A stretch of 64,000 bases of DNA, taken from the NCBI RefSeq assembly GCF_004785795.1, contig NZ_SRRO01000001.1, positions 2,976,001-3,040,000 on the forward strand, read 5' to 3'. How positions within the stretch are numbered: position 1 is the first letter of the stretch; each line of letters begins with the position of its first letter. This document shows positions 1 through 64,000 of this stretch, one piece after another. The translations under genes and the position numbers were made by a program. This stretch comes from Nocardioides eburneiflavus (GTDB taxonomy: Bacteria; Actinomycetota; Actinomycetes; Propionibacteriales; Nocardioidaceae). The notes below the pieces were generated by a model. It was not told the DNA's origin. It ran no database searches and saw only the letters and a program-made list of their open reading frames with translations.

Positions 1-160
1 CGGCGCAGGTCAGGCGGGTCGCGCAGCCCGGCGACATCCCGCCGACCTGCTCGGCCGTCGCGACGACGGGCGACCCGAGGGTGGCCTCCACCCAGCCGCG
101 GACCGCGCCGGGGATCGCGTCGTAGGCGAGGCGTACGCCGACCGCGCGGGGTGCCGTCAC
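1..160 (-). CDS. Aminoglycoside-phosphotransferase-fold kinase, N-terminal fragment
   Basis: Only the first ~53 codons are inside the window; the gene runs off the left edge. It starts at a GTG (158-160) that overlaps the TGA of the gene upstream of it on the same strand (157-159), a GTGA overlap typical of translational coupling. The visible residues read like the N terminus of APH-family kinases: an ordered start, then GSPVVATAEQVGGMSPG, which resembles the glycine-rich nucleotide-binding strand of this fold. The substrate cannot be told. Two adjacent coupled kinases of the same fold suggest a duplicated pair. The family assignment is inference from a short fragment. Confidence 0.6.
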   Translation of the reverse strand, partial: MTAPRAVGVRLAYDAIPGAVRGWVEATLGSPVVATAEQVGGMSPGCATRLTCA

Positions 161-1116
161 GACCAGCCCCGGCGCTCCGCCAGCCAGTCCCAGCACACCT
201 CGCCCTGCCATCGCTGGTGGTCGCGGATGTGGGGCGACGTCGGCGGCACCGGCAGCTCGCACTGGGTGAAGAAGTAGCCGACGTAGAGGGCGAGGTTGAT
301 GTCGTAGGCGTCGGGGTCGACGTCGCGGAGCAGTCGGCGCTCGGCGAGCACCGCGTCGACGTCCAGGCCCTCGCCGCGCGGACCGATGAGCGCGGCGAAG
401 GAGTCGAACCACGTCGCACCCCGCACCGGCCAGTTCCAGTCGCAGAGCAGGGCGCGGCCATCGGGGTCGAGCAGCACGTTGTCGGAGCGGACGTCGGTGT
501 GGACCAGGGTGTCCCCGTCCACCACCTCGGCGTAGCGCCGCGCCAGCGCCTCGGCCTCGGCGAGCTGGGCGGGGTCGAGGTCCGTACGCCGCTCGCGAAG
601 CGTGGGCCACCCCTCGAGGAGCGGGGCGAAGTCGGTGCCGGCGGTGTCGAGGTCGAGCCCCGCGGGCGGCGGCGTGAGCGCGTCGGCCACCTCTTCGAGG
701 GCGTCGAGGACCGCGTCGAGGTCCTCGCGCACCCACGGCCGGCGGGGTGCGTGGGCAGCGACGTACTCGATGCCGAGCACCACCCAGTCGTCGTCGAGGT
801 GCCACAGCAGCCGGGGCGCGGGGACCGACGCCGGGAGGGCGGCGAGCTTGCGCGCCTCCTCGCGGTAGGAGTCGGCGAACGTCCGCTGCGCCTTGACCGA
901 CGCGGCCTTCACGAAGTGCCGCGAGCCGTCCTCGCAGACCAGCACCGAGGCGAAGCCGGGCGTGAAACCGCCCGTCTGCGAGATGGCGGAGACGACGCGT
1001 GACCCGCACTTGCGCTCGATGTACGCCCGGAGGTTCGGCGGCAGGAAGGCCCACTCCAGCCGCCGGGCGGTCTTCCCGTGCGGGGCGGGGTAGGGCGCCA
1101 GGGGCGAGCGGGACAT
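157..1116 (-). CDS. Aminoglycoside phosphotransferase family protein
   Basis: A 319-residue protein-kinase-like small-molecule phosphotransferase. The catalytic loop HTDVRSDNVLL lies near residue 206 and the metal-binding CDWNWP about 20 residues later, the APH-fold signature; a glycine-rich region (QTGGFTPGF) lies near residue 47. I chose the ATG at 1114-1116 because the protein aligns from MSRSPLAP onward and upstream codons look non-coding. It is divergent from the gene at 1223 across ~106 bases and is coupled to the next kinase downstream by a 4-base overlap. The family includes antibiotic kinases but also many metabolic kinases in actinobacteria, so resistance should not be assumed. Confidence 0.85.
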   Translation of the reverse strand: MSRSPLAPYPAPHGKTARRLEWAFLPPNLRAYIERKCGSRVVSAISQTGGFTPGFASVLVCEDGSRHFVKAASVKAQRTFADSYREEARKLAALPASVPAPRLLWHLDDDWVVLGIEYVAAHAPRRPWVREDLDAVLDALEEVADALTPPPAGLDLDTAGTDFAPLLEGWPTLRERRTDLDPAQLAEAEALARRYAEVVDGDTLVHTDVRSDNVLLDPDGRALLCDWNWPVRGATWFDSFAALIGPRGEGLDVDAVLAERRLLRDVDPDAYDINLALYVGYFFTQCELPVPPTSPHIRDHQRWQGEVCWDWLAERRGWS

Positions 1117-1222
1117 GGCGGCATCCTTCCCCACGGACGTGCCGGGGCTCGACCCGATATCCGGTCTGCACCGGCCTTGACTCCTCACGGTGCGGGGAGA
1201 AACGTCGTGGCATGGGCACGCC

Positions 1223-2020
1223 ATGACCACCACCGCGACCCGCGCCGCCTCATTGCCGCAGACCTCGCCCGACACCGCTCGCGACGTCGCGACTGCTGAG
1301 TACGACGCCCTGCTCCTGGCCGTCGACGCCTTCGACGCTGCCGACTGGGCCCGTCCCACGGACTGCACCGAGTGGCGGGTGCGCGACATGGTGGCGCACC
1401 TGGCGGGCGCTGCGGAGGAGGCGTGCCGGCTGCCGGTGATGCTGCGGCACATGGGCGGGGCGGTCGTCGGTCTGGCGCGTGGTCGCGGCGAGGTGGTCGA
1501 CCTGCTGTGCGCGGCGCAGATCAGGGATCGGGCGCACATGTCGGACGTCGACCTCGCCGCCGACCTGCAGCGTTGGGCGGCGGGGGCACCGGGTGGGCGG
1601 CGTCGGCAGCCGCGGCTGATGCGGCGCACGGTCCTGCCGGCCTTCGCAGGGCTGGGGCGCGGTACCCGGCTGGCCCATCTCCTGGACGTGATCTACGTGC
1701 GTGACGTCTGGCTCCACCGAGTCGACCTGCACCGCGCCACCGGACGCGAGATGCCGCTCGCCACGGGCGAGGGCGAGGTCGTCGCCCAAGTGGTGCGTGA
1801 CCTCGACCTGGGCTGGTCAGGCCCGGCGCACGTCCTCGAGCTCACGGGGAGGGGCGGCGGCCGCTGGCAGGTCGGTGAGGGCACGCCCGTCTCGACGGTG
1901 ACCGAGGACGCCGTCGCCCTGATGCGCCTGCTGTCGGGCCGCTCGGACGAGTGCGGCCTCACCACCACGGGTGACGCGTCGGTGGCAGACAGGCTGCGGG
2001 CCTCGCGCGTTGTCTTCTGA
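1223..2020 (+). CDS. Maleylpyruvate isomerase family mycothiol-dependent-type enzyme
   Basis: A 265-residue protein with the N-terminal DinB-like four-helix domain of the mycothiol-dependent maleylpyruvate isomerase family: the ordered WRVRDMVAHLAG near residue 55 contains the conserved His, and HLLDVIYVRDVWLHRVDL near residue 155 carries the second metal-ligand segment (His/Asp). The C-terminal part ends in an SCP2-like short domain (VTEDAVALMRLLSGR). Members of this family use mycothiol, an actinobacterial thiol, but most paralogues have no known substrate. Start: the ATG at 1223; an earlier in-frame GTG at 1190 would add 11 residues without similarity. Stands alone, divergent from the kinase pair. 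Confidence 0.75.
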   Translation: MTTTATRAASLPQTSPDTARDVATAEYDALLLAVDAFDAADWARPTDCTEWRVRDMVAHLAGAAEEACRLPVMLRHMGGAVVGLARGRGEVVDLLCAAQIRDRAHMSDVDLAADLQRWAAGAPGGRRRQPRLMRRTVLPAFAGLGRGTRLAHLLDVIYVRDVWLHRVDLHRATGREMPLATGEGEVVAQVVRDLDLGWSGPAHVLELTGRGGGRWQVGEGTPVSTVTEDAVALMRLLSGRSDECGLTTTGDASVADRLRASRVVF

Positions 2021-2079
2021 CCGGGGGGTTGCCCCGGTCACCGGGATGAGTGACGTCCACGTCCCGGTAGCGCGATGGT

Positions 2080-2595
2080 GTGCGCATCGTGTTCCTGGGC
2101 GACAGCCATCTGGCGAGGGTCCGGAGGGACGTCTCCATCGTCGGCCCGGATGTCTGCAACGCGGCCGAGGGTGGCGCCTGTGCACTTGACCTCGTCCCGC
2201 AGGCGGCGACGGCGGGCGTTGAGGAGGACGACCTGGTCGTCTTCTCGGTCGGCACCAACGACGCCGCACCGAGCAAGCAGGTGCCGGTGACCGCGTACGC
2301 GCAGGCTGTGCGCCGTTGCATGTGTGCTGTGCCTGCTCGCCGATGGATCTACCTCGCTCCGCCAGGGGTCGACGAGTCTCGACTGACGGGCTCGCATCGG
2401 ACCACCAACGCGGTCCTCGACGAGTACCGGGACGTCTCCGTCTGCGACGATGCGGGCGCCCGCGTCGTACGCACCGAGCGCGTCATCGGGTCACTCGGAG
2501 CCGGTGCCTTCGTCAGCGATGGCCTTCACCTGAGCGGGAGGGCCTACAAGGTGGTCCTGGCTGCGATCGCTGAAGCTGCGCAGGCAACCGCATGA
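2080..2595 (+). CDS. Small SGNH/GDSL-type hydrolase
   Basis: A 171-residue single-domain protein. The GDSH block at residues 7-10 supplies the nucleophilic Ser, GTND near residue 59 supplies the oxyanion Asn, and DGLHLS near residue 148 supplies the catalytic Asp and His, so all four SGNH blocks are present. Starts at GTG 2080 (reading RIVFLGDSH). There is no signal peptide, so it is probably cytoplasmic. Substrate unknown (esterase, lipase or carbohydrate deacetylase are all possible). Shorter than most family members (~200 residues). The codon use is less GC3-biased than neighbouring genes, and HGT is possible but not shown. Confidence 0.7.
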   Translation: MRIVFLGDSHLARVRRDVSIVGPDVCNAAEGGACALDLVPQAATAGVEEDDLVVFSVGTNDAAPSKQVPVTAYAQAVRRCMCAVPARRWIYLAPPGVDESRLTGSHRTTNAVLDEYRDVSVCDDAGARVVRTERVIGSLGAGAFVSDGLHLSGRAYKVVLAAIAEAAQATA

Positions 2596-2841
2596 GGCGT
2601 GTCACGATCCGTCATGCGATGGCTCAACGGCCAGTTGCCGCAGTCGTACGTGAAGGTTCAGTGCTCCTGGCGAGGTGCCTCACCCGACGGACCGACAGGA
2701 ATGCCTCGAGGAGCTCGCGCTGCGCTGTCGGCTCGGCAGATCGGTGAACGCTTCAGATCGATGAGGCTGCCGTCGGTGTGCCCGACGCCGGCGCGTGCCT
2801 CGAGCCCCCTGCTCGTGCTGCGCAGGGGGTGTGGGGCGGGG

Positions 2842-4281
2842 TCATCGTCGGCGGGGTCGTGGGATGCCGGGCGGGGCTGCCACATCCGGTGGATGCGGTG
2901 GGTCGAGGTCGGTGGTGCCGGTGTGGTCGCGGCGGTAGCGGTGGCCATGGGGGGAGGTCCACTCGAACACTCCGGGCGCGACCATGGCGTAGCGCCAGGG
3001 CGAGTGGGTCTTGAATCGGTGGTGGAACCGGCACAGGCAGGCGAGGTTGCTCGTGGTGGCGGGACCGGGTTGCGGGCGGCCCTCGGCATGGGCGTCGTCG
3101 TCCCACGGGACGATGTGGTCGACGTCGCAGCGCCGGGCGGGGCGCGAGCAGAACGGGAAGACACACATGCGATCCCGCAGCTGGACCTGTTCGCGGATGT
3201 CGGCGGGGACCTTGTAGCCCTGCGCGGTGAGCTCGCTGTTGAGGTCGATGACGGGCGTGATGGTGACCTCGGTGCGGGAGTCGGCGCACCACGACCGGAT
3301 CTGGTCGAGCAGGACCAAACGCCGGCCGTTCTCCATCCGCCCGGTGGGACCGAAGACGGTGGTGTCGCCGGAGAAGGATGCGTCGAAGTGGGCGTGGATC
3401 ACGACCTGCCGGGCGGCGGGCAGGTCCCCGGCCTCGTTAGCGTCGGCGGTGGCGGCTTCGGCGGTGAGGCCGGCGATGTCCAGTGCGGTCTGCGTCCTGG
3501 CGAGGTCCCCGAGGGCCTTGGCCCGTCGCACGTCCAGGGACTCGGTGGAGCCGAGCGCGGCCCGGGCGGCAGCACGGTGGGCGACGGCACGGTCGAAGTC
3601 GAGGGCGTCGGCGATGTCGACCTCCGCCTCGATCCGCATGGTGCCGGCGTAGTGCACGTCGTCGGTGTCCACGGTGACGTGGCGCGGGTCGACGTGCAGG
3701 TAGCCGTCCTCCGGATCCGCGGCCGGGTCGGCGGTCGCGAGGTCGTAGCGCCTGATCGTCTCCGCGACGAGCCGGTCCAGCTGCGCGGACCCGACACGTC
3801 CGGCGACGGCCGCGACCTGCGCGTCGACGAACCCGGCCGCCTCGACCGTCAGGGGAGGGGTGGAGTGGATGGTGGTGTCCGCGACCACCCGGGCCCGCCA
3901 CGCCGGCACCGCACCGGCCTGGACCTGAGCCCACAACCGCGGCAGGCGGTGACGCAGCTCGAGGGCCTGACCGATGAGCTTCTTCGCCGCCGTCGACGTG
4001 ATCCCGAGGACGGTGCCGAGCTCGGCGCAACAGAACTCCGCCACCAGCGGAGCACCCTCACCCGCGATGGGCTCCTCGTGCTGCGACCCCGGCACGGTGA
4101 ACGACGCCGCGGAGTGGATCGACTCCGGCGGGTGCAGGTCGGCCCAGCGGGCCGCGACATCGAGGAGGTCTGCTGCGGCCCGGTCCTCGGCGGACTTCCG
4201 GCTTCGAGCGAGCGCGAGCAGCTCGGCAGCAGAGAGGTCCTCGACCTCACCTGCTCCCGGCACGAACAGCACTTCGCTCAT
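2842..4281 (-). CDS. DUF222 / 13E12-repeat family HNH endonuclease-like protein
   Basis: A 479-residue protein. The N-terminal two thirds is the helical DUF222 domain typical of the multi-copy 13E12 family of actinobacteria (LLALARSRKSAEDRAAADLL, residues ~24-43). The C terminus has an HNH motif: DVDHIVPW ... TSNLACLCRFHHR near residues 405-440, with Cys pairs (CVFPFC, CLC) that may bind zinc. The start is the ATG at 4279-4281; the open frame continues far upstream only because the region is GC-rich. These genes occur in many copies in Nocardioides and Mycobacterium genomes and may be selfish nucleases, but their target is unknown. Divergent from the GNAT gene. Confidence 0.85.
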   Translation of the reverse strand: MSEVLFVPGAGEVEDLSAAELLALARSRKSAEDRAAADLLDVAARWADLHPPESIHSAASFTVPGSQHEEPIAGEGAPLVAEFCCAELGTVLGITSTAAKKLIGQALELRHRLPRLWAQVQAGAVPAWRARVVADTTIHSTPPLTVEAAGFVDAQVAAVAGRVGSAQLDRLVAETIRRYDLATADPAADPEDGYLHVDPRHVTVDTDDVHYAGTMRIEAEVDIADALDFDRAVAHRAAARAALGSTESLDVRRAKALGDLARTQTALDIAGLTAEAATADANEAGDLPAARQVVIHAHFDASFSGDTTVFGPTGRMENGRRLVLLDQIRSWCADSRTEVTITPVIDLNSELTAQGYKVPADIREQVQLRDRMCVFPFCSRPARRCDVDHIVPWDDDAHAEGRPQPGPATTSNLACLCRFHHRFKTHSPWRYAMVAPGVFEWTSPHGHRYRRDHTGTTDLDPPHPPDVAAPPGIPRPRRR

Positions 4282-4351
4282 GTAGTCGATCGTAGACGTC
4301 GGGTACGACAGTGGCCCTCGCTGTGGACGGTTGCTGGCCCGCCATTCCGGA

Positions 4352-4383
4352 CCGGGTTTCGAGCTTCGCGGAGCTCGGCCCGG
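4352..4383. repeat. GGTTTCGAG-type palindromic intergenic repeat
   Basis: In the 174-base divergent gap between the HNH gene and the GNAT gene. A nested inverted repeat, CCGGG ... CGAGCT-N6-AGCTCG ... CCCGG, begins with GGGTTTCGAG. The same GGTTTCGAG core recurs at 14354 and 21383, also at gene ends or in gaps, so it is probably a dispersed REP-like element. It could alternatively act as a terminator or cruciform here. Confidence 0.5.
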
Positions 4384-4455
4384 TTTAGACCGTCCAGCGC
4401 CGTCGCTGCCCAAACCCGCGTGCGGGCCGTCGGCGCTGCACGGCACGATGGCGCC

Positions 4456-4983
4456 ATGCCCGAGCTCGTCCTGCCAACCACGTCCGTCCACGAGTCCTTC
4501 CTGGAGGCGATGGATGAGTTCATCGCGGAGGGGGCCGAGAACAGCCAGACCGCCGCGTGGATCGAGCACAACGCCCCCGGGTGGCGGGAGCCCGAGGCGT
4601 TCGCGAGGTTCGTCGACGCGGTGAGGGCCGACGCGCTCGAGGAGACGCCGCGGCCCGCGCACCACGTCCCGTGCACGACCCTGTGGTGGGTCGACGGCGA
4701 GACGTACCTCGGCCGGCTCGCGATCCGTCACGTGCTCAACGACTTCCTCCTCGACGTGGGCGGCCACATCGGCTACGACGTACGGCCCACGCGGCGGCGC
4801 GAGGGCCACGCCACGGCGATGCTCCGGCACGCGCTGCCGTGGGCGGGCGACCTCGGCGTCGACCCCGCCCTCGTGACCTGCGACGACGACAACGTCGGGT
4901 CGGTGCGGGTGATCGAGGCCGCAGGCGGGGTGCTGGAGGACGTACGCGGGGACAAGCGGCGCTACTGGGTGCCGACGTCCTGA
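4456..4983 (+). CDS. GNAT family N-acetyltransferase
   Basis: A 175-residue acyl-CoA-dependent N-acetyltransferase. The acetyl-CoA pyrophosphate-binding loop is RRREGHATAM near residue 115 (R/Q-x-x-G-x-A pattern), preceded by the strand GYDVRPT and followed by TCDDDNVGSVRVIEAAG, the conserved Asn-x-x-Ser region of motif B. The start is the ATG at 4456, chosen because the GNAT fold begins there; the frame is open for 1.8 kb upstream without similarity. The 3' end overlaps the convergent EamA gene by 22 bases. Substrate unknown; it resembles YjcF/ElaA-like predicted acetyltransferases of actinobacteria. Confidence 0.8.
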   Translation: MPELVLPTTSVHESFLEAMDEFIAEGAENSQTAAWIEHNAPGWREPEAFARFVDAVRADALEETPRPAHHVPCTTLWWVDGETYLGRLAIRHVLNDFLLDVGGHIGYDVRPTRRREGHATAMLRHALPWAGDLGVDPALVTCDDDNVGSVRVIEAAGGVLEDVRGDKRRYWVPTS

Positions 4984-5891
4984 CGGACGGGCGGCACCGG
5001 CGCCGGCACTGCCCGGCTGCGAGTCGCGGCCGCGACGCCGACCACCGCGACCACCAGCCCCACCAGCTGGAGGACCGACAGCGTCTCGTCGAGCACCACC
5101 CACGCGAGGACCGCCGTCACCGGCGGGCTCAGGAAGAACAGGCTGGCCGCCGCACCCGAGCCACCGCGCAGGACCAGCAGCGAGAGCAGCACGAGCCCGA
5201 CGATCGAGTTCACGATCGCCAGGAACAGCACCGCGACCAGCGCCTGGCGGCCGTCCGTGACCGGCCAGGCACCCTCGGTGGTCCACCCCAGGACCAGCAG
5301 CGGGGGAGCGGAGACGGCGAACTGGACGGCGGCCGACCAGAGCAGGTCGGGCTGCGCGCCGATCCACCGTTGCCCGAGCGTGCCCAGGCTGAGGGTGAGC
5401 ATGCTGAGGCAGCCGATGAGGACGGCGACCGGACCTCCGGCGCCACCGAGGTCTCCTCCGAGCACCAGCAGCACGCCGACGACGCCGACCACGAAGCCGA
5501 CGACCTGGAGCGTCGAGACGCGCTCGCCGAGGATCGCAGCGGCCAGCAGCGCGGTCAGCACCGGGCTCAGCGCGTGGAACAGGGAGGCCAGCGTCGCGCC
5601 GAGCCCGAGGTCGAAGGCGACGTACATCAGGCCGAACTGGAGCGCGTTCATCACCAGGCCGACCACGGCCACGCGGCCCAGCGTGGCGCGGTCCATCCGG
5701 GTCGGCCGCCGCAGGGCGAGCGCCAGCCCGGCCGCCAGCACGGCGGCCAGCACGAAGCGCCAGCCGAGCACGGTGAAGGGTGCGGCAGCGTCGACGGCGG
5801 CCGGACCGGAGATGTAGCCCGAGGACCACACGAGGACGAAGGCTGCCGCCGGCACGATCGGCAGATGAGCTGCGTGCGGGGCCCGAGTCAC
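4962..5891 (-). CDS. EamA/DMT-family transporter
   Basis: A 309-residue integral membrane protein with about ten hydrophobic segments arranged as two EamA repeats (residues ~10-140 and ~155-290), the layout of drug/metabolite exporters such as RhaT and YdcZ relatives. Family marks include [12 protein letters not shown] in helix 1 and the [15 protein letters not shown] and [15 protein letters not shown] stretches that begin the last helices of each repeat. Located in the plasma membrane; probable export of small metabolites or amino acids, substrate not predictable. It overlaps the GNAT gene tail-to-tail and is divergent from lepA. Confidence 0.88.
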
Positions 5892-5983
5892 CAGCCCACG
5901 CTAACGACCGTCGTCGGTTCGGCCCCCCGCGACCTGCGTGGAAGAATGACCCGACCCCGCCGTCGTACTCCCGAAAGCAGTCC

Positions 5984-7854
<1,871 letters not shown>

Positions 7855-7858
<4 letters not shown>

Positions 7859-8346
7859 CCGTCGTCCGCGCCGGCGACGTCGCGCCGCAGCCCTGGCCCA
7901 ACGGCGGTGGCACGACGCGCGAGCTGCTCCGCGCAGCCGACCGATCGTGGCGGATCAGCCTGGCCGACATCGTCTCCGACGGTCCGTTCTCGGTGTTCGC
8001 CGGCCAGCACCGGCTGCTCACCGTGGTCGACGGCCCGGTGCTCTCGCTCGACGTCGACGGCGAGACGCACGTCGTGGAGCCGCAGCGGCCGTTCGCCTTC
8101 CCCGGTGACGCCGAGGTCGTCGCCTCGGTGCCCGAGGGTCCGGTGCGCGCGCTCAACGTGATCGCCGACCCCGCCGTCACGGTCCACGTCACGGTTCTGG
8201 AGCTCGGCCGTTCGTCCACCCTGCCGCTCGCGGAGGACCAGGCGGCGTACGTCGTGAAGGGCGCGGACCAGGGCAGCCTGGTCGCCGGACCCGGCGAGGT
8301 CGCGGGCCGGTGCACGGTCGCGGTCGTCACCCTCGAACGGAGCTGA
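7855..8346 (+). CDS. hutD: HutD/Ves-family cupin protein
   Basis: A 163-residue bicupin-type protein of the HutD (DUF886) family. Motifs: [14 protein letters not shown] at residues ~11-24, the usual family opening W-x-N-G-G-G-x-T-x-E, then WRISLADI and [16 protein letters not shown]. HutD is associated with histidine utilisation in proteobacteria but its biochemical role is not settled, and no hut genes are nearby. Starts at GTG 7855 inside the lepA stop (GTGA overlap), so it is probably co-transcribed and coupled with lepA. Confidence 0.85.
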
Positions 8347-8465
8347 CCCGGGCCGACCAGGGTGGTGCACGAGGTGACCCCGGACGTCGACCACTACCTC
8401 CTGACCGAGGACCCGGGTGCGTGCCCGCACCACGATGGCGACGGTGGCCGAGGAGATCCGCGCGG

Positions 8466-9557
8466 CTACACCTGTTCGCGGGTGAGCGAGACCTCGCTGA
8501 CGGTGACGTCGAGGGCCGCCTCCAGCGCGGCGACCGGCGCGTCGAGCTCGCTCCGGCGCGGCCGTCGGGTCCGGGCGAACCAGGTCACCTCGACCGGACG
8601 CCGCCTCGCGGTCCCGGCGGCCCGCCAGAACCCGGTGATCCGGCCGTCGACGAGCAGCGGCGGCAGCAGCATCCCGTTGGACTCGTTCCACAGCCGTCGG
8701 TGGTGCTCCGGCGTCACGAACCGGTCGCGGACCCTGGAGTCGTAGCCGCACAGCAGGGCGTCGAACTCCGGGAGCAGGCGTACGCCCGGCAGGTCCCGCG
8801 GCGGCGGTGCGTCGGCCAGGTCGAGGTACGCCCGGCCGTCGGGGCCCTCGTCCTCCACCACGTCGAGGCCGGCCAGCCCCTCCTCGACGGCCGTCAGCGG
8901 CATGCCCGACCACCATGCGACGTCCTGGCGCGAGGAGGGTCCGTGGGCGGCGAGGTGCAGGCTCACGACGTCGGCGAGCGTCGCCGGCCCCGTCCGCTCG
9001 AAGGTCGCGTAGACCGGCCTGCCCTGTCCCTCCCACCTCTCGCCCGACGCGGGCCGACGGACGAGCGCGCCGTGGGCGAAGCCGAGGTAGCGCCCCGGCC
9101 CGGCGGCGGCCGCGGCCAGCGAGCCGGGCGCGTGCCGGCCCAGCCAGTCGTCGACGTGGGCGCGCAGCTCGTCGGGCGTGCGCCACTCACGCGCGAAGTC
9201 CTCGATGGAGGACCAGAGCGTCGCGAGCTGCTCCTCGGTGATCCCCAGCATCCGCGCCCACCGCGGGTGCTGCCCGACCCGGGTGGCCTCGGCCAGCACC
9301 GTGTAGGCCCTCGGGCTCGCGGTGTGCACCGTCCCGCGGATGGTGCTGCCGCGCACGATCGCTCCGGCGGCGTACGCCTCGCTGATCTCCGCGTGGGTCG
9401 TGCCGGGGAAGCGCGCCCCGAGGCCGATGAACGCCGACCGGGCGGTCTGGGTCTGCATGTCGCCGATCGCGTCCACCCGCGCAGCCACCGTGCCCGGGTC
9501 CTCGGGGAACTGCCGGGCGAGCGACGCGGCTGCCAGGTCGTCCCAGCCGAGCGCCAC
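8466..9557 (-). CDS. Winged-helix DNA-binding domain protein (AlkZ/YcaQ-like)
   Basis: A 363-residue protein of the HTH_42 family to which the DNA glycosylases AlkZ (Streptomyces) and YcaQ (E. coli) belong. The QTQ-like family motif appears as DMQTQTARSAF near residue 30, and the C-terminal half has the characteristic LLPEFDALLCGYDSR segment (residues ~265-280). AlkZ unhooks interstrand crosslinks and protects azinomycin producers, but most paralogues are uncharacterised; the QxQ motif here fits but does not prove glycosylase activity. I take GTG 9557 as start, three bases after the stop of the upstream XdhC-like gene (same strand), suggesting a two-gene operon. Confidence 0.75.
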   Translation of the reverse strand: MALGWDDLAAASLARQFPEDPGTVAARVDAIGDMQTQTARSAFIGLGARFPGTTHAEISEAYAAGAIVRGSTIRGTVHTASPRAYTVLAEATRVGQHPRWARMLGITEEQLATLWSSIEDFAREWRTPDELRAHVDDWLGRHAPGSLAAAAAGPGRYLGFAHGALVRRPASGERWEGQGRPVYATFERTGPATLADVVSLHLAAHGPSSRQDVAWWSGMPLTAVEEGLAGLDVVEDEGPDGRAYLDLADAPPPRDLPGVRLLPEFDALLCGYDSRVRDRFVTPEHHRRLWNESNGMLLPPLLVDGRITGFWRAAGTARRRPVEVTWFARTRRPRRSELDAPVAALEAALDVTVSEVSLTREQV

Positions 9558-9559
9558 GA

Positions 9560-10024
9560 TCAGCCGCGCATCGGGCCGCCGGTGCGGCCGTAGGACTCGG
9601 CGACGATCTCCGCCACCACGGACAGGGCGATCTCGCCCGGAGCCTTGCCGCCGAGGTCGTGGCCGGCCGGCACGTGCAGGGTGGTCACGTCCACGCCTTC
9701 CGCGACGAGGTCGTCGAGCAGCCCCGCGGCTCGCCCTCGGCTTGCCATCATCGCGACGTACGCCGCGTCCGAGGCGAGTGCCGCCCGGAGCACACCGGGG
9801 GCGTCCGGGGCGTCGTGGTCGCACAGCACCACCGCGTCACCGCGTCGCGGGTCCAGGCCCGGACCGCCATCGTCAGCGGCCTCGACCACGACGGTGCGCC
9901 CGACGGTGGAGGCGATCACGGCGATGCTGCGCGCGATGGGGTTGTCGCTGAGGACCAGGATCCGTCCCTGCTCGACGGGCTCGTCGGACCACGGCTGCTG
10001 ACGCTCGCCGGTGCGCGTGCTCAT
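9560..10024 (-). CDS. XdhC/CoxI-type Rossmann-domain protein (stand-alone)
   Basis: A 154-residue protein corresponding to the C-terminal Rossmann domain of XdhC/CoxI molybdenum-cofactor insertion factors: ILVLSDNPIARSIAVIA (residues ~22-38) as the dinucleotide-binding strand, AYVAMMASRGRAAGLL as the family middle motif, and PAGHDLGGKAPGEIALSVV near the end matching the PIGLDIGAKTPEEIA-type signature. The usual N-terminal XdhC domain is absent, and no xanthine or CO dehydrogenase genes are nearby, so its role in molybdoenzyme maturation is only inferred. Followed three bases later by the AlkZ-like gene. Confidence 0.75.
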   Translation of the reverse strand: MSTRTGERQQPWSDEPVEQGRILVLSDNPIARSIAVIASTVGRTVVVEAADDGGPGLDPRRGDAVVLCDHDAPDAPGVLRAALASDAAYVAMMASRGRAAGLLDDLVAEGVDVTTLHVPAGHDLGGKAPGEIALSVVAEIVAESYGRTGGPMRG

Positions 10025-10047
10025 GGCCGCCAGCCTAGGCTCGCCGC

Positions 10048-10980
10048 ATGCCCGTCGCCATCCCTCCGGGACTGCTGGCCCAGCGGACGCTCGGGGAGGA
10101 CTGGGGTCGCTGGCTCGACCGGCTGCCCGGGCTCGCGGACGAGCTCCTGCACGCGTGGCACCTGCGTCCGACGGGCGACTCCCTGCACGGCTACTGCTCG
10201 CTGGTCGTGCCCGTGGCTGACGCCGACGGGGAGCCGGGCGCCCTCAAGATCAGCTTCGACGGCGACGAGGAGTCCCGCCACGAGGGCCTCGCGCTCCAGC
10301 ACTGGGGCGGTCGCGGCGCCGTACGGCTGCTGCGGGCGGACCCCCGCCGCCGCGCGCTGCTCCTCGACTGGCTACCCGGCCCGGACCTCGGTGACGCGTG
10401 GGACGTCGAGGCGTGCGAGGCGGTCGGCGGCCTCTACGCCCGCCTCCACGTCCCCGCGATGCCCCGGCTGGCGAGCCTCGGGTCGTACGTCGAACGCTGG
10501 CTGCGCGACCTCGACGAGCTCGGCCGCGACATCCCCGTCCCGCGGAGGTACGTCGAGCAGGCGCTGTCGCTGGGGCCGGAGCTGCTGGCGTCCGCGGGGA
10601 GCGCCGTGGTGGTGCACGGCGACCTCCACTACGCCAACGTGATGGCGGACGCGGCGGGGGAGTGGGTCGCCATCGACCCCAAGCCGATGGCCGGGGACCC
10701 GCACTACGAGCCCGCGCCCCTGCTGTGGAACCGGATGGACGAGCTGAGCGGTCCCGGAGCCGTCGGCTCCCTGCGCGCCGGGCTGCGCCGGCGCTTCCAC
10801 GCTGTCGTGGACGCGGCCGGCCTCGACGAGGACCGGGCGCGCGACTGGGTCGTCGTCCGCATGGTGCTGAACGCCGGCTGGACGATCCAGGACGCCCGGC
10901 GGGCGGATCGTCGCCCCAGTGCCGACGAGCGGATGTGGATCACCCGCTGCATCGCGATCATCAAGGCCGTGCAGGAGTGA
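10048..10980 (+). CDS. Aminoglycoside/hydroxyurea-type phosphotransferase (APH(6)-like)
   Basis: A 310-residue kinase-fold protein resembling streptomycin 6-kinases and hydroxyurea phosphotransferases. The catalytic loop is VVHGDLHYANVM near residue 190 (H-G-D-L-H-x-x-N) followed by the metal-binding IDPKP; the N terminus carries ALKISFDGDEES, with the nucleotide-binding Lys. The ending WITRCIAIIKAVQ also fits that family. Real substrates in environmental actinobacteria are often unknown, so resistance is a possibility, not a conclusion. Divergent from the XdhC-like gene (23-base gap) and upstream of the acyl-CoA ligase promoter region. Confidence 0.82.
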   Translation: MPVAIPPGLLAQRTLGEDWGRWLDRLPGLADELLHAWHLRPTGDSLHGYCSLVVPVADADGEPGALKISFDGDEESRHEGLALQHWGGRGAVRLLRADPRRRALLLDWLPGPDLGDAWDVEACEAVGGLYARLHVPAMPRLASLGSYVERWLRDLDELGRDIPVPRRYVEQALSLGPELLASAGSAVVVHGDLHYANVMADAAGEWVAIDPKPMAGDPHYEPAPLLWNRMDELSGPGAVGSLRAGLRRRFHAVVDAAGLDEDRARDWVVVRMVLNAGWTIQDARRADRRPSADERMWITRCIAIIKAVQE

Positions 10981-11049
10981 CGCCGGGGCGTCGGAATGGG
11001 CCGAAAGTCGGCTTCTGGGCTTCAGCACGTGAGAATTCGCCGTGTTTGC

Positions 11050-11061
11050 TACCGCTCGGTA
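11050..11061. promoter_or_regulatory. Probable operator TACCG-N2-CGGTA before the acyl-CoA ligase
   Basis: The 175-base gap before the ligase has a perfect 5-bp-arm palindrome, TACCGCTCGGTA, followed by TAGGTTACA about 12 bases later, which could be a -10 region. Palindromes of this kind are typical TetR-family operators near fatty-acid genes in actinobacteria (family knowledge); no TetR gene is nearby, so the regulator would be encoded elsewhere (inference). Confidence 0.4.
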
Positions 11062-11155
11062 AACCCCGTGATCTAGGTTACAGCCCAAGTCAGCCAGCAC
11101 GCCCCCGCTGTGTGGCGCCGCCGCGTCACGCCTTCGACGAATGAGTAGGTAACAG

Positions 11156-12997
11156 ATGCCGATCACCATCGACACGGCGTTCCTCGACACGATGCCCCCC
11201 AACGTGGCCGTCCAGTTCTTCGACCGGGTCTCCGCGACCCCCGACGCCGAGGCCTTCCGGTTCCCGCGCGGCGAGGCCTGGGAGTCGGTCACGTGGAAGC
11301 AGGCCGGCGACAAGGTCGAGGCGCTCGCCGCCGGCCTGATCGCGCTCGGTGTCGAGCCCGAGCAGCGCGTCGGCATCGCGTCCGGCACGCGCTACGAGTG
11401 GATCCTCGCCGACCTCGCGATCATGTGCGCGGCCGGTGCCACCACGACGGTCTACCCGACCACCAACGCCGAGGACACCGTCTACATCCTCGGCGACTCC
11501 GAGAGCCGCGTGGTCTTCGCCGAGGACGACGAGCAGCTCGCCAAGCTCACCGCCCACCGCTCCGAGCTGCCGCACGTCACGAAGGTCGTGACCTTCGACC
11601 CTTCGACAGGCTCAGGACGAGGGGCAGAACAAGGGGACTGGGTGATCACCCTCGACGACCTCGCCGCCCTGGGCGCCGAGAAGCTCGCCGCCGAGCCCGA
11701 CGTGGTGCGTACGACGTCGCAGGCCATCCGCCCCGACCAGCTCGCCACCCTCATCTACACCTCCGGCACGACCGGGCGCCCCAAGGGCGTGCGGCTGCGG
11801 CACGCCTCCTGGGTCTACGAGGGCGAAGCCATCAAGGCCCAGGACATCCTGTCCCGGGACGACCTGGAGTTCCGCTGGCTGCCCCTCGCACACTCGTTCG
11901 GCAAGGTGCTCATGTCGGTGCAGCTGGCCATCGGCTTCCCGTGTGCCATCGACGGTCGCGTCGAGAAGATCGTGGACAACCTGGGTGTGGTCAAGCCGAC
12001 CTTCATGGGTGCCGCTCCGCGCATCTTCGAGAAGGCCCACGGTCGCGTCGTGACCATGACCGCGGCCGAGGGCGGCGCCAAGGAGAAGATCTTCAAGAAG
12101 GCCTTCCAGGTCGGCCTCGAGGTCGAGCGCCTCAAGCGCGAGGGCAAGTCGGTGCCGATCGGCCTCAAGGTGCAGCACGGCCTGTTCGACAAGCTCGTCT
12201 TCAGCAAGGTCCGCGACCGCTTCGGCGGGCGGGTGCGCTTCTTCATCTCCGGCGCAGCTGCCCTCAACCGGGACATCGCCGAGTGGTTCAACGCCGCCGG
12301 CATCGTGATCCTCGAGGGCTACGGCATGACCGAGAACTCCGCCGGCGCAACGGTCAACCACCCCGACGACAACCGCATCGGGACCGTCGGTCGGGCCTTC
12401 CCGGGCGCCGAGGTGAGGATCGGCGACGGTGACGAGGTGCTGCTCCGTGGCCCCCACATCATGGACGGCTACCACAACCTCCCGGAGGAGACGGCCAAGG
12501 CGCTCGACGCCGACGGGTGGCTGCACACGGGTGACAAGGGCTCGCTCGACGCCGACGGCTTCCTCACCATCACGGGCCGGATCAAGGAGCTCTTCAAGAC
12601 CTCCGGAGGCAAGTACATCGCCCCGCCGGCGATCGAGTCGAAGTTCAAGGCCATCTGCCCCTACGCCAGCCAGTTCATGGTCTTCGGCGACGAGCGCAAC
12701 TACTGCGTCGCGCTCGTCACGCTCGACCCGGACGCGATGGCGGGCTGGGCCGAGGAGAACGGCATGAGTGGCGCCTCCTACACCGAGATCGTGCAGTCCG
12801 ACGCGGTGCAGAAGATGGTCGGCGACTACGTCAACGAGCTCAACACCCACCTCAACCGGTGGGAGACCATCAAGAAGTGGAAGCTCCTCGACCACGACCT
12901 CACGGTCGAGTCGGGTGAGCTGACGCCGTCGATGAAGGTCAAGCGCAACGTCGTGCAGGACAACAACAAGGCGCTCATCGAGGAGATGTACGCCTGA
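11156..12997 (+). CDS. Long-chain acyl-CoA synthetase (AMP-dependent, FadD15-like)
   Basis: A 613-residue adenylate-forming ligase that activates fatty acids to acyl-CoA through an acyl-AMP intermediate. Motifs: P-loop LIYTSGTTGRPKGV (residues ~198-211), GYGMTEN (A5, near residue 385), TGDKGSLDADGF and GRIKELFKTSGGKYI (A8 hinge), with the C-terminal lid Lys in LTPSMKVKRN. Normal length for the long-chain FACL group. A start at the ATG 11156 follows the sequence GAGTAGGTAACAG. Oddity: a short insert near residues 148-157 is encoded by a dispersed repeat (see 11599). Followed by a strong hairpin at 13012. Confidence 0.93.
   Translation: MPITIDTAFLDTMPPNVAVQFFDRVSATPDAEAFRFPRGEAWESVTWKQAGDKVEALAAGLIALGVEPEQRVGIASGTRYEWILADLAIMCAAGATTTVYPTTNAEDTVYILGDSESRVVFAEDDEQLAKLTAHRSELPHVTKVVTFDPSTGSGRGAEQGDWVITLDDLAALGAEKLAAEPDVVRTTSQAIRPDQLATLIYTSGTTGRPKGVRLRHASWVYEGEAIKAQDILSRDDLEFRWLPLAHSFGKVLMSVQLAIGFPCAIDGRVEKIVDNLGVVKPTFMGAAPRIFEKAHGRVVTMTAAEGGAKEKIFKKAFQVGLEVERLKREGKSVPIGLKVQHGLFDKLVFSKVRDRFGGRVRFFISGAAALNRDIAEWFNAAGIVILEGYGMTENSAGATVNHPDDNRIGTVGRAFPGAEVRIGDGDEVLLRGPHIMDGYHNLPEETAKALDADGWLHTGDKGSLDADGFLTITGRIKELFKTSGGKYIAPPAIESKFKAICPYASQFMVFGDERNYCVALVTLDPDAMAGWAEENGMSGASYTEIVQSDAVQKMVGDYVNELNTHLNRWETIKKWKLLDHDLTVESGELTPSMKVKRNVVQDNNKALIEEMYA
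11599..11624 (+). repeat. Dispersed CCCTTCGACAGGCTCAGG-type repeat inside a coding sequence
   Basis: The stretch CCCTTCGACAGGCTCAGGAC and the following GAGGGG form a hairpin-capable element (CCT..AGG arms) of a kind common between genes in actinobacterial and other genomes. Here it lies inside the acyl-CoA ligase, in frame, coding DPSTGSGRGAE in a surface loop where related ligases have no such residues (from family memory). A related CCCTTCGCTCCGCTCAGGG copy sits at 14431-14449. Confidence 0.55.
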
Positions 12998-13011
12998 CGC
13001 GTCGTCGCAGG

Positions 13012-13043
13012 ACGGGTGCCGGTGGATCGCCGCCGGCACCCGT
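13012..13043 (+). terminator. Stem-loop terminator after the acyl-CoA ligase
   Basis: Perfect 11-bp inverted repeat ACGGGTGCCGG / CCGGCACCCGT with a 10-base loop, starting 15 bases after the ligase stop. A long U tract is missing, as is usual for high-GC actinobacterial terminators. Confidence 0.65.
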
Positions 13044-13073
13044 TCGGCGTTTCGGGCGTGGTTGGATACCGGC

Positions 13074-14291
13074 GTGCCCCCCGCGCAACCCGACGGCGAC
13101 GTCGCCCCCGAGGACGGCCTGCTGCCCGACGAGGCATGGGCCGAGTTCGGCTCCAGGCCGTTCGGCCTCTACGTCCACGTCCCGTTCTGCTCGGTGCGGT
13201 GCGGCTACTGCGACTTCAACACCTACACCGCCTACGAGCTCGGTGACGAGGTGGGCGCGAGCCGGTCGTTGTACGCCGAGGCGGCGATCCGCGAGATCCG
13301 GTTCGCCCGCCAGGTGCTGGGCCACCGTGACGTGCCGATCGAGACGATCTTCTTCGGCGGCGGCACGCCGACGCTGCTGAAGCCTGCCGACCTCGGCGCC
13401 ATCGTCGCCAGCGCGGCGGCCGAGTTCGGGCTGGTCGACGACGTCGAGATCACCACCGAGGCCAACCCCGACAGCGTCGCGGCCTGGGACCTCGACGAGC
13501 TGCGCACCGCCGGTTTCAACCGGATCAGCTTCGGCATGCAGTCGGCGGTCGACCACGTCCTGCGCACGCTGGATCGCACCCACGACCCGATGCGGGTGCC
13601 GGCCGTGGTGGAGTGGGCCCGGCAGGCGGGGTTCGAGGACATCTCCCTCGACCTGATCTACGGCACGCCGGGGGAGTCGCTCGCCGACTGGGAGACGTCG
13701 GTGGACGCAGCCCTCGGGTGTCGCCCCGACCACGTCTCGGCCTACTCCCTCATCGTCGAGGAGGGCACCGCGATGGGACGGCAGGTCGCCCGCGGCGAGC
13801 TGCCGATGCCCGACGAGGACGACCTCGCCGACAAGTACCACCTCGTCGACGAGAAGCTCTCCGCCGCCGGGATGGGCTGGTACGAGGTGTCCAACTGGGC
13901 GACCTCGCCCGACCACTGGTGCCGCCACAACCTCCTCTACTGGACCGGCGGCCACTGGTGGGGCGTCGGGCCCGGCGCGCACTCGCACGTCGGCGGGGTG
14001 CGCTGGTGGAACGTCAAGCACCCGGCCGCCTACGCCGAGCGGCTCGCGCGCGGGGTCTCGCCCGCGCTGGCCCGCGAGGTGCTCGGCTACCACGACCAGC
14101 GGGTCGAGCGGATCATGCTCGAGATCCGGCTCGTCGAGGGGCTCCCGGTCACCGCCCTCGACGCCTCGGGGCGCTCGCACGTCGCCCGCATGGTCGCCGA
14201 CGGCCTCGTCGAGCTCTCCGCCGAGCGCCTGGTCCTGACCCAGCGCGGCCGCCTGCTCGCCGACGCCGTGGTCCGCGACCTCACCGACTGA
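13074..14291 (+). CDS. hemW: HemW, radical-SAM heme chaperone (coproporphyrinogen oxidase-like)
   Basis: A 405-residue radical-SAM protein. The cluster motif HVPFCSVRCGYCDF (CxxxCxxC, residues ~36-49) binds the 4Fe-4S cluster; FFGGGTPTLL is the SAM-binding GGTP motif. HemW proteins, once annotated as oxygen-independent coproporphyrinogen oxidase, insert heme into respiratory enzymes; the real oxidase HemN has a further Cys in the cluster motif (CxxxCxxCxC) that is absent here. I take the GTG at 13074 (reading PPAQPDGDVAP, the usual actinobacterial opening) over the upstream TTG at 13062. It normally sits close to lepA, DUF3097 and hrcA, as here. Confidence 0.93.
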   Translation: MPPAQPDGDVAPEDGLLPDEAWAEFGSRPFGLYVHVPFCSVRCGYCDFNTYTAYELGDEVGASRSLYAEAAIREIRFARQVLGHRDVPIETIFFGGGTPTLLKPADLGAIVASAAAEFGLVDDVEITTEANPDSVAAWDLDELRTAGFNRISFGMQSAVDHVLRTLDRTHDPMRVPAVVEWARQAGFEDISLDLIYGTPGESLADWETSVDAALGCRPDHVSAYSLIVEEGTAMGRQVARGELPMPDEDDLADKYHLVDEKLSAAGMGWYEVSNWATSPDHWCRHNLLYWTGGHWWGVGPGAHSHVGGVRWWNVKHPAAYAERLARGVSPALAREVLGYHDQRVERIMLEIRLVEGLPVTALDASGRSHVARMVADGLVELSAERLVLTQRGRLLADAVVRDLTD

Positions 14292-14301
14292 GCACTGCTT
14301 C

Positions 14302-14449
14302 GCTGGTCGAGGAAGGCGCTCTGGCGCCTGTCACGAGACCCGGCTGGTCCGCGGGTTTCGAGACGGGTCGGCCAGTCCTTCGCTTCGCCCAGGCCTGTCC
14401 GAGCCCTCCTCGACCTCCCGACCTCGTCAGCCCTTCGCTCCGCTCAGGG
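14302..14449. repeat. Composite intergenic repeat block (GCTGGTCGAGGA / GGTTTCGAGACGG / CCCTTCGCTCCGCTCAGGG)
   Basis: The hemW-DUF3097 gap is made of repeat units: GCTGGTCGAGGA, an AGGCGC-N3-GCGCCT-like hairpin, GGTTTCGAGACGG at 14354, and CCCTTCGCTCCGCTCAGGG at 14431-14449, which enters the 3' end of the DUF3097 gene. Such blocks are common in Nocardioides intergenic regions. The genes are convergent, so the block also occupies the terminator position for both. Confidence 0.55.
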
Positions 14450-15292
14450 CTGGGTCGTGAAGTCGATGAGCTCCTCCACGCGGCCCAGGAGGGCGGGCTC
14501 GAGGTCGGCGAAGGACGTGACCCGGCCGAGGATGTGCTTCCAGGCGCGCGCGATGTCGGCCTGGTCGCGGTGGGGCCACCCGAGCTGCTGGCAGGTGCCG
14601 GTCTTCCAGTCGATGCCCTTCGGGACGTGCGGCCAGCGCGGGATCCCGAGGCGGTCGGGCTTGACCGCCTGCCAGACGTCGATGAACGGGTGCCCGACGA
14701 CGAGCACGTGCTTGCCGACGGGGGAGCGCGCGATGCCCTGCGCGATCCGCGCCTCCTTCGACCCCGGGACCAGGTGGTCGACGAGCACGCCGACGCGGCG
14801 CTGCGGACCCGGCTTGAAGTCGCGCAGGTGGTCGGCCAGGTCGTCGACGCCGCCGAGGTACTCCACGACGACGCCCTCGATGCGCAGGTCGTCGCCCCAG
14901 ACCTTCTCGACGAGCTCGGCGTCGTGGCGGCCCTCGACGAAGATCCGGCTGGCCCGGGCCACGCGGGCCCGCGCGTTGGGCACCGCGACGGAGCCCGAGG
15001 CCGTACGGGTGGGTGCGGCGGGTGCGCCGGCCCGGACGGGACGGGTGAGGACCACGGGCCTGCCCTCGAGCAGGAAGCCGGGGCCGAGGGGGAACGTACG
15101 GCGCTTCCCGCGCCGGTCCTCCAGCGTCAGGGTGTCGATGTCGCGATCGATCGCGACGACCTCGCCGCACCAGTCCGTGGTCACCTCCTCGACGACCATG
15201 CCGAGCTCGGTGGGCATCTCGGTGGCGCGACCGTTCCTGGGGACACGCCAGTCGCCGGAGAGGACGTCGGTTCCGTAGCGATCCTGAGGCAC
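14444..15292 (-). CDS. DUF3097 family protein
   Basis: A 282-residue actinobacterial conserved protein of unknown function. It opens with YGTDVLSGDWRVPR, has a basic TLEDRRGKRRTFPLG stretch, then a segment resembling a Toprim-like fold: IFVEGRHDAELVEKVWGDD (Glu in strand 1, residues ~120-138) and VLVDHLVPGSKEARIA with acidic residues. This suggests nucleic-acid-related metal chemistry, as an inference. The gene is usually next to hemW or hrcA in actinobacteria, as here. The final codons overlap a dispersed repeat. Confidence 0.85.
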   Translation of the reverse strand: MPQDRYGTDVLSGDWRVPRNGRATEMPTELGMVVEEVTTDWCGEVVAIDRDIDTLTLEDRRGKRRTFPLGPGFLLEGRPVVLTRPVRAGAPAAPTRTASGSVAVPNARARVARASRIFVEGRHDAELVEKVWGDDLRIEGVVVEYLGGVDDLADHLRDFKPGPQRRVGVLVDHLVPGSKEARIAQGIARSPVGKHVLVVGHPFIDVWQAVKPDRLGIPRWPHVPKGIDWKTGTCQQLGWPHRDQADIARAWKHILGRVTSFADLEPALLGRVEELIDFTTQP

Positions 15293-15360
15293 CGGTCCAC
15301 GTTAGGCGGCCGACGGCTCGAGACGGTGGTGGCACGCCGTGCGGTACCCATGACCCCTCG

Positions 15361-15390
15361 TCGGCTCACTCCTCGTCGGCTCACTCCTCG
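15361..15390. repeat. 15-bp tandem duplication at a stop codon
   Basis: Two exact copies of TCGGCTCACTCCTCG (15361-15375 and 15376-15390). On the minus strand each encodes the end GAGGAGTGA, so the stop of the acidic protein exists twice in the same frame. Looks like a recent slippage duplication. Confidence 0.8.
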
Positions 15391-15734
15391 TCGGAGGAGT
15401 CACCGGCGGGGGTGTCGCCGGCACCGTCGCCCTGGGTGGGCGCCTGGCTCGCGCCGTCGTCGTTGCCGAGGTCCTCCTGGGTGGCGTCCATCTCGAGCTC
15501 CTCGCGGCTCTTGGTCTCCTCCGCGTCCGGGTCGAGGGGCTCGGCCAGCGGGTTGTCCTCGCCGGGCTGGAGGTCCTCGGGGAGCTGGTCGTCGGAGATG
15601 CCGCCGAGGCTCGCGTCGTCGGGCGCCGCGGAGTCGCCGGAGTGGTCGGAGTCGGCGGGGCTCGTGCCGCTCCCGGCCTTGGGCGTGTCGGTCGACTCGG
15701 GGTTGTCGGTCTGGGACTCGCTGTTCTCGGTCAT
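15381..15734 (-). CDS. Small acidic, disordered hypothetical protein
   Basis: A 117-residue protein rich in Asp, Glu, Ser, Thr, Gly and Pro with almost no hydrophobic clusters, so probably intrinsically disordered. There is no signal peptide, membrane segment or recognisable domain. Third-position GC is high and the frame starts with an ATG at 15732-15734, which supports real coding. Function unknown. It lies in the same direction between the DUF3097 gene and the MBL-fold gene. Its stop codon lies in a 15-bp tandem duplication. Confidence 0.6.
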   Translation of the reverse strand: MTENSESQTDNPESTDTPKAGSGTSPADSDHSGDSAAPDDASLGGISDDQLPEDLQPGEDNPLAEPLDPDAEETKSREELEMDATQEDLGNDDGASQAPTQGDGAGDTPAGDSSDEE

Positions 15735-15790
15735 GTGCCAGTCCTACCCATCCGGCCCGCACCGGGCCAGCCCCGTGGGGGTGGGACGGC

Positions 15791-16654
15791 TCAGACCAGG
15801 GGGAGGCGCTTCTGGCTGCGCGGCAGGTGCTCGTAGCCGAGGCGTACGGCGCTCTCCAGCAGCGCCGGGTCCCACGGCCACTCGCCCTGCGCGAGCGCCT
15901 GCGACCGGGGGACGCCGCGGGAGGCCAGGTCCCGGATCGTCTCGGCGATCACGCCGAGGTCGACGCGCTGGTCCTGCACGAAGGCCTTGTCGACGACATT
16001 GCCGTGCCCGGGGACCACGACCGTGGCGTCGGTCATCAGCCCGAGCACGAGGTCGAGCGTCGTCGGCCACTCCAGGGGCCACGAGTCGCCGCCGATGAAG
16101 GGCGGGTCGGACTCCTCGACCAGGTCGCCGCCCAGCAGCACGTCCGCGTCGGGCACGCGTACGACGAGGTCGCCGGCCGTGTGCCCGCGGCCGGGGTGGA
16201 TCAGCTCGACGGCGCGGTCCCCGAGGTCCAGCTGGACCGCCGAGGAGAACGTGTGGGTGGGCAGGCGCAGGGTCGTCGCGAGGATCTCCTCGCGGCGCGG
16301 GTCGTCGAGGTCCTGCTCGTAGCGGGCGAACGTGTGGCGGGCCGAGACCTCCATGTGCTCGGCCGCCCAGTCGGTGGCGTGGATCGGCACGTCGCCGAGC
16401 TGCTCGACCATGGTGGCGTTGCCGAAGTGGTGGTCCCAGTGCTCGTGGGTGTTGACCAGGCCCGTCAACGGTCCCGCGCCCAGGCGGCGTACGTCGTCGG
16501 CGACCCGGCGGGCCTCGGCGGCGGAGCCGTGCGTGTCGACCATCAGCAGGCCGTCGGAGCCGCCGACGAGCGTGATGTTGACGTGCATCCAGTCGTAGTG
16601 CGCCACCCACACCCGCGGCGCGACCTCGGTGAAGCGGGGAGTGGAGTCGGGCAT
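15791..16654 (-). CDS. MBL-fold metallo-hydrolase
   Basis: A 287-residue metallo-beta-lactamase-fold hydrolase. The zinc-binding motif is [11 protein letters not shown] (HxHxDH, residues ~66-76), with further ligands in [11 protein letters not shown] and the Asp of LLGGDLV, and the last His in [10 protein letters not shown]. This is the glyoxalase II / SoxH-like arrangement; the substrate is unknown. The start is the ATG at 16652-16654, directly opposite the CIRCE-controlled hrcA promoter region (divergent, 88 bases), so the two may share regulation (inference). Confidence 0.87.
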
Positions 16655-16683
16655 GCCCGGGAGCCTACGGTTCCCTTGTAGAG

Positions 16684-16710
16684 TTGGCACTCCGGGCGAA
16701 CGAGTGCCAA
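16684..16710. promoter_or_regulatory. CIRCE operator (HrcA binding site)
   Basis: TTGGCACTC-N9-GAGTGCCAA, a perfect 9-bp inverted repeat with the canonical 9-base spacer; consensus is TTAGCACTC-N9-GAGTGCTAA. It lies 32 bases before the hrcA ATG, implying autorepression of hrcA-dnaJ-(rsmE) by HrcA and induction at heat shock. Confidence 0.95.
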
Positions 16711-16742
16711 CAACCGGATCCGACGTGCAGAGGAGGGGCTCG

Positions 16743-17765
16743 ATGGTGGACGACCGCAAGCTCGACGTGCTCCGCGCGATCGTGGAGGACTACGTCGCCA
16801 CCGAGGAGCCCGTCGGCTCCAAGGCGCTCGTCGAGAGGCACGGCCTCGGTGTCTCGCCGGCCACCGTCCGCAACGACATGGCGGCGCTCGAGGACGAGGG
16901 CTACATCCACCAGCCCCACACGAGTGCCGGCCGGGTCCCGACCGACAAGGGCTACCGGCTCTTCGTCGACAAGCTCGCCACCCTCAAGCCGATGAGCGTC
17001 GCCGAGCGGCGGGCGATCTCGACGCTGCTCGACGGCGCCGTCGACCTCGACGACGTGGTGCAGAAGTCGGTGCGCCTGCTGAGCCAGCTGACCCGCCAGG
17101 TCGCGATCGTCCAGTACCCGACGCTCTCGCGGTCCACGGTCCGCCACATCGAGCTCGTCCTGCTGACGTCGACCCGCGTGATGGTGATCCTGATCCTCAG
17201 CACCGGCCGGGTCGAGCAGCGCCTCGTCGAGCTCGACGAGGCGATCGTCGACACCGACCTCGCCGAGCTGCGGGTCGCGGTCAACCAGGCCTGCGCAGGC
17301 GTGCAGATCGCGGCCGCCGCGGCCGCGCTCGGCGACCTGCCCGACGCCGTACGCCCCGCGCACGCCGACTCGGCCCGCGCCATCGTGGGCGTGCTCACCG
17401 AGGCGATGTCCGACCACCGCAACGACGAGCGCGTCGCGGTCGGCGGCACCGCCAACCTCGCCCGCTACGGCGACTTCGACACCGCCGTCCGGCCGCTGCT
17501 CGAGGCGCTCGAGGAGCACGTCGTGCTGCTCAAGCTCCTCGGGGAGTCGGGCACCGACGCCCTCACCGTGCGCATCGGCCACGAGGGCCCCTACTCCGAG
17601 CTCGCGGCCACCAGCGTCGTGGCCACCGGATACGGCCCGCAGGAGTTCCACCTCGGCTCCCTCGGCGTCGTCGGCCCCACCCGCATGGACTACCCCGGAT
17701 CCATGGCAGCCGTGCGCGCGGTCGCGCGCTACGTCTCCCGGATCCTCGATGAAGGAAACCAGTGA
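16743..17765 (+). CDS. hrcA: Heat-inducible transcriptional repressor HrcA
   Basis: A 340-residue repressor that binds CIRCE with help from GroEL. The N-terminal winged helix is clear ([20 protein letters not shown] at residues ~9-28, then [20 protein letters not shown]), followed by the [14 protein letters not shown] family signature and a GAF-like dimerisation domain. Start is the ATG at 16743, after AGGAGGGGC, a strong ribosome-binding site. A CIRCE site overlaps its promoter. Its TGA overlaps the dnaJ GTG by 4 bases. Confidence 0.97.
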
Positions 17766-18925
17766 CCCAGGACCCCTACGAGATCCTCGGCGTCTCGCGT
17801 GACGCCGGCGCCGACGACATCAAGAAGGCCTACCGCAAGCTCGCGCGGCAGCTCCACCCGGACGTCAACCCGGACCCGGCCACGCAGGAGCGCTTCAAGG
17901 ACGTCTCCCGCGCCTACGAGGTGCTCAGCGACCCCGGCAAGCGCGCGGCGTACGACCGCGGCGGCGACGCGTTCAGCCAGGGCTTCGGTGGCGCCGGGCA
18001 GGGCTTCAGCTTCACCGACATCATGGACGCGTTCTTCGGCGGCGGGGCTCCGGGCGCCGGTCAGTCGCGCGGCCCGCGCTCGCGGGCACGTCGCGGCCAG
18101 GACGCCCTGATCCGCCTCGACGTCGAGCTCGCCGAGGCCGCCTTCGGCGTCACCCGCGACCTCAAGGTCGACACGGCGCTGCGCTGCGAGGCGTGCGAGG
18201 GCGAGGGCACCGCGCCGGGCACGAAGCCCACCGCCTGCGAGACCTGCCACGGCCAGGGCGAGGTCGCCGTCGTGCAGCGCTCGTTCCTCGGCGAGATCCG
18301 TACGCTCCGCCCGTGCGCGGCCTGCCGCGGCTACGGCTCGATCATCCCCGACCCGTGCCGCGAGTGCTCCGGCGACGGCCGGGTCCGGTCGCGTCGCACC
18401 CTGACGGTGAAGATCCCCGCCGGCGTCGACCACGGCACCCGCGTCCAGCTCACCGGCCAGGGCGAGGTCGGTCCCGGCGGCGGTGCCGCCGGTGACCTCT
18501 ACGTCGAGATCCACGTCGCACCGCACCCGACCTTCACCCGCAACGGCAGCGACCTCCACACCACGATCTCGCTGCCGATGACGGCGGCCGCGCTCGGCAC
18601 CCAGCTGACGCTGCCGCTGCTCGAGGCGGACCTGCCGACGTCCGAGGGCTCGGAGACGGCCACGACCTACGACCTCGAGGTCCGCCCGGGCACCCAGTCG
18701 GGCAGCGAGCAGGTGATCCGCGGCTTCGGGGTGCCCAGCCTGCGCGGCGGTCGCGGAGACCTGGTGGTCAGCATCTCCGTCGACACCCCGACCCGCCTCG
18801 ACCCGCGCCAGGAGGAGCTGCTGCGCGAGCTCGCGGCGATCCGCGGCGAGGAGTCGCCCGACGGCCAGGTCGAGGCTCCGCACAAGTCGATGTTCGGACG
18901 CCTGCGCGACGCCTTCCAGGGCTGA
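17762..18925 (+). CDS. dnaJ: Chaperone DnaJ (DnaJ2 type, downstream of hrcA)
   Basis: A 387-residue Hsp40 co-chaperone that stimulates DnaK. J-domain at residues 3-67 with the conserved His-Pro-Asp (LHPDVNPD), a Gly/Phe-rich linker (GFGGAGQGF), four CxxCxGxG zinc repeats ([32 protein letters not shown], residues ~140-215) and the C-terminal substrate-binding domains. Starts at GTG 17762, overlapping the hrcA stop, so coupled. This is the second, HrcA-linked DnaJ of actinobacteria; the dnaK-linked copy is not in the window. Confidence 0.97.
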
Positions 18926-18929
18926 GCCC

Positions 18930-19670
18930 GTGTCCCTGCCGGTCCACCTCGTGGAGTCCCTGGCCGACGTGTCGGTGGGCTCGCTCGTCGAGGTCACCGG
19001 CGACGAGGCCCACCACGCCGTCGCCGTGCGCCGACTGCGCGAGGGGGAGCAGGTCGTGCTCACCGACGGCCTCGGGACCTCGGTCACCGGCAGCGTCGCC
19101 TCGACCGGCAAGCGGGTCTTCACCGTCACCGTCGCGGGGATGACGCGTGACGGACGCCCCGAGCCGGCGTTCACGGTGGTCCAGGCGCTGCCCAAGGGCG
19201 ACCGCGGCGAGCTGGCCGTCGAGGTGCTGACCGAGGTCGGGATCGACGTCGTCGTCCCGTGGGCCGCGTCGCGATCCGTCGCCGTCTGGAAGGGCGAGCG
19301 GGCCGCGAAGTCCCACGCCAAGTGGCAGGCCACCGCCCGCGAGGCCGCGAAGCAGTCGCGCCGCTCGTGGCTCCCGACCGTCACCCCGCTCGCCTCGACC
19401 GCCGACCTCGCCGCACTCGTCGCCGAGGCCGACCTCGCCGTCGTCCTCCACGAGGACGCCACCCTCCCGCTCAGCTCGCTCGACGTCCCCGCGTCCGGTC
19501 GCATCGTGGTCGTCGTCGGCCCGGAGGGCGGGATCGCCCCCGACGAGCTGGCTGCGCTCGCCGACGCCGGCGCGCATTCCGTACGCCTCGGCGCCGAGGT
19601 GCTGCGCACGTCGACCGCCGGCGTCGCCGCGGTCGCCGCGCTGCTCGCGCGTACGCCCCGCTGGGGCTAG
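18930..19670 (+). CDS. rsmE: 16S rRNA (uracil-1498-N3)-methyltransferase RsmE
   Basis: A 246-residue SPOUT-class methyltransferase acting on 16S rRNA U1498. A PUA-like N-terminal domain (GDEAHHAVAVRRLREGE, residues ~25-41) is followed by the trefoil-knot SAM site: VVVGPEGGIAPDEL (residues ~192-205) and RLGAEVLRTSTAG. Starts at GTG 18930, four bases after the dnaJ stop, forming the hrcA-dnaJ-rsmE unit found in many Gram-positives. Confidence 0.95.
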   Translation: MSLPVHLVESLADVSVGSLVEVTGDEAHHAVAVRRLREGEQVVLTDGLGTSVTGSVASTGKRVFTVTVAGMTRDGRPEPAFTVVQALPKGDRGELAVEVLTEVGIDVVVPWAASRSVAVWKGERAAKSHAKWQATAREAAKQSRRSWLPTVTPLASTADLAALVAEADLAVVLHEDATLPLSSLDVPASGRIVVVVGPEGGIAPDELAALADAGAHSVRLGAEVLRTSTAGVAAVAALLARTPRWG

Positions 19671-19711
19671 CCCCTGTTCTCGCGCCGCGACCACCGATGG
19701 ACCGCCCGCGA

Positions 19712-20773
19712 TCAGTCGACGATGGTGATCCGGCGATCGTCGACGTGGACGCGACCCTCGCCCGACGGGTCGTCGGTCCGTGAGACCACGAGGTAGTCGC
19801 CCGGTGGCACGGCCGTGAGGTCGAAGGTCACCTCGAACGGGAAGAGGCGGTCCTCGTAGGTCCCGGCGATGGCGGGCTCCTCGGCGACGACCTCCCCCGC
19901 GTCGGAGAAGCGCTGGATGCGGGTGACGATGTTGCCCTCGAACGAGTTGCCGACGCCGGTCACCGTGAACGGGTGGTCGTTGTCGACGAGCAGTCCCTCG
20001 GAGGGGTTGGACAGCGACACGTGGGCGAGGACGGCGAGGTCGGAACCCGGCGACAGCGGCTCGGAGGTCGGGACGCCGAGGACCTGGTCGATCGGGTTTC
20101 CGCCGGAGAAGAACTGGACGGCCGCCCGCGCCCGGGCTGCGGCCTGGACGGTGCGGACCACCTGCTCGATCGCGACCGCGGCCTCGGCCTCGGTCATGCC
20201 CGCCGGGCGTTCCCGGTGGGCCGGGTCCACCGTCACGCCGATCACGCCGTCGTCCCCGACGCCGTCGAAGGAGATCGTCTGGATCGCATCGGCCGGCCAC
20301 AGGTTCGCGTAGTCGGGATCCTCCGGCGGCAGGGACAGTGCCGCAACGGCCGCGCCGAACGGATCGCCCGCCTCCACCCTCCGGAACTCCCGGTAGAGCC
20401 GGAGGCCGTCCGGGGTGTCGCCCGCGTAGTAGGCGGCGACGGTGGTCGTCGACCCGCCGTTCTCGGCCTCGGCAGCGCGACGCATCTCCTCGAGGCGTTC
20501 CTTCCGCTCCTGCAACGAGCCGGACCCGTCGGGCGCGGGCGCAGGCGTCGTGGCCTGCTCGGCGGGGGGAGGCTCGGTGCTCTGCGGCGTACCTCCCGTG
20601 CCCAGCGCCAGCGCCGTCACCACCGACGCCGCGACCAGCCCGACGCCACCGGCGGCCCACCAGCCGCGGCCGGGACGACGTACGCCGGTCGCCGCACGGA
20701 TCGCGTCGAGCCGCTCACCCGGCTCGACGCCGTCGGCGACCTCGTGGAGCAGGTCCGTGATCCGCTCGCTCAT
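19712..20773 (-). CDS. Membrane-anchored GerMN / Gmad2 domain protein (sigma-linked)
   Basis: A 353-residue protein: a 45-residue cytoplasmic N terminus (MSERITDLLHEVADGVEPG), one membrane segment (residues ~46-65), a Pro-rich stretch, then an extracytoplasmic GerMN-like domain (residues ~115-215) and a C-terminal Gmad2 immunoglobulin-like domain (VTGVGNSFEGNIVTR ... DRLFPFEVTFDL). The ATG overlaps the stop of the upstream sigma factor (ATGA), so the two are coupled. By position it may act as an anti-sigma-like partner, but no zinc-finger anti-sigma motif is visible. Paralogous to the lipoprotein at 21412. Confidence 0.75.
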   Translation of the reverse strand: MSERITDLLHEVADGVEPGERLDAIRAATGVRRPGRGWWAAGGVGLVAASVVTALALGTGGTPQSTEPPPAEQATTPAPAPDGSGSLQERKERLEEMRRAAEAENGGSTTTVAAYYAGDTPDGLRLYREFRRVEAGDPFGAAVAALSLPPEDPDYANLWPADAIQTISFDGVGDDGVIGVTVDPAHRERPAGMTEAEAAVAIEQVVRTVQAAARARAAVQFFSGGNPIDQVLGVPTSEPLSPGSDLAVLAHVSLSNPSEGLLVDNDHPFTVTGVGNSFEGNIVTRIQRFSDAGEVVAEEPAIAGTYEDRLFPFEVTFDLTAVPPGDYLVVSRTDDPSGEGRVHVDDRRITIVD

Positions 20774-21312
20774 GACTCGTCCTCCCACCAGTCACCGAGG
20801 AGGTCGCGCAGGGCCGCGCGTCCCCGGTGTGCGTGTGCCTTGACCGCGCCGCGGGTGATGCCGAGCGCATCGGCGACCTGCGCCTCCGACCAGTCCAGGT
20901 AGTGCTGGAGCACGAGCACCTCGCGCTGCCGGTCCGAGAGCTGGCGCAGCGCCTGCTGCACGGCGTCGCGGCGTGACCCGCCGAGTCCCGGGCCGTCGAC
21001 GACGGCGTCGCCGTGCGGAGTGTTCCGAGCGTGGCGCTCGACGACCACGCGGTGCCGCAGCGCCGAGCGGGAGCGGTTCACCACGGCCTGGCGCAGGTAG
21101 GCGAGCGCCTTGTCGGGGTCGCGCAGCCGCGACCACTTCCCGTGCATCGCGACGAACGCGTCCTGCACGACGTCCTCGGCCGACGCCTGGTCGTGGACCA
21201 GCAGGACGGAGAGGCGGACGAGCTGGCGCCAGTGGGCGGCGTAGAGCTGCTCCACCGCCGCGTCGGCGTCAGCCCCGACGAGGCCGGGGACTGAGGGCTG
21301 GGACTCGGTCAC
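20770..21312 (-). CDS. SigE-family (group 4) RNA polymerase sigma factor
   Basis: A 180-residue ECF-type sigma factor of the actinobacterial SigE family. Region 2: LYAAHWRQLVRLSVLLVHD and AEDVVQDAFVAM (residues ~23-62); region 4: LSDRQREVLVLQHYLDWSEA ... ITRGAVKAHAHRGRAAL. I chose GTG 21312 because GAGGGAGG lies just upstream; an ATG at 21345 has no such site. The linker between regions 2 and 4 is typical. It is followed by, and coupled with, a membrane GerMN/Gmad2 protein, and preceded on the same strand by a paralogue of that protein. Confidence 0.9.
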   Translation of the reverse strand: MTESQPSVPGLVGADADAAVEQLYAAHWRQLVRLSVLLVHDQASAEDVVQDAFVAMHGKWSRLRDPDKALAYLRQAVVNRSRSALRHRVVVERHARNTPHGDAVVDGPGLGGSRRDAVQQALRQLSDRQREVLVLQHYLDWSEAQVADALGITRGAVKAHAHRGRAALRDLLGDWWEDES

Positions 21313-21382
21313 GGGCCTCCCTCGTCGTCCGGTCAGGATGGTCATGCAGTGGGACGCCCCAGGCCGCGCCCCGGTTGACGCA

Positions 21383-21420
21383 GGTTTCGAGACGGTCGCT
21401 GCGCGACGTCCTCACCCAGC
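21383..21420. repeat. GGTTTCGAGACGG-type dispersed repeat
   Basis: GGTTTCGAGACGGTCGCTGC followed by GCGACGTCCTCACCCAGC; the GTCGC..GCGAC part is a short hairpin. Third copy of the family in the window (others 4354 and 14354). It abuts and slightly overlaps the 3' end of the lipoprotein gene at 21412, and lies between that gene and the sigma factor. Confidence 0.6.
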
Positions 21421-22365
21421 GACGTGGATCGTCTTCGTGTCGACCGCCGGGCCGTCGCCCTCGGCGCCGCCGGACGGGTCGTCGGTCTCGCACTGCACGA
21501 CGACCTCGCCGCGGATGCCCTCGAGGGGGAACTCCACCTCGAACGGGAAGAGCCTGTCCTCCATCCAGCCCTCCGATTGGTAGCCCTGGAGCACCATCTC
21601 GACGCCGTCGACCAGTAGCCGGCACGGGCCCGATGCCTCGAAGGAGTTGGCCACCCCGGTCACCGTCAGGACGTCGTCGGTGACCGTCGCGCCCTCCTCC
21701 GGCGACGTGATGTTCACGAGGTTGAGGGTCTTGAGTGGGCTGGCCTGCTCGAAGGGCATCGTGGTCGGGAGCCCGAAGAGGGAAGCGTCGCCCTCGCGCG
21801 CGACCTGGACCGGCACGCGCTCCTGCTGGACGCCCTGCAGCGTGTGGACGAGCTGTTGGAGGGCGAGCCGGGCGTCACGCCTGGTCATCCCGTCGGGGCG
21901 CTGGGTGAAGCCGTCGGAAGGGATCTCCACCAGGAGCACGCCGTCGGTCGCGGTGACCGAGGAGATCTCGACCCCGGGCCACAGCGTGCGGTAGTCCGGG
22001 TCGTCGGGCTGACCGCCGCCGGCGACCAGGCGGGCAGCCTCGAGCAGCGGGTCGCCCTCCACCCGGTGGAACTCCCGGAAGAGCACCGTACGTCCGCCCG
22101 GACCGTCGCCGGCGTAGTAGACCGGCACCGCGGTGCCTGAGCCCGCCGAGTCCGAGGGCGACTCCGACGGGGACTCGGCGGGGGACTCGGCCGGCGTCTG
22201 CGCGGGTGACTCCGACGACTGCGCGTCATCGGTCGCGGTGGGCCCGCTCGCCTCGTCGGAGGCCGGGCGGGTGCCGTCACCGGTGCAGCCGGTCAGGACC
22301 AGCGCGGTGACGAGGGCCAGCGAGCCCACGCCCGCCCAGCCGCGTACGTGTCGGGAGGAGGTCAT
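21412..22365 (-). CDS. GerMN / Gmad2 domain lipoprotein
   Basis: A 317-residue secreted lipoprotein: signal peptide with lipobox LVLTGC (Cys near residue 27), a Ser/Pro/Glu-rich linker with SESPAQTPAESPAESPSESP-like repeats, a GerMN-like domain (residues ~85-205; VYYAGDGPGGRTVLFREFHRV) and a C-terminal Gmad2 domain (VTGVANSFEASGPCRLLVDG ... DRLFPFEVEFPL). It is clearly paralogous to the protein encoded at 19712, but anchored by lipid instead of a helix. Probably in the cell envelope; function unknown. Same strand and upstream of the sigma factor, separated from it by a repeat. Confidence 0.78.
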   Translation of the reverse strand: MTSSRHVRGWAGVGSLALVTALVLTGCTGDGTRPASDEASGPTATDDAQSSESPAQTPAESPAESPSESPSDSAGSGTAVPVYYAGDGPGGRTVLFREFHRVEGDPLLEAARLVAGGGQPDDPDYRTLWPGVEISSVTATDGVLLVEIPSDGFTQRPDGMTRRDARLALQQLVHTLQGVQQERVPVQVAREGDASLFGLPTTMPFEQASPLKTLNLVNITSPEEGATVTDDVLTVTGVANSFEASGPCRLLVDGVEMVLQGYQSEGWMEDRLFPFEVEFPLEGIRGEVVVQCETDDPSGGAEGDGPAVDTKTIHVAG

Positions 22366-22778
22366 GTCGGTCACGGTAGTTGGATGCACGGCCCCGACCG
22401 CCGGCCACACGCCGCCCTGTCGGTGGTCCCCGCGTTCGGGTGCTGTACGACGTTGCGCTTCGCGACCCGCTACCGCGACCTGCGCGCCCCACGGGCGGTG
22501 GGCCTCGAGCGGCGTCTCGGGGACAGAGGCGGTTTCTGCGACTGCGAGATTCATCAACGGCTGGTCGGCCGCACGTCACCTGTGGACGCCCGAGGTCGTG
22601 GTCGAGCACGACGGGTGGGTCGAGGTCCTCGAGGAGGCGGAGCCACCCCCCGTCGATGCCCGGTTGCCTCGGTGCACGGCTCGGATCCACCCAGCCGTGC
22701 GCGCTCTGGGAGCCGCGTCGGCGCCGGTGACGAGCCGATGTCGCACCACGGGGCCGCGGTTCGACCTAGGCTGGGCAG
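22366..22778. other. Gap without a recognisable gene
   Basis: About 410 bases between the divergent lipoprotein and HIT genes. Open frames here are short, lack similarity and have no ribosome-binding site. I see no clear palindrome or promoter box. It may hold the promoters of both flanking genes and some decayed coding DNA. Confidence 0.5.
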
Positions 22779-23132
22779 ATGAGCGCCACGTCGGACGACT
22801 GCATCTTCTGCACCATCGTCGCCGGGGAGATCCCGGCCGAGGTGCTCGGGCGCAGCGAGCACGCGATCGCGATCAAGGACCTCCACCCGCAGGCGCCGTT
22901 CCACGCACTCGTGCTGCCGCTCGACCACCACGAGAACGCCGCCGCCTCCGCCGCGGCGGACCCGGCGGTGATCGGCCACCTCGTCGCCCTCGCCGACACG
23001 GTCGCCCGTGAGTCCGGCAACGCCGACTACCGGTTGATCGCCAACACCGGCGCCACTGCGGGGCAGAGCGTCTTCCACACCCACTTCCACGTGCTCGGCG
23101 GCTCGTCGCGCATGTCCGAGTCCCTGATCTGA
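22779..23132 (+). CDS. HIT (histidine triad) nucleotide-binding protein
   Basis: A 117-residue HINT-type nucleotide hydrolase/phosphoramidase. The N-terminal CIFCTIVAGEIPAE is the family opening with a CxxC pair, and the catalytic triad is HTHFHVL near residues 100-106. Acts in the cytoplasm on purine nucleoside phosphoramidates or adenylates. Normal length. It is followed six bases later by the copper-monooxygenase-like lipoprotein on the same strand; in many actinobacteria a HIT gene precedes phoH, as here with that lipoprotein inserted. Confidence 0.93.
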   Translation: MSATSDDCIFCTIVAGEIPAEVLGRSEHAIAIKDLHPQAPFHALVLPLDHHENAAASAAADPAVIGHLVALADTVARESGNADYRLIANTGATAGQSVFHTHFHVLGGSSRMSESLI

Positions 23133-23138
23133 GCACCC

Positions 23139-24383
23139 GTGTCCACCACCCGCACGCCCCGCACCCGCACGCCCCGGTCCCGTCACGCGCTCGCCGCGGT
23201 GCTGACCCTCGGCCTCCTCACCCTCGCCGCGTGCGGCGGGGGCTCCGCCGAGGCCGACCGGAGCGCCACCCAGCCGGCCGAGGCGCCGGCGACCACCTCC
23301 CCGACGGCGGAGGAGGCAGCGGCCGGATCGCACGGCAGCGGCCACTACGTCGAGCCCGCGAAGTCCAAGAAGCTGCGTGCCGGCGAGACCCGTACGACGA
23401 TCGCGATGCCCGGCAGCTACACGCCGGACGCCCCCTACGGCACCGGCACCGACGACTACCGCTGCTTCCTGCTCGACCCGGGGCTCGAGAAGGACGCGTG
23501 GCTCACCGGCACCCAGGTGCTTCCCGGCAACCCCGACGTCGTGCACCACGTGATCCTCTTCCAGGTCCGACCCGACCAGGTCGCCGCGGCGAAGGCCAAG
23601 GACGCGGCCGAGGACGAGGAGGGCTGGACCTGCTTCGGCGGCACCGGCCTCGACCAGTTCCAGGACGTCGACCGGTCGTCGTGGATCGGTGCCTGGGCTC
23701 CCGGCGGCGAGGAGTCGGTGGTCAAGCCCGGCTACGGCGTACGGCTGCGCAAGGGCAGCCAGGTCGTCATGCAGGTCCACTACAACCTCCTGGCGGGCCA
23801 GCAGCCCGACACCTCGGCCGCCCAGCTGCGCCTCGCTCCCGGCAACCGGAAGTACGAGGGCCTCTCCACCATGCTGCTGCCCGCGCCCGTCGAGCTGCCG
23901 TGCCGCCCGAAGCACTCCGACGGCGAGCTCTGCGACCGCGACGCCGCGGTCGCCGACGTCAAGGAGCGCTTCGGCGCCGACGGCAACACCGCCGACCTCC
24001 TCTACTTCCTCTGCGGAGGGGAGCCGAAGGCGGGCCAGACGCAGTCGTGCGTCCGCACCCTCGGCGAGCCCATCACCATCCACGGCGTCGCCGGTCACAT
24101 GCACCTGCTCGGTCGGTCGATCAGGATCGAGGTGCGACCCGGCACACCGCAGGCGCAGACCGTCCTCGACATCCCGGTCTGGGACTTCGACGACCAGGGG
24201 GGCCGCCCGATCGAGCCGATCACCCTGCAGCCGTTCGAGCAGGTGAAGGTCACCTGCACCCACGTCCAGTGGCTGCGCGACAAGCTGCCCGCCTTCGAGG
24301 GCCAGCCCGACCGCTACGTCGTCTGGGGCGAGGGCACCACCGACGAGATGTGCCTCGGGTTGCTGCAGGTCACCCGCCCCTGA
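23139..24383 (+). CDS. Copper type II ascorbate-dependent monooxygenase-like lipoprotein
   Basis: A 414-residue lipoprotein with signal peptide and lipobox LAAC (Cys ~32). It resembles the peptidylglycine/dopamine monooxygenase fold: VVHHV near residue 134 (His pair of the CuH site), QVHYN near 211, GHMHL near 320 (the HxH pair of CuM) and TTDEMCLG near 403 (the CuM Met ligand). Paired Cys (CFLL, CFGG, LPCRPKHSDGELC) suggest disulfides, fitting an extracytoplasmic location. The GTG at 23139 follows the HIT stop by six bases. Substrate unknown. The family match is from ligand pattern; activity is inferred. Confidence 0.75.
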   Translation: MSTTRTPRTRTPRSRHALAAVLTLGLLTLAACGGGSAEADRSATQPAEAPATTSPTAEEAAAGSHGSGHYVEPAKSKKLRAGETRTTIAMPGSYTPDAPYGTGTDDYRCFLLDPGLEKDAWLTGTQVLPGNPDVVHHVILFQVRPDQVAAAKAKDAAEDEEGWTCFGGTGLDQFQDVDRSSWIGAWAPGGEESVVKPGYGVRLRKGSQVVMQVHYNLLAGQQPDTSAAQLRLAPGNRKYEGLSTMLLPAPVELPCRPKHSDGELCDRDAAVADVKERFGADGNTADLLYFLCGGEPKAGQTQSCVRTLGEPITIHGVAGHMHLLGRSIRIEVRPGTPQAQTVLDIPVWDFDDQGGRPIEPITLQPFEQVKVTCTHVQWLRDKLPAFEGQPDRYVVWGEGTTDEMCLGLLQVTRP

Positions 24384-24479
24384 GGGCGTCCCAGCCCATT
24401 CAGGTGGGACGTACGCCCCGCGCTCGGTAGCATGGTGGGGCTCTGCCACCGACCCGGAAGGCCGCCCACACGGGCATCC

Positions 24480-25529
24480 ATGACTGCGACGAACCAGCCA
24501 GGCACCCCACCAGCCGTCACAGGGGAACGACCGACCCACACCGTCATCGTCCCCAACAGCATCGACATGGTCTCGGTCCTGGGCCCGGGCGACGAGCACC
24601 TCCGCCTCATCGAGCGCGCCTTCGACGCGACCGTCCACGTCCGCGGCAACCGCATCACGCTCGCCGGCGAGTCCGCCGAGGTCGCCACGGCCGAGCGCCT
24701 CCTCGACGAGATCGTGACCCTCGTGCGCACCGGGCAGGGTGTCACCGGCGAGACCGTGGAGCGGATCATCCAGATGCTGCGGACGGAGACGCAGGAGCGG
24801 CCGGCCGACGTGCTGAGCCTCAACATCCTCTCCAACCGCGGCCGCACGATCCGGCCCAAGACGCTCAACCAGAAGCGCTACGTCGAGTCGATCGACAAGA
24901 GCACGATCACCTTCGGCATCGGCCCCGCCGGCACCGGCAAGACCTACCTGGCGATGGCGAAGGCCGTGCAGGCCCTCCAGGCCAAGGAGGTCAACCGGAT
25001 CATCCTGAGCCGACCTGCCGTCGAGGCGGGGGAGCGGCTCGGCTTCCTGCCCGGCACGCTGAGCGAGAAGATCGACCCCTACCTGCGCCCGCTCTACGAC
25101 GCGCTGCACGACATGGTCGACCCCGAGACGATCCCCAAGCTGCTGGCCGCCGGCACCATCGAGGTCGCCCCGCTGGCGTTCCTCCGCGGCCGCTCGCTCA
25201 ACGACTCCTTCATCATCCTCGACGAGGCGCAGAACACGACTCCCGAGCAGATGAAGATGTTCCTCACCCGGCTGGGCTTCGGCTCGCGCATCGTCGTCAC
25301 CGGCGACACCAGCCAGGTCGACCTGCCGTCCGGCACCAAGTCGGGGCTCCGCGTGGTCGAGGGCATCCTCGACGGGGTCGACGACATCACCTTCTGCCGG
25401 CTCACCGGCACCGACGTCGTACGCCACCGGCTGGTCGGGCGGATCGTCGAGGCCTACGAGGTCTTCGACGCCGACAACCAGCCCGGGCCCCGCAGCGGCC
25501 CGAAGAAGTCCGAGCGGGGGCCGCGATGA
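24480..25529 (+). CDS. PhoH-family ATPase
   Basis: A 349-residue ATPase of the PhoH/YbeZ family. N-terminal KH-like region (IDMVSVLGPGDEHLRLIERA, residues ~23-42), Walker A GPAGTGKTYLA near residue 150, Walker B FIILDEAQN near 243, then TGDTSQVDLP. It is thought to work with YbeY in rRNA processing or ribosome quality control, which fits the ATGA overlap with ybeY here. Start: ATG 24480; an upstream ATG at 24432 would add a 16-residue tail without similarity. Confidence 0.93.
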   Translation: MTATNQPGTPPAVTGERPTHTVIVPNSIDMVSVLGPGDEHLRLIERAFDATVHVRGNRITLAGESAEVATAERLLDEIVTLVRTGQGVTGETVERIIQMLRTETQERPADVLSLNILSNRGRTIRPKTLNQKRYVESIDKSTITFGIGPAGTGKTYLAMAKAVQALQAKEVNRIILSRPAVEAGERLGFLPGTLSEKIDPYLRPLYDALHDMVDPETIPKLLAAGTIEVAPLAFLRGRSLNDSFIILDEAQNTTPEQMKMFLTRLGFGSRIVVTGDTSQVDLPSGTKSGLRVVEGILDGVDDITFCRLTGTDVVRHRLVGRIVEAYEVFDADNQPGPRSGPKKSERGPR

Positions 25530-26011
25530 GCATCGAGGTCCTCAACGAGTCGGGTCTCGAGGTCGACGTACGCCGGCTGTCGCAGCTCGCGCGCTTCGTG
25601 ATGGAGCAGATGCGGGTCCACCCGCAGGCCGAGCTGTGCATCAAGGCGGTCGACGAGGACACCATCGCCGAGCTCAACGGGCAGTGGATGGAGAAGGAGG
25701 GACCGACCGACGTCCTGGCCTTCCCCATGGACGAGCTCCGCCCGGGCAAGGTCAACGAGGAGCCCGAGGAGGGCGTCCTCGGTGACCTGGTGCTGTCGCC
25801 GGCGGTCGCCGAGCGGCAGGGCGTGGAGGCCGGTCACGGCCGCGAGGCCGAGATCGACCTGCTCACCGTCCACGGCATCCTCCACCTCCTCGGCTACGAC
25901 CACGCCGAGCCCGAGGAGCACGCGGTGATGTTCGGGCTCCAGGGCGAGCTGCTCGACGCGTGGCGCGCCTCCTCGGACGCCGTCTCCGACCCGCCACCAC
26001 CCGCCACCTGA
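25526..26011 (+). CDS. ybeY: Endoribonuclease YbeY
   Basis: A 161-residue single-strand-specific metallo-RNase involved in 16S rRNA 3' maturation. The zinc motif HGILHLLGYDH lies near residues 114-124; the GPTDVLAFPMDE signature is near residue 58. Starts at an ATG overlapping the phoH stop by 4 bases. Normal length; in the conserved phoH-ybeY-CNNM/CorC order. Confidence 0.96.
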   Translation: MSIEVLNESGLEVDVRRLSQLARFVMEQMRVHPQAELCIKAVDEDTIAELNGQWMEKEGPTDVLAFPMDELRPGKVNEEPEEGVLGDLVLSPAVAERQGVEAGHGREAEIDLLTVHGILHLLGYDHAEPEEHAVMFGLQGELLDAWRASSDAVSDPPPPAT

Positions 26012-26024
26012 GGCGGGCGAGGAC

Positions 26025-27347
26025 ATGACCGCTGACATCTGGCAGCTCGGCTCGGCCGCCCTGCTGGTCCTGCTCGCGGGCCTCTTCTCGGCCGCCGACG
26101 CCGCCCTCGGGGCGTTCTCGCGCGCGCGGGCCGAGGAGCTGAAGGCCGAGGGCCGCCCCGGGGCTCCGCGCCTGGTGAAGCTGCTCGACGACCCCGCCCG
26201 CTACCTCAACACCGCGCTGCTGATGCGCCTGCTCTGCGAGATCAGCGCCATCGTCCTCGTGGCCACGTGGGCCCGCGACGCCTACCAGGGCTCACCGGTC
26301 CCGACGTTCCTCACCACGATCGGCGTGATGCTCGTGGTGTCGTTCGTCGTCATCGGCGTCGCCCCTCGCACCATCGGTCGCCAGCACGACGTCCGGGTCG
26401 CGCTCGCCTCGGCCGGTCCGATCTCGATGGTCACCACGATCCTCGGCCCCTTCCCCGCCCTGCTGATCCTGCTCGGCAACGCGATCACCCCGGGCAAGGG
26501 CTTCAGCGAGGGACCGTTCTCGACCGAGACCGAGCTGCGCGAGCTCGTCGACCTCGCCGAGGCGTCGGCCGTCATCGAGTCCGGCGAGCGCCGGATGATC
26601 CACTCGGTCTTCGAGCTCGGCGACACCATCACCCGCGAGGTGATGGTGCCCCGACCCGACGTGGTCTACATCGAGCGCCACAAGAACCTGCGCCAGACGC
26701 TGTCGCTGTTCCTGCGCAGCGGCTACTCCCGCATCCCGGTCGTCGACGAGAACCTCGACGACATCGTCGGCATGGCCTACCTGAAGGACCTCGTGCGCCG
26801 CGACTTCGAGGCGCCCGACGTGGAGTTCACCCAGCGCGTCGACGAAGTGATGCGTCCGGTCCACTACGTGCCCGACTCCAAGCCCGTCGACGCCCTGCTC
26901 ACCGAGCTCCAGGCGCGTCGGCAGCACATCGCCGTCGTCGTCGACGAGTACGGCGGCACCGCCGGCCTGATCACGATCGAGGACGTGCTGGAGGAGATCG
27001 TCGGCGAGATCACCGACGAGTACGACGCCGAGGAGGTCGAGGTCGAGCGCCTCGACGGCGGCGCCATCCGCGTCTCGTCCCGGTACGCGGTCGACGACCT
27101 CGACGAGCTGGTCGGCTTCGACGTCGAGGACGACGACGTCGACAGCGTCGGCGGCCTCATGGCCAAGCACCTCGGCAAGGTCCCGATCCCCGGGTCCGTC
27201 GTGGAGTGCCACGGTCTGCGCCTGGAGGCCGAGCGCGCGACCGGCCGTCGCAACAAGATCGAGACGGTGCTGGTGACCGTGCTCGCCCACGAGGCGGCGG
27301 ACGAGGTGGACGAAGGGTCCTCCACGGCCACCCCGGCCGGCCGCTGA
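26025..27347 (+). CDS. CNNM/CorC-type hemolysin-family transport protein
   Basis: A 440-residue membrane protein: CNNM (DUF21) domain with about four hydrophobic segments (residues ~5-155), a CBS pair (residues ~205-330; VMVPRPDVVYIERH ... YSRIPVVDEN ... IAVVVDEYGGTAGLITIEDV) and a CorC/HlyC C-terminal domain. The family is linked to Mg2+ or Co2+ efflux; the hemolysin label is historical. It begins 13 bases after ybeY in a conserved cluster. Confidence 0.92.
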   Translation: MTADIWQLGSAALLVLLAGLFSAADAALGAFSRARAEELKAEGRPGAPRLVKLLDDPARYLNTALLMRLLCEISAIVLVATWARDAYQGSPVPTFLTTIGVMLVVSFVVIGVAPRTIGRQHDVRVALASAGPISMVTTILGPFPALLILLGNAITPGKGFSEGPFSTETELRELVDLAEASAVIESGERRMIHSVFELGDTITREVMVPRPDVVYIERHKNLRQTLSLFLRSGYSRIPVVDENLDDIVGMAYLKDLVRRDFEAPDVEFTQRVDEVMRPVHYVPDSKPVDALLTELQARRQHIAVVVDEYGGTAGLITIEDVLEEIVGEITDEYDAEEVEVERLDGGAIRVSSRYAVDDLDELVGFDVEDDDVDSVGGLMAKHLGKVPIPGSVVECHGLRLEAERATGRRNKIETVLVTVLAHEAADEVDEGSSTATPAGR

Positions 27348-27377
27348 CCGGACCTGCTCGTCTCCTAGGGTTGCGCC

Positions 27378-27713
27378 ATGACCGACGACACCCTCAGTGC
27401 CGAGGACGCCAAGCTGGTGACCCTCGCCCGCGCCACCCGCGCGCGGGCCCGCGCCGCGGAGGGTGCCGCGGTGCGCGACCTCGACGGGCGCACGTACGCC
27501 GCAGCGAGCGTCCGCCTCGAGCACCTCACCCTGTCCGCGCTCGAGGTCTGCGTCGCGATGGCGGTGTCGTCCGGCTCCGCGGGCCTCGAGGCGGCCGTGG
27601 TGCTCACCGGCGCCGAGCCCGACCTCGAGGCCGCGCGTGACTTCGCCGGACCGGGCGTCCCCGTGCACCTCGGCGACGAGCGCGGGAGGATCGGCCGCTC
27701 GACCAGCACCTGA
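27378..27713 (+). CDS. Cytidine-deaminase-like protein lacking the zinc site
   Basis: A 111-residue protein similar to the short cytidine deaminase paralogue between CorC and era in Streptomyces and relatives: LSAEDAKLVTLARATRARA, EGAAVRDLDGRTYAAASV and LSALEVCVAMAVSSGSAGLE follow the deaminase secondary structure. The catalytic signatures H/C-A-E and P-C-x-x-C are missing (VRLEHLTLSALEV occupies the first), so it is probably not a deaminase. Function unknown; the conserved neighbourhood (phoH-ybeY-CNNM-this-era) points to ribosome biology. Starts at ATG 27378. Confidence 0.75.
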   Translation: MTDDTLSAEDAKLVTLARATRARARAAEGAAVRDLDGRTYAAASVRLEHLTLSALEVCVAMAVSSGSAGLEAAVVLTGAEPDLEAARDFAGPGVPVHLGDERGRIGRSTST

Positions 27714-27787
27714 CGGTCCCGGCGCGCTCCGACCCGCCTCGCCACCACCTGCTCGCGCACGCGGCCCCGGCTCGCTAGCGTGGAGGT

Positions 27788-29182
27788 GTGCGATCGCCCG
27801 TGGGTCGTGAGCGGCACCGTGCCGGGGAGGCGAGGCTGAAGGAGTCCTACGCCGCCCTTCCCGAGGGTGCGCCCGTACGGCTGGCCAAGCGCACCAGCAA
27901 CCTGTTCCGCGGGCGCGCCCCGGGGCACGCCGGGCTCGACGTGTCGGGCCTCGGCGGGGTGGTCGAGGTCGACGGTGACGTCGCCGAGGTGCAGGGGATG
28001 TGCACCTACGAGCACCTCGTCGAGGTGACCCTCGCCCAGGGCCGGATCCCGCTCGTCGTGCCCCAGCTGAGGACCATCACCCTCGGCGGTGCCGTGACCG
28101 GTCTCGGCATCGAGTCCACCAGCTTCCGCAACGGGCTGCCGCACGAGTCGGTGATCGAGATGGACGTCCTGACCGGCTCCGGGGAGGTCGTCACCACCAA
28201 GCCGGGCGACGAGCTCTTCGACGCCTTCCCCAACTCCTACGGCTCGCTCGGCTACGCCACGCGGCTGCGCATCGAGCTCGAGCCGGTCCCGGCGTACGTC
28301 GCCCTGCGCCACGTCCGTTTCCACGACGCCGTCTCCCTCGCCGACGCGGTGACCCGGATCGTCGCGGACCGCGCCTGGGCGGGGGAGCGTGTGGACGGCC
28401 TCGACGGCGTCGCCTTCTCGCCCGACGAGCTCTACCTCACCCTCGCCCGGTGGAGCGACGAGCCCGGCCCGACGAGCACTTCCACGGGGCTCGGCACAAG
28501 CGACTACACCGGGCAGCAGGTCTTCTACCGCTCGCTCCAGCAGCGGGCGGTCGACCGGCTCACGATGCACGACTACCTGTGGCGCTGGGACACCGACTGG
28601 TTCTGGTGCTCGCGGGCGTTCGGCGCCCAGCACCCGCTCGTACGTCGGGTGTGGCCGCGCCGGCTGCGTCGCTCCGACGTCTACTGGAAGCTCGTCGCGC
28701 TCGACCGCCGGCTCGGCATCGGCGACCGCCTCGACCGGCGTGCCGGACGCCCGCAGGGCGAGCGCGTGGTGCAGGACGTCGAGGTGCCGATCGACCGGCT
28801 CGCGGAATTCCTCGCGTGGTTCGACCGGGAGATCGGCATGCGGCCGGTCTGGCTGTGCCCGCTGCGCCTGCGTCGCGGCGAGGCCGGCGCCGACCGGCCC
28901 TGGCCGGGCTACCCGCTGGCCTCCGGCACGACGTACGTCAACGTCGGCTTCTGGGGGGTCGTCAACGTCGGGCCGGACGCCCCGGCCTCGCCGCGCAACC
29001 GCGCCATCGAGGCGGAGGTCTCCGCGCTCGGCGGCCACAAGAGCCTCTACTCCGAGGCCTTCTACGAGCCCGACGAGTTCGACCGCCTCTACGGAGGGGC
29101 CAACCTCGCCCGGGTGAAGGCCCGCTTCGACCCCGACGACCGACTCACGTCCCTCTACGACAAGGTGGTGCACCGACGATGA
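27788..29182 (+). CDS. tmsA: FAD-dependent oxidoreductase TmsA/BfaA-like (10-methylene fatty acid reductase)
   Basis: A 464-residue FAD-linked oxidase of the DHCR24-like group: FAD-binding PCMH-type domain with VPQLRTITLGGAVTGLGIES (residues ~93-112) and LPHESVIEMDVLTGSGEVVT, ending in FDPDDRLTSLYDKVV. Paired with a CFA-type methyltransferase by an ATGA overlap. In actinobacteria such pairs (TmsA/TmsB, also BfaA/BfaB) make 10-methylstearic acid: the methyltransferase adds a methylene at C10 of oleoyl phospholipid and this enzyme reduces it. Start uncertain: GTG 27788 or GTG 27800; GGAGG at 27782 is too close to the first. Confidence 0.85.
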   Translation: MRSPVGRERHRAGEARLKESYAALPEGAPVRLAKRTSNLFRGRAPGHAGLDVSGLGGVVEVDGDVAEVQGMCTYEHLVEVTLAQGRIPLVVPQLRTITLGGAVTGLGIESTSFRNGLPHESVIEMDVLTGSGEVVTTKPGDELFDAFPNSYGSLGYATRLRIELEPVPAYVALRHVRFHDAVSLADAVTRIVADRAWAGERVDGLDGVAFSPDELYLTLARWSDEPGPTSTSTGLGTSDYTGQQVFYRSLQQRAVDRLTMHDYLWRWDTDWFWCSRAFGAQHPLVRRVWPRRLRRSDVYWKLVALDRRLGIGDRLDRRAGRPQGERVVQDVEVPIDRLAEFLAWFDREIGMRPVWLCPLRLRRGEAGADRPWPGYPLASGTTYVNVGFWGVVNVGPDAPASPRNRAIEAEVSALGGHKSLYSEAFYEPDEFDRLYGGANLARVKARFDPDDRLTSLYDKVVHRR

Positions 29183-30480
29183 GCTCCCGGCCCCACTCCA
29201 CGACGCCCGCTCCCCGCCGGATGCCGATCGGCGACGCGGTCGACCGGCTGGTCAGGGGAGGGCTGCCGCTGCGCTTCACGGCGTACGACGGCAGCGCCGC
29301 CGGCCCGCCCGACGCACTGGTCGGCATGCACCTGCGCACCGAGCGCGGCCTCGCCTTCCTGATGACCGCCCCGGGCGACCTCGGCCTGGTCCGGGCCTAC
29401 GTCAGCGGCGACCTCGACCTGACGGGGGTCCATCCCGGCGACCCGTACGACGCGCTGGTGCTGCTCAAGGACAACACCCGCTTCCGGGTGCCGGCGCCGT
29501 CGGAGGCGCTGCAGCTCGCCCGCGGGCTCGGCCTGGCGCGCCTCCGCCCGCCCGCCCCGCCCCCGCAGGAGCACCTCCCGCGGTGGCGGCGCGCCGTCGA
29601 GGGGCTGCGGCACTCGATGGTGCGCGACGCCGAGGTCATCTCGCACCACTACGACGTGTCGAACCGGTTCTACGAGCTGGTCCTCGGACCGTCCATGGCC
29701 TACACCTGTGCGCTCTACGAGACGCCCGACGCCACCCTCGAGCAGGCCCAGGCGGCCAAGTTCGACCTGGTCTGCCGCAAGCTCGGCCTGCAGCCCGGGA
29801 TGCGGCTGCTCGACGTCGGGTGCGGCTGGGGCACCATGGTCCGCCACGCGGCCCGCGAGCACGGCGTACGCGCCCTCGGTGTCACGCTGTCGCTGGAGCA
29901 GGCCGAGTGGGCCAAGGCGGCCATCGACCGGGAGGGGCTCGGCGACCTCGCCGAGGTGCGGCACCTCGACTACCGCGACGTCATGGAGGGCGGGTTCGAC
30001 GCGGTCAGCTCGATCGGCCTCACCGAGCACATCGGGGTCCGCAAGTACCCCGCGTACTTCCGGCACCTGCACGACCGGCTCCGTCCCGGCGGGCGGCTGC
30101 TCAACCACTCGATCACCCGGCCGCACAACCGTCGTCAGGAGACGGGGGCGTTCATCGACCGCTACGTCTTCCCCGACGGGGAGCTGATCGGGTCCGGCAC
30201 CATCATCAGCGCTGCCCAGGACCAGGGCCTCGAGGTGCAGCACAGCGAGAACCTCCGCCTCCACTACGCCTCGACGCTGCGCGACTGGAACCGCAACCTC
30301 GTCGAGCACTGGGACGAGTGCGTCGCCGAGGTCGGCGAGGGGACCGCCCGCGTCTGGGGGCTCTACATCGCCGGGTCGCGGGTCGGTTTCGAGCGGGGCG
30401 AGGTCGAGCTGCACCAGGTCCTCGCGACGCGCAACCACGACGGCGGACGCTCCGACTTCCCGATGCGTCCGGACTGGTGA
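29179..30480 (+). CDS. tmsB: SAM-dependent CFA-family methyltransferase TmsB/BfaB-like
   Basis: A 433-residue cyclopropane-fatty-acid-synthase-family enzyme. Motifs: HHYDVSNRFYELVLGPSMAY (residues ~155-174), SAM site LLDVGCGWGTMV (~211), SSIGLTEHIGV, and C-terminal WGLYIAGSRVGFERGEVEL. Predicted to methylenate oleoyl chains at C10 in membrane phospholipids, the product then being reduced by the coupled TmsA. The N-terminal ~130 residues form the SCP2-like extra domain seen in CFA synthases. The ATG at 29179 overlaps the tmsA stop. An alternative, true cyclopropane synthesis, is less likely because of the FAD reductase partner. Confidence 0.87.
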   Translation: MSSRPHSTTPAPRRMPIGDAVDRLVRGGLPLRFTAYDGSAAGPPDALVGMHLRTERGLAFLMTAPGDLGLVRAYVSGDLDLTGVHPGDPYDALVLLKDNTRFRVPAPSEALQLARGLGLARLRPPAPPPQEHLPRWRRAVEGLRHSMVRDAEVISHHYDVSNRFYELVLGPSMAYTCALYETPDATLEQAQAAKFDLVCRKLGLQPGMRLLDVGCGWGTMVRHAAREHGVRALGVTLSLEQAEWAKAAIDREGLGDLAEVRHLDYRDVMEGGFDAVSSIGLTEHIGVRKYPAYFRHLHDRLRPGGRLLNHSITRPHNRRQETGAFIDRYVFPDGELIGSGTIISAAQDQGLEVQHSENLRLHYASTLRDWNRNLVEHWDECVAEVGEGTARVWGLYIAGSRVGFERGEVELHQVLATRNHDGGRSDFPMRPDW

Positions 30481-30500
30481 GCCACCGATAGCCTCGTCCG

Positions 30501-31286
30501 GTGAGCACGCGCGCAGCCCAGTTCCAGGCGACCGTACGTCGCCGCGAACCGCTGTCGGACCACCTCGTCCGGCTCGTCCTCGACGGCCTCGGCGGACCTG
30601 ACGGGTTCGCGTCGACCGGGATCCCGGACGAGTGGGTCGGGCTCATCGTGCCCGGCCAGTTCCAGAGTCGCTACTACACCGTCCGGTCGTACGCCGACGG
30701 CGAGCTCACCCTCGACGTGGTCGTCCACGACGTGGGTCTGGTGACCGAGTGGGCCACGCGCGACTGCGTCGGCGACGTGGTGACCATCACCGAGCCCAAG
30801 GCGTCCTTCCTGCCACCTGCCGGGGCGGCCTGGCTGCTGCTCGTCGGTGACCTCACGGCGATGCCTGCCATGGCCCGGATCGCCGAGACCCACCCCGACC
30901 TGCCCACCCGCGTGCTGGCGGAGGTGCCCGACGACCTGGCCGGCTACCTCCCCTCGACCGCCGACGTCACCTGGCTGACCCCGCCCGCGCCCGGCCGGAG
31001 CGCGCTCGCCGAGGTGGTCGAGGGCATCGACTGGCCCGAGGGCGAGGGCTACTTCTGGATGGCGGGGGAGTCCGCGCAGATGCGCGCGATCCGCAAGCAC
31101 CTGATGCGCGAGGTCGGCCTGCCCACGACCCACTACGACGTCATGGGCTACTGGCGCGCCACGGCCGCCCGGCAGCCGCGCGCGGTCGACCCCGGCCCGG
31201 TCTGGCGCGCGGGCAAGGCGGCAGGGAAGAGTGACGAGCAGATCTGGGCCGACTACGACGCAGCGCGAGAGGCGAGCGATGGCTGA
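30501..31286 (+). CDS. Siderophore-interacting protein (SIP-type flavin reductase)
   Basis: A 261-residue FAD-binding protein of the ViuB/SIP family. FAD motif SRYYTVR near residues 56-62 (RxYTxR), VVVHDVGLVTEWATRDCVGD as the second FAD segment, then a SIP C-terminal NAD(P)-binding domain (LLLVGDLTAMPAMARIAE) and GYWRATAARQ. It reduces ferric siderophores to release iron in the cytoplasm in characterised relatives. It starts at GTG 30501, 20 bases after tmsB, and its end overlaps era by 8 bases. Confidence 0.88.
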   Translation: MSTRAAQFQATVRRREPLSDHLVRLVLDGLGGPDGFASTGIPDEWVGLIVPGQFQSRYYTVRSYADGELTLDVVVHDVGLVTEWATRDCVGDVVTITEPKASFLPPAGAAWLLLVGDLTAMPAMARIAETHPDLPTRVLAEVPDDLAGYLPSTADVTWLTPPAPGRSALAEVVEGIDWPEGEGYFWMAGESAQMRAIRKHLMREVGLPTTHYDVMGYWRATAARQPRAVDPGPVWRAGKAAGKSDEQIWADYDAAREASDG

Positions 31287-32355
31287 GGACGAGCAGCACG
31301 AGCACGACGAGCCCCACGGCCGCGACGACGAGCGGGACGACGAGCGGGACGACGAGCGGGACGACGAGCGGGACGACGAGCGGGACGACGACTTCGACCT
31401 GTCCGGCGTCGCCCCGGCCGGCGCCTTCCACGAGGCCCCCGAGGGCTTCCGCAGCGGGTTCGCGTCCTTCGTGGGGCGCCCCAACGCCGGCAAGTCGACC
31501 CTGACCAACGCCCTGGTCGGGCAGAAGATCGTCATCACGTCCTCCAAGCCGCAGACCACCCGCAACGTGGTGCGCGGCATCGTGCACCGCGACGACGCCC
31601 AGCTCATCCTGGTCGACACGCCCGGGCTCCACCGACCGCGGACCCTCCTCGGCGAGCGGCTCAACGACCTGGTGCGCACCACGTGGGCCGAGGTCGACGT
31701 GGTCGCCGTCTGCTTCCCGGCCAACGAGAAGATCGGCCCGGGAGACCGGTTCCTGGTCACCGAGCTCGCCAAGGTGCGGCGCACCGTACGGATCGCGGTC
31801 GCCACCAAGACCGACCTGGTCACCCCCGAGCAGCTGGGCCGGCACCTGCTGGACATCCAGGCGCTCGGGGAGGAGACGAAGACCGAGTGGGCCGAGATCG
31901 TCCCCGTGTCGGCGGTGTCCGGTGACCAGGTCCAGCTGCTGGCCGACCTGCTGGTGGGCCAGATGCCGGAGGGGCCGCCGCTCTACCCCGACGGCGACCT
32001 GACCGACGCCCCCGAGGAGGCGCTGGCCGCCGACCTCATCCGCGAGGCCGCCCTCGAGGGGGTGCGCGACGAGCTGCCGCACTCGATCGCCGTGGTGGTC
32101 GAGGAGATGGGCCTGCGCGAGGGGCGCCCCGACGACAAGCCGCTGCTGGACATCGTGGCCAACCTCTACGTCGAGCGTGACTCCCAGAAGGGCATCATGA
32201 TCGGCCACAAGGGCTCGCGGCTCCGCTCGGTCGGCACCGCCGCCCGCAAGCAGATCGAGGCGCTGCTCGGCACACCGGTCTACCTCGATCTCCAGGTCAA
32301 GATCGCCAAGGACTGGCAGCGCGACCCCCGCCAGCTCCGCAAGCTGGGGTTCTAG
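31279..32355 (+). CDS. era: GTPase Era with an RDDE-repeat N-terminal extension
   Basis: A 358-residue ribosome-assembly GTPase binding the 3' end of 16S rRNA. G1 GRPNAGKST (residues ~66-74), G2/switch SSKPQTTRN, G3 DTPGLHRP, G4 TKTD, G5 PVSAVSG, and C-terminal KH domain (VYLDLQVKIAKDWQRD). Era is normally ~300 residues; here a ~55-residue acidic/basic, likely disordered leader is added, with six near-identical RDDE/RDDD units from a 12-bp DNA repeat. Start: ATG 31279, overlapping the SIP gene by 8 bases; an in-frame start after the repeat would give a normal-length Era, but no clear one is visible before the GTPase domain. Confidence 0.95.
   Translation: MAEDEQHEHDEPHGRDDERDDERDDERDDERDDERDDDFDLSGVAPAGAFHEAPEGFRSGFASFVGRPNAGKSTLTNALVGQKIVITSSKPQTTRNVVRGIVHRDDAQLILVDTPGLHRPRTLLGERLNDLVRTTWAEVDVVAVCFPANEKIGPGDRFLVTELAKVRRTVRIAVATKTDLVTPEQLGRHLLDIQALGEETKTEWAEIVPVSAVSGDQVQLLADLLVGQMPEGPPLYPDGDLTDAPEEALAADLIREAALEGVRDELPHSIAVVVEEMGLREGRPDDKPLLDIVANLYVERDSQKGIMIGHKGSRLRSVGTAARKQIEALLGTPVYLDLQVKIAKDWQRDPRQLRKLGF
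31321..31392 (+). repeat. 12-bp tandem repeat in the era N terminus
   Basis: Six units: CGCGACGACGAG, four exact CGGGACGACGAG, then CGGGACGACGAC. In frame, encoding Arg-Asp-Asp-Glu/Asp. The exact identity of four copies suggests recent expansion; copy number should vary between strains without breaking the frame. Confidence 0.95.
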
Positions 32356-32358
32356 ACC

Positions 32359-33168
32359 TCAGGCCGGGACCCAGCAGATCCCGTAGCGCTGCCCGGCCTC
32401 CCACTGCTCGCGCGTCGGGCTCTCCTGCGACCAGGTGAAGTCGAGCGGGTCGTCGGCGCTGCCGGCGGCCACGTCGCGGCAGACGGGGTCCATCCGCCCG
32501 GCGATCGCGGCCGCTGCCGGAAGGCGTGCACCGGGGATGTCGACGGTCGCGACCGCCCGCCACGAGTGCCTCCTGCTGCAGGCGACGCGGTCGAACCCCC
32601 GCGTGCCGGGTGCGGCCGTGGCACACATGGCCGGCGCCCCCCACCCCTTCGTGCGGCGGGGCAGGCGGAGCAGCTCTCGTGGGGAGGCCACCGCCACGAC
32701 GTCGCAGCGGAACCAGTCCGCGCCGGCCTCGGCGCGGGCGGGGCTGGGGCTGAACCACACCGCCCGCACCATGGTCAGCCGCAGCTCGCGAGGCGTACGG
32801 CCCAGGTGCCGGGGCAGCCGCCGCGTGCAGGCCGTACGCATCTGGCGCTGCGCGGCCTGCGAGTCGACCCGTCGCGTGAACCCCGCGTCGGTGGTCAGGT
32901 CGAGCGTGCCGACGAAGTAGGTCTGGGCCGTGTGCTGCTTGCGGCAGGGCACCGGCGCGGTGCGGCCGACGACCACGAGGGCCTGGCGGAAGGTCAGCGC
33001 GTGGCACTCGCCGAGTGCGGGGGTCGGGCCGGGGTCGGGCAGGGGCGTCGTCGTGGTGGGTGTGGGTTCGGGCGAGGCGGGTGCCGGCTCGTCGACCGGG
33101 GCCTCTGCGGTGGAGGTGCACCCTGCGAGCACGACGGTGGCGGCCAGGGCCGCGAGCACGCGCCTCAT
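32359..33168 (-). CDS. Septum-formation-family lipoprotein
   Basis: A 269-residue lipoprotein: signal peptide with lipobox LAGC (Cys 17), a Pro/Thr linker, then septum-formation-like domains: LGECHAL ... VPCRKQHTAQTYFVGTLDL (residues ~52-92) and a second half with FRCDVVAVASP, VACSRRHSWRAVATVDI and DPVCRDVAAG. Paired Cys suggest disulfides outside the membrane. The family name comes from one actinobacterial study and the molecular role is unclear. Convergent with era (3-base gap); start overlaps the upstream flavodoxin-like gene (ATGA). Confidence 0.75.
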   Translation of the reverse strand: MRRVLAALAATVVLAGCTSTAEAPVDEPAPASPEPTPTTTTPLPDPGPTPALGECHALTFRQALVVVGRTAPVPCRKQHTAQTYFVGTLDLTTDAGFTRRVDSQAAQRQMRTACTRRLPRHLGRTPRELRLTMVRAVWFSPSPARAEAGADWFRCDVVAVASPRELLRLPRRTKGWGAPAMCATAAPGTRGFDRVACSRRHSWRAVATVDIPGARLPAAAAIAGRMDPVCRDVAAGSADDPLDFTWSQESPTREQWEAGQRYGICWVPA

Positions 33169-33650
33169 CCCATCACCAGTGCCGCGAGCGTCCCGCCCAG
33201 CTCGTACGCCGCCTCGCGCTGCTCTTCGCCCACGTCGCCGAGGACCTCGAGCACCGGTGCCGCCTGGCGCCAGGGCAGGGCGCCCACGATCGACTGCACG
33301 GACCGCACCGCGCCCGTCGTGTCGTAGCGACCGTGCACGTAGAGCCCGTACGGCTTCTTGCCGCCTCCGCCGGCCGCGGCCGACCCGTCGTCGGTGAGGG
33401 CGCCCCCGGCCTCGAGGAAGATCGTGTCGAAGAAGTGCTTGAGGGCTCCGCTCATGTAGCCGAAGTTGGCGGGGGTGCCGAGCAGGTACGCGTCCGCGTC
33501 GAGCACGTCGCCCGCACCTGCCTCCAGCGCAGGCCGTACGACGACCTCGACACCCTCGATCGAGTCGTCCGAGGCGCCGGCCACGACCGCCTCGGTCAAC
33601 GCGGCCACCGACGGGGTCGGCGAGTGGTGGACCACCAGGAGTCGGGGCAT
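33165..33650 (-). CDS. Flavodoxin-like NAD(P)H-dependent FMN reductase
   Basis: A 161-residue flavodoxin-fold protein. FMN phosphate loop HHSPTPSVAALTEAV near residues 8-22 and the second flavin loop GTPANFGYMSGALKHFFD near 58-75, as in WrbA/NADPH-FMN reductase relatives. Likely cytoplasmic; electron acceptor unknown (quinones or nitro compounds in relatives). Divergent from the methyltransferase at 33687 across 36 bases; coupled to the lipoprotein downstream. Confidence 0.85.
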   Translation of the reverse strand: MPRLLVVHHSPTPSVAALTEAVVAGASDDSIEGVEVVVRPALEAGAGDVLDADAYLLGTPANFGYMSGALKHFFDTIFLEAGGALTDDGSAAAGGGGKKPYGLYVHGRYDTTGAVRSVQSIVGALPWRQAAPVLEVLGDVGEEQREAAYELGGTLAALVMG

Positions 33651-33686
33651 GGCGCGAGCCTACGAGGCGGAGTAGCGTCGCGTGGC

Positions 33687-34445
33687 GTGACCTTCGAGGT
33701 GTCGGGCGATGCCTACGACCGCTTCATGGGTCGCTACTCCCGCCCGCTCGCTGCCGACCTCGCCGACTGGCTGGAGGTCGCGGCCGGCCAGCGGGCGATC
33801 GACGTCGGCTGCGGTCCCGGTGCCCTCACCAGCATCCTCGCGGACCGGCTCGGCGCCGACCACGTCGCCGCCGTCGACCCGTCGACGTCCTTCGTCGAGG
33901 CGTGCCGCGTGCGGCTGCCGGGCGTCGACGTCCGGCTGGGAGGCGCAGAGTCGTTGCCCCACGACGACGACTCGTTCGACGTCGCCGCCGCCTGCCTGGT
34001 GGTCCACTTCATGGCCGACCCCGTCGGCGGGCTCGCCGAGATGGCGCGGGTGACCAGTCCCGGCGGCTGGGTCGGGGCGACGGTCTGGGACCTCGCCGGG
34101 TCGCGGGCGCCGATGTGGCCGCTGTGGGAGGCGGTCGCCGAGCTCCAGCCCGAGCACCCGGGGGAGCGCGAGTTCCACGGCGGGTCCCGTGCAGGCCTGG
34201 TCGCCATCCTCGAGGACGCCGGGCTGCGCGGCGTCGAGGCCGTGGAGCTGCCGGTCACCGTCACCCACCCCAGCTTCGAGGAGTGGTGGGAGCCCTACCT
34301 GCACGGCGTCGGACCCGCCGGCGACGCCGTGGCCGCCCTCGGGCCCGATGGCCGGGCGCGGCTCGAGGGTGTCCTGCGGCGTCGTCTCGGCGACGGACCG
34401 TTCGACCTGACGGCGGTGGCGTACGCCGCCCGCGGCCGCGCCTGA
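33687..34445 (+). CDS. Class I SAM-dependent methyltransferase
   Basis: A 252-residue methyltransferase of the Methyltransf_11 type: motif I AIDVGCGPGALT (residues ~37-48), post-I Asp in VAAVDPS, motif SFDVAAACLVVHFM, and WVGATVWDL. The N-terminal YDRFMGRYSRPLAADL is characteristic of a common actinobacterial subgroup of unknown substrate. Start: GTG 33687 (reading TFEVSGDAYDRF). No obvious partner genes. Confidence 0.82.
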   Translation: MTFEVSGDAYDRFMGRYSRPLAADLADWLEVAAGQRAIDVGCGPGALTSILADRLGADHVAAVDPSTSFVEACRVRLPGVDVRLGGAESLPHDDDSFDVAAACLVVHFMADPVGGLAEMARVTSPGGWVGATVWDLAGSRAPMWPLWEAVAELQPEHPGEREFHGGSRAGLVAILEDAGLRGVEAVELPVTVTHPSFEEWWEPYLHGVGPAGDAVAALGPDGRARLEGVLRRRLGDGPFDLTAVAYAARGRA

Positions 34446-34515
34446 CGCCGGTCCCGGTCCGCAGGTCGGACGGGCCGCTGCGCACGCGCGCGAGGCGGCG
34501 TACGCTGGTCCCGTC

Positions 34516-34557
34516 ATGATGCGCAGCCTCCTCCTTCGCTGCCGCAGCGAGGCCTAG
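34516..34557 (+). CDS. Leader peptide of leuA (13 residues, Leu-Leu-Leu)
   Basis: A tiny frame, ATG ATG CGC AGC then CTC CTC CTT, giving MMRSLLLRCRSEA and a TAG stop. Three consecutive Leu codons 69 bases before leuA fit a leucine attenuation leader of the kind known upstream of actinobacterial leuA genes. The last codons and stop form the 5' arm of a strong stem-loop (34542-34578), so ribosome stalling at the Leu codons would change its folding. Ribosome-binding site weak. Real translation is inferred. Confidence 0.75.
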   Translation: MMRSLLLRCRSEA

Positions 34558-34578
34558 AAACCGGCCCCCTCGCTGCGG
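34542..34578 (+). promoter_or_regulatory. leuA attenuator / antiterminator stem-loop
   Basis: Perfect 11-bp inverted repeat CCGCAGCGAGG (34542-34552) and CCTCGCTGCGG (34568-34578), 15-base loop, overlapping the leader peptide's end and followed by leuA 47 bases later. A T tract is absent, so it may control translation or Rho access instead of intrinsic termination. Confidence 0.7.
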
Positions 34579-34583
34579 TGTGA

Positions 34584-36365
<1,782 letters not shown>

Positions 36366-36387
36366 CCCTCCTCCCCACCCCCGCTCG

Positions 36388-36448
36388 GTAGTCCGCTGCG
36401 AAAAGCCGGTCCGCGGACGTCCCGGACCGGCCGATCGCAGCGGACTAC
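36388..36448. repeat. Long hairpin with GTAGTCC ... GGACTAC ends
   Basis: Perfect 14-bp outer arms, GTAGTCCGCTGCGA and TCGCAGCGGACTAC, with a nested 9-bp stem GCCGGTCCG / CGGACCGGC. It lies 22 bases after leuA and 9 bases before the hydrolase ATG. It could terminate leuA, but size and symmetry also fit a palindromic mobile repeat; a relative with the same ends is at 43131. Confidence 0.75.
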
Positions 36449-36457
36449 ATTGAGCCC

Positions 36458-37324
36458 ATGCTGGTGAGCGAGCGGATCGGACAGTTCTTCGTCGAGTCCG
36501 ACGGCGGGCGCGACCGGCTCGAGTACACCGAGTACGGCTCGGGCGACGACTGGGTGGTGCTGCTGCACGGCCTGCTCATGCCGCGCCGCATGCAGCAGCC
36601 GCTCGCCCGGGCGATGGCCGCCCGGGGGCTGCACGTGGTGACCCTCGACCTGCTCGGCCACGGCCGCTCCGACCAGCCCGCCGACCCGCTCGTCTACTCG
36701 ATGACGTCCTTCGGGGAGCAGGTCGTGGCGCTGCTCGACCACCTCGGTGCCGAGCAGGCGGTCATCGGCGGCACGTCGCTGGGCGCCAACGTCTCGCTCG
36801 AGGTCGCCGTCATCGCGCCCGAGCGGGTCAAGGGACTCATCGTGGAGATGCCGGTGCTCAACCACGCGCTCGTCGCGGGGATCCTCGCCTTCGTCCCGAT
36901 CATGCTGGCCGCGCGCTACGTGCCCGTCACCGCCAACACCCTCCAGCGGCTCTCGCGCTCGGTCCCGCGGGGGATCGTCCCGTTCTGGGCCGGGATCTGC
37001 CTCGACACCGTCGACCACCGCGCCGAGTCGATCGCCTCGGTGCTCCACGGGGTCATCTTCGGCCGGCTCGCACCGTCGTCGTCCCAGCGTCGCCGGATCC
37101 AGGCCCCGGTGTTCGTGGTGGGCCACCCGATCGACCCGATCCACCCGTTCGTCGACGCCGACATGCTGGGCGCCGAGCTTCCGCGCGTGCGGATGGAGCG
37201 GGCGTCCTCGATCCTCGAGTGGCGCTTCCGCCCGGACCGGCTGACCGCGGCCGCCACCGACTTCGCGCTGGAGTGCTGGCAGGACCGGCCGGCGACGACG
37301 AAGGCCCGCACCCGGAAACGCTGA
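36458..37324 (+). CDS. Alpha/beta-fold hydrolase
   Basis: A 288-residue alpha/beta hydrolase. Oxyanion HG motif VVLLHGLLM (residues ~32-40), LDLLGHGRSDQP, nucleophile elbow IGGTSLGAN (Ser near residue 107), and a late acidic/His region (VVGHPIDPIHPFVDADML) that fits the catalytic Asp and His less cleanly than usual. Substrate unknown (esterase, lactonase or epoxide hydrolase relatives). Preceded closely by a long hairpin and followed by recO in the same direction. Confidence 0.82.
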   Translation: MLVSERIGQFFVESDGGRDRLEYTEYGSGDDWVVLLHGLLMPRRMQQPLARAMAARGLHVVTLDLLGHGRSDQPADPLVYSMTSFGEQVVALLDHLGAEQAVIGGTSLGANVSLEVAVIAPERVKGLIVEMPVLNHALVAGILAFVPIMLAARYVPVTANTLQRLSRSVPRGIVPFWAGICLDTVDHRAESIASVLHGVIFGRLAPSSSQRRRIQAPVFVVGHPIDPIHPFVDADMLGAELPRVRMERASSILEWRFRPDRLTAAATDFALECWQDRPATTKARTRKR

Positions 37325-37367
37325 CGCGCAGCCGGTTCCAGCAGGGCCGGTGGGGGAGAATGGTCGG

Positions 37368-38099
37368 GTGCCCCTCTACCGCGACGAGGCCGTCGTGCTC
37401 CGCACCCACAAGCTGGGCGAGGCCGACCGCATCATCACCCTGCTGACGCGTCAGCACGGGCGGGTGCGCGCGGTCGCCAAGGGCGTGCGCCGTACGACCT
37501 CGCGCTGGGGCTCGCGCCTCGAGCCGTTCACCCACGTCGACCTCCAGCTCGCCGAGGGCCGCAGCCTCGACGTGATCACCCAGGCCGAGACGCTCGACCC
37601 GTTCCACGCGAGGCTGGGGCTCGACTACGACCGCTACACCGCCGGCACGGTGATGCTCGAGACCGCCGAGCGGCTGGTCACCGAGGAGAAGGAACCGGCG
37701 GTCCAGCAGTTCCTGCTCCTCGTCGGCGGCCTGCGCGCGATGTCGGGCGGCGAACACCCGGCCAAGCAGGTGCTCGACTCCTACCTGCTGCGCTCGCTGT
37801 CGGTCGCCGGCTACGCGCCGTCGTTCGACCACTGCGTCCAGTGCGGCGTCGAGGGCCCCCACCGGTTCTTCAACCCGTCCGCGGGCGGCGTGCTCTGCGC
37901 CTCGGACCGCATGCCTGGCTCCGCCACGCCGGCCTCGGAGACGGTGCTGGTGCTCGGCGCGCTGCTCGTCGGCGACTGGCCGGTCGTCCACGCCGCTGAC
38001 CCCCGGCACCTCCGCGAGGCCAGCAACCTGGTGTCGGCCTACCTCGCCTGGCACCTCGAGCGCGGCCTGCGCTCGATGGCGTACGTCGAGCGCGGGTGA
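37368..38099 (+). CDS. recO: DNA repair protein RecO
   Basis: A 243-residue recombination mediator that helps load RecA on SSB-coated DNA in the RecFOR pathway. OB-fold N terminus LYRDEAVVLRTHKLGEADRI (residues ~3-22) and TLLTRQHGRVRAVAKGVRR, then a helical domain with zinc Cys CVQCG ... GGVLC (residues ~151-175). I take GTG 37368 (reading PLYRDEAVVL) as start; an ATG at 37350 would add six residues. Upstream of uppS as in many actinobacteria, here with one secreted-protein gene between. Confidence 0.94.
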   Translation: MPLYRDEAVVLRTHKLGEADRIITLLTRQHGRVRAVAKGVRRTTSRWGSRLEPFTHVDLQLAEGRSLDVITQAETLDPFHARLGLDYDRYTAGTVMLETAERLVTEEKEPAVQQFLLLVGGLRAMSGGEHPAKQVLDSYLLRSLSVAGYAPSFDHCVQCGVEGPHRFFNPSAGGVLCASDRMPGSATPASETVLVLGALLVGDWPVVHAADPRHLREASNLVSAYLAWHLERGLRSMAYVERG

Positions 38100-38239
38100 G
38101 GTCGGGTCCCTCCCCGACCGAGGCACCCCCGATTGGGGATCTTGCTCCACGCGCATACCGGACCTGTGCGGGGCCTCGTTGGCACGAGTAGGGGTCGTCG
38201 GCCCCTCCCACACCACTGCGGACCTCGGAGGCGATCGTC

Positions 38240-39079
38240 ATGCCCGACCACACAGACCTGCTGCTCCTGCGACGTCGGGCGGGGCGCTGGACCGCCTTGG
38301 CAGGTGCCGTTCTCGCGATGTCACTGTCGTCCCCCGGACCTGCGGCGCACGCCGGGGACGGGGAGCTCCTGGACGACGTCACCGGCGCCGCCGGGACGGT
38401 GACCGAACCCGTCGTGGACCCGGTGCTCGAGGCCATCGAGACAGTCGTCCCCCCGGTGGAGCAGGCCGTCGAACCGGTGGTCGAGGACGTCGTCGAGCCG
38501 ACGGTGACCCAGGTCGAGGACGCCGTGCAGGAGACGACGGGCGGCGACCGCGGTGCTCCCTCGGAGGGAGCGGCCCGCTCGCAGGCCGAGCACGACCCGG
38601 GCGACCGACCGGACAGCGAGCCCGTCGCGCAGGCCGCCGAGCCCGTGACCTCCTCCCAGCCTGCCCCCGCGACCCCGGCGACCACCCCCACCGGTCAGGG
38701 CAGCAGCCACGCCACCGGCCAGGAGGGTCCGGGGGACGGGCCGGGGGCCGGCGCAACCGACCGACCGCGCGGAGGGCGGCGTGCGGTTGCTGCGTCCTGC
38801 GACGGGGTCGACGGCCTCCCGCCGCGCGGAGCAGCGGCACCCGTCGTCCGGGACCGCGACGTACGCGACGCCGAGGTCGCCGGATCGAGCCGTGGCGACG
38901 GCCGGCCCGATGACCGGTCGGACGGTGCCCGCGCCTTCGTCCTGCCGGGACCCGGCGGCCCGGCGCCGGCGCTCGTCGAGCCCGATCCGGTCCGCACGCT
39001 CTGGCTGACCGGGCTCGTCGCGCTGGTCATGATGCTGACGGCCGGCCTGACCGTGGTCCTGGTGCGCGAGCTCGAGTGA
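38240..39079 (+). CDS. Secreted, C-terminally membrane-anchored hypothetical protein
   Basis: A 279-residue protein with a signal peptide (cleavage likely after PAAHA, residue ~37), a Val/Glu/Pro-rich stretch with quasi-repeats (EPVVDPVLEAIETVVPP, then VEQAVEPVVEDVVEPTVTQV), a long low-complexity Gly/Pro/Asp region and one C-terminal membrane helix (residues ~252-273) ending in a short RELE tail. This is the layout of actinobacterial cell-surface anchor or chaplin-like proteins, but no domain is recognised. GGAGGCGATCGTC precedes the ATG. Function unknown. Confidence 0.6.
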   Translation: MPDHTDLLLLRRRAGRWTALAGAVLAMSLSSPGPAAHAGDGELLDDVTGAAGTVTEPVVDPVLEAIETVVPPVEQAVEPVVEDVVEPTVTQVEDAVQETTGGDRGAPSEGAARSQAEHDPGDRPDSEPVAQAAEPVTSSQPAPATPATTPTGQGSSHATGQEGPGDGPGAGATDRPRGGRRAVAASCDGVDGLPPRGAAAPVVRDRDVRDAEVAGSSRGDGRPDDRSDGARAFVLPGPGGPAPALVEPDPVRTLWLTGLVALVMMLTAGLTVVLVRELE

Positions 39080-39124
39080 CCGGCCCGGCACCCTCGGCGA
39101 GCGTCCAGCACTACGCTGGCGCAC

Positions 39125-39907
39125 GTGAAGCGACAGGTGAAGCCGCCCACCCCACACCCCAGCGGCGCCACCCCGCCGCCGGTGCCGCGCGACCTCGTCC
39201 CGGAGCACGTCGCGATCATCATGGACGGCAACGGCCGCTGGGCCAAGCAGCGTGGGCTGCCGCGCACCAAGGGCCACGAGGAGGGCGAGAGCACGCTCTT
39301 CGACGTCGTCGAGGGGGCGATCGAGATCGGCGTGAAGGCCGTCTCCGCCTACGCGTTCTCCACCGAGAACTGGTCGCGCTCGCCCGACGAGGTCCGCTTC
39401 CTGATGGGCTTCAACCGCGACGTGATCCGCCGCCGCCGCGACGAGATGCACGACCTCGGCGTACGGGTGCGCTGGGCCGGTCGCGCACCGCGGCTGTGGA
39501 AGTCGGTCATCAAGGAGCTCCAGGTCGCCGAGGAGATGACCAGGGACAACGATGTCCTCACCCTGACGATGTGCGTCAACTACGGCGGTCGCGCCGAGCT
39601 CGCCGACGCGGCCCGCGCCATCGGTCGGGAGGTCGCCGCCGGCCGACTCGACCCGGACAGGATCGACGAGAAGACCTTCGCCCGCCACCTCTACGTGCCC
39701 GAGCTGCCCGACGCCGACCTGGTCTGGCGCACGTCGGGTGAGCAGCGCCTGTCCAACTTCATGCTCTGGCAGGCGGCGTACAGCGAGATGGTCTTCAGCG
39801 ACGTGCTCTGGCCCGACGTCGACCGGCGTCACCTCTGGGCGGCCATCGAGACGTACGCCAGCCGCGACCGCCGGTACGGCGGCGCGATCCCCAACATCCC
39901 GGGCTGA
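39125..39907 (+). CDS. uppS: Isoprenyl transferase (undecaprenyl/decaprenyl diphosphate synthase)
   Basis: A 260-residue cis-prenyltransferase making the lipid carrier for cell-wall synthesis from IPP and an allylic diphosphate. Motifs: AIIMDGNGRWAKQRG (catalytic Asp, residues ~30-44), AYAFSTENWSRS (~77-88), and DLVWRTSGEQRLSNFMLW near residue 198. Cytoplasmic face of the membrane. GTG start at 39125. Convergent with zur, 3 bases apart. Product chain length cannot be told from sequence. Confidence 0.96.
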   Translation: MKRQVKPPTPHPSGATPPPVPRDLVPEHVAIIMDGNGRWAKQRGLPRTKGHEEGESTLFDVVEGAIEIGVKAVSAYAFSTENWSRSPDEVRFLMGFNRDVIRRRRDEMHDLGVRVRWAGRAPRLWKSVIKELQVAEEMTRDNDVLTLTMCVNYGGRAELADAARAIGREVAAGRLDPDRIDEKTFARHLYVPELPDADLVWRTSGEQRLSNFMLWQAAYSEMVFSDVLWPDVDRRHLWAAIETYASRDRRYGGAIPNIPG

Positions 39908-39910
39908 GCC

Positions 39911-40315
39911 CTACCGGCAGGCCGGGCAGGTCCCGAAGATCTCCAGCGTGTGGCTGATGTCGGCATAGCCGTGCTCGCCGGCGATCGAGCTGGTCCACCG
40001 CTCGACGGCAGGTCCCTCGACCTCGACGGTCGCGCCGCACGAGCGGCACACGAGGTGGTGGTGGTGCGTGTCGGAGCAGCTGCGCCAGATCGCCTCGCCG
40101 TCCTCGTTGCGCAGCATGTCGACCTCGCCGGCCTCGGCGAGCGTCGCGAGGGTGCGGTAGACGGTCGCGAGCCCCACGGAGTCGCCCTGCCGCGAGATCA
40201 GGTCGTGGATCTCCTGCGCGCTGCGGAAGTCGTCGAAGCCGGCGAGCGCCGCTGCGACGGCGAGCCGCTGGCGGGTCGGGCGTACGGGCGGGCGCCGCTG
40301 CTCAGTGCTCGTCAT
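39911..40315 (-). CDS. zur: Zinc uptake regulator Zur (Fur family)
   Basis: A 134-residue Fur-family repressor. Winged helix TRQRLAVAAALAGFDDFRSA (residues ~14-33) and DSVGLATVYRTLATLAEAGE, then metal-binding segment THHHHLVCRSCG and the structural CPAC near the C terminus. The linked znuABC genes identify it as Zur. It overlaps znuB by 14 bases, the last gene of a znuA-znuC-znuB-zur operon, so the repressor controls its own level through the operator at 43088 (inference). Confidence 0.93.
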   Translation of the reverse strand: MTSTEQRRPPVRPTRQRLAVAAALAGFDDFRSAQEIHDLISRQGDSVGLATVYRTLATLAEAGEVDMLRNEDGEAIWRSCSDTHHHHLVCRSCGATVEVEGPAVERWTSSIAGEHGYADISHTLEIFGTCPACR

Positions 40316-41306
40316 AGTGCTCCCCGTGCGGTGCGTGGCGATGGCCGTCGTGGACGTAGTCGACGTGGTCGCCGTGCGGGACAGCGGGGTGGCCGCAGTC
40401 CTGGCCGTGCTCGTGTGGGTGCTGGTCCGGGGAGCGGTGCGGGGTCGCGGCCACCTCGGGGAAGGGCGCCAGCAGCCGGCTGCGGCGGCGCAGCCACACC
40501 CCGATCGGCCACGTCGCGGTGAACATCGCCAGGGCGAGAAGCACGATCGTGGGTCCGGGGGCGACCGCGACGGAGAACGACAGCCACGCACTCAGCAGCA
40601 GGCCGCCGACCGACGCGAGGCACCCGACCCCCATCGCGCCGAGGAGCGTCACCCGGAAGGAGCGGGCCAGCTGCTGCGAGGTCGCGACCGGCACGACCAT
40701 CAGCGCCGAGACCAGGAGCAGCCCGACCGTACGCATCGCTACGGTGATGCTCACCGCGGCGAGCACCGCGATGAGCAGGTTCCACGCGCGTACGCGCAGG
40801 CCGGCCACCCGGGCGAAGTCCTGGTCGCTCGCGACCGCGAACAGCTGGGGCGACAGCCCGACCGCCACGACGAGCACCACCGCGGTCAGCGCCGCGGTGA
40901 ACCACACGTCGGAGGCGGAGATCGCGTTGAGGGAGCCGAACAGGTACGCCTGGAGGGTGGCGGCGCCCTCGCCGGCGATGCCGGTGATGAGGACGCCTCC
41001 GGCCAGGCCGCCGTAGAACAGCAGGGCGAGCGCCACGTCGCCGTTGGTGTGGCCGCGCTCGCGGATCAGCTCCATCAGCACCGCGCCGAGCACGGCGACG
41101 AGGACGGCGGTCCACGTCGGCGACGTGCCGGTGAGCAGGCCGAGGGCGACGCCGGTCACCGCGACGTGGCCGATGCCGTCGCCGAGGAGCGCGAGCCGGC
41201 GCTGCACCAGGAAGGTGCCGATCGCCGGGGCGGCGAGGCCGGTCAGCAGCGCGGCGATGAGCGCGCGCTGCATGAACCCGAGCGAGAAGAGGTCGACGAA
41301 GGTCAT
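40302..41306 (-). CDS. znuB: Zinc ABC transporter permease with His-rich C-terminal tail
   Basis: A 334-residue permease of the ABC-3 family with about eight membrane segments (residues ~8-285): LVQRRLALLGDGIGHVAVTG and GEGAATLQAYLFGSLNAIS are family motifs. Beyond the last helix is an unusual ~45-residue tail with about 13 His (HPHEHGQDCGHP, HDGHRHAPHGEHYDEH). The tail is expected on the cytoplasmic side and may hold zinc. Starts one base after the znuC stop; overlaps zur. Confidence 0.92.
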   Translation of the reverse strand: MTFVDLFSLGFMQRALIAALLTGLAAPAIGTFLVQRRLALLGDGIGHVAVTGVALGLLTGTSPTWTAVLVAVLGAVLMELIRERGHTNGDVALALLFYGGLAGGVLITGIAGEGAATLQAYLFGSLNAISASDVWFTAALTAVVLVVAVGLSPQLFAVASDQDFARVAGLRVRAWNLLIAVLAAVSITVAMRTVGLLLVSALMVVPVATSQQLARSFRVTLLGAMGVGCLASVGGLLLSAWLSFSVAVAPGPTIVLLALAMFTATWPIGVWLRRRSRLLAPFPEVAATPHRSPDQHPHEHGQDCGHPAVPHGDHVDYVHDGHRHAPHGEHYDEH

Positions 41307-41307
41307 C

Positions 41308-42123
41308 TCAGTGCGCCCCCCGGTCCCAGTCGAAGGGTGACGCCACGTGCGGCGCGTGGTCGTGGCTGCCCGGCCCGTGATCCGGTCCGTGGTCGTGGTC
41401 GTGGTGGGTGTGGGACGCGACCTCCTGGGTGAGCGGAGGGCCGTCGTAGGCAACCCGGCCGTCACGCATCACCACCGTCCGGTCGACCAGGGACATCATC
41501 GGGCCGATCTCGTGCGCGACGAGCAGGATCGTGGCCCCGCGCGCCTTGAGCCGCCCCAGCGCGTCCGCGAGGGCCTGCTGGTTGGGCAGGTCCACGCCGG
41601 CCGTGGGCTCGTCGAGGACGAGCAGGTCGGGCTCGCTGGCGAGGGCGCGCGCGATGAGGACGCGCTGCTGCTGGCCGCCGGAGAGCTGGGACACGCCGTA
41701 CGAGGCTCGGTCGGTGAGGCCGACCACCTCGAGCGCCGACTCCACGGCGCGGCGGTCGGCCGCGCTCGTCGGTCGCAGCAGACGGCGTCGCCCGACGCGC
41801 CCGGACGCCACGACCTCGCGCACCGTGGCCGGCACGCCGCCGGTGGCGGTGGAGCGCTGCGGCACGAACCCCAGCCTCGACCAGTCGCCGAACTCCTCGA
41901 TCGGGGTGCCGAACAACCGGACCACTCCCCGGGTGTGGGGGAGCAGCCCGGTGACAGCGCGGACGAGGGTCGACTTCCCCGAGCCGTTGGGGCCGAGCAA
42001 CGTCACCATCTCACCGGCGCGCACGGCCAGGTCGACGTCGCGCAGGACCGGCCGGCCGCCGATGGCGACGGAGACCTGCTCGAGGGTGACGGGAGCGACG
42101 TCGGGGGAGGGGGGCGAGGTCAC
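41308..42123 (-). CDS. znuC: Zinc ABC transporter ATP-binding protein with His-rich tail
   Basis: A 271-residue ABC ATPase. Walker [10 protein letters not shown] (residues ~44-52), signature LSGGQQQR (~147), Walker [14 protein letters not shown]-loop VAHE. The last ~35 residues form a His-rich tail ([20 protein letters not shown], about 10 His in total) not present in most ZnuC. GTG start at 42123 overlaps the znuA stop (GTGA). Confidence 0.93.
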
Positions 42124-43088
42124 GAGCAGCCGTTGGCCTGCTGGAGTGCTGAAAGGTTCGAGCGCATGATGGAAAGGTAGTCCTCGTCGGCCGTCTCGTC
42201 CGAGAGGCCCTCGAGCGGGTCGAGGACGGCCGTCGTCACGCCAAGGTCGCCGGCGAGGGTCTCGGCCATCTTGGGGCTGACCAGCCGCTCGGAGAACACG
42301 GTGGTCACGCCGTCGGCCTCGATGGCCTCCTGGAGGTGGGCCAGGTCGGCGGCGGTGGGCTCGGCGTCGGGGGAGAGGCCGGCGATCGCCTCGAACTCCA
42401 GGCCGTAGCGCGTCAGGTAGGCGAACGCCTGGTGGCTCACCACGGTCGTGCTGCGCTCACACGTGGCGAGGCCCGAGCTGTACTCCTCGTCGAGCGTCTC
42501 GAGCTCGGCGCGGAGGGCAGCGGCGTTGTCGGCGTAGGTCTGCGCGCCGTCGGGGTCGACCTCGGCGAGCTCGTCGGCGACGGAGTCGGCGAAGTCCGCG
42601 ACGCGCAGCGGGTCGAGCCAGAAGTGCGGGTCGAGGTCACCGTGGTCGTCGTGGCCCTCCTCCTCGGCGTGCTCGTCCTCGGCGTGCTCGTCCTCCGACT
42701 CCCCCTCGTGGTCGTGGTCGCCCTCGGTGGCCGGGATCAGGTCGACCACGGCGGCCGCGTCGAGGATCGGCGCGTCGCTGTTCTCGGCAGCGGCGTCGAC
42801 CGCCGGCTGGAAGCCCTCCTCGAGCACGACGAGGTCGGCGCTGTCGAGGGACGCGGTCTGCGCGATCGTGAGGTCGAGGTCGTGGGGCTCCTGCCCGGGC
42901 TGGGTGAGGTTGTCGACCGTCCACCCGTCGCCCGCCACCCGCTCGGTCACCCACGCCAGCGGGTAGAACGACGCGACGGCCTGGCGACCACTTCCAGACG
43001 CGCCGGCGTCCGACGACCCGCACCCGGCAAGGAGGACGGACGCGGTGAGGATGCTGGCAAGGGGGACGAGGCGGGTGGCGAGCGACAT
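42120..43088 (-). CDS. znuA: Zinc-binding lipoprotein ZnuA
   Basis: A 322-residue cluster A-I (TroA-like) substrate-binding lipoprotein: lipobox LLAGC (Cys 23), metal ligands in QEPHDLDL (His 69), PHFWLDP (His ~155) and SHQAFAYL (His ~216), and Glu/Asp late. Between the first two ligands is the charged His/Asp/Glu loop typical of zinc-specific ZnuA (residues ~123-150, [20 protein letters not shown]). Delivers zinc to ZnuBC on the outer face of the membrane. First gene of the operon, behind two Zur boxes. Confidence 0.95.
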
Positions 43089-43124
43089 GAGAACGATTCT
43101 CAGCGATGTTGAGAATCGTTGTCA
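43088..43124. promoter_or_regulatory. Double Zur-box-like operator upstream of znuA
   Basis: Two 15-bp palindromic boxes, TGAGAACGATTCTCA (43088-43102) and TGAGAATCGTTGTCA (43110-43124), 22 bp apart; together they also make a perfect 11-bp inverted repeat AACGATTCTCA / TGAGAATCGTT. The first box touches the start codon. Form matches Fur/Zur boxes (TGANAAN-NNTTNTCA), and the neighbouring znu-zur genes make Zur the expected binder. Confidence 0.85.
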
Positions 43125-43130
43125 AACTCA

Positions 43131-43197
43131 GGGGTAGTCCACCGGGAAACGGTCGTGCTGACGGTCCCCAGACAGCCAGAACCCGGTGGACTACCCC
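43131..43197. repeat. Long hairpin GGGGTAGTCCACCGGG / CCCGGTGGACTACCCC
   Basis: Perfect 16-bp inverted repeat with a 35-base loop, between the znuA operator and the monooxygenase-like gene (17 bases before its GTG). Shares the GTAGTCC...GGACTAC ends with the hairpin at 36388. Could be a structured RNA, a terminator-like element or a palindromic repeat. Confidence 0.75.
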
Positions 43198-43213
43198 GCC
43201 GTAGGGTGGTGCC

Positions 43214-43555
43214 GTGCTCGTCCTCACCCGCCTCCGTACGCCCTCCGGCCCCACCGGTCCCGACGCCGCGGCGGAGGATGAGCTCCGGCAGGGCCTCCTG
43301 CGTGCCCTCGCCATCCTCGCCGCGAAGCCCGGCTACGTCGGCGGCCAGGTCGGCCGCAACGTCGACGACCCGGGACTGTGGGTGCTCACCACTCGCTGGG
43401 AGAACGTCGGCTCCTACCGCCGCGCGCTGGGTTCGTACGAGGGCAAGATGCACATCCAGCCGCTGATGGTGCACGCGGTCGACGAGCCCAGTGCGTACGA
43501 GGTGGTCGAGGAGGGGACCGACCTCAACGAGGCCCGACCCCGATCGATAGGGTGA
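43214..43555 (+). CDS. Antibiotic-biosynthesis-monooxygenase-like (ABM-fold) protein
   Basis: A 113-residue ferredoxin-like alpha+beta barrel protein: LRALAILAAKPGYVGGQVGR (residues ~28-47) and WVLTTRWENVGSYRRALGS (~55-73) match the ABM-type fold. These are dimeric, heme-degrading or quinone-forming in some relatives; the function here is unknown. GTG start at 43214. Same strand as glyS, 71 bases before it, a common arrangement in Nocardioides (inference). Confidence 0.75.
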   Translation: MLVLTRLRTPSGPTGPDAAAEDELRQGLLRALAILAAKPGYVGGQVGRNVDDPGLWVLTTRWENVGSYRRALGSYEGKMHIQPLMVHAVDEPSAYEVVEEGTDLNEARPRSIG

Positions 43556-43626
43556 GCGCTCGCTCGACCCCGTACGCACTGCCCGAGCCGGCAGCCAGCC
43601 GGCCCGACCACTGAAGGACATCCACC

Positions 43627-45027
43627 GTGGCCAAGCCCGCACCCACCGCCCTGGACAACGTCGTCTCCCTCGCCAAGCGTCGGGGTTTCGTCTTCCCCTG
43701 CGGTGAGATCTACGGCGGCACCCGCTCCGCCTGGGACTACGGCCCGCTCGGCGTGGAGCTCAAGGAGAACATCAAGCGCCAGTGGTGGCGGTCCATGGTC
43801 ACCCGCCGCGACGACGTCGTCGGCCTCGACTCCAGCGTCATCCTGCCGACCCGCACGTGGGAGGCCAGCGGCCACCTCAGCACCTTCAGCGACCCGCTCG
43901 TCGAGTGCCAGTCGTGCCACAAGCGCTTCCGCGAGGACCACCTCCAGGAGGACTACGCGGCCAAGAAGGGGATCGACGACCCCGACACGGTCGACATCAA
44001 CGAGTCGATCGCGTGCCCCAACTGCGGCACCCGCAACGCGTGGACCGAGCCGCGAAACTTCAACATGATGCTCAAGACCTACCTCGGCGTCATCGAGGAC
44101 GAGTCGGGCCTGCACTACCTGCGTCCCGAGACGGCCCAGGGGATCTTCGTCAACTTCGCCAACGTGGTGACCTCGAGCCGCCAGAAGCCGCCCTTCGGCA
44201 TCGCCCAGATGGGCAAGAGCTTCCGCAACGAGATCACCCCCGGCAACTTCATCTTCCGCACCCGCGAGTTCGAGCAGATGGAGATGGAGTTCTTCGTCAA
44301 GCCGGGCGAGGACGACGAGTGGTTCCGCTACTGGATCGAGGAGCGCACCCGCTGGTACGTCGACCTCGGCATCGACCCCGACAACCTCCGCCACTACGAG
44401 CACCCCGAGGAGAAGCTGTCCCACTACTCCAAGGGCACGACCGACATCGAGTACCGCTTCGGGTTCTCCGGCCGTGACTTCGAGGAGCTCGAGGGGATCG
44501 CCAACCGCACCGACTTCGACCTCAAGCAGCACAGCGAGTTCTCCGGCAAGGACCTGTCCTACTACGACCAGGCCGCCGACGAGCGCTACATCCCCTACGT
44601 CATCGAGCCCGCAGCCGGGCTCACCCGCTCGCTGATGGCGTTCCTCATCGACGCCTACACCGAGGACGAGGCGCCCAACACCAAGGGCGGCGTCGACAAG
44701 CGCGTCGTGCTCAAGCTCGACCCGCGTCTCGCGCCGGTCAAGGTCGCGGTGCTGCCGCTGAGCCGCAACGCCGACCTCTCGCCCAAGGCCAAGGCGCTCG
44801 CCGCCGAGCTGCGCCAGAACTGGAACGTCGACTTCGACGACTCCGGTGCGATCGGTCGCCGCTACCGACGCCAGGACGAGATCGGCACCCCCTACTGCGT
44901 GACCATCGACTTCGAGACCCTCGACGACGACGCCGTCACGATCCGCGAGCGCGACACCATGTCGCAGGAGCGGGTCAGCCTCGACGGCATCACGCGCTGG
45001 TTCGCGGAGAAGCTCGTCGGCTGCTGA
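43627..45027 (+). CDS. glyS: Glycine-tRNA ligase (dimeric alpha2 type)
   Basis: A 466-residue class II aminoacyl-tRNA synthetase. Opening [20 protein letters not shown] (residues ~11-30), zinc Cys CQSCHKRF and CPNCGTRN, motif 2 [20 protein letters not shown] (~196-215), motif 3 [12 protein letters not shown] (~328-339) and an anticodon-binding C-terminal domain. GTG start at 43627 after AGGACATCCACC. Normal length. No T-box precedes it. Confidence 0.97.
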
Positions 45028-45075
45028 GCCGTCCGTACGCCCGATCCGGGCGCGGCGACGTGCCAGAGTGTCGCC

Positions 45076-45729
45076 ATGCGGCGCACCCTCCTCCTGACCG
45101 TCGCGCTGGGAGTGGTCCTGGCGGCGTCGGCGTGCTCGAGTAATGAGCCCGAGACGTCCACGCCTCCGGCGACCGGCGCCACGTCCGACGGCAGCGAGCC
45201 CGGGACCGAGCCCGGCACCCAGCCCGGCACCGAGCCCGGCACCGAGCTCGGCTTCGGTGACTCCGCAGTGCTCGCCTGGCAGCCGACGCAGGAGCTCGCG
45301 GGTGAGCTCGAGCTGACCGTCGAGGCGGTCGCCGAGCAGCCGCAGTCGGTCTTCGACGGGTGGACCCGGGACGAGGCGATGGCGGTGGCCCGGCCCTACT
45401 TCGTGACGGTCACGCTCGCCAACGTCGGCGACACCGACCTCGGCGGCCAGGACGTGCCGCTCTACCTCCGCGACACCCGCGGGACCCTCGGTGCTCCGTG
45501 GACCCTGGGCGGCGACTTCACCGCGTGCCAGAGCGGACCGCTGCCGGTGCCCTTCGAGGCGGGCGCCGAGGCCGAGATGTGCCTGGTCTACCTCGTGCCC
45601 GACGGCGGGCGGGTCCGCGACCTGGTGTTCGAGCCCACCGAGGGCTACGACCCGATCACGTGGTCCGGCGACGTCGACGAGCCCGTACGTCCGCGCAAGG
45701 ACGGCGGGAAGAGGCGCGGTCGCGGCTGA
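45076..45729 (+). CDS. Secreted lipoprotein with EPGT repeats
   Basis: A 217-residue lipoprotein: signal peptide with lipobox SAC (Cys ~20), a linker with EPGTEPGTQPGTEPGTELG (four Pro-Gly-Thr units), then a single beta-rich domain of ~140 residues (ARPYFVTVTLANVGDTDLGG ... CQSGPLPVPFEAGAEAEMCL) reminiscent of DUF4352/TelAp11-like immunoglobulin-fold extracellular domains. Two Cys could form a disulfide. Basic C terminus (RPRKDGGKRRGRG). Function unknown. Confidence 0.7.
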   Translation: MRRTLLLTVALGVVLAASACSSNEPETSTPPATGATSDGSEPGTEPGTQPGTEPGTELGFGDSAVLAWQPTQELAGELELTVEAVAEQPQSVFDGWTRDEAMAVARPYFVTVTLANVGDTDLGGQDVPLYLRDTRGTLGAPWTLGGDFTACQSGPLPVPFEAGAEAEMCLVYLVPDGGRVRDLVFEPTEGYDPITWSGDVDEPVRPRKDGGKRRGRG

Positions 45730-45766
45730 TTTGGGCAGGGGCGGGACCGGGTTCGACAATGGGTGG

Positions 45767-46909
45767 GTGACCGCCGCGCTGCCCGACTCGCTGACCCTGG
45801 GGTCGGTGCACGTCGACACCCCTGTCGTCCTCGCGCCCATGGCCGGCATCACCAACGCCGCCTACCGCCGGCTCTGTGCCGAGCAGGGCGCCGGTCTCTA
45901 CGTCTGCGAGATGATCACGAGCCGGGGTCTCGTCGAGGGTGACGAGACGACGAGGAAGATGCTCGTCTTCGACGACCTCGAGACGGTGCGGTCGGTGCAG
46001 CTCTACGGCACCGACCCGGTCTACATCGGCAAGGCCGTGGAGATCCTCTGCGCGGACCACGGCGTCGCGCACGTCGACCTCAACTTCGGCTGCCCGGTGC
46101 CCAAGGTGACCCGCAAGGGCGGCGGGGGAGCGCTGCCGTGGAAGCGCGGGCTGCTCGGCGAGATCCTCGAGCACGCGGTCGCGGCCGCGGCGCCCTACGG
46201 CGTGCCGGTGACGATGAAGACCCGCAAGGGCCTCGACGACGACCACCTGACCTATCTCGACGCCGGCCGGATCGCGCAGGAGAGCGGCGTCGCGGCGATC
46301 GCCCTGCACGGGCGTACGGTGCAGCAGGCCTACTCCGGCGAGGCCGACTGGGACGCCATCGGTGCCCTCGTCGACCACGTCGACATCCCCGTGCTCGGCA
46401 ACGGCGACATCTGGGAGGCCGCCGACGCCCTGCGGATGGTCGAGCAGACCGGCGCCGCCGGCGTCGTCGTCGGCCGCGGCTGCCTCGGGCGCCCCTGGCT
46501 CTTCCGCGACCTCGCGGCGGCGTTCCACGGCGAGGCCGTGGCGACCCTGCCCACGCTGGGCGAGGTCAAGGCCATGATGCGCCGGCACGCCGAGCTGCTC
46601 TCCGAGCACATGGGGGAGGAGCGTGGCTGCAAGGAGTTCCGCAAGCACATCACCTGGTACCTCAAGGGCTTCCCGGCCGGCGGCGAGCTGCGCCACCGCC
46701 TGGCCCTCGTCGACTCGCTGGCGAGCCTCGACACGCTCCTGCAGGACCTCGACGACACCGCGCCGTTCCCCGAGCGCGAGCTCGGGACGCCGCGTGGCAG
46801 GCAAGGTGCGCCGCGCAAGAAGGTGGTGCTCCCCGAGGGCTGGCTCGACGACACGGACGGGCGCGGCGCACACGTGCGCGAGGACGCCGACGAGACCACG
46901 GGAGGCTGA
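45767..46909 (+). CDS. dus: tRNA-dihydrouridine synthase (DusB-like)
   Basis: A 380-residue FMN enzyme reducing uridine to dihydrouridine in tRNA. FMN-binding VLAPMAGITNAAYRRL (residues ~22-37), catalytic Cys in DLNFGCPVPKVTRKGGG (~105-121), TMKTRKG, ALHGRTVQQ and VVVGRGCLGRPWLF, then the C-terminal helical tRNA-binding domain. GTG start at 45767 (reading TAALPDSLTLG). A ~50-residue tail rich in charged residues is longer than in E. coli DusB but common in actinobacteria. Confidence 0.95.
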   Translation: MTAALPDSLTLGSVHVDTPVVLAPMAGITNAAYRRLCAEQGAGLYVCEMITSRGLVEGDETTRKMLVFDDLETVRSVQLYGTDPVYIGKAVEILCADHGVAHVDLNFGCPVPKVTRKGGGGALPWKRGLLGEILEHAVAAAAPYGVPVTMKTRKGLDDDHLTYLDAGRIAQESGVAAIALHGRTVQQAYSGEADWDAIGALVDHVDIPVLGNGDIWEAADALRMVEQTGAAGVVVGRGCLGRPWLFRDLAAAFHGEAVATLPTLGEVKAMMRRHAELLSEHMGEERGCKEFRKHITWYLKGFPAGGELRHRLALVDSLASLDTLLQDLDDTAPFPERELGTPRGRQGAPRKKVVLPEGWLDDTDGRGAHVREDADETTGG

Positions 46910-47098
46910 GCGCTCCCACTCGTGCATCCGTGCCGGGTGAGCCGGAACACGCGCGTTTTTACCGTGGAGAATTGGGTCAGGCCGAGAATCCTGTGCTTCA
47001 CTCGATGATCGCGTCGACGTGGGCACGAGTTCTTCCCCCGTTTTCCGGGCTCGTGGATCGGCGCAGTCCCCCGTCAGCAAGTGCAAAGGATCAGCGCT

Positions 47099-48010
47099 GT
47101 GGCTCAGCATCGCCACAAGCGGGAAACCCCTGCTACCCCCCGTTCGAAGTCCATCCCCCGATCCGTCCAGGTCGCCGCACCCCTCGCCGTCGTGGCGACG
47201 CTGTCCGCAGTGACCATGGGCGTCCTCGCGGCCGAGCCCGCGACCTCCGGCGAGCACCTCCTCGCCTCGTCGAGCACCACCTCGCAGTCCATCTCCGACG
47301 CCGCGTCGAACAGCACGGCGCTGAGCCGTCGCGGGGAGACCACCGTCTCGCGCTCCCAGATCCGCACCGCGGCCCGCGCCGAGGCGGCCGTCCGCAAGGA
47401 CCTGAGCGTCGACAAGCAGGCACGTCGCCTCGCCAAGAAGCTCGACGCCCAGCTCTGGACCACCGAGACGCTCAACCTCTGGTCCGGGCCGAGCGAGAAG
47501 TCCGAGAAGCTCGGCGAGATCGCCGCCATCGAGCAGGTGACCGTGACCGGTCGTGAGCAGGCCGGCCGCACCCAGGTCGTCATCGACGGTCAGTCGCGCT
47601 GGGTCACCTCCGACTACCTCAGCGAGGACAAGCCGAAGCCCGAGCCCGAGGGCCCGGCCCTGGGCGGTTCGTGCTCCAACGGCTCGTCCATCGACGCCGG
47701 CCGCGCGTCCCTCTACGAGATCCACGACGTGGTCTGCTCCAACTGGCCGGAGATCACCAGCTACGGCACATGGCGTGGCGACGGCGACCACGGCGAGGGC
47801 CGTGCCATGGACATCATGATCAGCGGGGAGACCGGCTGGGCGGTCGCCGACTTCCTCCGGGCCAACTACTCCGCCCTCGGCATCGAGTACATCATCTACG
47901 CCCAGAACATCTGGTCCGTGGACCGTGCCGGCGAGGGCTGGCGCGGGATGTCCGACCGCGGCTCGACGACGGCCAACCACTACGACCACGTCCACGTCAC
48001 GGTCTACTGA
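47099..48010 (+). CDS. Secreted SH3b / M15-like (ARB_07466-type) cell-wall protein
   Basis: A 303-residue protein with an N-terminal membrane/signal segment (residues ~22-45), a linker, an SH3b-like domain (WTTETLNLWSGPSEKSEKLG, residues ~124-143, to SRWVTSDYL) and a C-terminal domain with zinc-peptidase-like motifs DHGEGRAMDIMI (~238-249) and NHYDHVHVTV at the end. The H-x6-D ... HxH pattern resembles M15 D-Ala-D-Ala or L-Ala-D-Glu peptidases, so it may cut peptidoglycan. Start: GTG 47099, eight bases after AAGGA. The 189-base upstream gap has AT-richer stretches but no recognised riboswitch. Confidence 0.75.
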   Translation: MAQHRHKRETPATPRSKSIPRSVQVAAPLAVVATLSAVTMGVLAAEPATSGEHLLASSSTTSQSISDAASNSTALSRRGETTVSRSQIRTAARAEAAVRKDLSVDKQARRLAKKLDAQLWTTETLNLWSGPSEKSEKLGEIAAIEQVTVTGREQAGRTQVVIDGQSRWVTSDYLSEDKPKPEPEGPALGGSCSNGSSIDAGRASLYEIHDVVCSNWPEITSYGTWRGDGDHGEGRAMDIMISGETGWAVADFLRANYSALGIEYIIYAQNIWSVDRAGEGWRGMSDRGSTTANHYDHVHVTVY

Positions 48011-48074
48011 CGTCCCAGCGTCGAAGGACCGCCGTCGACGCAGCGTCCTCGGTCCTCGCTAGGCTGACCGGCCG

Positions 48075-49391
48075 ATGAGCATCGAGGACCTGTACGACGA
48101 CGCCGCGCGCGAGCGCCTCGTCGCTGAGCCACCCAAGCGGGTCGACGCGCCCGTACGCCTCGCCTTCGAGCGCGACCGGGCGCGCGTCGTCCACGCGGCG
48201 GCGTCACGCCGCCTCGCAGCCAAGACGCAGGTGGTGGGTCCGCAGACCGACGACTTCGTGCGCAACCGGCTCACGCACAGCCTGGAGGTCGCCCAGGTCG
48301 CCCGTGACCTCGCTCGCGCGCTCGGCACGCACCCCGACATCGCCGAGACCGCCGCGCTGGCCCACGACCTGGGGCACCCGCCGTTCGGGCACAACGGCGA
48401 GCGGGCGCTCGCCGGCCTCAGCGCCGACTGCGGGGGCTTCGAGGGCAACGCCCAGACCTTGCGCCTGCTCACCCGGCTCGAGTCGAAGACCTTCGACGCC
48501 GAGGGACGCTCGGTCGGTCTCAACCTCACCCGGGCGACGCTCGACGCCTGCACCAAGTACCCCTGGAGCCGGGCGGACGCCTCCGGACCGCACGGCGTCC
48601 ACGCCGACGGCACGCCGCGTGTGGTGGTCAAGTTCGGCGTCTACGACGACGACCGGCCCGTCTTCGACTGGCTCCGCGCCGGCGTGGAGGGGCGCCGTCG
48701 CTGCATCGAGGCCCAGGTGATGGACCTCGCCGACGACGTCGCCTACTCGGTGCACGACGTGGAGGACGGCATCGTGGCCGGCCGGCTCGACCTCACCCGC
48801 CTGGACCGCGACGCCCTCTGGGAGACAGTCCGCTCGTGGTACCTGCCGGGTGCCGACGACGCGACGCTCGATGCAGCGTTGGCCGACCTGCGCGCGATCG
48901 GGAGCTGGCCGGGCTCCGCCTACGACGGCAGCAGGCGGGCCCTCGCCGCGATCAAGAACCTCACCAGCGACCTCGTCGGTCGCTTCTGCGGGAGCGTGCA
49001 GCGGGCCACCTTCGCCGCGACGGCGGGCGAGCCCCCCGTACGGCATCGCGCCGACCTCGTGGTCCCCGAGGCCACCGAGGTGGAGATCGGCGTGCTCAAG
49101 GGCATCGCCGCCCTCTACGTCATGCAGGCCGACGGTCGCGTCGCCCTCATGGAGCGCCAGCGCCAGCTGGTGGCCGAGCTGGTCGAGGGCCTGTGGGCCC
49201 GCGGGGTCGACGCGCTCGACCCGGTCTTCGTCGAGGACTGGGACACCGCGGTCGACGACGCCGCCCGTCGGCGCGTGGTCATCGACCAGGTCGCGTCCCT
49301 CACCGACGCCAGCGCCGTCGCACGCCACGCGGCGCTCGCCTCCTCGGGGGTCGGGAGGCGAGCGCCGCGCGCGGACCTGGACCCGGGCTAG
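48075..49391 (+). CDS. dgt: Deoxyguanosinetriphosphate triphosphohydrolase-like protein
   Basis: A 438-residue HD-domain dNTPase that splits dNTP into nucleoside and triphosphate. HD motif LAHDLGHPPFGHNGE (residues ~95-109), the upstream RNRLTHSLEVAQVARDLA with the first His, and VMDLADDVAYSVHDVED later. dGTPase type 2, as usually found before dnaG in actinobacteria. The stop TAG lies in the first copy of a 16-bp duplication. Confidence 0.95.
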   Translation: MSIEDLYDDAARERLVAEPPKRVDAPVRLAFERDRARVVHAAASRRLAAKTQVVGPQTDDFVRNRLTHSLEVAQVARDLARALGTHPDIAETAALAHDLGHPPFGHNGERALAGLSADCGGFEGNAQTLRLLTRLESKTFDAEGRSVGLNLTRATLDACTKYPWSRADASGPHGVHADGTPRVVVKFGVYDDDRPVFDWLRAGVEGRRRCIEAQVMDLADDVAYSVHDVEDGIVAGRLDLTRLDRDALWETVRSWYLPGADDATLDAALADLRAIGSWPGSAYDGSRRALAAIKNLTSDLVGRFCGSVQRATFAATAGEPPVRHRADLVVPEATEVEIGVLKGIAALYVMQADGRVALMERQRQLVAELVEGLWARGVDALDPVFVEDWDTAVDDAARRRVVIDQVASLTDASAVARHAALASSGVGRRAPRADLDPG

Positions 49392-49412
49392 GGCAGACCC
49401 GGGCTAGGGCAG
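49381..49412. repeat. 16-bp tandem duplication carrying the stops of two convergent genes
   Basis: Two exact copies of ACCCGGGCTAGGGCAG. Because CTAG is palindromic, copy 1 gives the TAG of dgt (+ strand, 49389-49391) and copy 2 gives the TAG of the YtxH-like gene (- strand, 49404-49406). Confidence 0.85.
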
Positions 49413-49751
49413 GTCGCCCTGCGGGTAGGGGTTGTCCTGCCGCGCGGTGCTGTCGGGGTGCAGCTGGTCCTCCAGGTCGGAGCTGCCGGACCGGTGGTCG
49501 CCGTTGCTCGACGGGGTCACCTTGTCCGCGGCACTGCTGGCGGCCGAGGCGACCTTGTCCTTGACCACGGGCGCCTTCTGCTGCGCGGTCTCCTTCACCA
49601 CGTCGGCAGCCTGGTGCGCCTTCTCCTGCACCCGTGGGTCGTCCTTGACGCGCATCGCGGTCTTCTTGATCTGTTCGTAGCGCTCGCGTCCGGCGCGGGT
49701 GCCGAGCACGTAGCCGACACCTCCGGCGACGAGCAGCATGAGCTTCTTCAT
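49404..49751 (-). CDS. YtxH-like membrane/stress protein
   Basis: A 115-residue protein: N-terminal hydrophobic segment MLLVAGGVGYVLGTRAGRERYEQI (glycine-rich helix then RAGRERYEQI, the usual YtxH-like opening), then an Ala/Lys/Asp helical region (VVKETAQQKAPVVKDKVASA) and a polar tail. Third gene of a minus-strand cluster with a DUF3618 and a holin-superfamily protein; such clusters are common in actinobacteria and linked to envelope stress. Molecular function unknown. Confidence 0.72.
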   Translation of the reverse strand: MKKLMLLVAGGVGYVLGTRAGRERYEQIKKTAMRVKDDPRVQEKAHQAADVVKETAQQKAPVVKDKVASAASSAADKVTPSSNGDHRSGSSDLEDQLHPDSTARQDNPYPQGDLP

Positions 49752-49806
49752 GGGGGTCTCCCTTCCCTGTCGGTCAGTGATGGGTCAGTGGCGGATCAGT
49801 GGCAGG

Positions 49807-50061
49807 TCAGTGGCGGCCGCGGCGTCGCCACAGGAGCAGCACCACGGCCATCGCGACGAGCGAGCCGGCGGCGGCGATCACCTCGTTGCGCGGGCGTCCG
49901 TCGTCGGTGGTGGCGGAGTCCTTGAGCGCCGCGACCTTGTGCTGCGCCTGCGACTTCACGTCGAGCTTCGCGGCCAGCTCGTCGACGGTGCCCGCGAGCT
50001 GCTCGCGCTGGAGCGCGATCTCCGCCTCGAGCTCTTCCGGCGTCTTGTGCTGGTCACTCAT
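49807..50061 (-). CDS. DUF3618 family protein
   Basis: An 84-residue protein with LEAEIALQREQLAGTVDELAA (residues ~11-31), the typical DUF3618 helix, and a C-terminal membrane segment ending in WRRRGRH. Membrane-associated; role unknown. Its ATG overlaps the upstream holin-family stop by 8 bases, so the two are co-transcribed. Confidence 0.8.
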   Translation of the reverse strand: MSDQHKTPEELEAEIALQREQLAGTVDELAAKLDVKSQAQHKVAALKDSATTDDGRPRNEVIAAAGSLVAMAVVLLLWRRRGRH

Positions 50062-50461
50062 GGTGGTCTCCCTTCACCGTCGCGATGTCCTCCTTGAGGC
50101 CGTGGATCGCGCGCTCGGGCGCGGCCGGCGTGGCCTCGGCCACCTTGTTCTTCCCGACCAGGCCGGCGACAGCGGCCCCGGCGAGCAGGACGAGCGCCAC
50201 GAGCAGGGCGGCCAGCCAGGCGTCGACCACGTGGGCGAGCCCCAGGATGGCAGTGGCGACGAGTGCTCCGAAGGCGAAGAACGCGAGGAGCCCGGCCACG
50301 CTGAACATGCCGATCCCGATCCCCGCGCGTCTGCCCTTCTGGGCGACCTCCGCCTGGGCGAGCCGCATCTCCGAGCGGATCAGCTCGGGGATCTGCTGGG
50401 ACAGCTGGTGGACGAGTGCTCCGAGAGTCTGACTCTCCGGCGCTCCATGCTGAGAGGTCAT
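50054..50461 (-). CDS. Phage-holin-superfamily (DUF1469-like) membrane protein
   Basis: A 135-residue protein with two hydrophobic segments (residues ~52-75 and ~85-108) after an amphipathic N-terminal helix (LGALVHQLSQQIPELIRSEM). DUF1469/Act_holin proteins are chromosomal and not part of a phage here. First gene of the minus-strand cluster 50461 to 49404. Start: ATG 50461; divergent from dnaG. Confidence 0.8.
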   Translation of the reverse strand: MTSQHGAPESQTLGALVHQLSQQIPELIRSEMRLAQAEVAQKGRRAGIGIGMFSVAGLLAFFAFGALVATAILGLAHVVDAWLAALLVALVLLAGAAVAGLVGKNKVAEATPAAPERAIHGLKEDIATVKGDHHE

Positions 50462-50598
50462 CTTCCGACCTTCGCAGACGTGTTGGACGGGCACCAGCCG
50501 CTCACGCCCCAAGGGGTGGCCGACCGCGCGCAGTCGGCGATCCCGGGGATGTGGAGACTCCCCGCCGCTCGTGGGAGCTCGCCCGTAGACTCCCCGGC

Positions 50599-52500
50599 GT
50601 GGCAGGCCGGATTCGCGACGACGACATCGCCGAGGTGCGCGAGAAGGCGCGGATCGACGACGTGGTCTCCGAGTACGTCACGCTCAAGCGCGCCGGCGGC
50701 GGCTCGCTGAAGGGCCTCTGTCCGTTCCACGACGAGAAGACGCCGTCGTTCAACGTCAACCCGGCCCGCCAGTTCTTCCACTGCTTCGGCTGCGGCGAGG
50801 GCGGGGACGTCATCTCGTTCCTGATGAAGGTGGACGGACTCACGTTCACCGAGTCGGTCGAGCGGCTCGCGGAGAAGTACGGCGTCCAGCTCCGACGCGA
50901 GGACGGCGACGACGAGCCCGTACGTCCCCGCGGGCCGGCTCGTGGCCGCCTGATCGAGGCCCACAAGGTCGCCCAGGTGTTCTACGCCGAGCAGCTTGCC
51001 GGCCCCGACGCGGTGGTCGCGCGCCAGTTCCTCCACGAGCGCGGATTCGACCAGGCCGCCGCCCTCATGTTCGGCGTGGGCTTCGCCCCGCGCGACGGGG
51101 AGGCGCTGACCCGCCACCTGCGCGGGCGCCGGTTCACCGACGAGGAGTCGGTCGCGGCCGGGCTCGTGGCGCACGGCCGCTCCCACTACGACCGCTTCCG
51201 CGGCCGGCTCGTGTGGCCGATCCGCGAGGCCAACGGCGACACCATCGGCTTCGGTGCCCGCCGGATCTTCGACGACGACCGGATCGAGGCCAAGTACCTC
51301 AACACCTCCGAGACCGCGATCTACAAGAAGAGCCAGGTGCTCTACGGCATCGACCTCGCGCGCACCGCGATGAAGGACAGCCAGCAGGCCGTCGTCGTCG
51401 AGGGCTACACCGACGTCATGGCCTGCCACCTCGCCGGGGTGACGACCGCCGTCGCGTCTTGCGGCACCGCCTTCGGCACCGACCACGCCCGCGTCCTGCG
51501 CCGCTTCCTCGGCGACCACGGCACGACCAGCGGCGAGGTCATCTTCACCTTCGACGGTGACTCCGCCGGCCAGAAGGCCGCGATGAAGGTCCTCGACAGC
51601 GACCAGGTCTTCGCGTCCCAGACCTATGTCGCCGTCGCGCCCGAGGGCATGGACCCGTGCGACCTGCGGCTCAAGGAGGGTGACGAGGCCGTGCGCGAGC
51701 TGGTCGCGAGCCGGCAACCCCTCTACCGCTTCGCCCTCGACAACATCCTCACCCGCCACGACCTCGACCGTGCCGACGGCCGCGTCGACGCGCTGCGCGA
51801 CGCCGCCGGACTGGTGGCGAGCATCCGCGACAAGACGAAGGTCGAGACGTTCTCCCGCGAGCTCGCACACATGGTGGGCGTCGACCTCGACCAGGTCCGC
51901 GAGGAGGTACGCCGCGCCGCCAGCCGGCCGGCCCGGACCGACGAGCGGCGCCCCGTACGCTCCGCCGAGCCGTCGCAGGCGCCCCAGCCGCCGCGACCGG
52001 CCCTGCCGAGCCTGTCCGACCCGCGATTCCAGATCGAGCGCGAGCTGCTCAAGCTCATCATCCAGCACCCTGCGGGTGTGGGGCGCACGACCGCGCACGT
52101 GACCGGCGCCGACTTCACCCACCCCACGTTCCAGGGCGTGTGGGAGGCAGTGACGGCAGCGGGCGGGCCCGCCTCGGGCGTCGACGACGCCGGCTGGGCC
52201 AACCGGGTCCGCGGTGCTGCGACGGATCCGGCGGTGATCGCTGCGGTCACCGAGCTCGGCGTCGAGCCGGTCCGCGGCACCTCGGACCCCAACCCGACCT
52301 TTGCGGTGGCCTACGTCTACCGGCTCCAGGAGCTGACCACGTCGCGCCGCATCGCCGACGTCAAGGCGCGCCTCCAGCGCACCAACCCGGTCGACCAGGC
52401 GCTCGACTACAACCGCATGTTCGGCGAGCTCGTCATGCTCGAGCAGCACCGGCGCAAGCTGCGCGAGGGTGCAGTCGGACCACCAGGAGGACAGCCCTGA
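50599..52500 (+). CDS. dnaG: DNA primase
   Basis: A 633-residue primase that makes RNA primers at the replication fork. CHC2 zinc domain CPFHDEKTPSF ... HCFGCGEGGD (residues ~39-66), RNA-polymerase core with Toprim motifs VVVEGYTDVMACH (~267-279) and FTFDGDSAGQKAA (~313-325), and a C-terminal helicase-interacting domain. GTG start at 50599 (reading AGRIRDDDIAEVR). The dgt-dnaG order is conserved, here split by the three-gene cluster on the other strand. Confidence 0.97.
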   Translation: MAGRIRDDDIAEVREKARIDDVVSEYVTLKRAGGGSLKGLCPFHDEKTPSFNVNPARQFFHCFGCGEGGDVISFLMKVDGLTFTESVERLAEKYGVQLRREDGDDEPVRPRGPARGRLIEAHKVAQVFYAEQLAGPDAVVARQFLHERGFDQAAALMFGVGFAPRDGEALTRHLRGRRFTDEESVAAGLVAHGRSHYDRFRGRLVWPIREANGDTIGFGARRIFDDDRIEAKYLNTSETAIYKKSQVLYGIDLARTAMKDSQQAVVVEGYTDVMACHLAGVTTAVASCGTAFGTDHARVLRRFLGDHGTTSGEVIFTFDGDSAGQKAAMKVLDSDQVFASQTYVAVAPEGMDPCDLRLKEGDEAVRELVASRQPLYRFALDNILTRHDLDRADGRVDALRDAAGLVASIRDKTKVETFSRELAHMVGVDLDQVREEVRRAASRPARTDERRPVRSAEPSQAPQPPRPALPSLSDPRFQIERELLKLIIQHPAGVGRTTAHVTGADFTHPTFQGVWEAVTAAGGPASGVDDAGWANRVRGAATDPAVIAAVTELGVEPVRGTSDPNPTFAVAYVYRLQELTTSRRIADVKARLQRTNPVDQALDYNRMFGELVMLEQHRRKLREGAVGPPGGQP

Positions 52501-53012
52501 TGCTCCCGGTCAGCTGGCGGAGGCGATCCACGGTCCCGCAGATCGAGGTCGGCCGTCGCGAGAAGGTCCTCGCGGTGACGACGGCTGCCGACGGTGCCGT
52601 CGTCGCCGGCACGCGCGACGCGTTCTACCTCGCACGCGACGGCGAGACCCGACGGGTCCCGTGGGAGCAGGTGGAGGCGGCTGGCTGGGACCGGGACACC
52701 GACACGTTCCAGCTCTCCGAGGTCGGCTCGTGGGGGGAGCAGCGGCCCGTCCACACCGCATCACTGGCCGACCCGGGCCGCCTGCTCGAGCTGGTCCACG
52801 AGCGAGTGACCGCCAGCATCGTCCTCCAGCGCCACGTCCCGGTGGCGCACCGTCGCGGCCTGCGCGTCATCGCCCGCCGCGCGCCCTCCGGGGAGGGTGG
52901 CGTGCACTGGGTCTACGAGTACGACGAGGGCGTCGACCCCGACGACCCGGCCGTGCGGGCGGCCGCTCGTGAAGCCCTCGAGCTGGCCCGGCGCGACGTC
53001 GGGCTGCCCTGA
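52500..53012 (+). CDS. Conserved hypothetical protein downstream of dnaG
   Basis: A 170-residue soluble protein, starting with an ATG that shares one base with the dnaG stop (TGATG), so translationally coupled. It has a beta-rich first half (REKVLAVTTAADGAVVAGTR, then AFYLARDGETRRVPWEQVEA) resembling PH-like or WD-type strands, and a helical end (AAAREALELARRDVGLP). Found after dnaG in related actinobacteria (from memory); no function known. Confidence 0.75.
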   Translation: MLPVSWRRRSTVPQIEVGRREKVLAVTTAADGAVVAGTRDAFYLARDGETRRVPWEQVEAAGWDRDTDTFQLSEVGSWGEQRPVHTASLADPGRLLELVHERVTASIVLQRHVPVAHRRGLRVIARRAPSGEGGVHWVYEYDEGVDPDDPAVRAAAREALELARRDVGLP

Positions 53013-53064
53013 TTTCACCCGTGGTGACGAGGCTTGCTAAGGTTTCGCCTCGCTGCACAAGCGA

Positions 53065-53137
53065 TCCCCTGTAGCTCAACTGGCAGAGCATTCGGCTGTT
53101 AACCGGAGGGTTGTTGGTTCGAGTCCAACCGGGGGAG
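53065..53137 (+). tRNA. tRNA-Asn (anticodon GTT)
   Basis: Full cloverleaf: acceptor TCCCCTG / CGGGGGA, D-arm GCTC-AACTGGCA-GAGC, anticodon arm TTCGG-CTGTTAA-CCGGA with GTT at 53098-53100, variable GGGTT, T-arm GTTGG-TTCGAGT-CCAAC, discriminator G. 73 bases; CCA is not encoded. Its 3' end is the likely integration site of the element to the right. Confidence 0.97.
53112..53137 (+). other. Probable attL core (tRNA-Asn 3' end)
   Basis: The T-arm and acceptor end of the tRNA is the usual att core for tyrosine integrases inserting into tRNA genes. The integrase gene begins ~190 bases away and points towards it. No second copy is present in the window, so attR must lie beyond 64000 if this reading is right. 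Confidence 0.5.
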
Positions 53138-53142
53138 CGGGA

Positions 53143-53185
53143 AGAGGGCCTCTGACCTGGGCAAACGCCCAGGCAGGGGCCCTCT
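53143..53185 (+). terminator. Hairpin after tRNA-Asn
   Basis: Bipartite stem AGAGGGCC / GGCCCTCT (53143-53150, 53178-53185) with an inner CCTGGGC-AAAC-GCCCAGG. It begins six bases after the tRNA and probably terminates its transcript. It may belong to the element rather than the original locus. Confidence 0.7.
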
Positions 53186-53322
53186 GAGATTTGAATCTGA
53201 TGGCGAAACTGTCCAGAAACAGGCCAGAAACGCCCGTGGCCAAGGCCCCGAGAACGCGCTGCGCGGAGGCAGAATGCACCCGGGGATCGGGCGCTCCCGG
53301 GGGACTTCGTGGGGCGACACTT

Positions 53323-54486
53323 TCAGGTGACGGGCCGGAACTTCTCGAGATGGACCGTCAGATCGGGCGCCACCTTGGCCTTGTGAACGTAGAAGTCGCG
53401 GGTGATGTCACTGTCTTCGTGACCAAGTTGAGCCTGGGCAGCGTCGATGCCCACTTCACGGTCAATGAGGGTGGCCACTGACCTGCGGAAGGTGTGGAAG
53501 GTGACCCAGTCGTAGGCGGTGTCGTCGACTACCTGGTTCCACATCCGCTCCCAGTTCGAGATCTGCCGCCAGCTTCCGCGGCGGGTCGGGAACACGGCGC
53601 CGTGCGGGTTGGCGTGGTTCTCGACCTGACGCCGTAGCAGGATCCCGACGGCGAACGGTGGAAGAAGCAGAGTGCGGTAGCCGGCGCTGGACTTGGTCCA
53701 CGGTTGCCGGAAGGTGCCCTCACCGGTCTCGGTGATGATGGTTCCGGACACGGTAAGTGTGGGAGGCGTGGCTCCCAGATCGATCTCGGAGTAGATAAGC
53801 GCGCCGATCTCGCCGATGCGACAGCCGGTGCCCAGGATGAGGTCGACAGCGTCCATGAGATCGGTGGTCGGGCGTGGGCCCGGTCGCTTGCTGCTGGTCG
53901 ACTCTGCGACGAGGCTGCGAACGTCCTGGATCTGGTCCATGTCGAGGTACTCGATCTCGCGTCGCGGTTTCGAGATACGCGCAACGTCCCGCACCGGGTT
54001 CGAGGCGATGACGTCGTGCCGAACGGCCACGGCGAACATCCCGTGGAGGACCTTGCGGAGCATCGTGGGGCTGAAGCCAAGCGCGGCTCGATCTTTTACG
54101 ACGCGGTCAAGGGTGCTCGTCCTGCAATCGCGCAGCCGTCGCTCGCCGATCACGGGCACGATCTGGTTGTTCACCGTGCTGCGGTACGCCTTAAGGGAGT
54201 TCGTAGCGACCTGCTGCGCCTCCTTCTCTCGCAGCCAGAAGGCTGCGAGTTCAGCCACCGTGGTTAGCGGCGTGAGCTCGTTATCGCTGGCCTCGGCTCC
54301 GTTGAGCTCTTGGAGCTTCCTGATGAGAGCGGTGCGAGCAGCCTGGGCGCTATCAGCGCGGGCGCGGAGGCGTGCCACTCGGCCACTGAAGTACACATAG
54401 TTAGCGGAGGCCTCATAGGTGCCGGCGGCGGTCTTGGACACGCCGACCGCGCCCCATGTGCCTGGCGGCATCGGCGGGCGGGGCAT
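53323..54486 (-). CDS. int: Tyrosine-type site-specific integrase
   Basis: A 387-residue phage-type recombinase. N-terminal AP2-like/SAM-like arm-binding region (residues ~20-150), catalytic domain with Arg in LGTGCRIGEIGAL (~239), HTFRR (~325), LGHED (~355) and the Tyr nucleophile in DFYVHKA (~368). It integrates and excises the element at the tRNA-Asn. It reads towards the tRNA, the classic arrangement, with ~185 bases of att DNA between. Base use is less GC-biased than in chromosomal neighbours, fitting transfer. Confidence 0.95.
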   Translation of the reverse strand: MPRPPMPPGTWGAVGVSKTAAGTYEASANYVYFSGRVARLRARADSAQAARTALIRKLQELNGAEASDNELTPLTTVAELAAFWLREKEAQQVATNSLKAYRSTVNNQIVPVIGERRLRDCRTSTLDRVVKDRAALGFSPTMLRKVLHGMFAVAVRHDVIASNPVRDVARISKPRREIEYLDMDQIQDVRSLVAESTSSKRPGPRPTTDLMDAVDLILGTGCRIGEIGALIYSEIDLGATPPTLTVSGTIITETGEGTFRQPWTKSSAGYRTLLLPPFAVGILLRRQVENHANPHGAVFPTRRGSWRQISNWERMWNQVVDDTAYDWVTFHTFRRSVATLIDREVGIDAAQAQLGHEDSDITRDFYVHKAKVAPDLTVHLEKFRPVT

Positions 54487-54594
54487 CAGCCGACCCCACT
54501 CGATGTGGGCGGGGCGATCGCGAACGGGTACTTGCCGATCATGCGGGCCTTCCGGATGGCGCGTTGTGCGGTCTTTCGTCAGAGGGTAGGCGTG

Positions 54595-54900
54595 CTAGGC
54601 AGTGCGCGGATCGGTGTGTTGGTCTAGGTAGGTCTCCACCTCCGTGCGTCGGTAGCGAAGAGCGCCGCCGACCTTGATAGCCCGAGGGCCCTGCTTGCGG
54701 GTGCGCCACTGGTAGAGCGTGCCTCTGGGAATCCCGAGCCATTCTGAGACCTCGTCGATGGTCAGGAGTGGGTCGTAGCCCGCCGTCACGATCGACATCG
54801 CCGGGGCTTCTACTTGTCGGTCGACCCGTGTATCGCGGGCTTTGCGAGCACGTTCTGACGCTTCACGTGCTTGTTTCTGTGCTGCCGTCGGTCGTGGCAT
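54595..54900 (-). CDS. Excisionase-like helix-turn-helix protein
   Basis: A 101-residue protein: a charged N-terminal helix (AQKQAREASERARKARDTR) and a MerR/HTH_17-like domain PLLTIDEVSEWLGIPRGTLY (residues ~43-62) then KVGGALRYRRTEVETYL. This is the common AlpA/Xis fold of small directionality factors on integrative elements. Start: ATG 54900 with GGGAG nine bases upstream; a shorter start at 54798 is possible. It lies upstream of int on the same strand. Confidence 0.82.
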   Translation of the reverse strand: MPRPTAAQKQAREASERARKARDTRVDRQVEAPAMSIVTAGYDPLLTIDEVSEWLGIPRGTLYQWRTRKQGPRAIKVGGALRYRRTEVETYLDQHTDPRTA

Positions 54901-55219
54901 CGGGCATCCACTCCCTTTCTCTCGCCGGTGACTGCTTACGGTCACCTAGGGGAAGGAAGGGGCCCGCAGCGATCAACGCAGGACGAACGCGTCCGCACTG
55001 ACCCATGCGCAACGGACCCGCTGTGTGATGCCGCTGGACGGATCGCCCTGCGCCTCCGCGTGGAGTCGGTAGCTGCGGCAAGGCGGTCTTCGACATAGTT
55101 CCTCGCCGTGGTGGGGCGCCCCCGGACCGGTGCCTGCCGTGGTCCGGGGGCCGCGTCCACGAGCACCATGCTGGCGCCGGCGATGGGTGGAGAACGCTGG
55201 CCGGTAGGGTGCGTCGCTG
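54901..55219. other. Intergenic control region of the element
   Basis: Divergent gap between the Xis-like gene and the tandem-HTH gene. It holds a perfect 11-bp inverted repeat GCCCCCGGACC (55118-55128) / GGTCCGGGGGC (55141-55151) with a 12-base loop, a plausible operator or terminator. No convincing coding frame. Confidence 0.55.
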
Positions 55220-55666
55220 ATGGTTTCCGGCATCGATCCTTCAGAACTGCGTGCGGCCCGCGAGAAGGCGGGTCTGACACAGCACGAGCTCGCGCGTCTC
55301 GTCGGTGCGGCCGGGGGAGAGCGCATTTCGCGCTGGGAGCTCGGCACGTCAGTGCCTCGGCCAGATTTCCTGGTCAAACTCGCGAGAGCCCTCGACATCC
55401 CCACGCTGAGGCTCGTTCGCCTCGACGGTGAGATTCCCGATCTCAGGGCGCTGCGTCTGCAGGCAGGGCTCACCGTGCCCGACCTGGCTGCGGCCGTGAA
55501 CGTGGCTGTGCCGACGTACTACGCGTGGGAGCAGGGTCGCTGGGCACGACTCCCTGCCTCCAGGACGCTCGAAGAGCTCGCTCGGGCATTCGGGGAGTCC
55601 GTTGAAGTGGTCGCCGCTGCGTTCAAGGAAGCCCAGCGGCAGCGCCGCCGGCTTGGAGAGATCTAG
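55220..55666 (+). CDS. Tandem XRE-family helix-turn-helix regulator
   Basis: A 148-residue protein with two consecutive Xre-type domains: LRAAREKAGLTQHELARLVG ... RISRWELGTSVPRPDFLVKL (residues ~10-60) and LRALRLQAGLTVPDLAAAVN ... TYYAWEQGRW (~76-115), then a short charged tail. Probable repressor of the element's int/xis or pilus genes (inference from position). ATG start at 55220. Confidence 0.85.
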   Translation: MVSGIDPSELRAAREKAGLTQHELARLVGAAGGERISRWELGTSVPRPDFLVKLARALDIPTLRLVRLDGEIPDLRALRLQAGLTVPDLAAAVNVAVPTYYAWEQGRWARLPASRTLEELARAFGESVEVVAAAFKEAQRQRRRLGEI

Positions 55667-55988
55667 TTTCGGCTGACAAGTGAGTGCCCGTACACGGGTT
55701 TGACCGCAATCCACAGGGGCAAAATGGTCCCGGAAGAGTCGAGCGATCTGTGGTCCCATGGACTCCGGATAGTTCGGAAGCGTTGATGTTCAGTCCCGTC
55801 GGGGGGATTGGGCCGCGAGAGCTCTTCTGGTCAGGACTCGGGCGATGACATCTCGGAATCGGTCACTGTTGACAGCCGAAAGGCTCGATAGAAAGGCACT
55901 AGTGTGCCAGTATCGAGATGGGCTCATGGTGATCGCTCGGGCCCGTCTTGACACGTAGGTGATCGAGACACGAAAGGACTCGGGATCC
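55667..55988. other. Promoter region of the Tad-like operon
   Basis: No gene seen. TTGACA occurs at 55869-55874, followed by a TATCGA-like box further down; GGCAC-TAGT-GTGCC (55894-55907) is a short palindrome that could bind the tandem-HTH protein. AT-richer than its surroundings. Confidence 0.4.
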
Positions 55989-56669
55989 ATGTCGCTGAAC
56001 ACCGCACAAGGGGCCGCGGGCGAGGCGCCCCCCAACAACCGACCCAGGCTTGCTCTCAACAACAGTCCACGCCTTAAGCAGCGCCGCAGGCCGTGGGTGT
56101 TCGCACTTTGTGCAGCCCTTGTCGCCGCAGGCGCGCTGGGTACCGCGTTCGCCTTCACATCGGTCAACGACACCCAGGAGGTTCTCGTGGTCAGCCGTGA
56201 CATCAAGCGCGGCGAGCCCATCGAGGCCGGGGACCTCTCGGTGGTGCGGGTGAGCGTCGACCCGGCGCTGAGCCCGGTCGCCGCGAGCAAGAGCGCCGAG
56301 CTTGAAGGCAGCCGCGCCGCCGTCGACCTGTGGGCCGGCACTCTCCTCGCCGAGGCGGCCGTCACCGAGAGTTTGGTGCCAGGGGAGGGGGAGTCCCTGG
56401 TGGGCATCAGCCTCACCCCTGCGCAGATGCCGTCCGAGCCGCTCTACTCCGGTGACGCCGTCCGGATCGTCACCACGCCCGGCGACCAAGGCGAGGTCAC
56501 CAACGAGGACCCGGTCACGGTCGAGGCAGTCGTCGTGGGCGTTAGCCGCGTGCCGGAGACCGGCGGGACCGTTGTCGACGTCTCTGTCCCCGAAGGCGAC
56601 GCCGCCGACCTGGCCGCCCGCGCCGCGACCGGGCGGGTGGCACTGGTCTTGGACACGCGGGAGCGCTGA
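55989..56669 (+). CDS. SAF-domain, CpaB/RcpC-like pilus assembly protein
   Basis: A 226-residue protein: short cytoplasmic N terminus, one membrane helix (VFALCAALVAAGALGTAFAF, residues ~38-57), then an SAF domain (VLVVSRDIKRGEPIEAGDLS, ~66-85, to LVGISLTPAQMPSEPLYSGD) as in the Flp pilus protein CpaB/RcpC. Located on the outer face of the membrane. First gene of the operon; ATG 55989 after AAAGGACTCGGGATCC. Shorter than proteobacterial CpaB (~280), which is usual in actinobacteria. Confidence 0.8.
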   Translation: MSLNTAQGAAGEAPPNNRPRLALNNSPRLKQRRRPWVFALCAALVAAGALGTAFAFTSVNDTQEVLVVSRDIKRGEPIEAGDLSVVRVSVDPALSPVAASKSAELEGSRAAVDLWAGTLLAEAAVTESLVPGEGESLVGISLTPAQMPSEPLYSGDAVRIVTTPGDQGEVTNEDPVTVEAVVVGVSRVPETGGTVVDVSVPEGDAADLAARAATGRVALVLDTRER

Positions 56670-56672
56670 GCG

Positions 56673-57527
56673 ATGGCGCTGATCGTCCTCGCGTCCGCCA
56701 GCGGTTCGCCCGGCGTCTCCACTACGGCGCTGGGACTCACCCTCAACTGGCACCGTCCCGTGCTCCTGGTCGACGCCGACCCGACCGGGTCCTCCGCGGT
56801 CTTCGCCGGCTACTTCCACGGCACCCAGGAACCCACCGGCGGGCTGATCAATCTCGCCCTCGCGCTGCGCGAGGGGACACTGGCTGCCGCCCTTCCGCGC
56901 GAGACGCTGCTGCTGGATCCCGAGGCCCCGGCCGAGCGGGCGCCCTGGTTCCTGCCTGGCATTCGCGCCCACGAGCAGGCCCCGAGCCTGCTGCCGCTGT
57001 GGGAGCCGCTTGCCGAGCAGCTGCGCGCGCTGGACCGCAACGGCCAAGACGTCATCGTCGACGCCGGCCGGCTCGGTCTGGCGGGTTGGCCGCAGCCGGT
57101 TGTCGCTGCCTCCGACTTGACCCTGCTGGTCACCCGCAGCTCGCTGCCCGCGCTGGCCGGTGCCCGCTCGTGGGCCAAGATGCTGCGCGACCAGTTCGCC
57201 GCCGCCGGGGGCCTCTCGCGACTCCGCCTCCTTCTCGTCGACGAGGACCGCCGCTGGCCGGCGATGCCCACGGGCGTCCCGCGGGTGCGTCCCTACACGC
57301 CGCGCCACATCGCCAAGGCGCTCCAGATCTCCGTCGCAGCATCCGTGGGCTGGGATCCCGAGGCCGCGGAGGTCTACTCCCACGGCGCCCGCAAGCCCCG
57401 CAAGTTCGAGTCCTCCGACCTGGTGCGCAGCTACCGCACCGCAGCGTCCCTGATCCACTCCGTCCTCACCTCCCACCAGGCCGCCCTCGCCCACCCCACC
57501 TCACTTACGAGCGGAGGCCGCGCATGA
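56673..57527 (+). CDS. TadZ/CpaE-like MinD-type ATPase with a degenerate P-loop
   Basis: A 284-residue ParA/MinD-fold protein. The N-terminal P-loop is ASGSPGVSTTALGLTL (residues 8-23): the Lys of both the deviant and the classic Walker A is absent (GVST in place of GKT). Walker A' LLVDADPTGS and later VIVDAGRLGL and LLVTRSSLPALA are present. TadZ proteins place the pilus machine and often have altered P-loops. Three bases after the CpaB-like gene and overlapping the ATPase gene that follows by ATGA. Confidence 0.8.
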   Translation: MALIVLASASGSPGVSTTALGLTLNWHRPVLLVDADPTGSSAVFAGYFHGTQEPTGGLINLALALREGTLAAALPRETLLLDPEAPAERAPWFLPGIRAHEQAPSLLPLWEPLAEQLRALDRNGQDVIVDAGRLGLAGWPQPVVAASDLTLLVTRSSLPALAGARSWAKMLRDQFAAAGGLSRLRLLLVDEDRRWPAMPTGVPRVRPYTPRHIAKALQISVAASVGWDPEAAEVYSHGARKPRKFESSDLVRSYRTAASLIHSVLTSHQAALAHPTSLTSGGRA

Positions 57528-59263
57528 GCACCAACGGACAGCCCGGAGCCCAGGACCCCGAGCCGCTCCGCGCCGACGAATGGCTCGCGGCGCGACACGC
57601 AGACCAGCCCGGCGGTACTGGGCAGCGCTCCCCGTTTGCCCGCGGCCGCGGCACCAACGGCAACGCGCCGGCCACGCAGCCACCGCCGCCGCCGGGGCCG
57701 GGGCCGACCAGCGAGGACCACGACCCGACGTCGCTGCCGATCTTCGCCGGCGCCTGGACCAGCGAGGATCAGCTGCCGGGTCGCACCCGCTCGGACTTCG
57801 CCCTCCGCCCGCTCGTCGCCAGCCCCGACGACCAGCCGCACGCGATCGCCGCCACCGACTACTACGACGGCGTCAGCGTGGGGGAGGTCGAGCTGGACTG
57901 GGAGCTCATCGCCCAGTACCGGACCGAGATCTCCTCCCGGCTGACCGCCCGGCTGGACAAGGAAGGCGGCCGGGTCACCGACGATGACCGCGAGCAGATG
58001 GGCCTCGACGTCATCGAGGAGTTCCTCAAGTCCGAGGCCGAGACTCTCGTCTCGACCGGCCGTCCGCCGTGGAGCCGCCAGCAGGAGAACGCCCTCAAGG
58101 CCGCGCTCAAGGCCGCGCTGTTCGGTCTGGGCCGGCTGCAGCCGCTGGTCGAGCGCGAGGACGTGGAGAACGTCATCGTCATCGCCCGCGGCCCGGCGTG
58201 CGCCGTGTGGCTGGAGCTCGTCGACGGCACTCTGGTCGAAGCAGCCCCGATCGCCGACTCCGAGGACGAGCTGCGCGAGTTCCTCGCCGACCTCGGCTCC
58301 CGGCAGAACCGGCCCTTCACCGAAGCGCGTCCGCACCTGGACCTGCGCCTGCCCGGCGGCGCCCGGCTCGCGGCCGGCTCCTGGGTGATGGCCTACACCT
58401 CGGTGGTGATCCGCCGGCACGGGATGCGCGAGGTGTCGATGGACGAGATGGTCTACGACCGCAAGGCGTGCGGCGCGGTCCTGGCCGACTTCCTCGCCGC
58501 CTGCGTCCGCGCCGGCAAGAGCATCGTCGTCTCCGGGGTCCAGGGCTCGGGCAAGACCACCTGGGTCCGCGCGCTGTGCTCGTGCATCCCGCCGTGGGAG
58601 ATGATCGGCACCTTCGAGACCGAGTTCGAGCTGCACCTGCACGAGCTGGTCGACCGGCACAAGATCGTCCACGCCTGGGAGCACCGGCCCGGATCCGGCG
58701 AGGTCGGCATCGACGGCCGACAGGCCGGTGAGTTCAGCCTCGAGGAGGCCATCCACCACTCCTTCCGGTTCAACCTCGCCCGCCAGATCGTCGGCGAGGT
58801 CCGCGGCCCGGAGGTCTGGAACATGCTCAAGGCCATGGAGTCCGGCCCGGGCTCGATCAGCACCACCCACGCCCGCAGCGCCGAGCACACCATCGAGAAG
58901 CTCGTCTCCTGCGCCATGGAGAAGGGCCCGCAGGTCACCCGCGAGCTCGCGATCAGCAAGCTCGCCGCCGCCATCGACATCGTGATGTACCTGCGCTCCG
59001 AAGTCGTCCCCAACGGCGACGGCACCTTCCGCAAGCACCGCTGGGTCGAGGAGGTACTGGTCGTCCAGCCGAGCATCGACGCGGCCCGCGGGTATGCGAC
59101 CACCCCGATCTTCGCCCCGAACCAGCTCGGCCACGCCGTCGCCACCGGCAAGCTCGACAACTTCCTCGCCCAGGAGCTCGCCCGCCACGGGTTCGACCTC
59201 GAGGCGTACAAGGCCGAATCCGCTGCCTACGAGGGGGCAAACCCGGGGGTGGCGATCTCATGA
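57524..59263 (+). CDS. TadA/CpaF-type secretion ATPase
   Basis: A 579-residue secretion ATPase of the type II/IV family that powers pilus assembly. A Pro-rich, disordered N terminus (residues 1-100), a CpaF N-terminal domain (LDKEGGRVTDDDREQMGLDV), then the motor: Walker A VSGVQGSGKTTWV (~335-347), Asp box ETEFELHL, Walker B IVGEVRGPEVWNM (~422) and His box STTHARSAEHT (~446). Starts at an ATG overlapping the TadZ-like stop. The longer N terminus is typical of actinobacterial element-borne copies (inference). Confidence 0.92.
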   Translation: MSTNGQPGAQDPEPLRADEWLAARHADQPGGTGQRSPFARGRGTNGNAPATQPPPPPGPGPTSEDHDPTSLPIFAGAWTSEDQLPGRTRSDFALRPLVASPDDQPHAIAATDYYDGVSVGEVELDWELIAQYRTEISSRLTARLDKEGGRVTDDDREQMGLDVIEEFLKSEAETLVSTGRPPWSRQQENALKAALKAALFGLGRLQPLVEREDVENVIVIARGPACAVWLELVDGTLVEAAPIADSEDELREFLADLGSRQNRPFTEARPHLDLRLPGGARLAAGSWVMAYTSVVIRRHGMREVSMDEMVYDRKACGAVLADFLAACVRAGKSIVVSGVQGSGKTTWVRALCSCIPPWEMIGTFETEFELHLHELVDRHKIVHAWEHRPGSGEVGIDGRQAGEFSLEEAIHHSFRFNLARQIVGEVRGPEVWNMLKAMESGPGSISTTHARSAEHTIEKLVSCAMEKGPQVTRELAISKLAAAIDIVMYLRSEVVPNGDGTFRKHRWVEEVLVVQPSIDAARGYATTPIFAPNQLGHAVATGKLDNFLAQELARHGFDLEAYKAESAAYEGANPGVAIS

Positions 59264-60177
59264 CCGCCTTCCTGCCCGCCGTCTCCGGGGCGCTCATCGT
59301 CACTGGCCTGATCGGCATGGTCTACGCGCTGATCCCCGCACCGCCGAAGCCGCCGCGGCCCGCCCGGACCGTCACCCCGTTGGGTCGGGCGGGTGGCTGG
59401 TTCGCCCGGCTCAACCCGCGCACCCGGATGCTGGTCATCGGCGGCGCTGTCGCCGGCCTCCTGGTGGCCCTGCTGACCGGCTGGGTGATCGCGATCGTGC
59501 TCGTCCCGGCCGCGATCGTGGGCATCCCGTTGCTGCTCACGCCCCCGCCGGCGGCCGCGAGCGTCGAGAAGCTCGAGGCGCTCGAGGAGTGGACCCGGTC
59601 GCTGTCCGGCAAGCTGACGGCCGGACAGTCGCTGCGCTCGGCTCTCGTCAAGTCGCTGCAGTCGGTGCCGGCGCCCATCGAGCGCGAGGTCGGGCTGATG
59701 GTCTCCCGGCTCTGGAACAACACCGCGACGACCGAGGACGTGCTGCGAGCCTTCGCCGAGGACCTCAACGACTCCACCGGCGACGTGGTGGCCAGCCAGT
59801 TGATCCTCGCCGCCAGCGGTCGCGGGCAGGCCGGCCTGGCCAAGGCGCTGGACGCCCTCGCCGAGACCGTCGCCGCCGAGGTGCGCGCCCGCCGCCAGAT
59901 CGCCGCCGACCAGGCCAAGCCGCGCACCACCGCCCGCACGGTCACCGTGATCACCCTCGGCGTCCTGGGCCTGCTCGCCCTGACCGGCGACTACATCGAG
60001 CCGTACGGCAGCCCGCTCGGCCAGGTCATCCTCGCCGTCTTGCTGAGCGCCTACGTGGCCGCGCTGCTGTGGATGCGCCGGATGGCGGTCGCCAAGCCGC
60101 TCCCGCGCTTCCTCGACCTCCAGGCCCGCAACGCGCACCGAGCGGCGCACGGGGAGAAGCAAGGAGCACTCGCATGA
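59260..60177 (+). CDS. TadB-like pilus assembly membrane protein
   Basis: A 305-residue T2SSF-domain membrane protein: N-terminal helices (residues ~5-25, ~65-90), a cytoplasmic T2SSF domain (LEEWTRSLSGKLTAGQSLRS, ~107-126; SQLILAASGRGQAGLAKALD) and C-terminal helices (~228-245, ~252-272). Together with the next gene it forms the inner-membrane platform on which the ATPase acts. ATGA overlaps at both ends. Confidence 0.88.
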   Translation: MTAFLPAVSGALIVTGLIGMVYALIPAPPKPPRPARTVTPLGRAGGWFARLNPRTRMLVIGGAVAGLLVALLTGWVIAIVLVPAAIVGIPLLLTPPPAAASVEKLEALEEWTRSLSGKLTAGQSLRSALVKSLQSVPAPIEREVGLMVSRLWNNTATTEDVLRAFAEDLNDSTGDVVASQLILAASGRGQAGLAKALDALAETVAAEVRARRQIAADQAKPRTTARTVTVITLGVLGLLALTGDYIEPYGSPLGQVILAVLLSAYVAALLWMRRMAVAKPLPRFLDLQARNAHRAAHGEKQGALA

Positions 60178-61091
60178 CCGGCCTCCAGCTCGCGCTGGCC
60201 AGCGCCACCCTCCTTGGCCTCGCCGTTGCCCTGCTCGTGTGGCGCCTGGCCCCGTCCGACCCCGACCTCACCGACGCCCTGGACCGGCTCTCGCCCGGCC
60301 ACGTCGTGCCCCGCCGCAGCGCCGGCCCGCTCGGCGTCGAGGAGAGCACCGAATCCGGCTCGCTCGTCGACCGGGTCGGCGTGTGGGCGATCAAGAACCT
60401 GCCCGGGGGAGCGTGGGCACACACGCCCCGCAAGGACCTGGCCATCCTCCAGATCAGCGAGACCAGGTTCTACGGCGAGAAGGTCGTCTGGGCGCTGCTC
60501 GGCCTGGCCATGCCGCCGCTGTTCGCGGCGTTCTTCGCGCTGATCGGGCTCCCGCTCCCGTTCGCGATCCACACCTTCGGGTCGCTCGGGCTCGGCGCAC
60601 TGTTCTGGTTCATGCCCAACTACAACGCCACTGACGACGCCAAGAAGGCCCGCATCGAGTTCAGCCGCGCCCTGGGCGCCTACATCGACATGGTCGCCAC
60701 CGGAGTCCGCGACGGCTCCAGCGGCCAGCAGGCGCTCCGTTCCGCGGCCGAGGTCGGCGACACCTGGGTGTTCAAACGGATCGAGAGCGAGCTGCGCCGC
60801 GCCCGCTACATGACCCGCGCCCCCTGGGACTCCCTGCACGGGCTCGCCGATGACCTCGGCGTCCCCGAGCTCGACGACCTCGCCGACATCATGCAGCAGT
60901 CCGGCCAGGACGGCGCCCAGATCTACAGCAACCTCCGCGCCCGCGCCGCCGCACTCCGCTCGGCGATGCTCAGCGCCGAACTCGGGAAGGCCAACGCCGT
61001 CTCCGAGCGCATGTACATCCCCGCCAGCCTGCTCGGCATCGTCTTCATGGCGATCCTCGTCACCCCGTCGATGCTCCGGCTCGCGACCTAA
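60174..61091 (+). CDS. TadC-like pilus assembly membrane protein
   Basis: A 305-residue T2SSF-type protein, partner of TadB: N-terminal helix (LALASATLLGLAVALLVW), two central helices (~108-150), a T2SSF domain (IEFSRALGAYIDMVATGVRD, ~160-179; LDDLADIMQQSGQDGAQIYS) and a final helix (YIPASLLGIVFMAILVTPSM). Overlaps the tadB-like stop by 4 bases. Confidence 0.88.
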   Translation: MTGLQLALASATLLGLAVALLVWRLAPSDPDLTDALDRLSPGHVVPRRSAGPLGVEESTESGSLVDRVGVWAIKNLPGGAWAHTPRKDLAILQISETRFYGEKVVWALLGLAMPPLFAAFFALIGLPLPFAIHTFGSLGLGALFWFMPNYNATDDAKKARIEFSRALGAYIDMVATGVRDGSSGQQALRSAAEVGDTWVFKRIESELRRARYMTRAPWDSLHGLADDLGVPELDDLADIMQQSGQDGAQIYSNLRARAAALRSAMLSAELGKANAVSERMYIPASLLGIVFMAILVTPSMLRLAT

Positions 61092-61146
61092 CACAAACGC
61101 CATCCCCGGACACCCCGAACTCCACCACCCAGAAAGGAACAACCCG

Positions 61147-61353
61147 ATGTTGAAGTTCCTCATCACCCTTCAGGTGACGGCCCTCGCCGTGATCGCCAGC
61201 ATGGACGACCGCATCGTCAAGCACCGACGCGGCGAGCGCGGCTCGGTCACGATCGAGCAGGTCATCTGGGCCGGCGCGGTCATCCTCATCTTCGGCATCG
61301 TCGTCGCCGCGATCACCGCATACGTGACCAGCGAGGCCGGAAAGATCCAGTAG
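61147..61353 (+). CDS. Flp-type pilin-like protein with a prepilin cleavage site
   Basis: A 68-residue protein. RRGERG precedes SVTIE, giving a type IV prepilin site G32|S33 with Glu at +5 (E37), followed by one hydrophobic helix (VIWAGAVILIFGIVVAAITA). This fits the major pilin of a Tad system. Unlike classic Flp it also has a hydrophobic stretch before the site (residues 3-18). GAAAGGAACAACCCG precedes the ATG, a clear ribosome-binding site after a 55-base gap, so it may be translated at higher level than its neighbours. Confidence 0.82.
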   Translation: MLKFLITLQVTALAVIASMDDRIVKHRRGERGSVTIEQVIWAGAVILIFGIVVAAITAYVTSEAGKIQ

Positions 61354-61361
61354 GTCCATCC

Positions 61362-61757
61362 ATGTTCTCCAGCTCTCGCCGCCGACGCCGGGACGAGCGC
61401 GGCTCAGTGGCCCTCCAGATGGCCTTCCTGATGCCGGCGCTCTTCGCGGTGATGTTCCTCGGTGTCCAGGGCGCGCTGTACTACCACGCCCGCGAAGTAG
61501 CGCTCGCGGCCGCGCAGGAGGGCGCACGCGAGGCGGGCAGCGAGAACGGCACCCACGAGTCCGGAGTGGCGACCGCGAACGGCTTCCTCCAGGACGCCGG
61601 CGGATCCGACGTGATGACGTCGACCAGCGTCTCCGGGACACGGACCACGACAACGGCCACGATCACCGTCACCGGCAAGTCCATGAGCGTGATCCCAGGC
61701 TGGCACGTGACCGTCCGCCAGAGCGCCAGCGTCCCGGTCGAGAGGCTCACCGAATGA
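61362..61757 (+). CDS. TadE-like pseudopilin
   Basis: A 131-residue protein: basic start (RRRRRDERG), the G14|SVALQ processing-like site (Gln at +5), one helix (MAFLMPALFAVMFLGVQGAL) and an extracytoplasmic Ser/Thr-rich domain ending VTVRQSASVPVERL. TadE domain pattern. Eight bases after the pilin gene and overlapping the next one by ATGA. Confidence 0.82.
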   Translation: MFSSSRRRRRDERGSVALQMAFLMPALFAVMFLGVQGALYYHAREVALAAAQEGAREAGSENGTHESGVATANGFLQDAGGSDVMTSTSVSGTRTTTTATITVTGKSMSVIPGWHVTVRQSASVPVERLTE

Positions 61758-62212
61758 TGGGGCAGAGCATCTGGGCACGCGCCTTCAACCGCATCCGGGA
61801 CGAGCGCGGATCGGTGGCCATCGAGGCCGCGATCGGCGTCCCGGCGTTCGGGCTGTTCGTGGCGATGATCATCCTCGGCGGCCGCGTCGAGATCGCCAAG
61901 CAGTCCGTGGAAGCGGCCGCCTACGAGGCGGCACGGGCGGCCTCGATCGAGCGAACCCGGAGCGAGGCGATCGGCGCAGGCAGGTCCTCGGCCGCAAGCA
62001 GCCTGCAGGACCAGGACGTGAACTGCACCAGCACGAACATCACGGTCAACGCTGCGGCGTTCAACGCACCGATCGGGGACACCGCCCAGGTGAACGTCAC
62101 GGTGACCTGCACCGTCAACCTGTCGGACCTGAGCATCCCCGGCGTACCCGGCACCCGCACGATCACCGCAACCGCGAGCAGCCCCGTCGACGCCTACCGG
62201 GAGCGCCGATGA
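61754..62212 (+). CDS. TadE-like pseudopilin (second)
   Basis: A 152-residue protein with the same layout: DERG followed by SVAIE (Glu at +5, residue 24), one helix (AAIGVPAFGLFVAMIILGG), then an extracytoplasmic domain with a Cys pair (NCTSTN, VTCTVN) and many Thr/Val. Overlaps its neighbours by 4 bases on both sides. Confidence 0.82.
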   Translation: MMGQSIWARAFNRIRDERGSVAIEAAIGVPAFGLFVAMIILGGRVEIAKQSVEAAAYEAARAASIERTRSEAIGAGRSSAASSLQDQDVNCTSTNITVNAAAFNAPIGDTAQVNVTVTCTVNLSDLSIPGVPGTRTITATASSPVDAYRERR

Positions 62213-62655
62213 TGAGGCACCCGGCCCAGAAATTGTTGCGGCGACAGCGCGACGAGCGCGGCGCCATCAGCGTCTGGTTCGCCACCGCGTCATTGGTGAT
62301 GATCATCCTGGTCGGGATGACCGTCGACGTCGGCGGCAAGGTGCACGCCCAACAGCAGGCCCGCAGTGCCGCGGCCCAGGCCGCCCGCACCGGAGCCCAG
62401 GAGGTCCAGGGCTCCGCGGTGCGCGGAGGGGACCTGCACGTCGACATCACCGCCGCCAAGTCCGCCGCGCAGAGCTACCTCAACGCCGCCGGCGTGGAGG
62501 GCAGCGTCACCGTCGTCAACGGCGACACCCTCATCGTGCGCACCACCGACACCTACGACAGCAAGTTCCTCGGGATCATCGGGCTCGACTCGATGAGGGT
62601 CACCGGGGAGGCGTCTGCACGGCTCATCCGCGCCCAAGGAGGCACCGAACAGTGA
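62209..62655 (+). CDS. TadG-like / pilus-assembly pseudopilin (third)
   Basis: A 148-residue protein: RQRDERG then AISVW, one helix (ATASLVMIILVGMTVDVGGK, residues ~25-44), HAQQQARSAAAQAARTGAQE and a beta-rich end. Resembles Rv3654c/TadG-type helicase-secretion-neighbourhood proteins. The fifth position after the ERG motif is Trp, so prepilin processing is doubtful. Confidence 0.78.
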   Translation: MMRHPAQKLLRRQRDERGAISVWFATASLVMIILVGMTVDVGGKVHAQQQARSAAAQAARTGAQEVQGSAVRGGDLHVDITAAKSAAQSYLNAAGVEGSVTVVNGDTLIVRTTDTYDSKFLGIIGLDSMRVTGEASARLIRAQGGTEQ

Positions 62656-63956
62656 TCACTGCGCAGAGCACGCCCACCAGTCCCACTGCCGGCCAGCGGC
62701 TGACCGGGCTCCTCGCCACGGTCGCCGTCCTCGGCATCATCATCGGCCTGCCGGCTCTCTTCCTGGCGATCGGAGCCAACCCGATCCCCGACCAGCCGCC
62801 GAGCTGGGAGAGCGTCAAGGACGCACTCCTCGCACCCGACGACGGCACCCTGATCCTGGGCCTGTTCAAGGTGATCGGCTGGACCGCGTGGGCCTTCATG
62901 ACCCTCAGCCTGGTGGTGGAGACCATCGCCCGGCTCCGCAGGGTCGAGGCGCCCAAGCTGCCGGGTCTTGGCCGTCCGCAGGCCGCGGCCCACGGACTGA
63001 TCGGACTCGCTGCCCTGCTGTTCATCGCCGCGCCCATCGCTGCGCCGATCGCTGCGCAGGCCGCCAACGCCGGCCCGGCCGCCGCGTCCGCGCCAGCGGC
63101 GGTGGGCCATGTCCAGGCCGGGACCGTCGACCAGACGCCCGCCCAGCACGGCGTGAAGGGCGAGGCGAAGCAGGAGCGTGCGACGGTCGATCACTCGGTC
63201 AAGCCGGGGGAGAGCCTGTGGTCGATCGCTGAGGACCACTTCGGTGACGGCGCGCGCTACAAGGAGATCGCCGAGCTCAACCGCGACCTCATCGGCTCCC
63301 GGCCCAGCTTCCTCGAGCCCGGCTGGGTGCTCAAGCTGCCCGCCCCGAACAGCGGAGCGCCCTCCAACACCAACTGGCACGCCTACACCGTGCAACCCAA
63401 CGACACACTCAGCGACATCGCCTACGACGAGCTCGGCGACGCCGACCGGTGGCCGGAGATCTACAAGGCCTCCACCGGCATCACCCAGCCCGGCGGCGCC
63501 CACCTCGCCGACCCCGACGTGATCGACGTCGGCTGGAGGCTCACCATCCCCGGAGCCCAGACACCTGCCGGCCACGACGACCGGCAGCAGCAGCCGCAGC
63601 CTCGCGAGGACAAGCCCGAGACCCCCGCCGAGTCCAAGACCGAGCAGCAGCCGGTCGACACGCCGGCCGAGGAGACTCCGCCGGTCCCCGAGACCGAGGC
63701 CCCGGAGACCGCCGCGCCCGAGGTCCCGCAGGCCGAGGAGCCGAGGGCGCCGGCCGCCGACGTCGACCAGGTCGACGAAGCCGACGACTCGATCCTCGAG
63801 GCGCCCTGGGTCCTCGCCGGTCTGACGGGCGGGGGCGTGCTGCTGTCCGGGGCACTGCTGATGGCGCTGCGGTCCCGTCGGCGCTCCGCCTACCGGAACC
63901 GGCCGCCGGGTCGAGCGATCGCCGCCCCCCGCCCGAGCTGGCGCCGGTGGAGATGA
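62652..63956 (+). CDS. LysM-domain membrane protein, frameshifted at its 3' end
   Basis: The visible frame encodes 434 residues: membrane helices at ~20-42, ~72-95 and ~115-137, two LysM domains (VKPGESLWSIAEDHFGDG ~180; VQPNDTLSDIAYDELGD ~247), a Pro/Glu-rich linker and a final helix (~380-402). LysM binds peptidoglycan, so it may anchor the pilus in the wall. The frame ends after RPSWRRWR, but the DNA after the C6 run at 63925-63930 reads PELAPVEMTLNATGAAAAAT in another frame, the expected continuation of the family (long LysM/BTAD proteins). One missing C, or -1 slippage, explains this. Confidence 0.82.
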   Translation: MITAQSTPTSPTAGQRLTGLLATVAVLGIIIGLPALFLAIGANPIPDQPPSWESVKDALLAPDDGTLILGLFKVIGWTAWAFMTLSLVVETIARLRRVEAPKLPGLGRPQAAAHGLIGLAALLFIAAPIAAPIAAQAANAGPAAASAPAAVGHVQAGTVDQTPAQHGVKGEAKQERATVDHSVKPGESLWSIAEDHFGDGARYKEIAELNRDLIGSRPSFLEPGWVLKLPAPNSGAPSNTNWHAYTVQPNDTLSDIAYDELGDADRWPEIYKASTGITQPGGAHLADPDVIDVGWRLTIPGAQTPAGHDDRQQQPQPREDKPETPAESKTEQQPVDTPAEETPPVPETEAPETAAPEVPQAEEPRAPAADVDQVDEADDSILEAPWVLAGLTGGGVLLSGALLMALRSRRRSAYRNRPPGRAIAAPRPSWRRWR

Positions 63957-64000
63957 CGCTGAATGCGACCGGTGCCGCCGCGGCCGCCACCGTGGAGTTC
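63932..64000 (+). CDS. Continuation of the LysM protein in the shifted frame
   Basis: From CCC at 63932 the frame reads PELAPVEMTLNATG and a poly-Ala stretch to the window end without a stop. Composition and residues fit a continuing coding region; it joins the upstream frame if one C is added to the C6 run (GCC GCC CCC CCG CCC GAG). Confidence 0.7.

Follow-up and report, generated by a model that had tools for sequence, protein, structure and literature searches.

A Tad/Flp pilus operon on a 241-kb integrative and conjugative element of Nocardioides eburneiflavus: a likely mating-pilus module of actinobacterial T4SS elements

The Tad/Flp pilus operon found in a 64,000-nucleotide stretch of the Nocardioides eburneiflavus genome (NZ_SRRO01000001.1, positions 2,976,001 to 3,040,000; the window) is probably a dedicated mating-pilus module of actinobacterial T4SS elements, a role deduced from its genomic company. 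In almost every related actinobacterial T4SS locus tested (from the best 80 of 231 VirB4 relatives, with TadA among the matches listed), a pilus operon is found at one constant position. According to a passage of a 2025 review, Gram-positive systems encode no conjugative pili, and possible pili are mentioned for Patescibacteria only (PMC12857230); an earlier review likewise names surface adhesins (PMC6540685). A literature search (titles and beginnings of abstracts, open-licence PMC) yielded no paper in which Tad is treated as regularly belonging to T4SS elements of actinobacteria. If the mating role is true, the view of how genes spread between actinobacteria of soil and skin and among degraders would have to be revised, Tad would be a simple marker for recognizing such elements, and the formation of mating pairs would become testable by a single gene deletion.

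Judged from its sequence, an integrative and conjugative element of 241 kb is inserted at a tRNA-Asn gene, and the locus makes up its left end; excision and transfer are predicted. The integration target is the tRNA-Asn (GTT) gene (53065..53138, plus strand; ARAGORN, Rfam), and the 35 bp of its 3' end (53104..53138, plus strand) form the attL core. The preliminary description of the window had proposed looking further to the right for another copy of the tRNA 3' end, and this attR is indeed present outside the window at C1:3270341-3270375, identical to attL in 35 of 35 bases and 241,237 bp away from it. The minus strand next to the tRNA gene encodes a tyrosine integrase (53323..54486; PF00589 1.1e-13, PF14659) and an excisionase-like HTH_17 protein (54595..54945; PF12728 2e-12). 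The features expected of an integrative and conjugative element are present, namely, a site-specific integrase with direct att repeats at a tRNA gene, an unoccupied site in a near relative, and a relaxase, a coupling protein, and VirB4 between the att copies. The unoccupied site is that of G030, the closest relative by DnaG, in which 2.1 kb separate the tRNA-Asn gene from the right flank; in G019 it is only 64 bp. A fixed chromosomal Tad locus beside dnaG was rejected, since the 7-kb spacing of TadA and dnaG in N. eburneiflavus is opposed by at least 142 kb in the other genomes with both genes on one contig (a list compiled by eye), and since the site of G030 is empty. The outcome that would have spoken against the earlier reading as a mobile element, a single att copy and a conserved Tad locus next to dnaG, thus did not arise, with many draft genomes being uninformative because TadA and dnaG are on separate contigs. 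An inner tRNA-Cys was rejected as an att site, as its 3' end occurs once in 280 kb, and the tRNA-Cys call is probably spurious.

The Tad operon follows on the plus strand. It is preceded by a gene for a tandem-HTH regulator (55220..55666; PF01381 in two stretches), which 11 of the 12 tier-1 relatives read, as well as the plasmid pCHL, also have directly upstream of cpaB, and by a strongly conserved intergenic region (55667..55958; alignment of nine elements), which is a candidate promoter/operator. The first genes encode CpaB/RcpC with a SAF domain (55959..56669; PF08666 6e-9; TIGR03177 5.4e-8, under its cut-off), a TadZ-like ParA/MinD-type protein (56673..57527), and the TadA/CpaF assembly ATPase (57524..59263; PF00437 (T2SSE) 2.3e-17; TIGR03819 4e-34, under its cut-off), whose best solved relatives are CpaF structures (1e-20), ahead of VirB11. 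The TadZ-like protein had no match in Pfam or NCBIfam and no clear one in a sequence comparison with the PDB, and its putative name is based on its position and a ParA-like start (weak match, E 0.03). The platform proteins TadB (59260..60177; PF00482 (T2SSF) 2.4e-7) and TadC (60174..61091; PF00482 (T2SSF) 2e-6) are followed by the Flp major prepilin of 68 aa (61147..61353), which had no profile match and was recognized from its type IV pilin signal (class III) with the cleavage motif RG/SVTIE. Two TadE pseudopilins (61362..61757, PF07811 1.3e-9; 61754..62212, PF07811 4.4e-9), a TadG/TadE-like protein (62209..62655; PF07811, PF13400), and the LysM half of a LysM-BTAD protein (62652..63956; PF01476) complete the series. 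The operon runs past the end of the window, inside the LysM-BTAD gene, the second half of which is found at C1:3039947-3041935; in the present assembly, a frameshift splits the gene. Both parts are fused in 27 open reading frames of related loci, some of them degenerate or cut by the end of the locus. Because of this split, the Tad copy of the present element may not be fully working.

The core of a Tad pilus is therewith present, i.e., the TadA/CpaF ATPase, two TadB/TadC platform proteins, and TadE/TadG pseudopilins by profiles, and Flp by its motif; Pfam matches above the cut-off were obtained for CpaB, TadA, both T2SSF proteins, both TadE proteins, the TadE/TadG protein, and LysM. The succession of tRNA-Asn, integrase, xis-like gene, tandem-HTH gene, and Tad/Flp operon in the preliminary description was borne out by ARAGORN/Rfam and Pfam, with TadZ assigned by position and Flp by motif. 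The same description had 4-base overlaps at nearly all junctions, which is slightly too strong: from cpaB through btad there are 10 junctions, and 6 of them overlap in this way. The gene order is identical in all 12 tier-1 relatives read, and therefore the arrangement is not due to chance. No TadV prepilin peptidase was detected in the element; the only PF01478 match of the genome is located outside of it, at C1:4287731, and this peptidase could serve the pilus. An outer-membrane secretin RcpA is not expected in a cell with a single membrane.

Between the att copies the element also encodes a conjugative T4SS, which comprises VirB4, TrbL/VirB6, a VirD4-type coupling protein, and an M23 hydrolase, and thus the set of Gram-positive conjugative systems (VirB4, VirD4, VirB6/TrbL, and a wall hydrolase), the NCBIfam matches for VirB4 and VirD4 being under the library cut-offs. 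The profile matches include TraG-D_C (1.7e-23), T4SS-DNA_transf (7.6e-17), TrbL (4e-6), M23, and the SCO6880 family (1.3e-131), and the VirB4 profile matched PDB 4ag5 with 7e-10. No profile match was obtained for the VirB8-like candidates g032 and g033. A MobF relaxase-helicase-primase of 1992 aa (TrwC 4.7e-84) is likewise encoded inside the element, so that the search for a relaxase and related genes suggested by the preliminary description turned up a relaxase, a coupling protein, and VirB4. AICEs are defined by a TraB/FtsK translocase, which transfers double-stranded DNA, and do not have a T4SS; this class was rejected for the present element, which has a MobF relaxase and a T4SS. Tad as the sole transfer machine was rejected for the same reason, and the pilus would therefore assist the T4SS and not replace it. 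A shared operator of the Tad and T4SS operons found no support, the commonest common 9-mer being G-rich and present in six of nine elements.

The linkage of both modules extends beyond N. eburneiflavus. In 10 of the 12 tier-1 relatives read, T4SS genes come after Tad. The best 80 of 231 VirB4 relatives gave 40 loci for testing, after 34 with less than about 20 kb of upstream contig had been dropped and five duplicate loci under G handles and L165 had been left aside. These 40 loci belong to 38 genomes, and a co-directional tadA gene was found 13-49 kb upstream of VirB4 on the same contig at 38 of them, with TadA taken from the matches listed; by simple arithmetic, based on 2-7 TadA matches per genome among those listed, about 1 of 40 is expected by chance. 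The two misses are L174, in which only PrgI and VirB4 remain within 10 kb, and L203, the contig of which begins 20 kb upstream; in L215, TadA is in two pieces. In contrast, distant TadA proteins (<40% identity) in 116 relatives, which belong to the same ATPase family in other actinobacterial Tad/Flp loci, are accompanied by a VirB4 relative (E 1e-15, same contig, at most 70 kb away) at 6 of 69 places, and 63 have none. VirB4 relatives with less than 40% identity have TadA nearby in 16 of 57 cases, and because most of them are devoid of it, the linkage rule holds for this class of T4SS and not for all T4SSs. Both counts start from 104 TadA and 93 VirB4 matches listed, of which 1 and 14, respectively, were omitted as additional fragments of a single gene. 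The TadA survey threshold of 1e-30 overlooked the Tad operon of G056:C2, which was seen upon reading that locus. No Tad genes were seen in the 60 kb read around the T4SS of G050, or in 27.8 kb at G100:C17, of which just 14 kb are upstream of VirB4. In G021 Tad is present and the front of the T4SS has been lost, and therefore the two modules can separate. The circular plasmid pCHL has the same backbone, with T4SS proteins 85-96% identical and a relaxase 91% identical, and related Tad operons adjoin other conjugation genes on plasmids of Micrococcus, Microbacterium, and Xylanimonas; one Streptomyces plasmid stretch has Tad and no annotated T4SS. Taken from these gene neighborhoods, the Tad operon is evidently not a stray passenger in these elements, and the linkage lends support to DNA transfer, one of the roles considered in the preliminary description. 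The TadA and VirB4 distances were correlated (Spearman 0.59, reached by 0 of 2000 permutations), which is equally expected from plain shared descent.

Tad on mobile elements has a precedent in plasmids of C. acnes, which presumably belongs to the same bacterial order as N. eburneiflavus, and there the locus has been interpreted mainly as an adhesion trait. The plasmids p15.1.R1, pIMPLE-HL096PA1, and p09-9 were compared by description: according to parts of the report, they have a Tad locus near VirB4, TcpC, and FtsK-like genes, and a tad-encoded putative pilin was detected in the surface protein fraction (PMC5696575). Unlike the present element, they are linear, and TcpC/FtsK-like genes are named instead of the SCO6880/VirB4/MobF set. 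The element also resembles the T4SS-type actinobacterial elements characterized, in a section of that study, by a MOBF/TrwC relaxase, a VirD4-type coupling protein, and VirB4 (Ghinet et al., 2011; PMC3218068), in the main text of which "flp" does not occur and "tad" is just part of a place name. A rival reading, which we regard as unlikely, takes the pilus for an adhesion or biofilm trait of benefit to the host cell, useful cargo of conjugative elements that has no share in transfer. Tad pili are known as adhesins, the authors of the C. acnes plasmid papers favor mainly colonization, Tad is widely exchanged in general and often plasmid-borne, as an excerpt of another study states (PMC6668835), and G021 has retained Tad beside a damaged T4SS. 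However, cargo is expected to come and go in cargo slots; the place and direction of Tad upstream of the T4SS are fixed in 38 of the 40 loci tested, and the likely cargo is instead found in the gap between Tad and T4SS (Gabija in this element, resistance genes in pCHL).

It is still less probable that the linkage was merely inherited from one successful ancestral backbone, whose descendants kept both modules without a working link. The correlated TadA and VirB4 distances are as shared descent predicts, and the tier-1 elements are closely related. But replaced Tad cassettes, with TadA 30-34% identical versus 64-76% for VirB4, occupy the same place beside close T4SSs in G051, G033, L185, L188, L224, and L225, related Tad operons accompany differently composed conjugation genes on pXCEL01, pSGAir0127, and pYJNG (by annotation), and the Tad genes are under purifying selection (dN/dS 0.09-0.48, flp and lysM left out). 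A pilus for DNA uptake is very improbable; tad genes are required for transformation of Micrococcus luteus, as part of that report describes (PMC4322843), whereas the conserved position together with a relaxase, a coupling protein, and VirB4 argues for DNA export.

For the mating pilus, the following sequence of events is proposed. From their families, the integrase and the att repeats would mediate excision, the MobF relaxase would nick and carry the DNA, the channel would consist of the coupling protein and the VirB4/TrbL T4SS, and the M23 enzyme would open the wall. The tandem-HTH protein may regulate the Tad operon. A host prepilin peptidase would mature the Flp prepilin and the TadE/TadG pseudopilins, TadA, TadB, TadC, and TadZ would assemble the pilus, and CpaB and LysM-BTAD would anchor the machine in the wall. 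The pilus would then grab the recipient and bring or keep it near enough for the T4SS. A model that works alike is PAPI-1 of Pseudomonas aeruginosa, a conjugative island in the chromosome that is transferred by means of its own type IV pilus (PMC5297154). PAPI-1 differs in being Gram-negative, and its pilus has a PilV tip and is encoded by type IVb pil genes instead of a Tad operon. Somewhat more cautiously, we favor the wider view of a whole class of conjugative elements in actinobacteria, either integrated or plasmids, in which an exchangeable Tad cassette would be a true conjugative pilus of classical Gram-positive T4SSs. This pilus would catch the recipient and determine both the host range and mating in liquid, and LysM-BTAD and g23, a secreted protein rich in cysteine, would serve as the wall anchor and as the tip or adhesin. 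The RG/S cleavage site is mostly retained in the pilins found in relatives, and six of these have QE where Flp here has E at position +5.

The tRNA-Asn gene (window 53065-53138), which adjoins dnaG in the 5.0-Mb genome, is followed by genes for a tyrosine integrase and an excisionase-like protein, both on the minus strand. Then, on the plus strand, come genes for a tandem-HTH regulator, CpaB, TadZ, TadA, TadB, TadC, Flp, two TadE proteins, TadG, and LysM, in the order claimed by the preliminary description. TadA is nearest to CpaF pilus ATPases and more distant from VirB11. The Flp pilin contains the cleavage motif RG/SVTIE, and the RG/S site is mostly retained in the pilins found in relatives. 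The sole match to a prepilin peptidase in the genome falls outside the element. The Tad operon extends beyond the end of the window (C1:2976001-3040000), and the LysM gene is the front part of a gene for a LysM-BTAD protein, which is broken by a frameshift in this assembly (window 63940-63960). Both parts are united in one ORF in 27 cases in related loci, some of them degenerate or cut by the locus end. The gene is also split by a frameshift, at another point, in pCHL (L150), a circular plasmid of Nocardioides sp. QY071; these frameshifts may be real, variable, or sequencing errors.

A second copy of the tRNA 3'-end was found further to the right by a genome search. The last 35 bases recur identically at C1:3270341-3270375 (attR), trailed by a diverged version of the tRNA terminator, and the distance between the two copies is 241,237 bp. 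No further copies of the 34-base core with up to six mismatches are present in the 280 kb examined. In G030, the closest relative by DnaG (94% identical), the right-flank DNA begins 2.1 kb past tRNA-Asn, while here the same DNA lies 0.65 kb right of attR (positions 4802-6604 of the G030 stretch L120 correspond to C1:3271023-3272665). In another relative, G019, homologous flank DNA begins 64 bp past the tRNA. The exact repeats and the flank arrangement in the relatives identify the locus as part of an integrated element. A fixed Tad site beside dnaG, the alternative to mobility, was not observed. The gene dnaG was found in 67 of the 69 genomes of the genus, and among genomes that have both genes on a shared contig, the TadA-dnaG distance is 7 kb here and 142 kb in the nearest other case; in many draft genomes the two are on separate contigs, which leaves a fixed site there unsettled. 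Beyond attR, the right flank is interrupted by another insertion (C1:3272666-3324260, about 51.6 kb); portions of it are similar to C1:3241550-3253041 within the element (82-87%) and to a contig of the relative G051.

Transfer genes are present inside the element. A T4SS operon begins approximately 7.5 kb beyond the right end of the Tad operon and encodes a VirB4-type ATPase, a VirD4-type coupling protein, a TrbL/VirB6 protein, an SCO6880-family protein, and an M23 wall hydrolase; two small candidate VirB8-like proteins had no match in a profile search. Further to the right lies the gene for a MobF relaxase with fused helicase and DnaG-type primase/TOPRIM domains (C1:3074299-3080277, minus strand, 1992 aa; TrwC 4.7e-84), and the pCHL relaxase is 91% identical to it across nearly the full length.

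The linkage of the two operons was assessed in 116 relatives. TadA was found in 79 of them (E 1e-30), and linkage was defined as a VirB4 relative (E 1e-15) within 70 kb of TadA on the same contig. It was found in 10 of 13 tier-1 places (TadA identity at least 72%), 16 of 21 tier-2 places (45-57%), and only 6 of 69 distant places (<40%). Conversely, with the threshold applied, TadA is near 12 of the 14 VirB4 relatives with at least 74% identity, near 4 of the 8 with 53-57% (5 of 8 once contig C2 of G056 was inspected), and near 16 of the 57 below 40%. A clear exception is G050, which has a T4SS and no Tad in the 60 kb examined. A wider survey started from the best 80 of 231 relatives in a VirB4 alignment search and tested the 40 loci, in 38 genomes, that had enough upstream sequence. 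Among these, 38 have a TadA upstream on the same strand, 13-49 kb away, compared to about one of 40 expected by chance (simple arithmetic, from 2-7 TadA matches per genome of roughly 4.4 Mb). The loci span Nocardioides, Aeromicrobium, Knoellia, Flexivirga, Janibacter, Humibacillus, Ornithinimicrobium, Terrabacter, and others. TadA is missing at L174, a remnant with two T4SS genes only, and at L203, which lies 20 kb from a contig start.

Neighborhoods of up to 40 kb around tadA were examined for 12 tier-1 relatives and 8 of the 21 tier-2 places. The Tad gene order is retained in all 12 tier-1 places, and 10 of them have a T4SS of the same kind downstream in the same direction (the contig ends in G037, and G023 is a relic). 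In G021 the T4SS is reduced to its rear, plus the relaxase. In G056 and G023 the integrase has been swapped for a different one (24% identical) after tRNA-Leu. In tier 2, a relaxase gene lies upstream of Tad on the opposite strand in 7 of 8 places, and T4SS genes are within the examined stretch in 5 of 8. In six loci (G051, G033, L185, L188, L224, and L225) VirB4 is 64-76% identical to that of the element described here, in contrast to only 30-34% for the upstream TadA. The simplest reading is that the Tad cassette was replaced there, with the position still filled by a Tad. TadA and VirB4 distances correlate (Spearman 0.59, 0 of 2000 permutations, 38 pairs including the own locus), which would also be expected from shared descent alone. 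The dN/dS values of 0.09-0.48 indicate that the Tad genes are under purifying selection; the range in five genes of the T4SS is 0.07-0.27, with up to six relatives compared per gene.

TadA matches occur on 186 plasmid records, mostly from Streptomyces (117) and Rhodococcus (29). The backbone of pCHL is the same as that of the element, with Tad followed by a T4SS that is 85-96% identical; the two are separated by 30 kb of cargo, which includes resistance genes. Two Pimelobacter plasmids encode a TadA with 85% identity. On pXCEL01 (Xylanimonas), pSGAir0127 (Micrococcus), and pYJNG (Microbacterium), related Tad operons adjoin conjugation-annotated genes, the composition of which differs from that of the element. 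One Streptomyces plasmid stretch examined (45 kb) contains Tad and no annotated T4SS.

The main rival explanation is that the Tad pilus is cargo for adhesion. The nearest precedent, the papers on tad plasmids of C. acnes (including PMC5696575), leans toward it and notes conjugation genes, too. That the Tad operon belongs to the transfer system is supported by its constant position and orientation, by the presence of a Tad even where the cassette was apparently swapped, and by its repeated occurrence next to conjugation genes of differing make-up. According to published accounts, Gram-positive T4SSs are devoid of a conjugative pilus, with Patescibacteria as a possible exception (PMC12857230; see also PMC6540685), and for PAPI-1 a type IVb pilus performs this task (PMC5297154). 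Therefore, the Tad pilus probably serves as a mating pilus. Tad loci on plasmids (PMC6668835) and T4SS-type ICEs of Actinobacteria (PMC3218068) were already known. A search of open-license papers found no account of a Tad operon as a near-constant, exchangeable module of actinobacterial T4SS elements.

Two strongly conserved regions are candidate operators, one upstream of cpaB (window 55667-55958), containing CACTAGTGT, and one upstream of the T4SS operon (C1 about 3049150-3049409), with the inverted repeat CGTCCCCCC...GGGGGGACG. The gene g23 (C1:3042784-3043683) encodes a secreted-looking protein with conserved cysteines and without a Pfam match; its gene accompanies the Tad cassettes, on their downstream side in tier 1 and mostly on the upstream side elsewhere, and the protein is a candidate pilus tip or adhesin. 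The gap between Tad and T4SS measures 0.9-13.9 kb in nine relatives and holds the resistance cargo in pCHL; therefore, it looks like a cargo hotspot. Here it contains a Gabija defense pair (C1:3045552-3048933, L007:552-3933; GajA 2.8e-160, GajB 3.6e-122). Another candidate defense protein (PDC-S21/DUF4917; C1:3073005-3074051, minus strand) adjoins the relaxase. The element may be composite, given a second, weaker integrase (C1:3120798-3122042, minus strand; PF00589 1.5e-8). The cargo of the right part (C1:3167152-3267696) looks catabolic, judged from six scanned genes, i.e., a 2-hydroxyacid dehydrogenase, two aldehyde dehydrogenases, an FAD-binding protein, a cupin, and a transporter binding protein. 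Two three-gene sets with equal lengths of 293, 331, and 255 aa (C1:3223436-3226073 and 3233521-3236158) probably represent a duplication.
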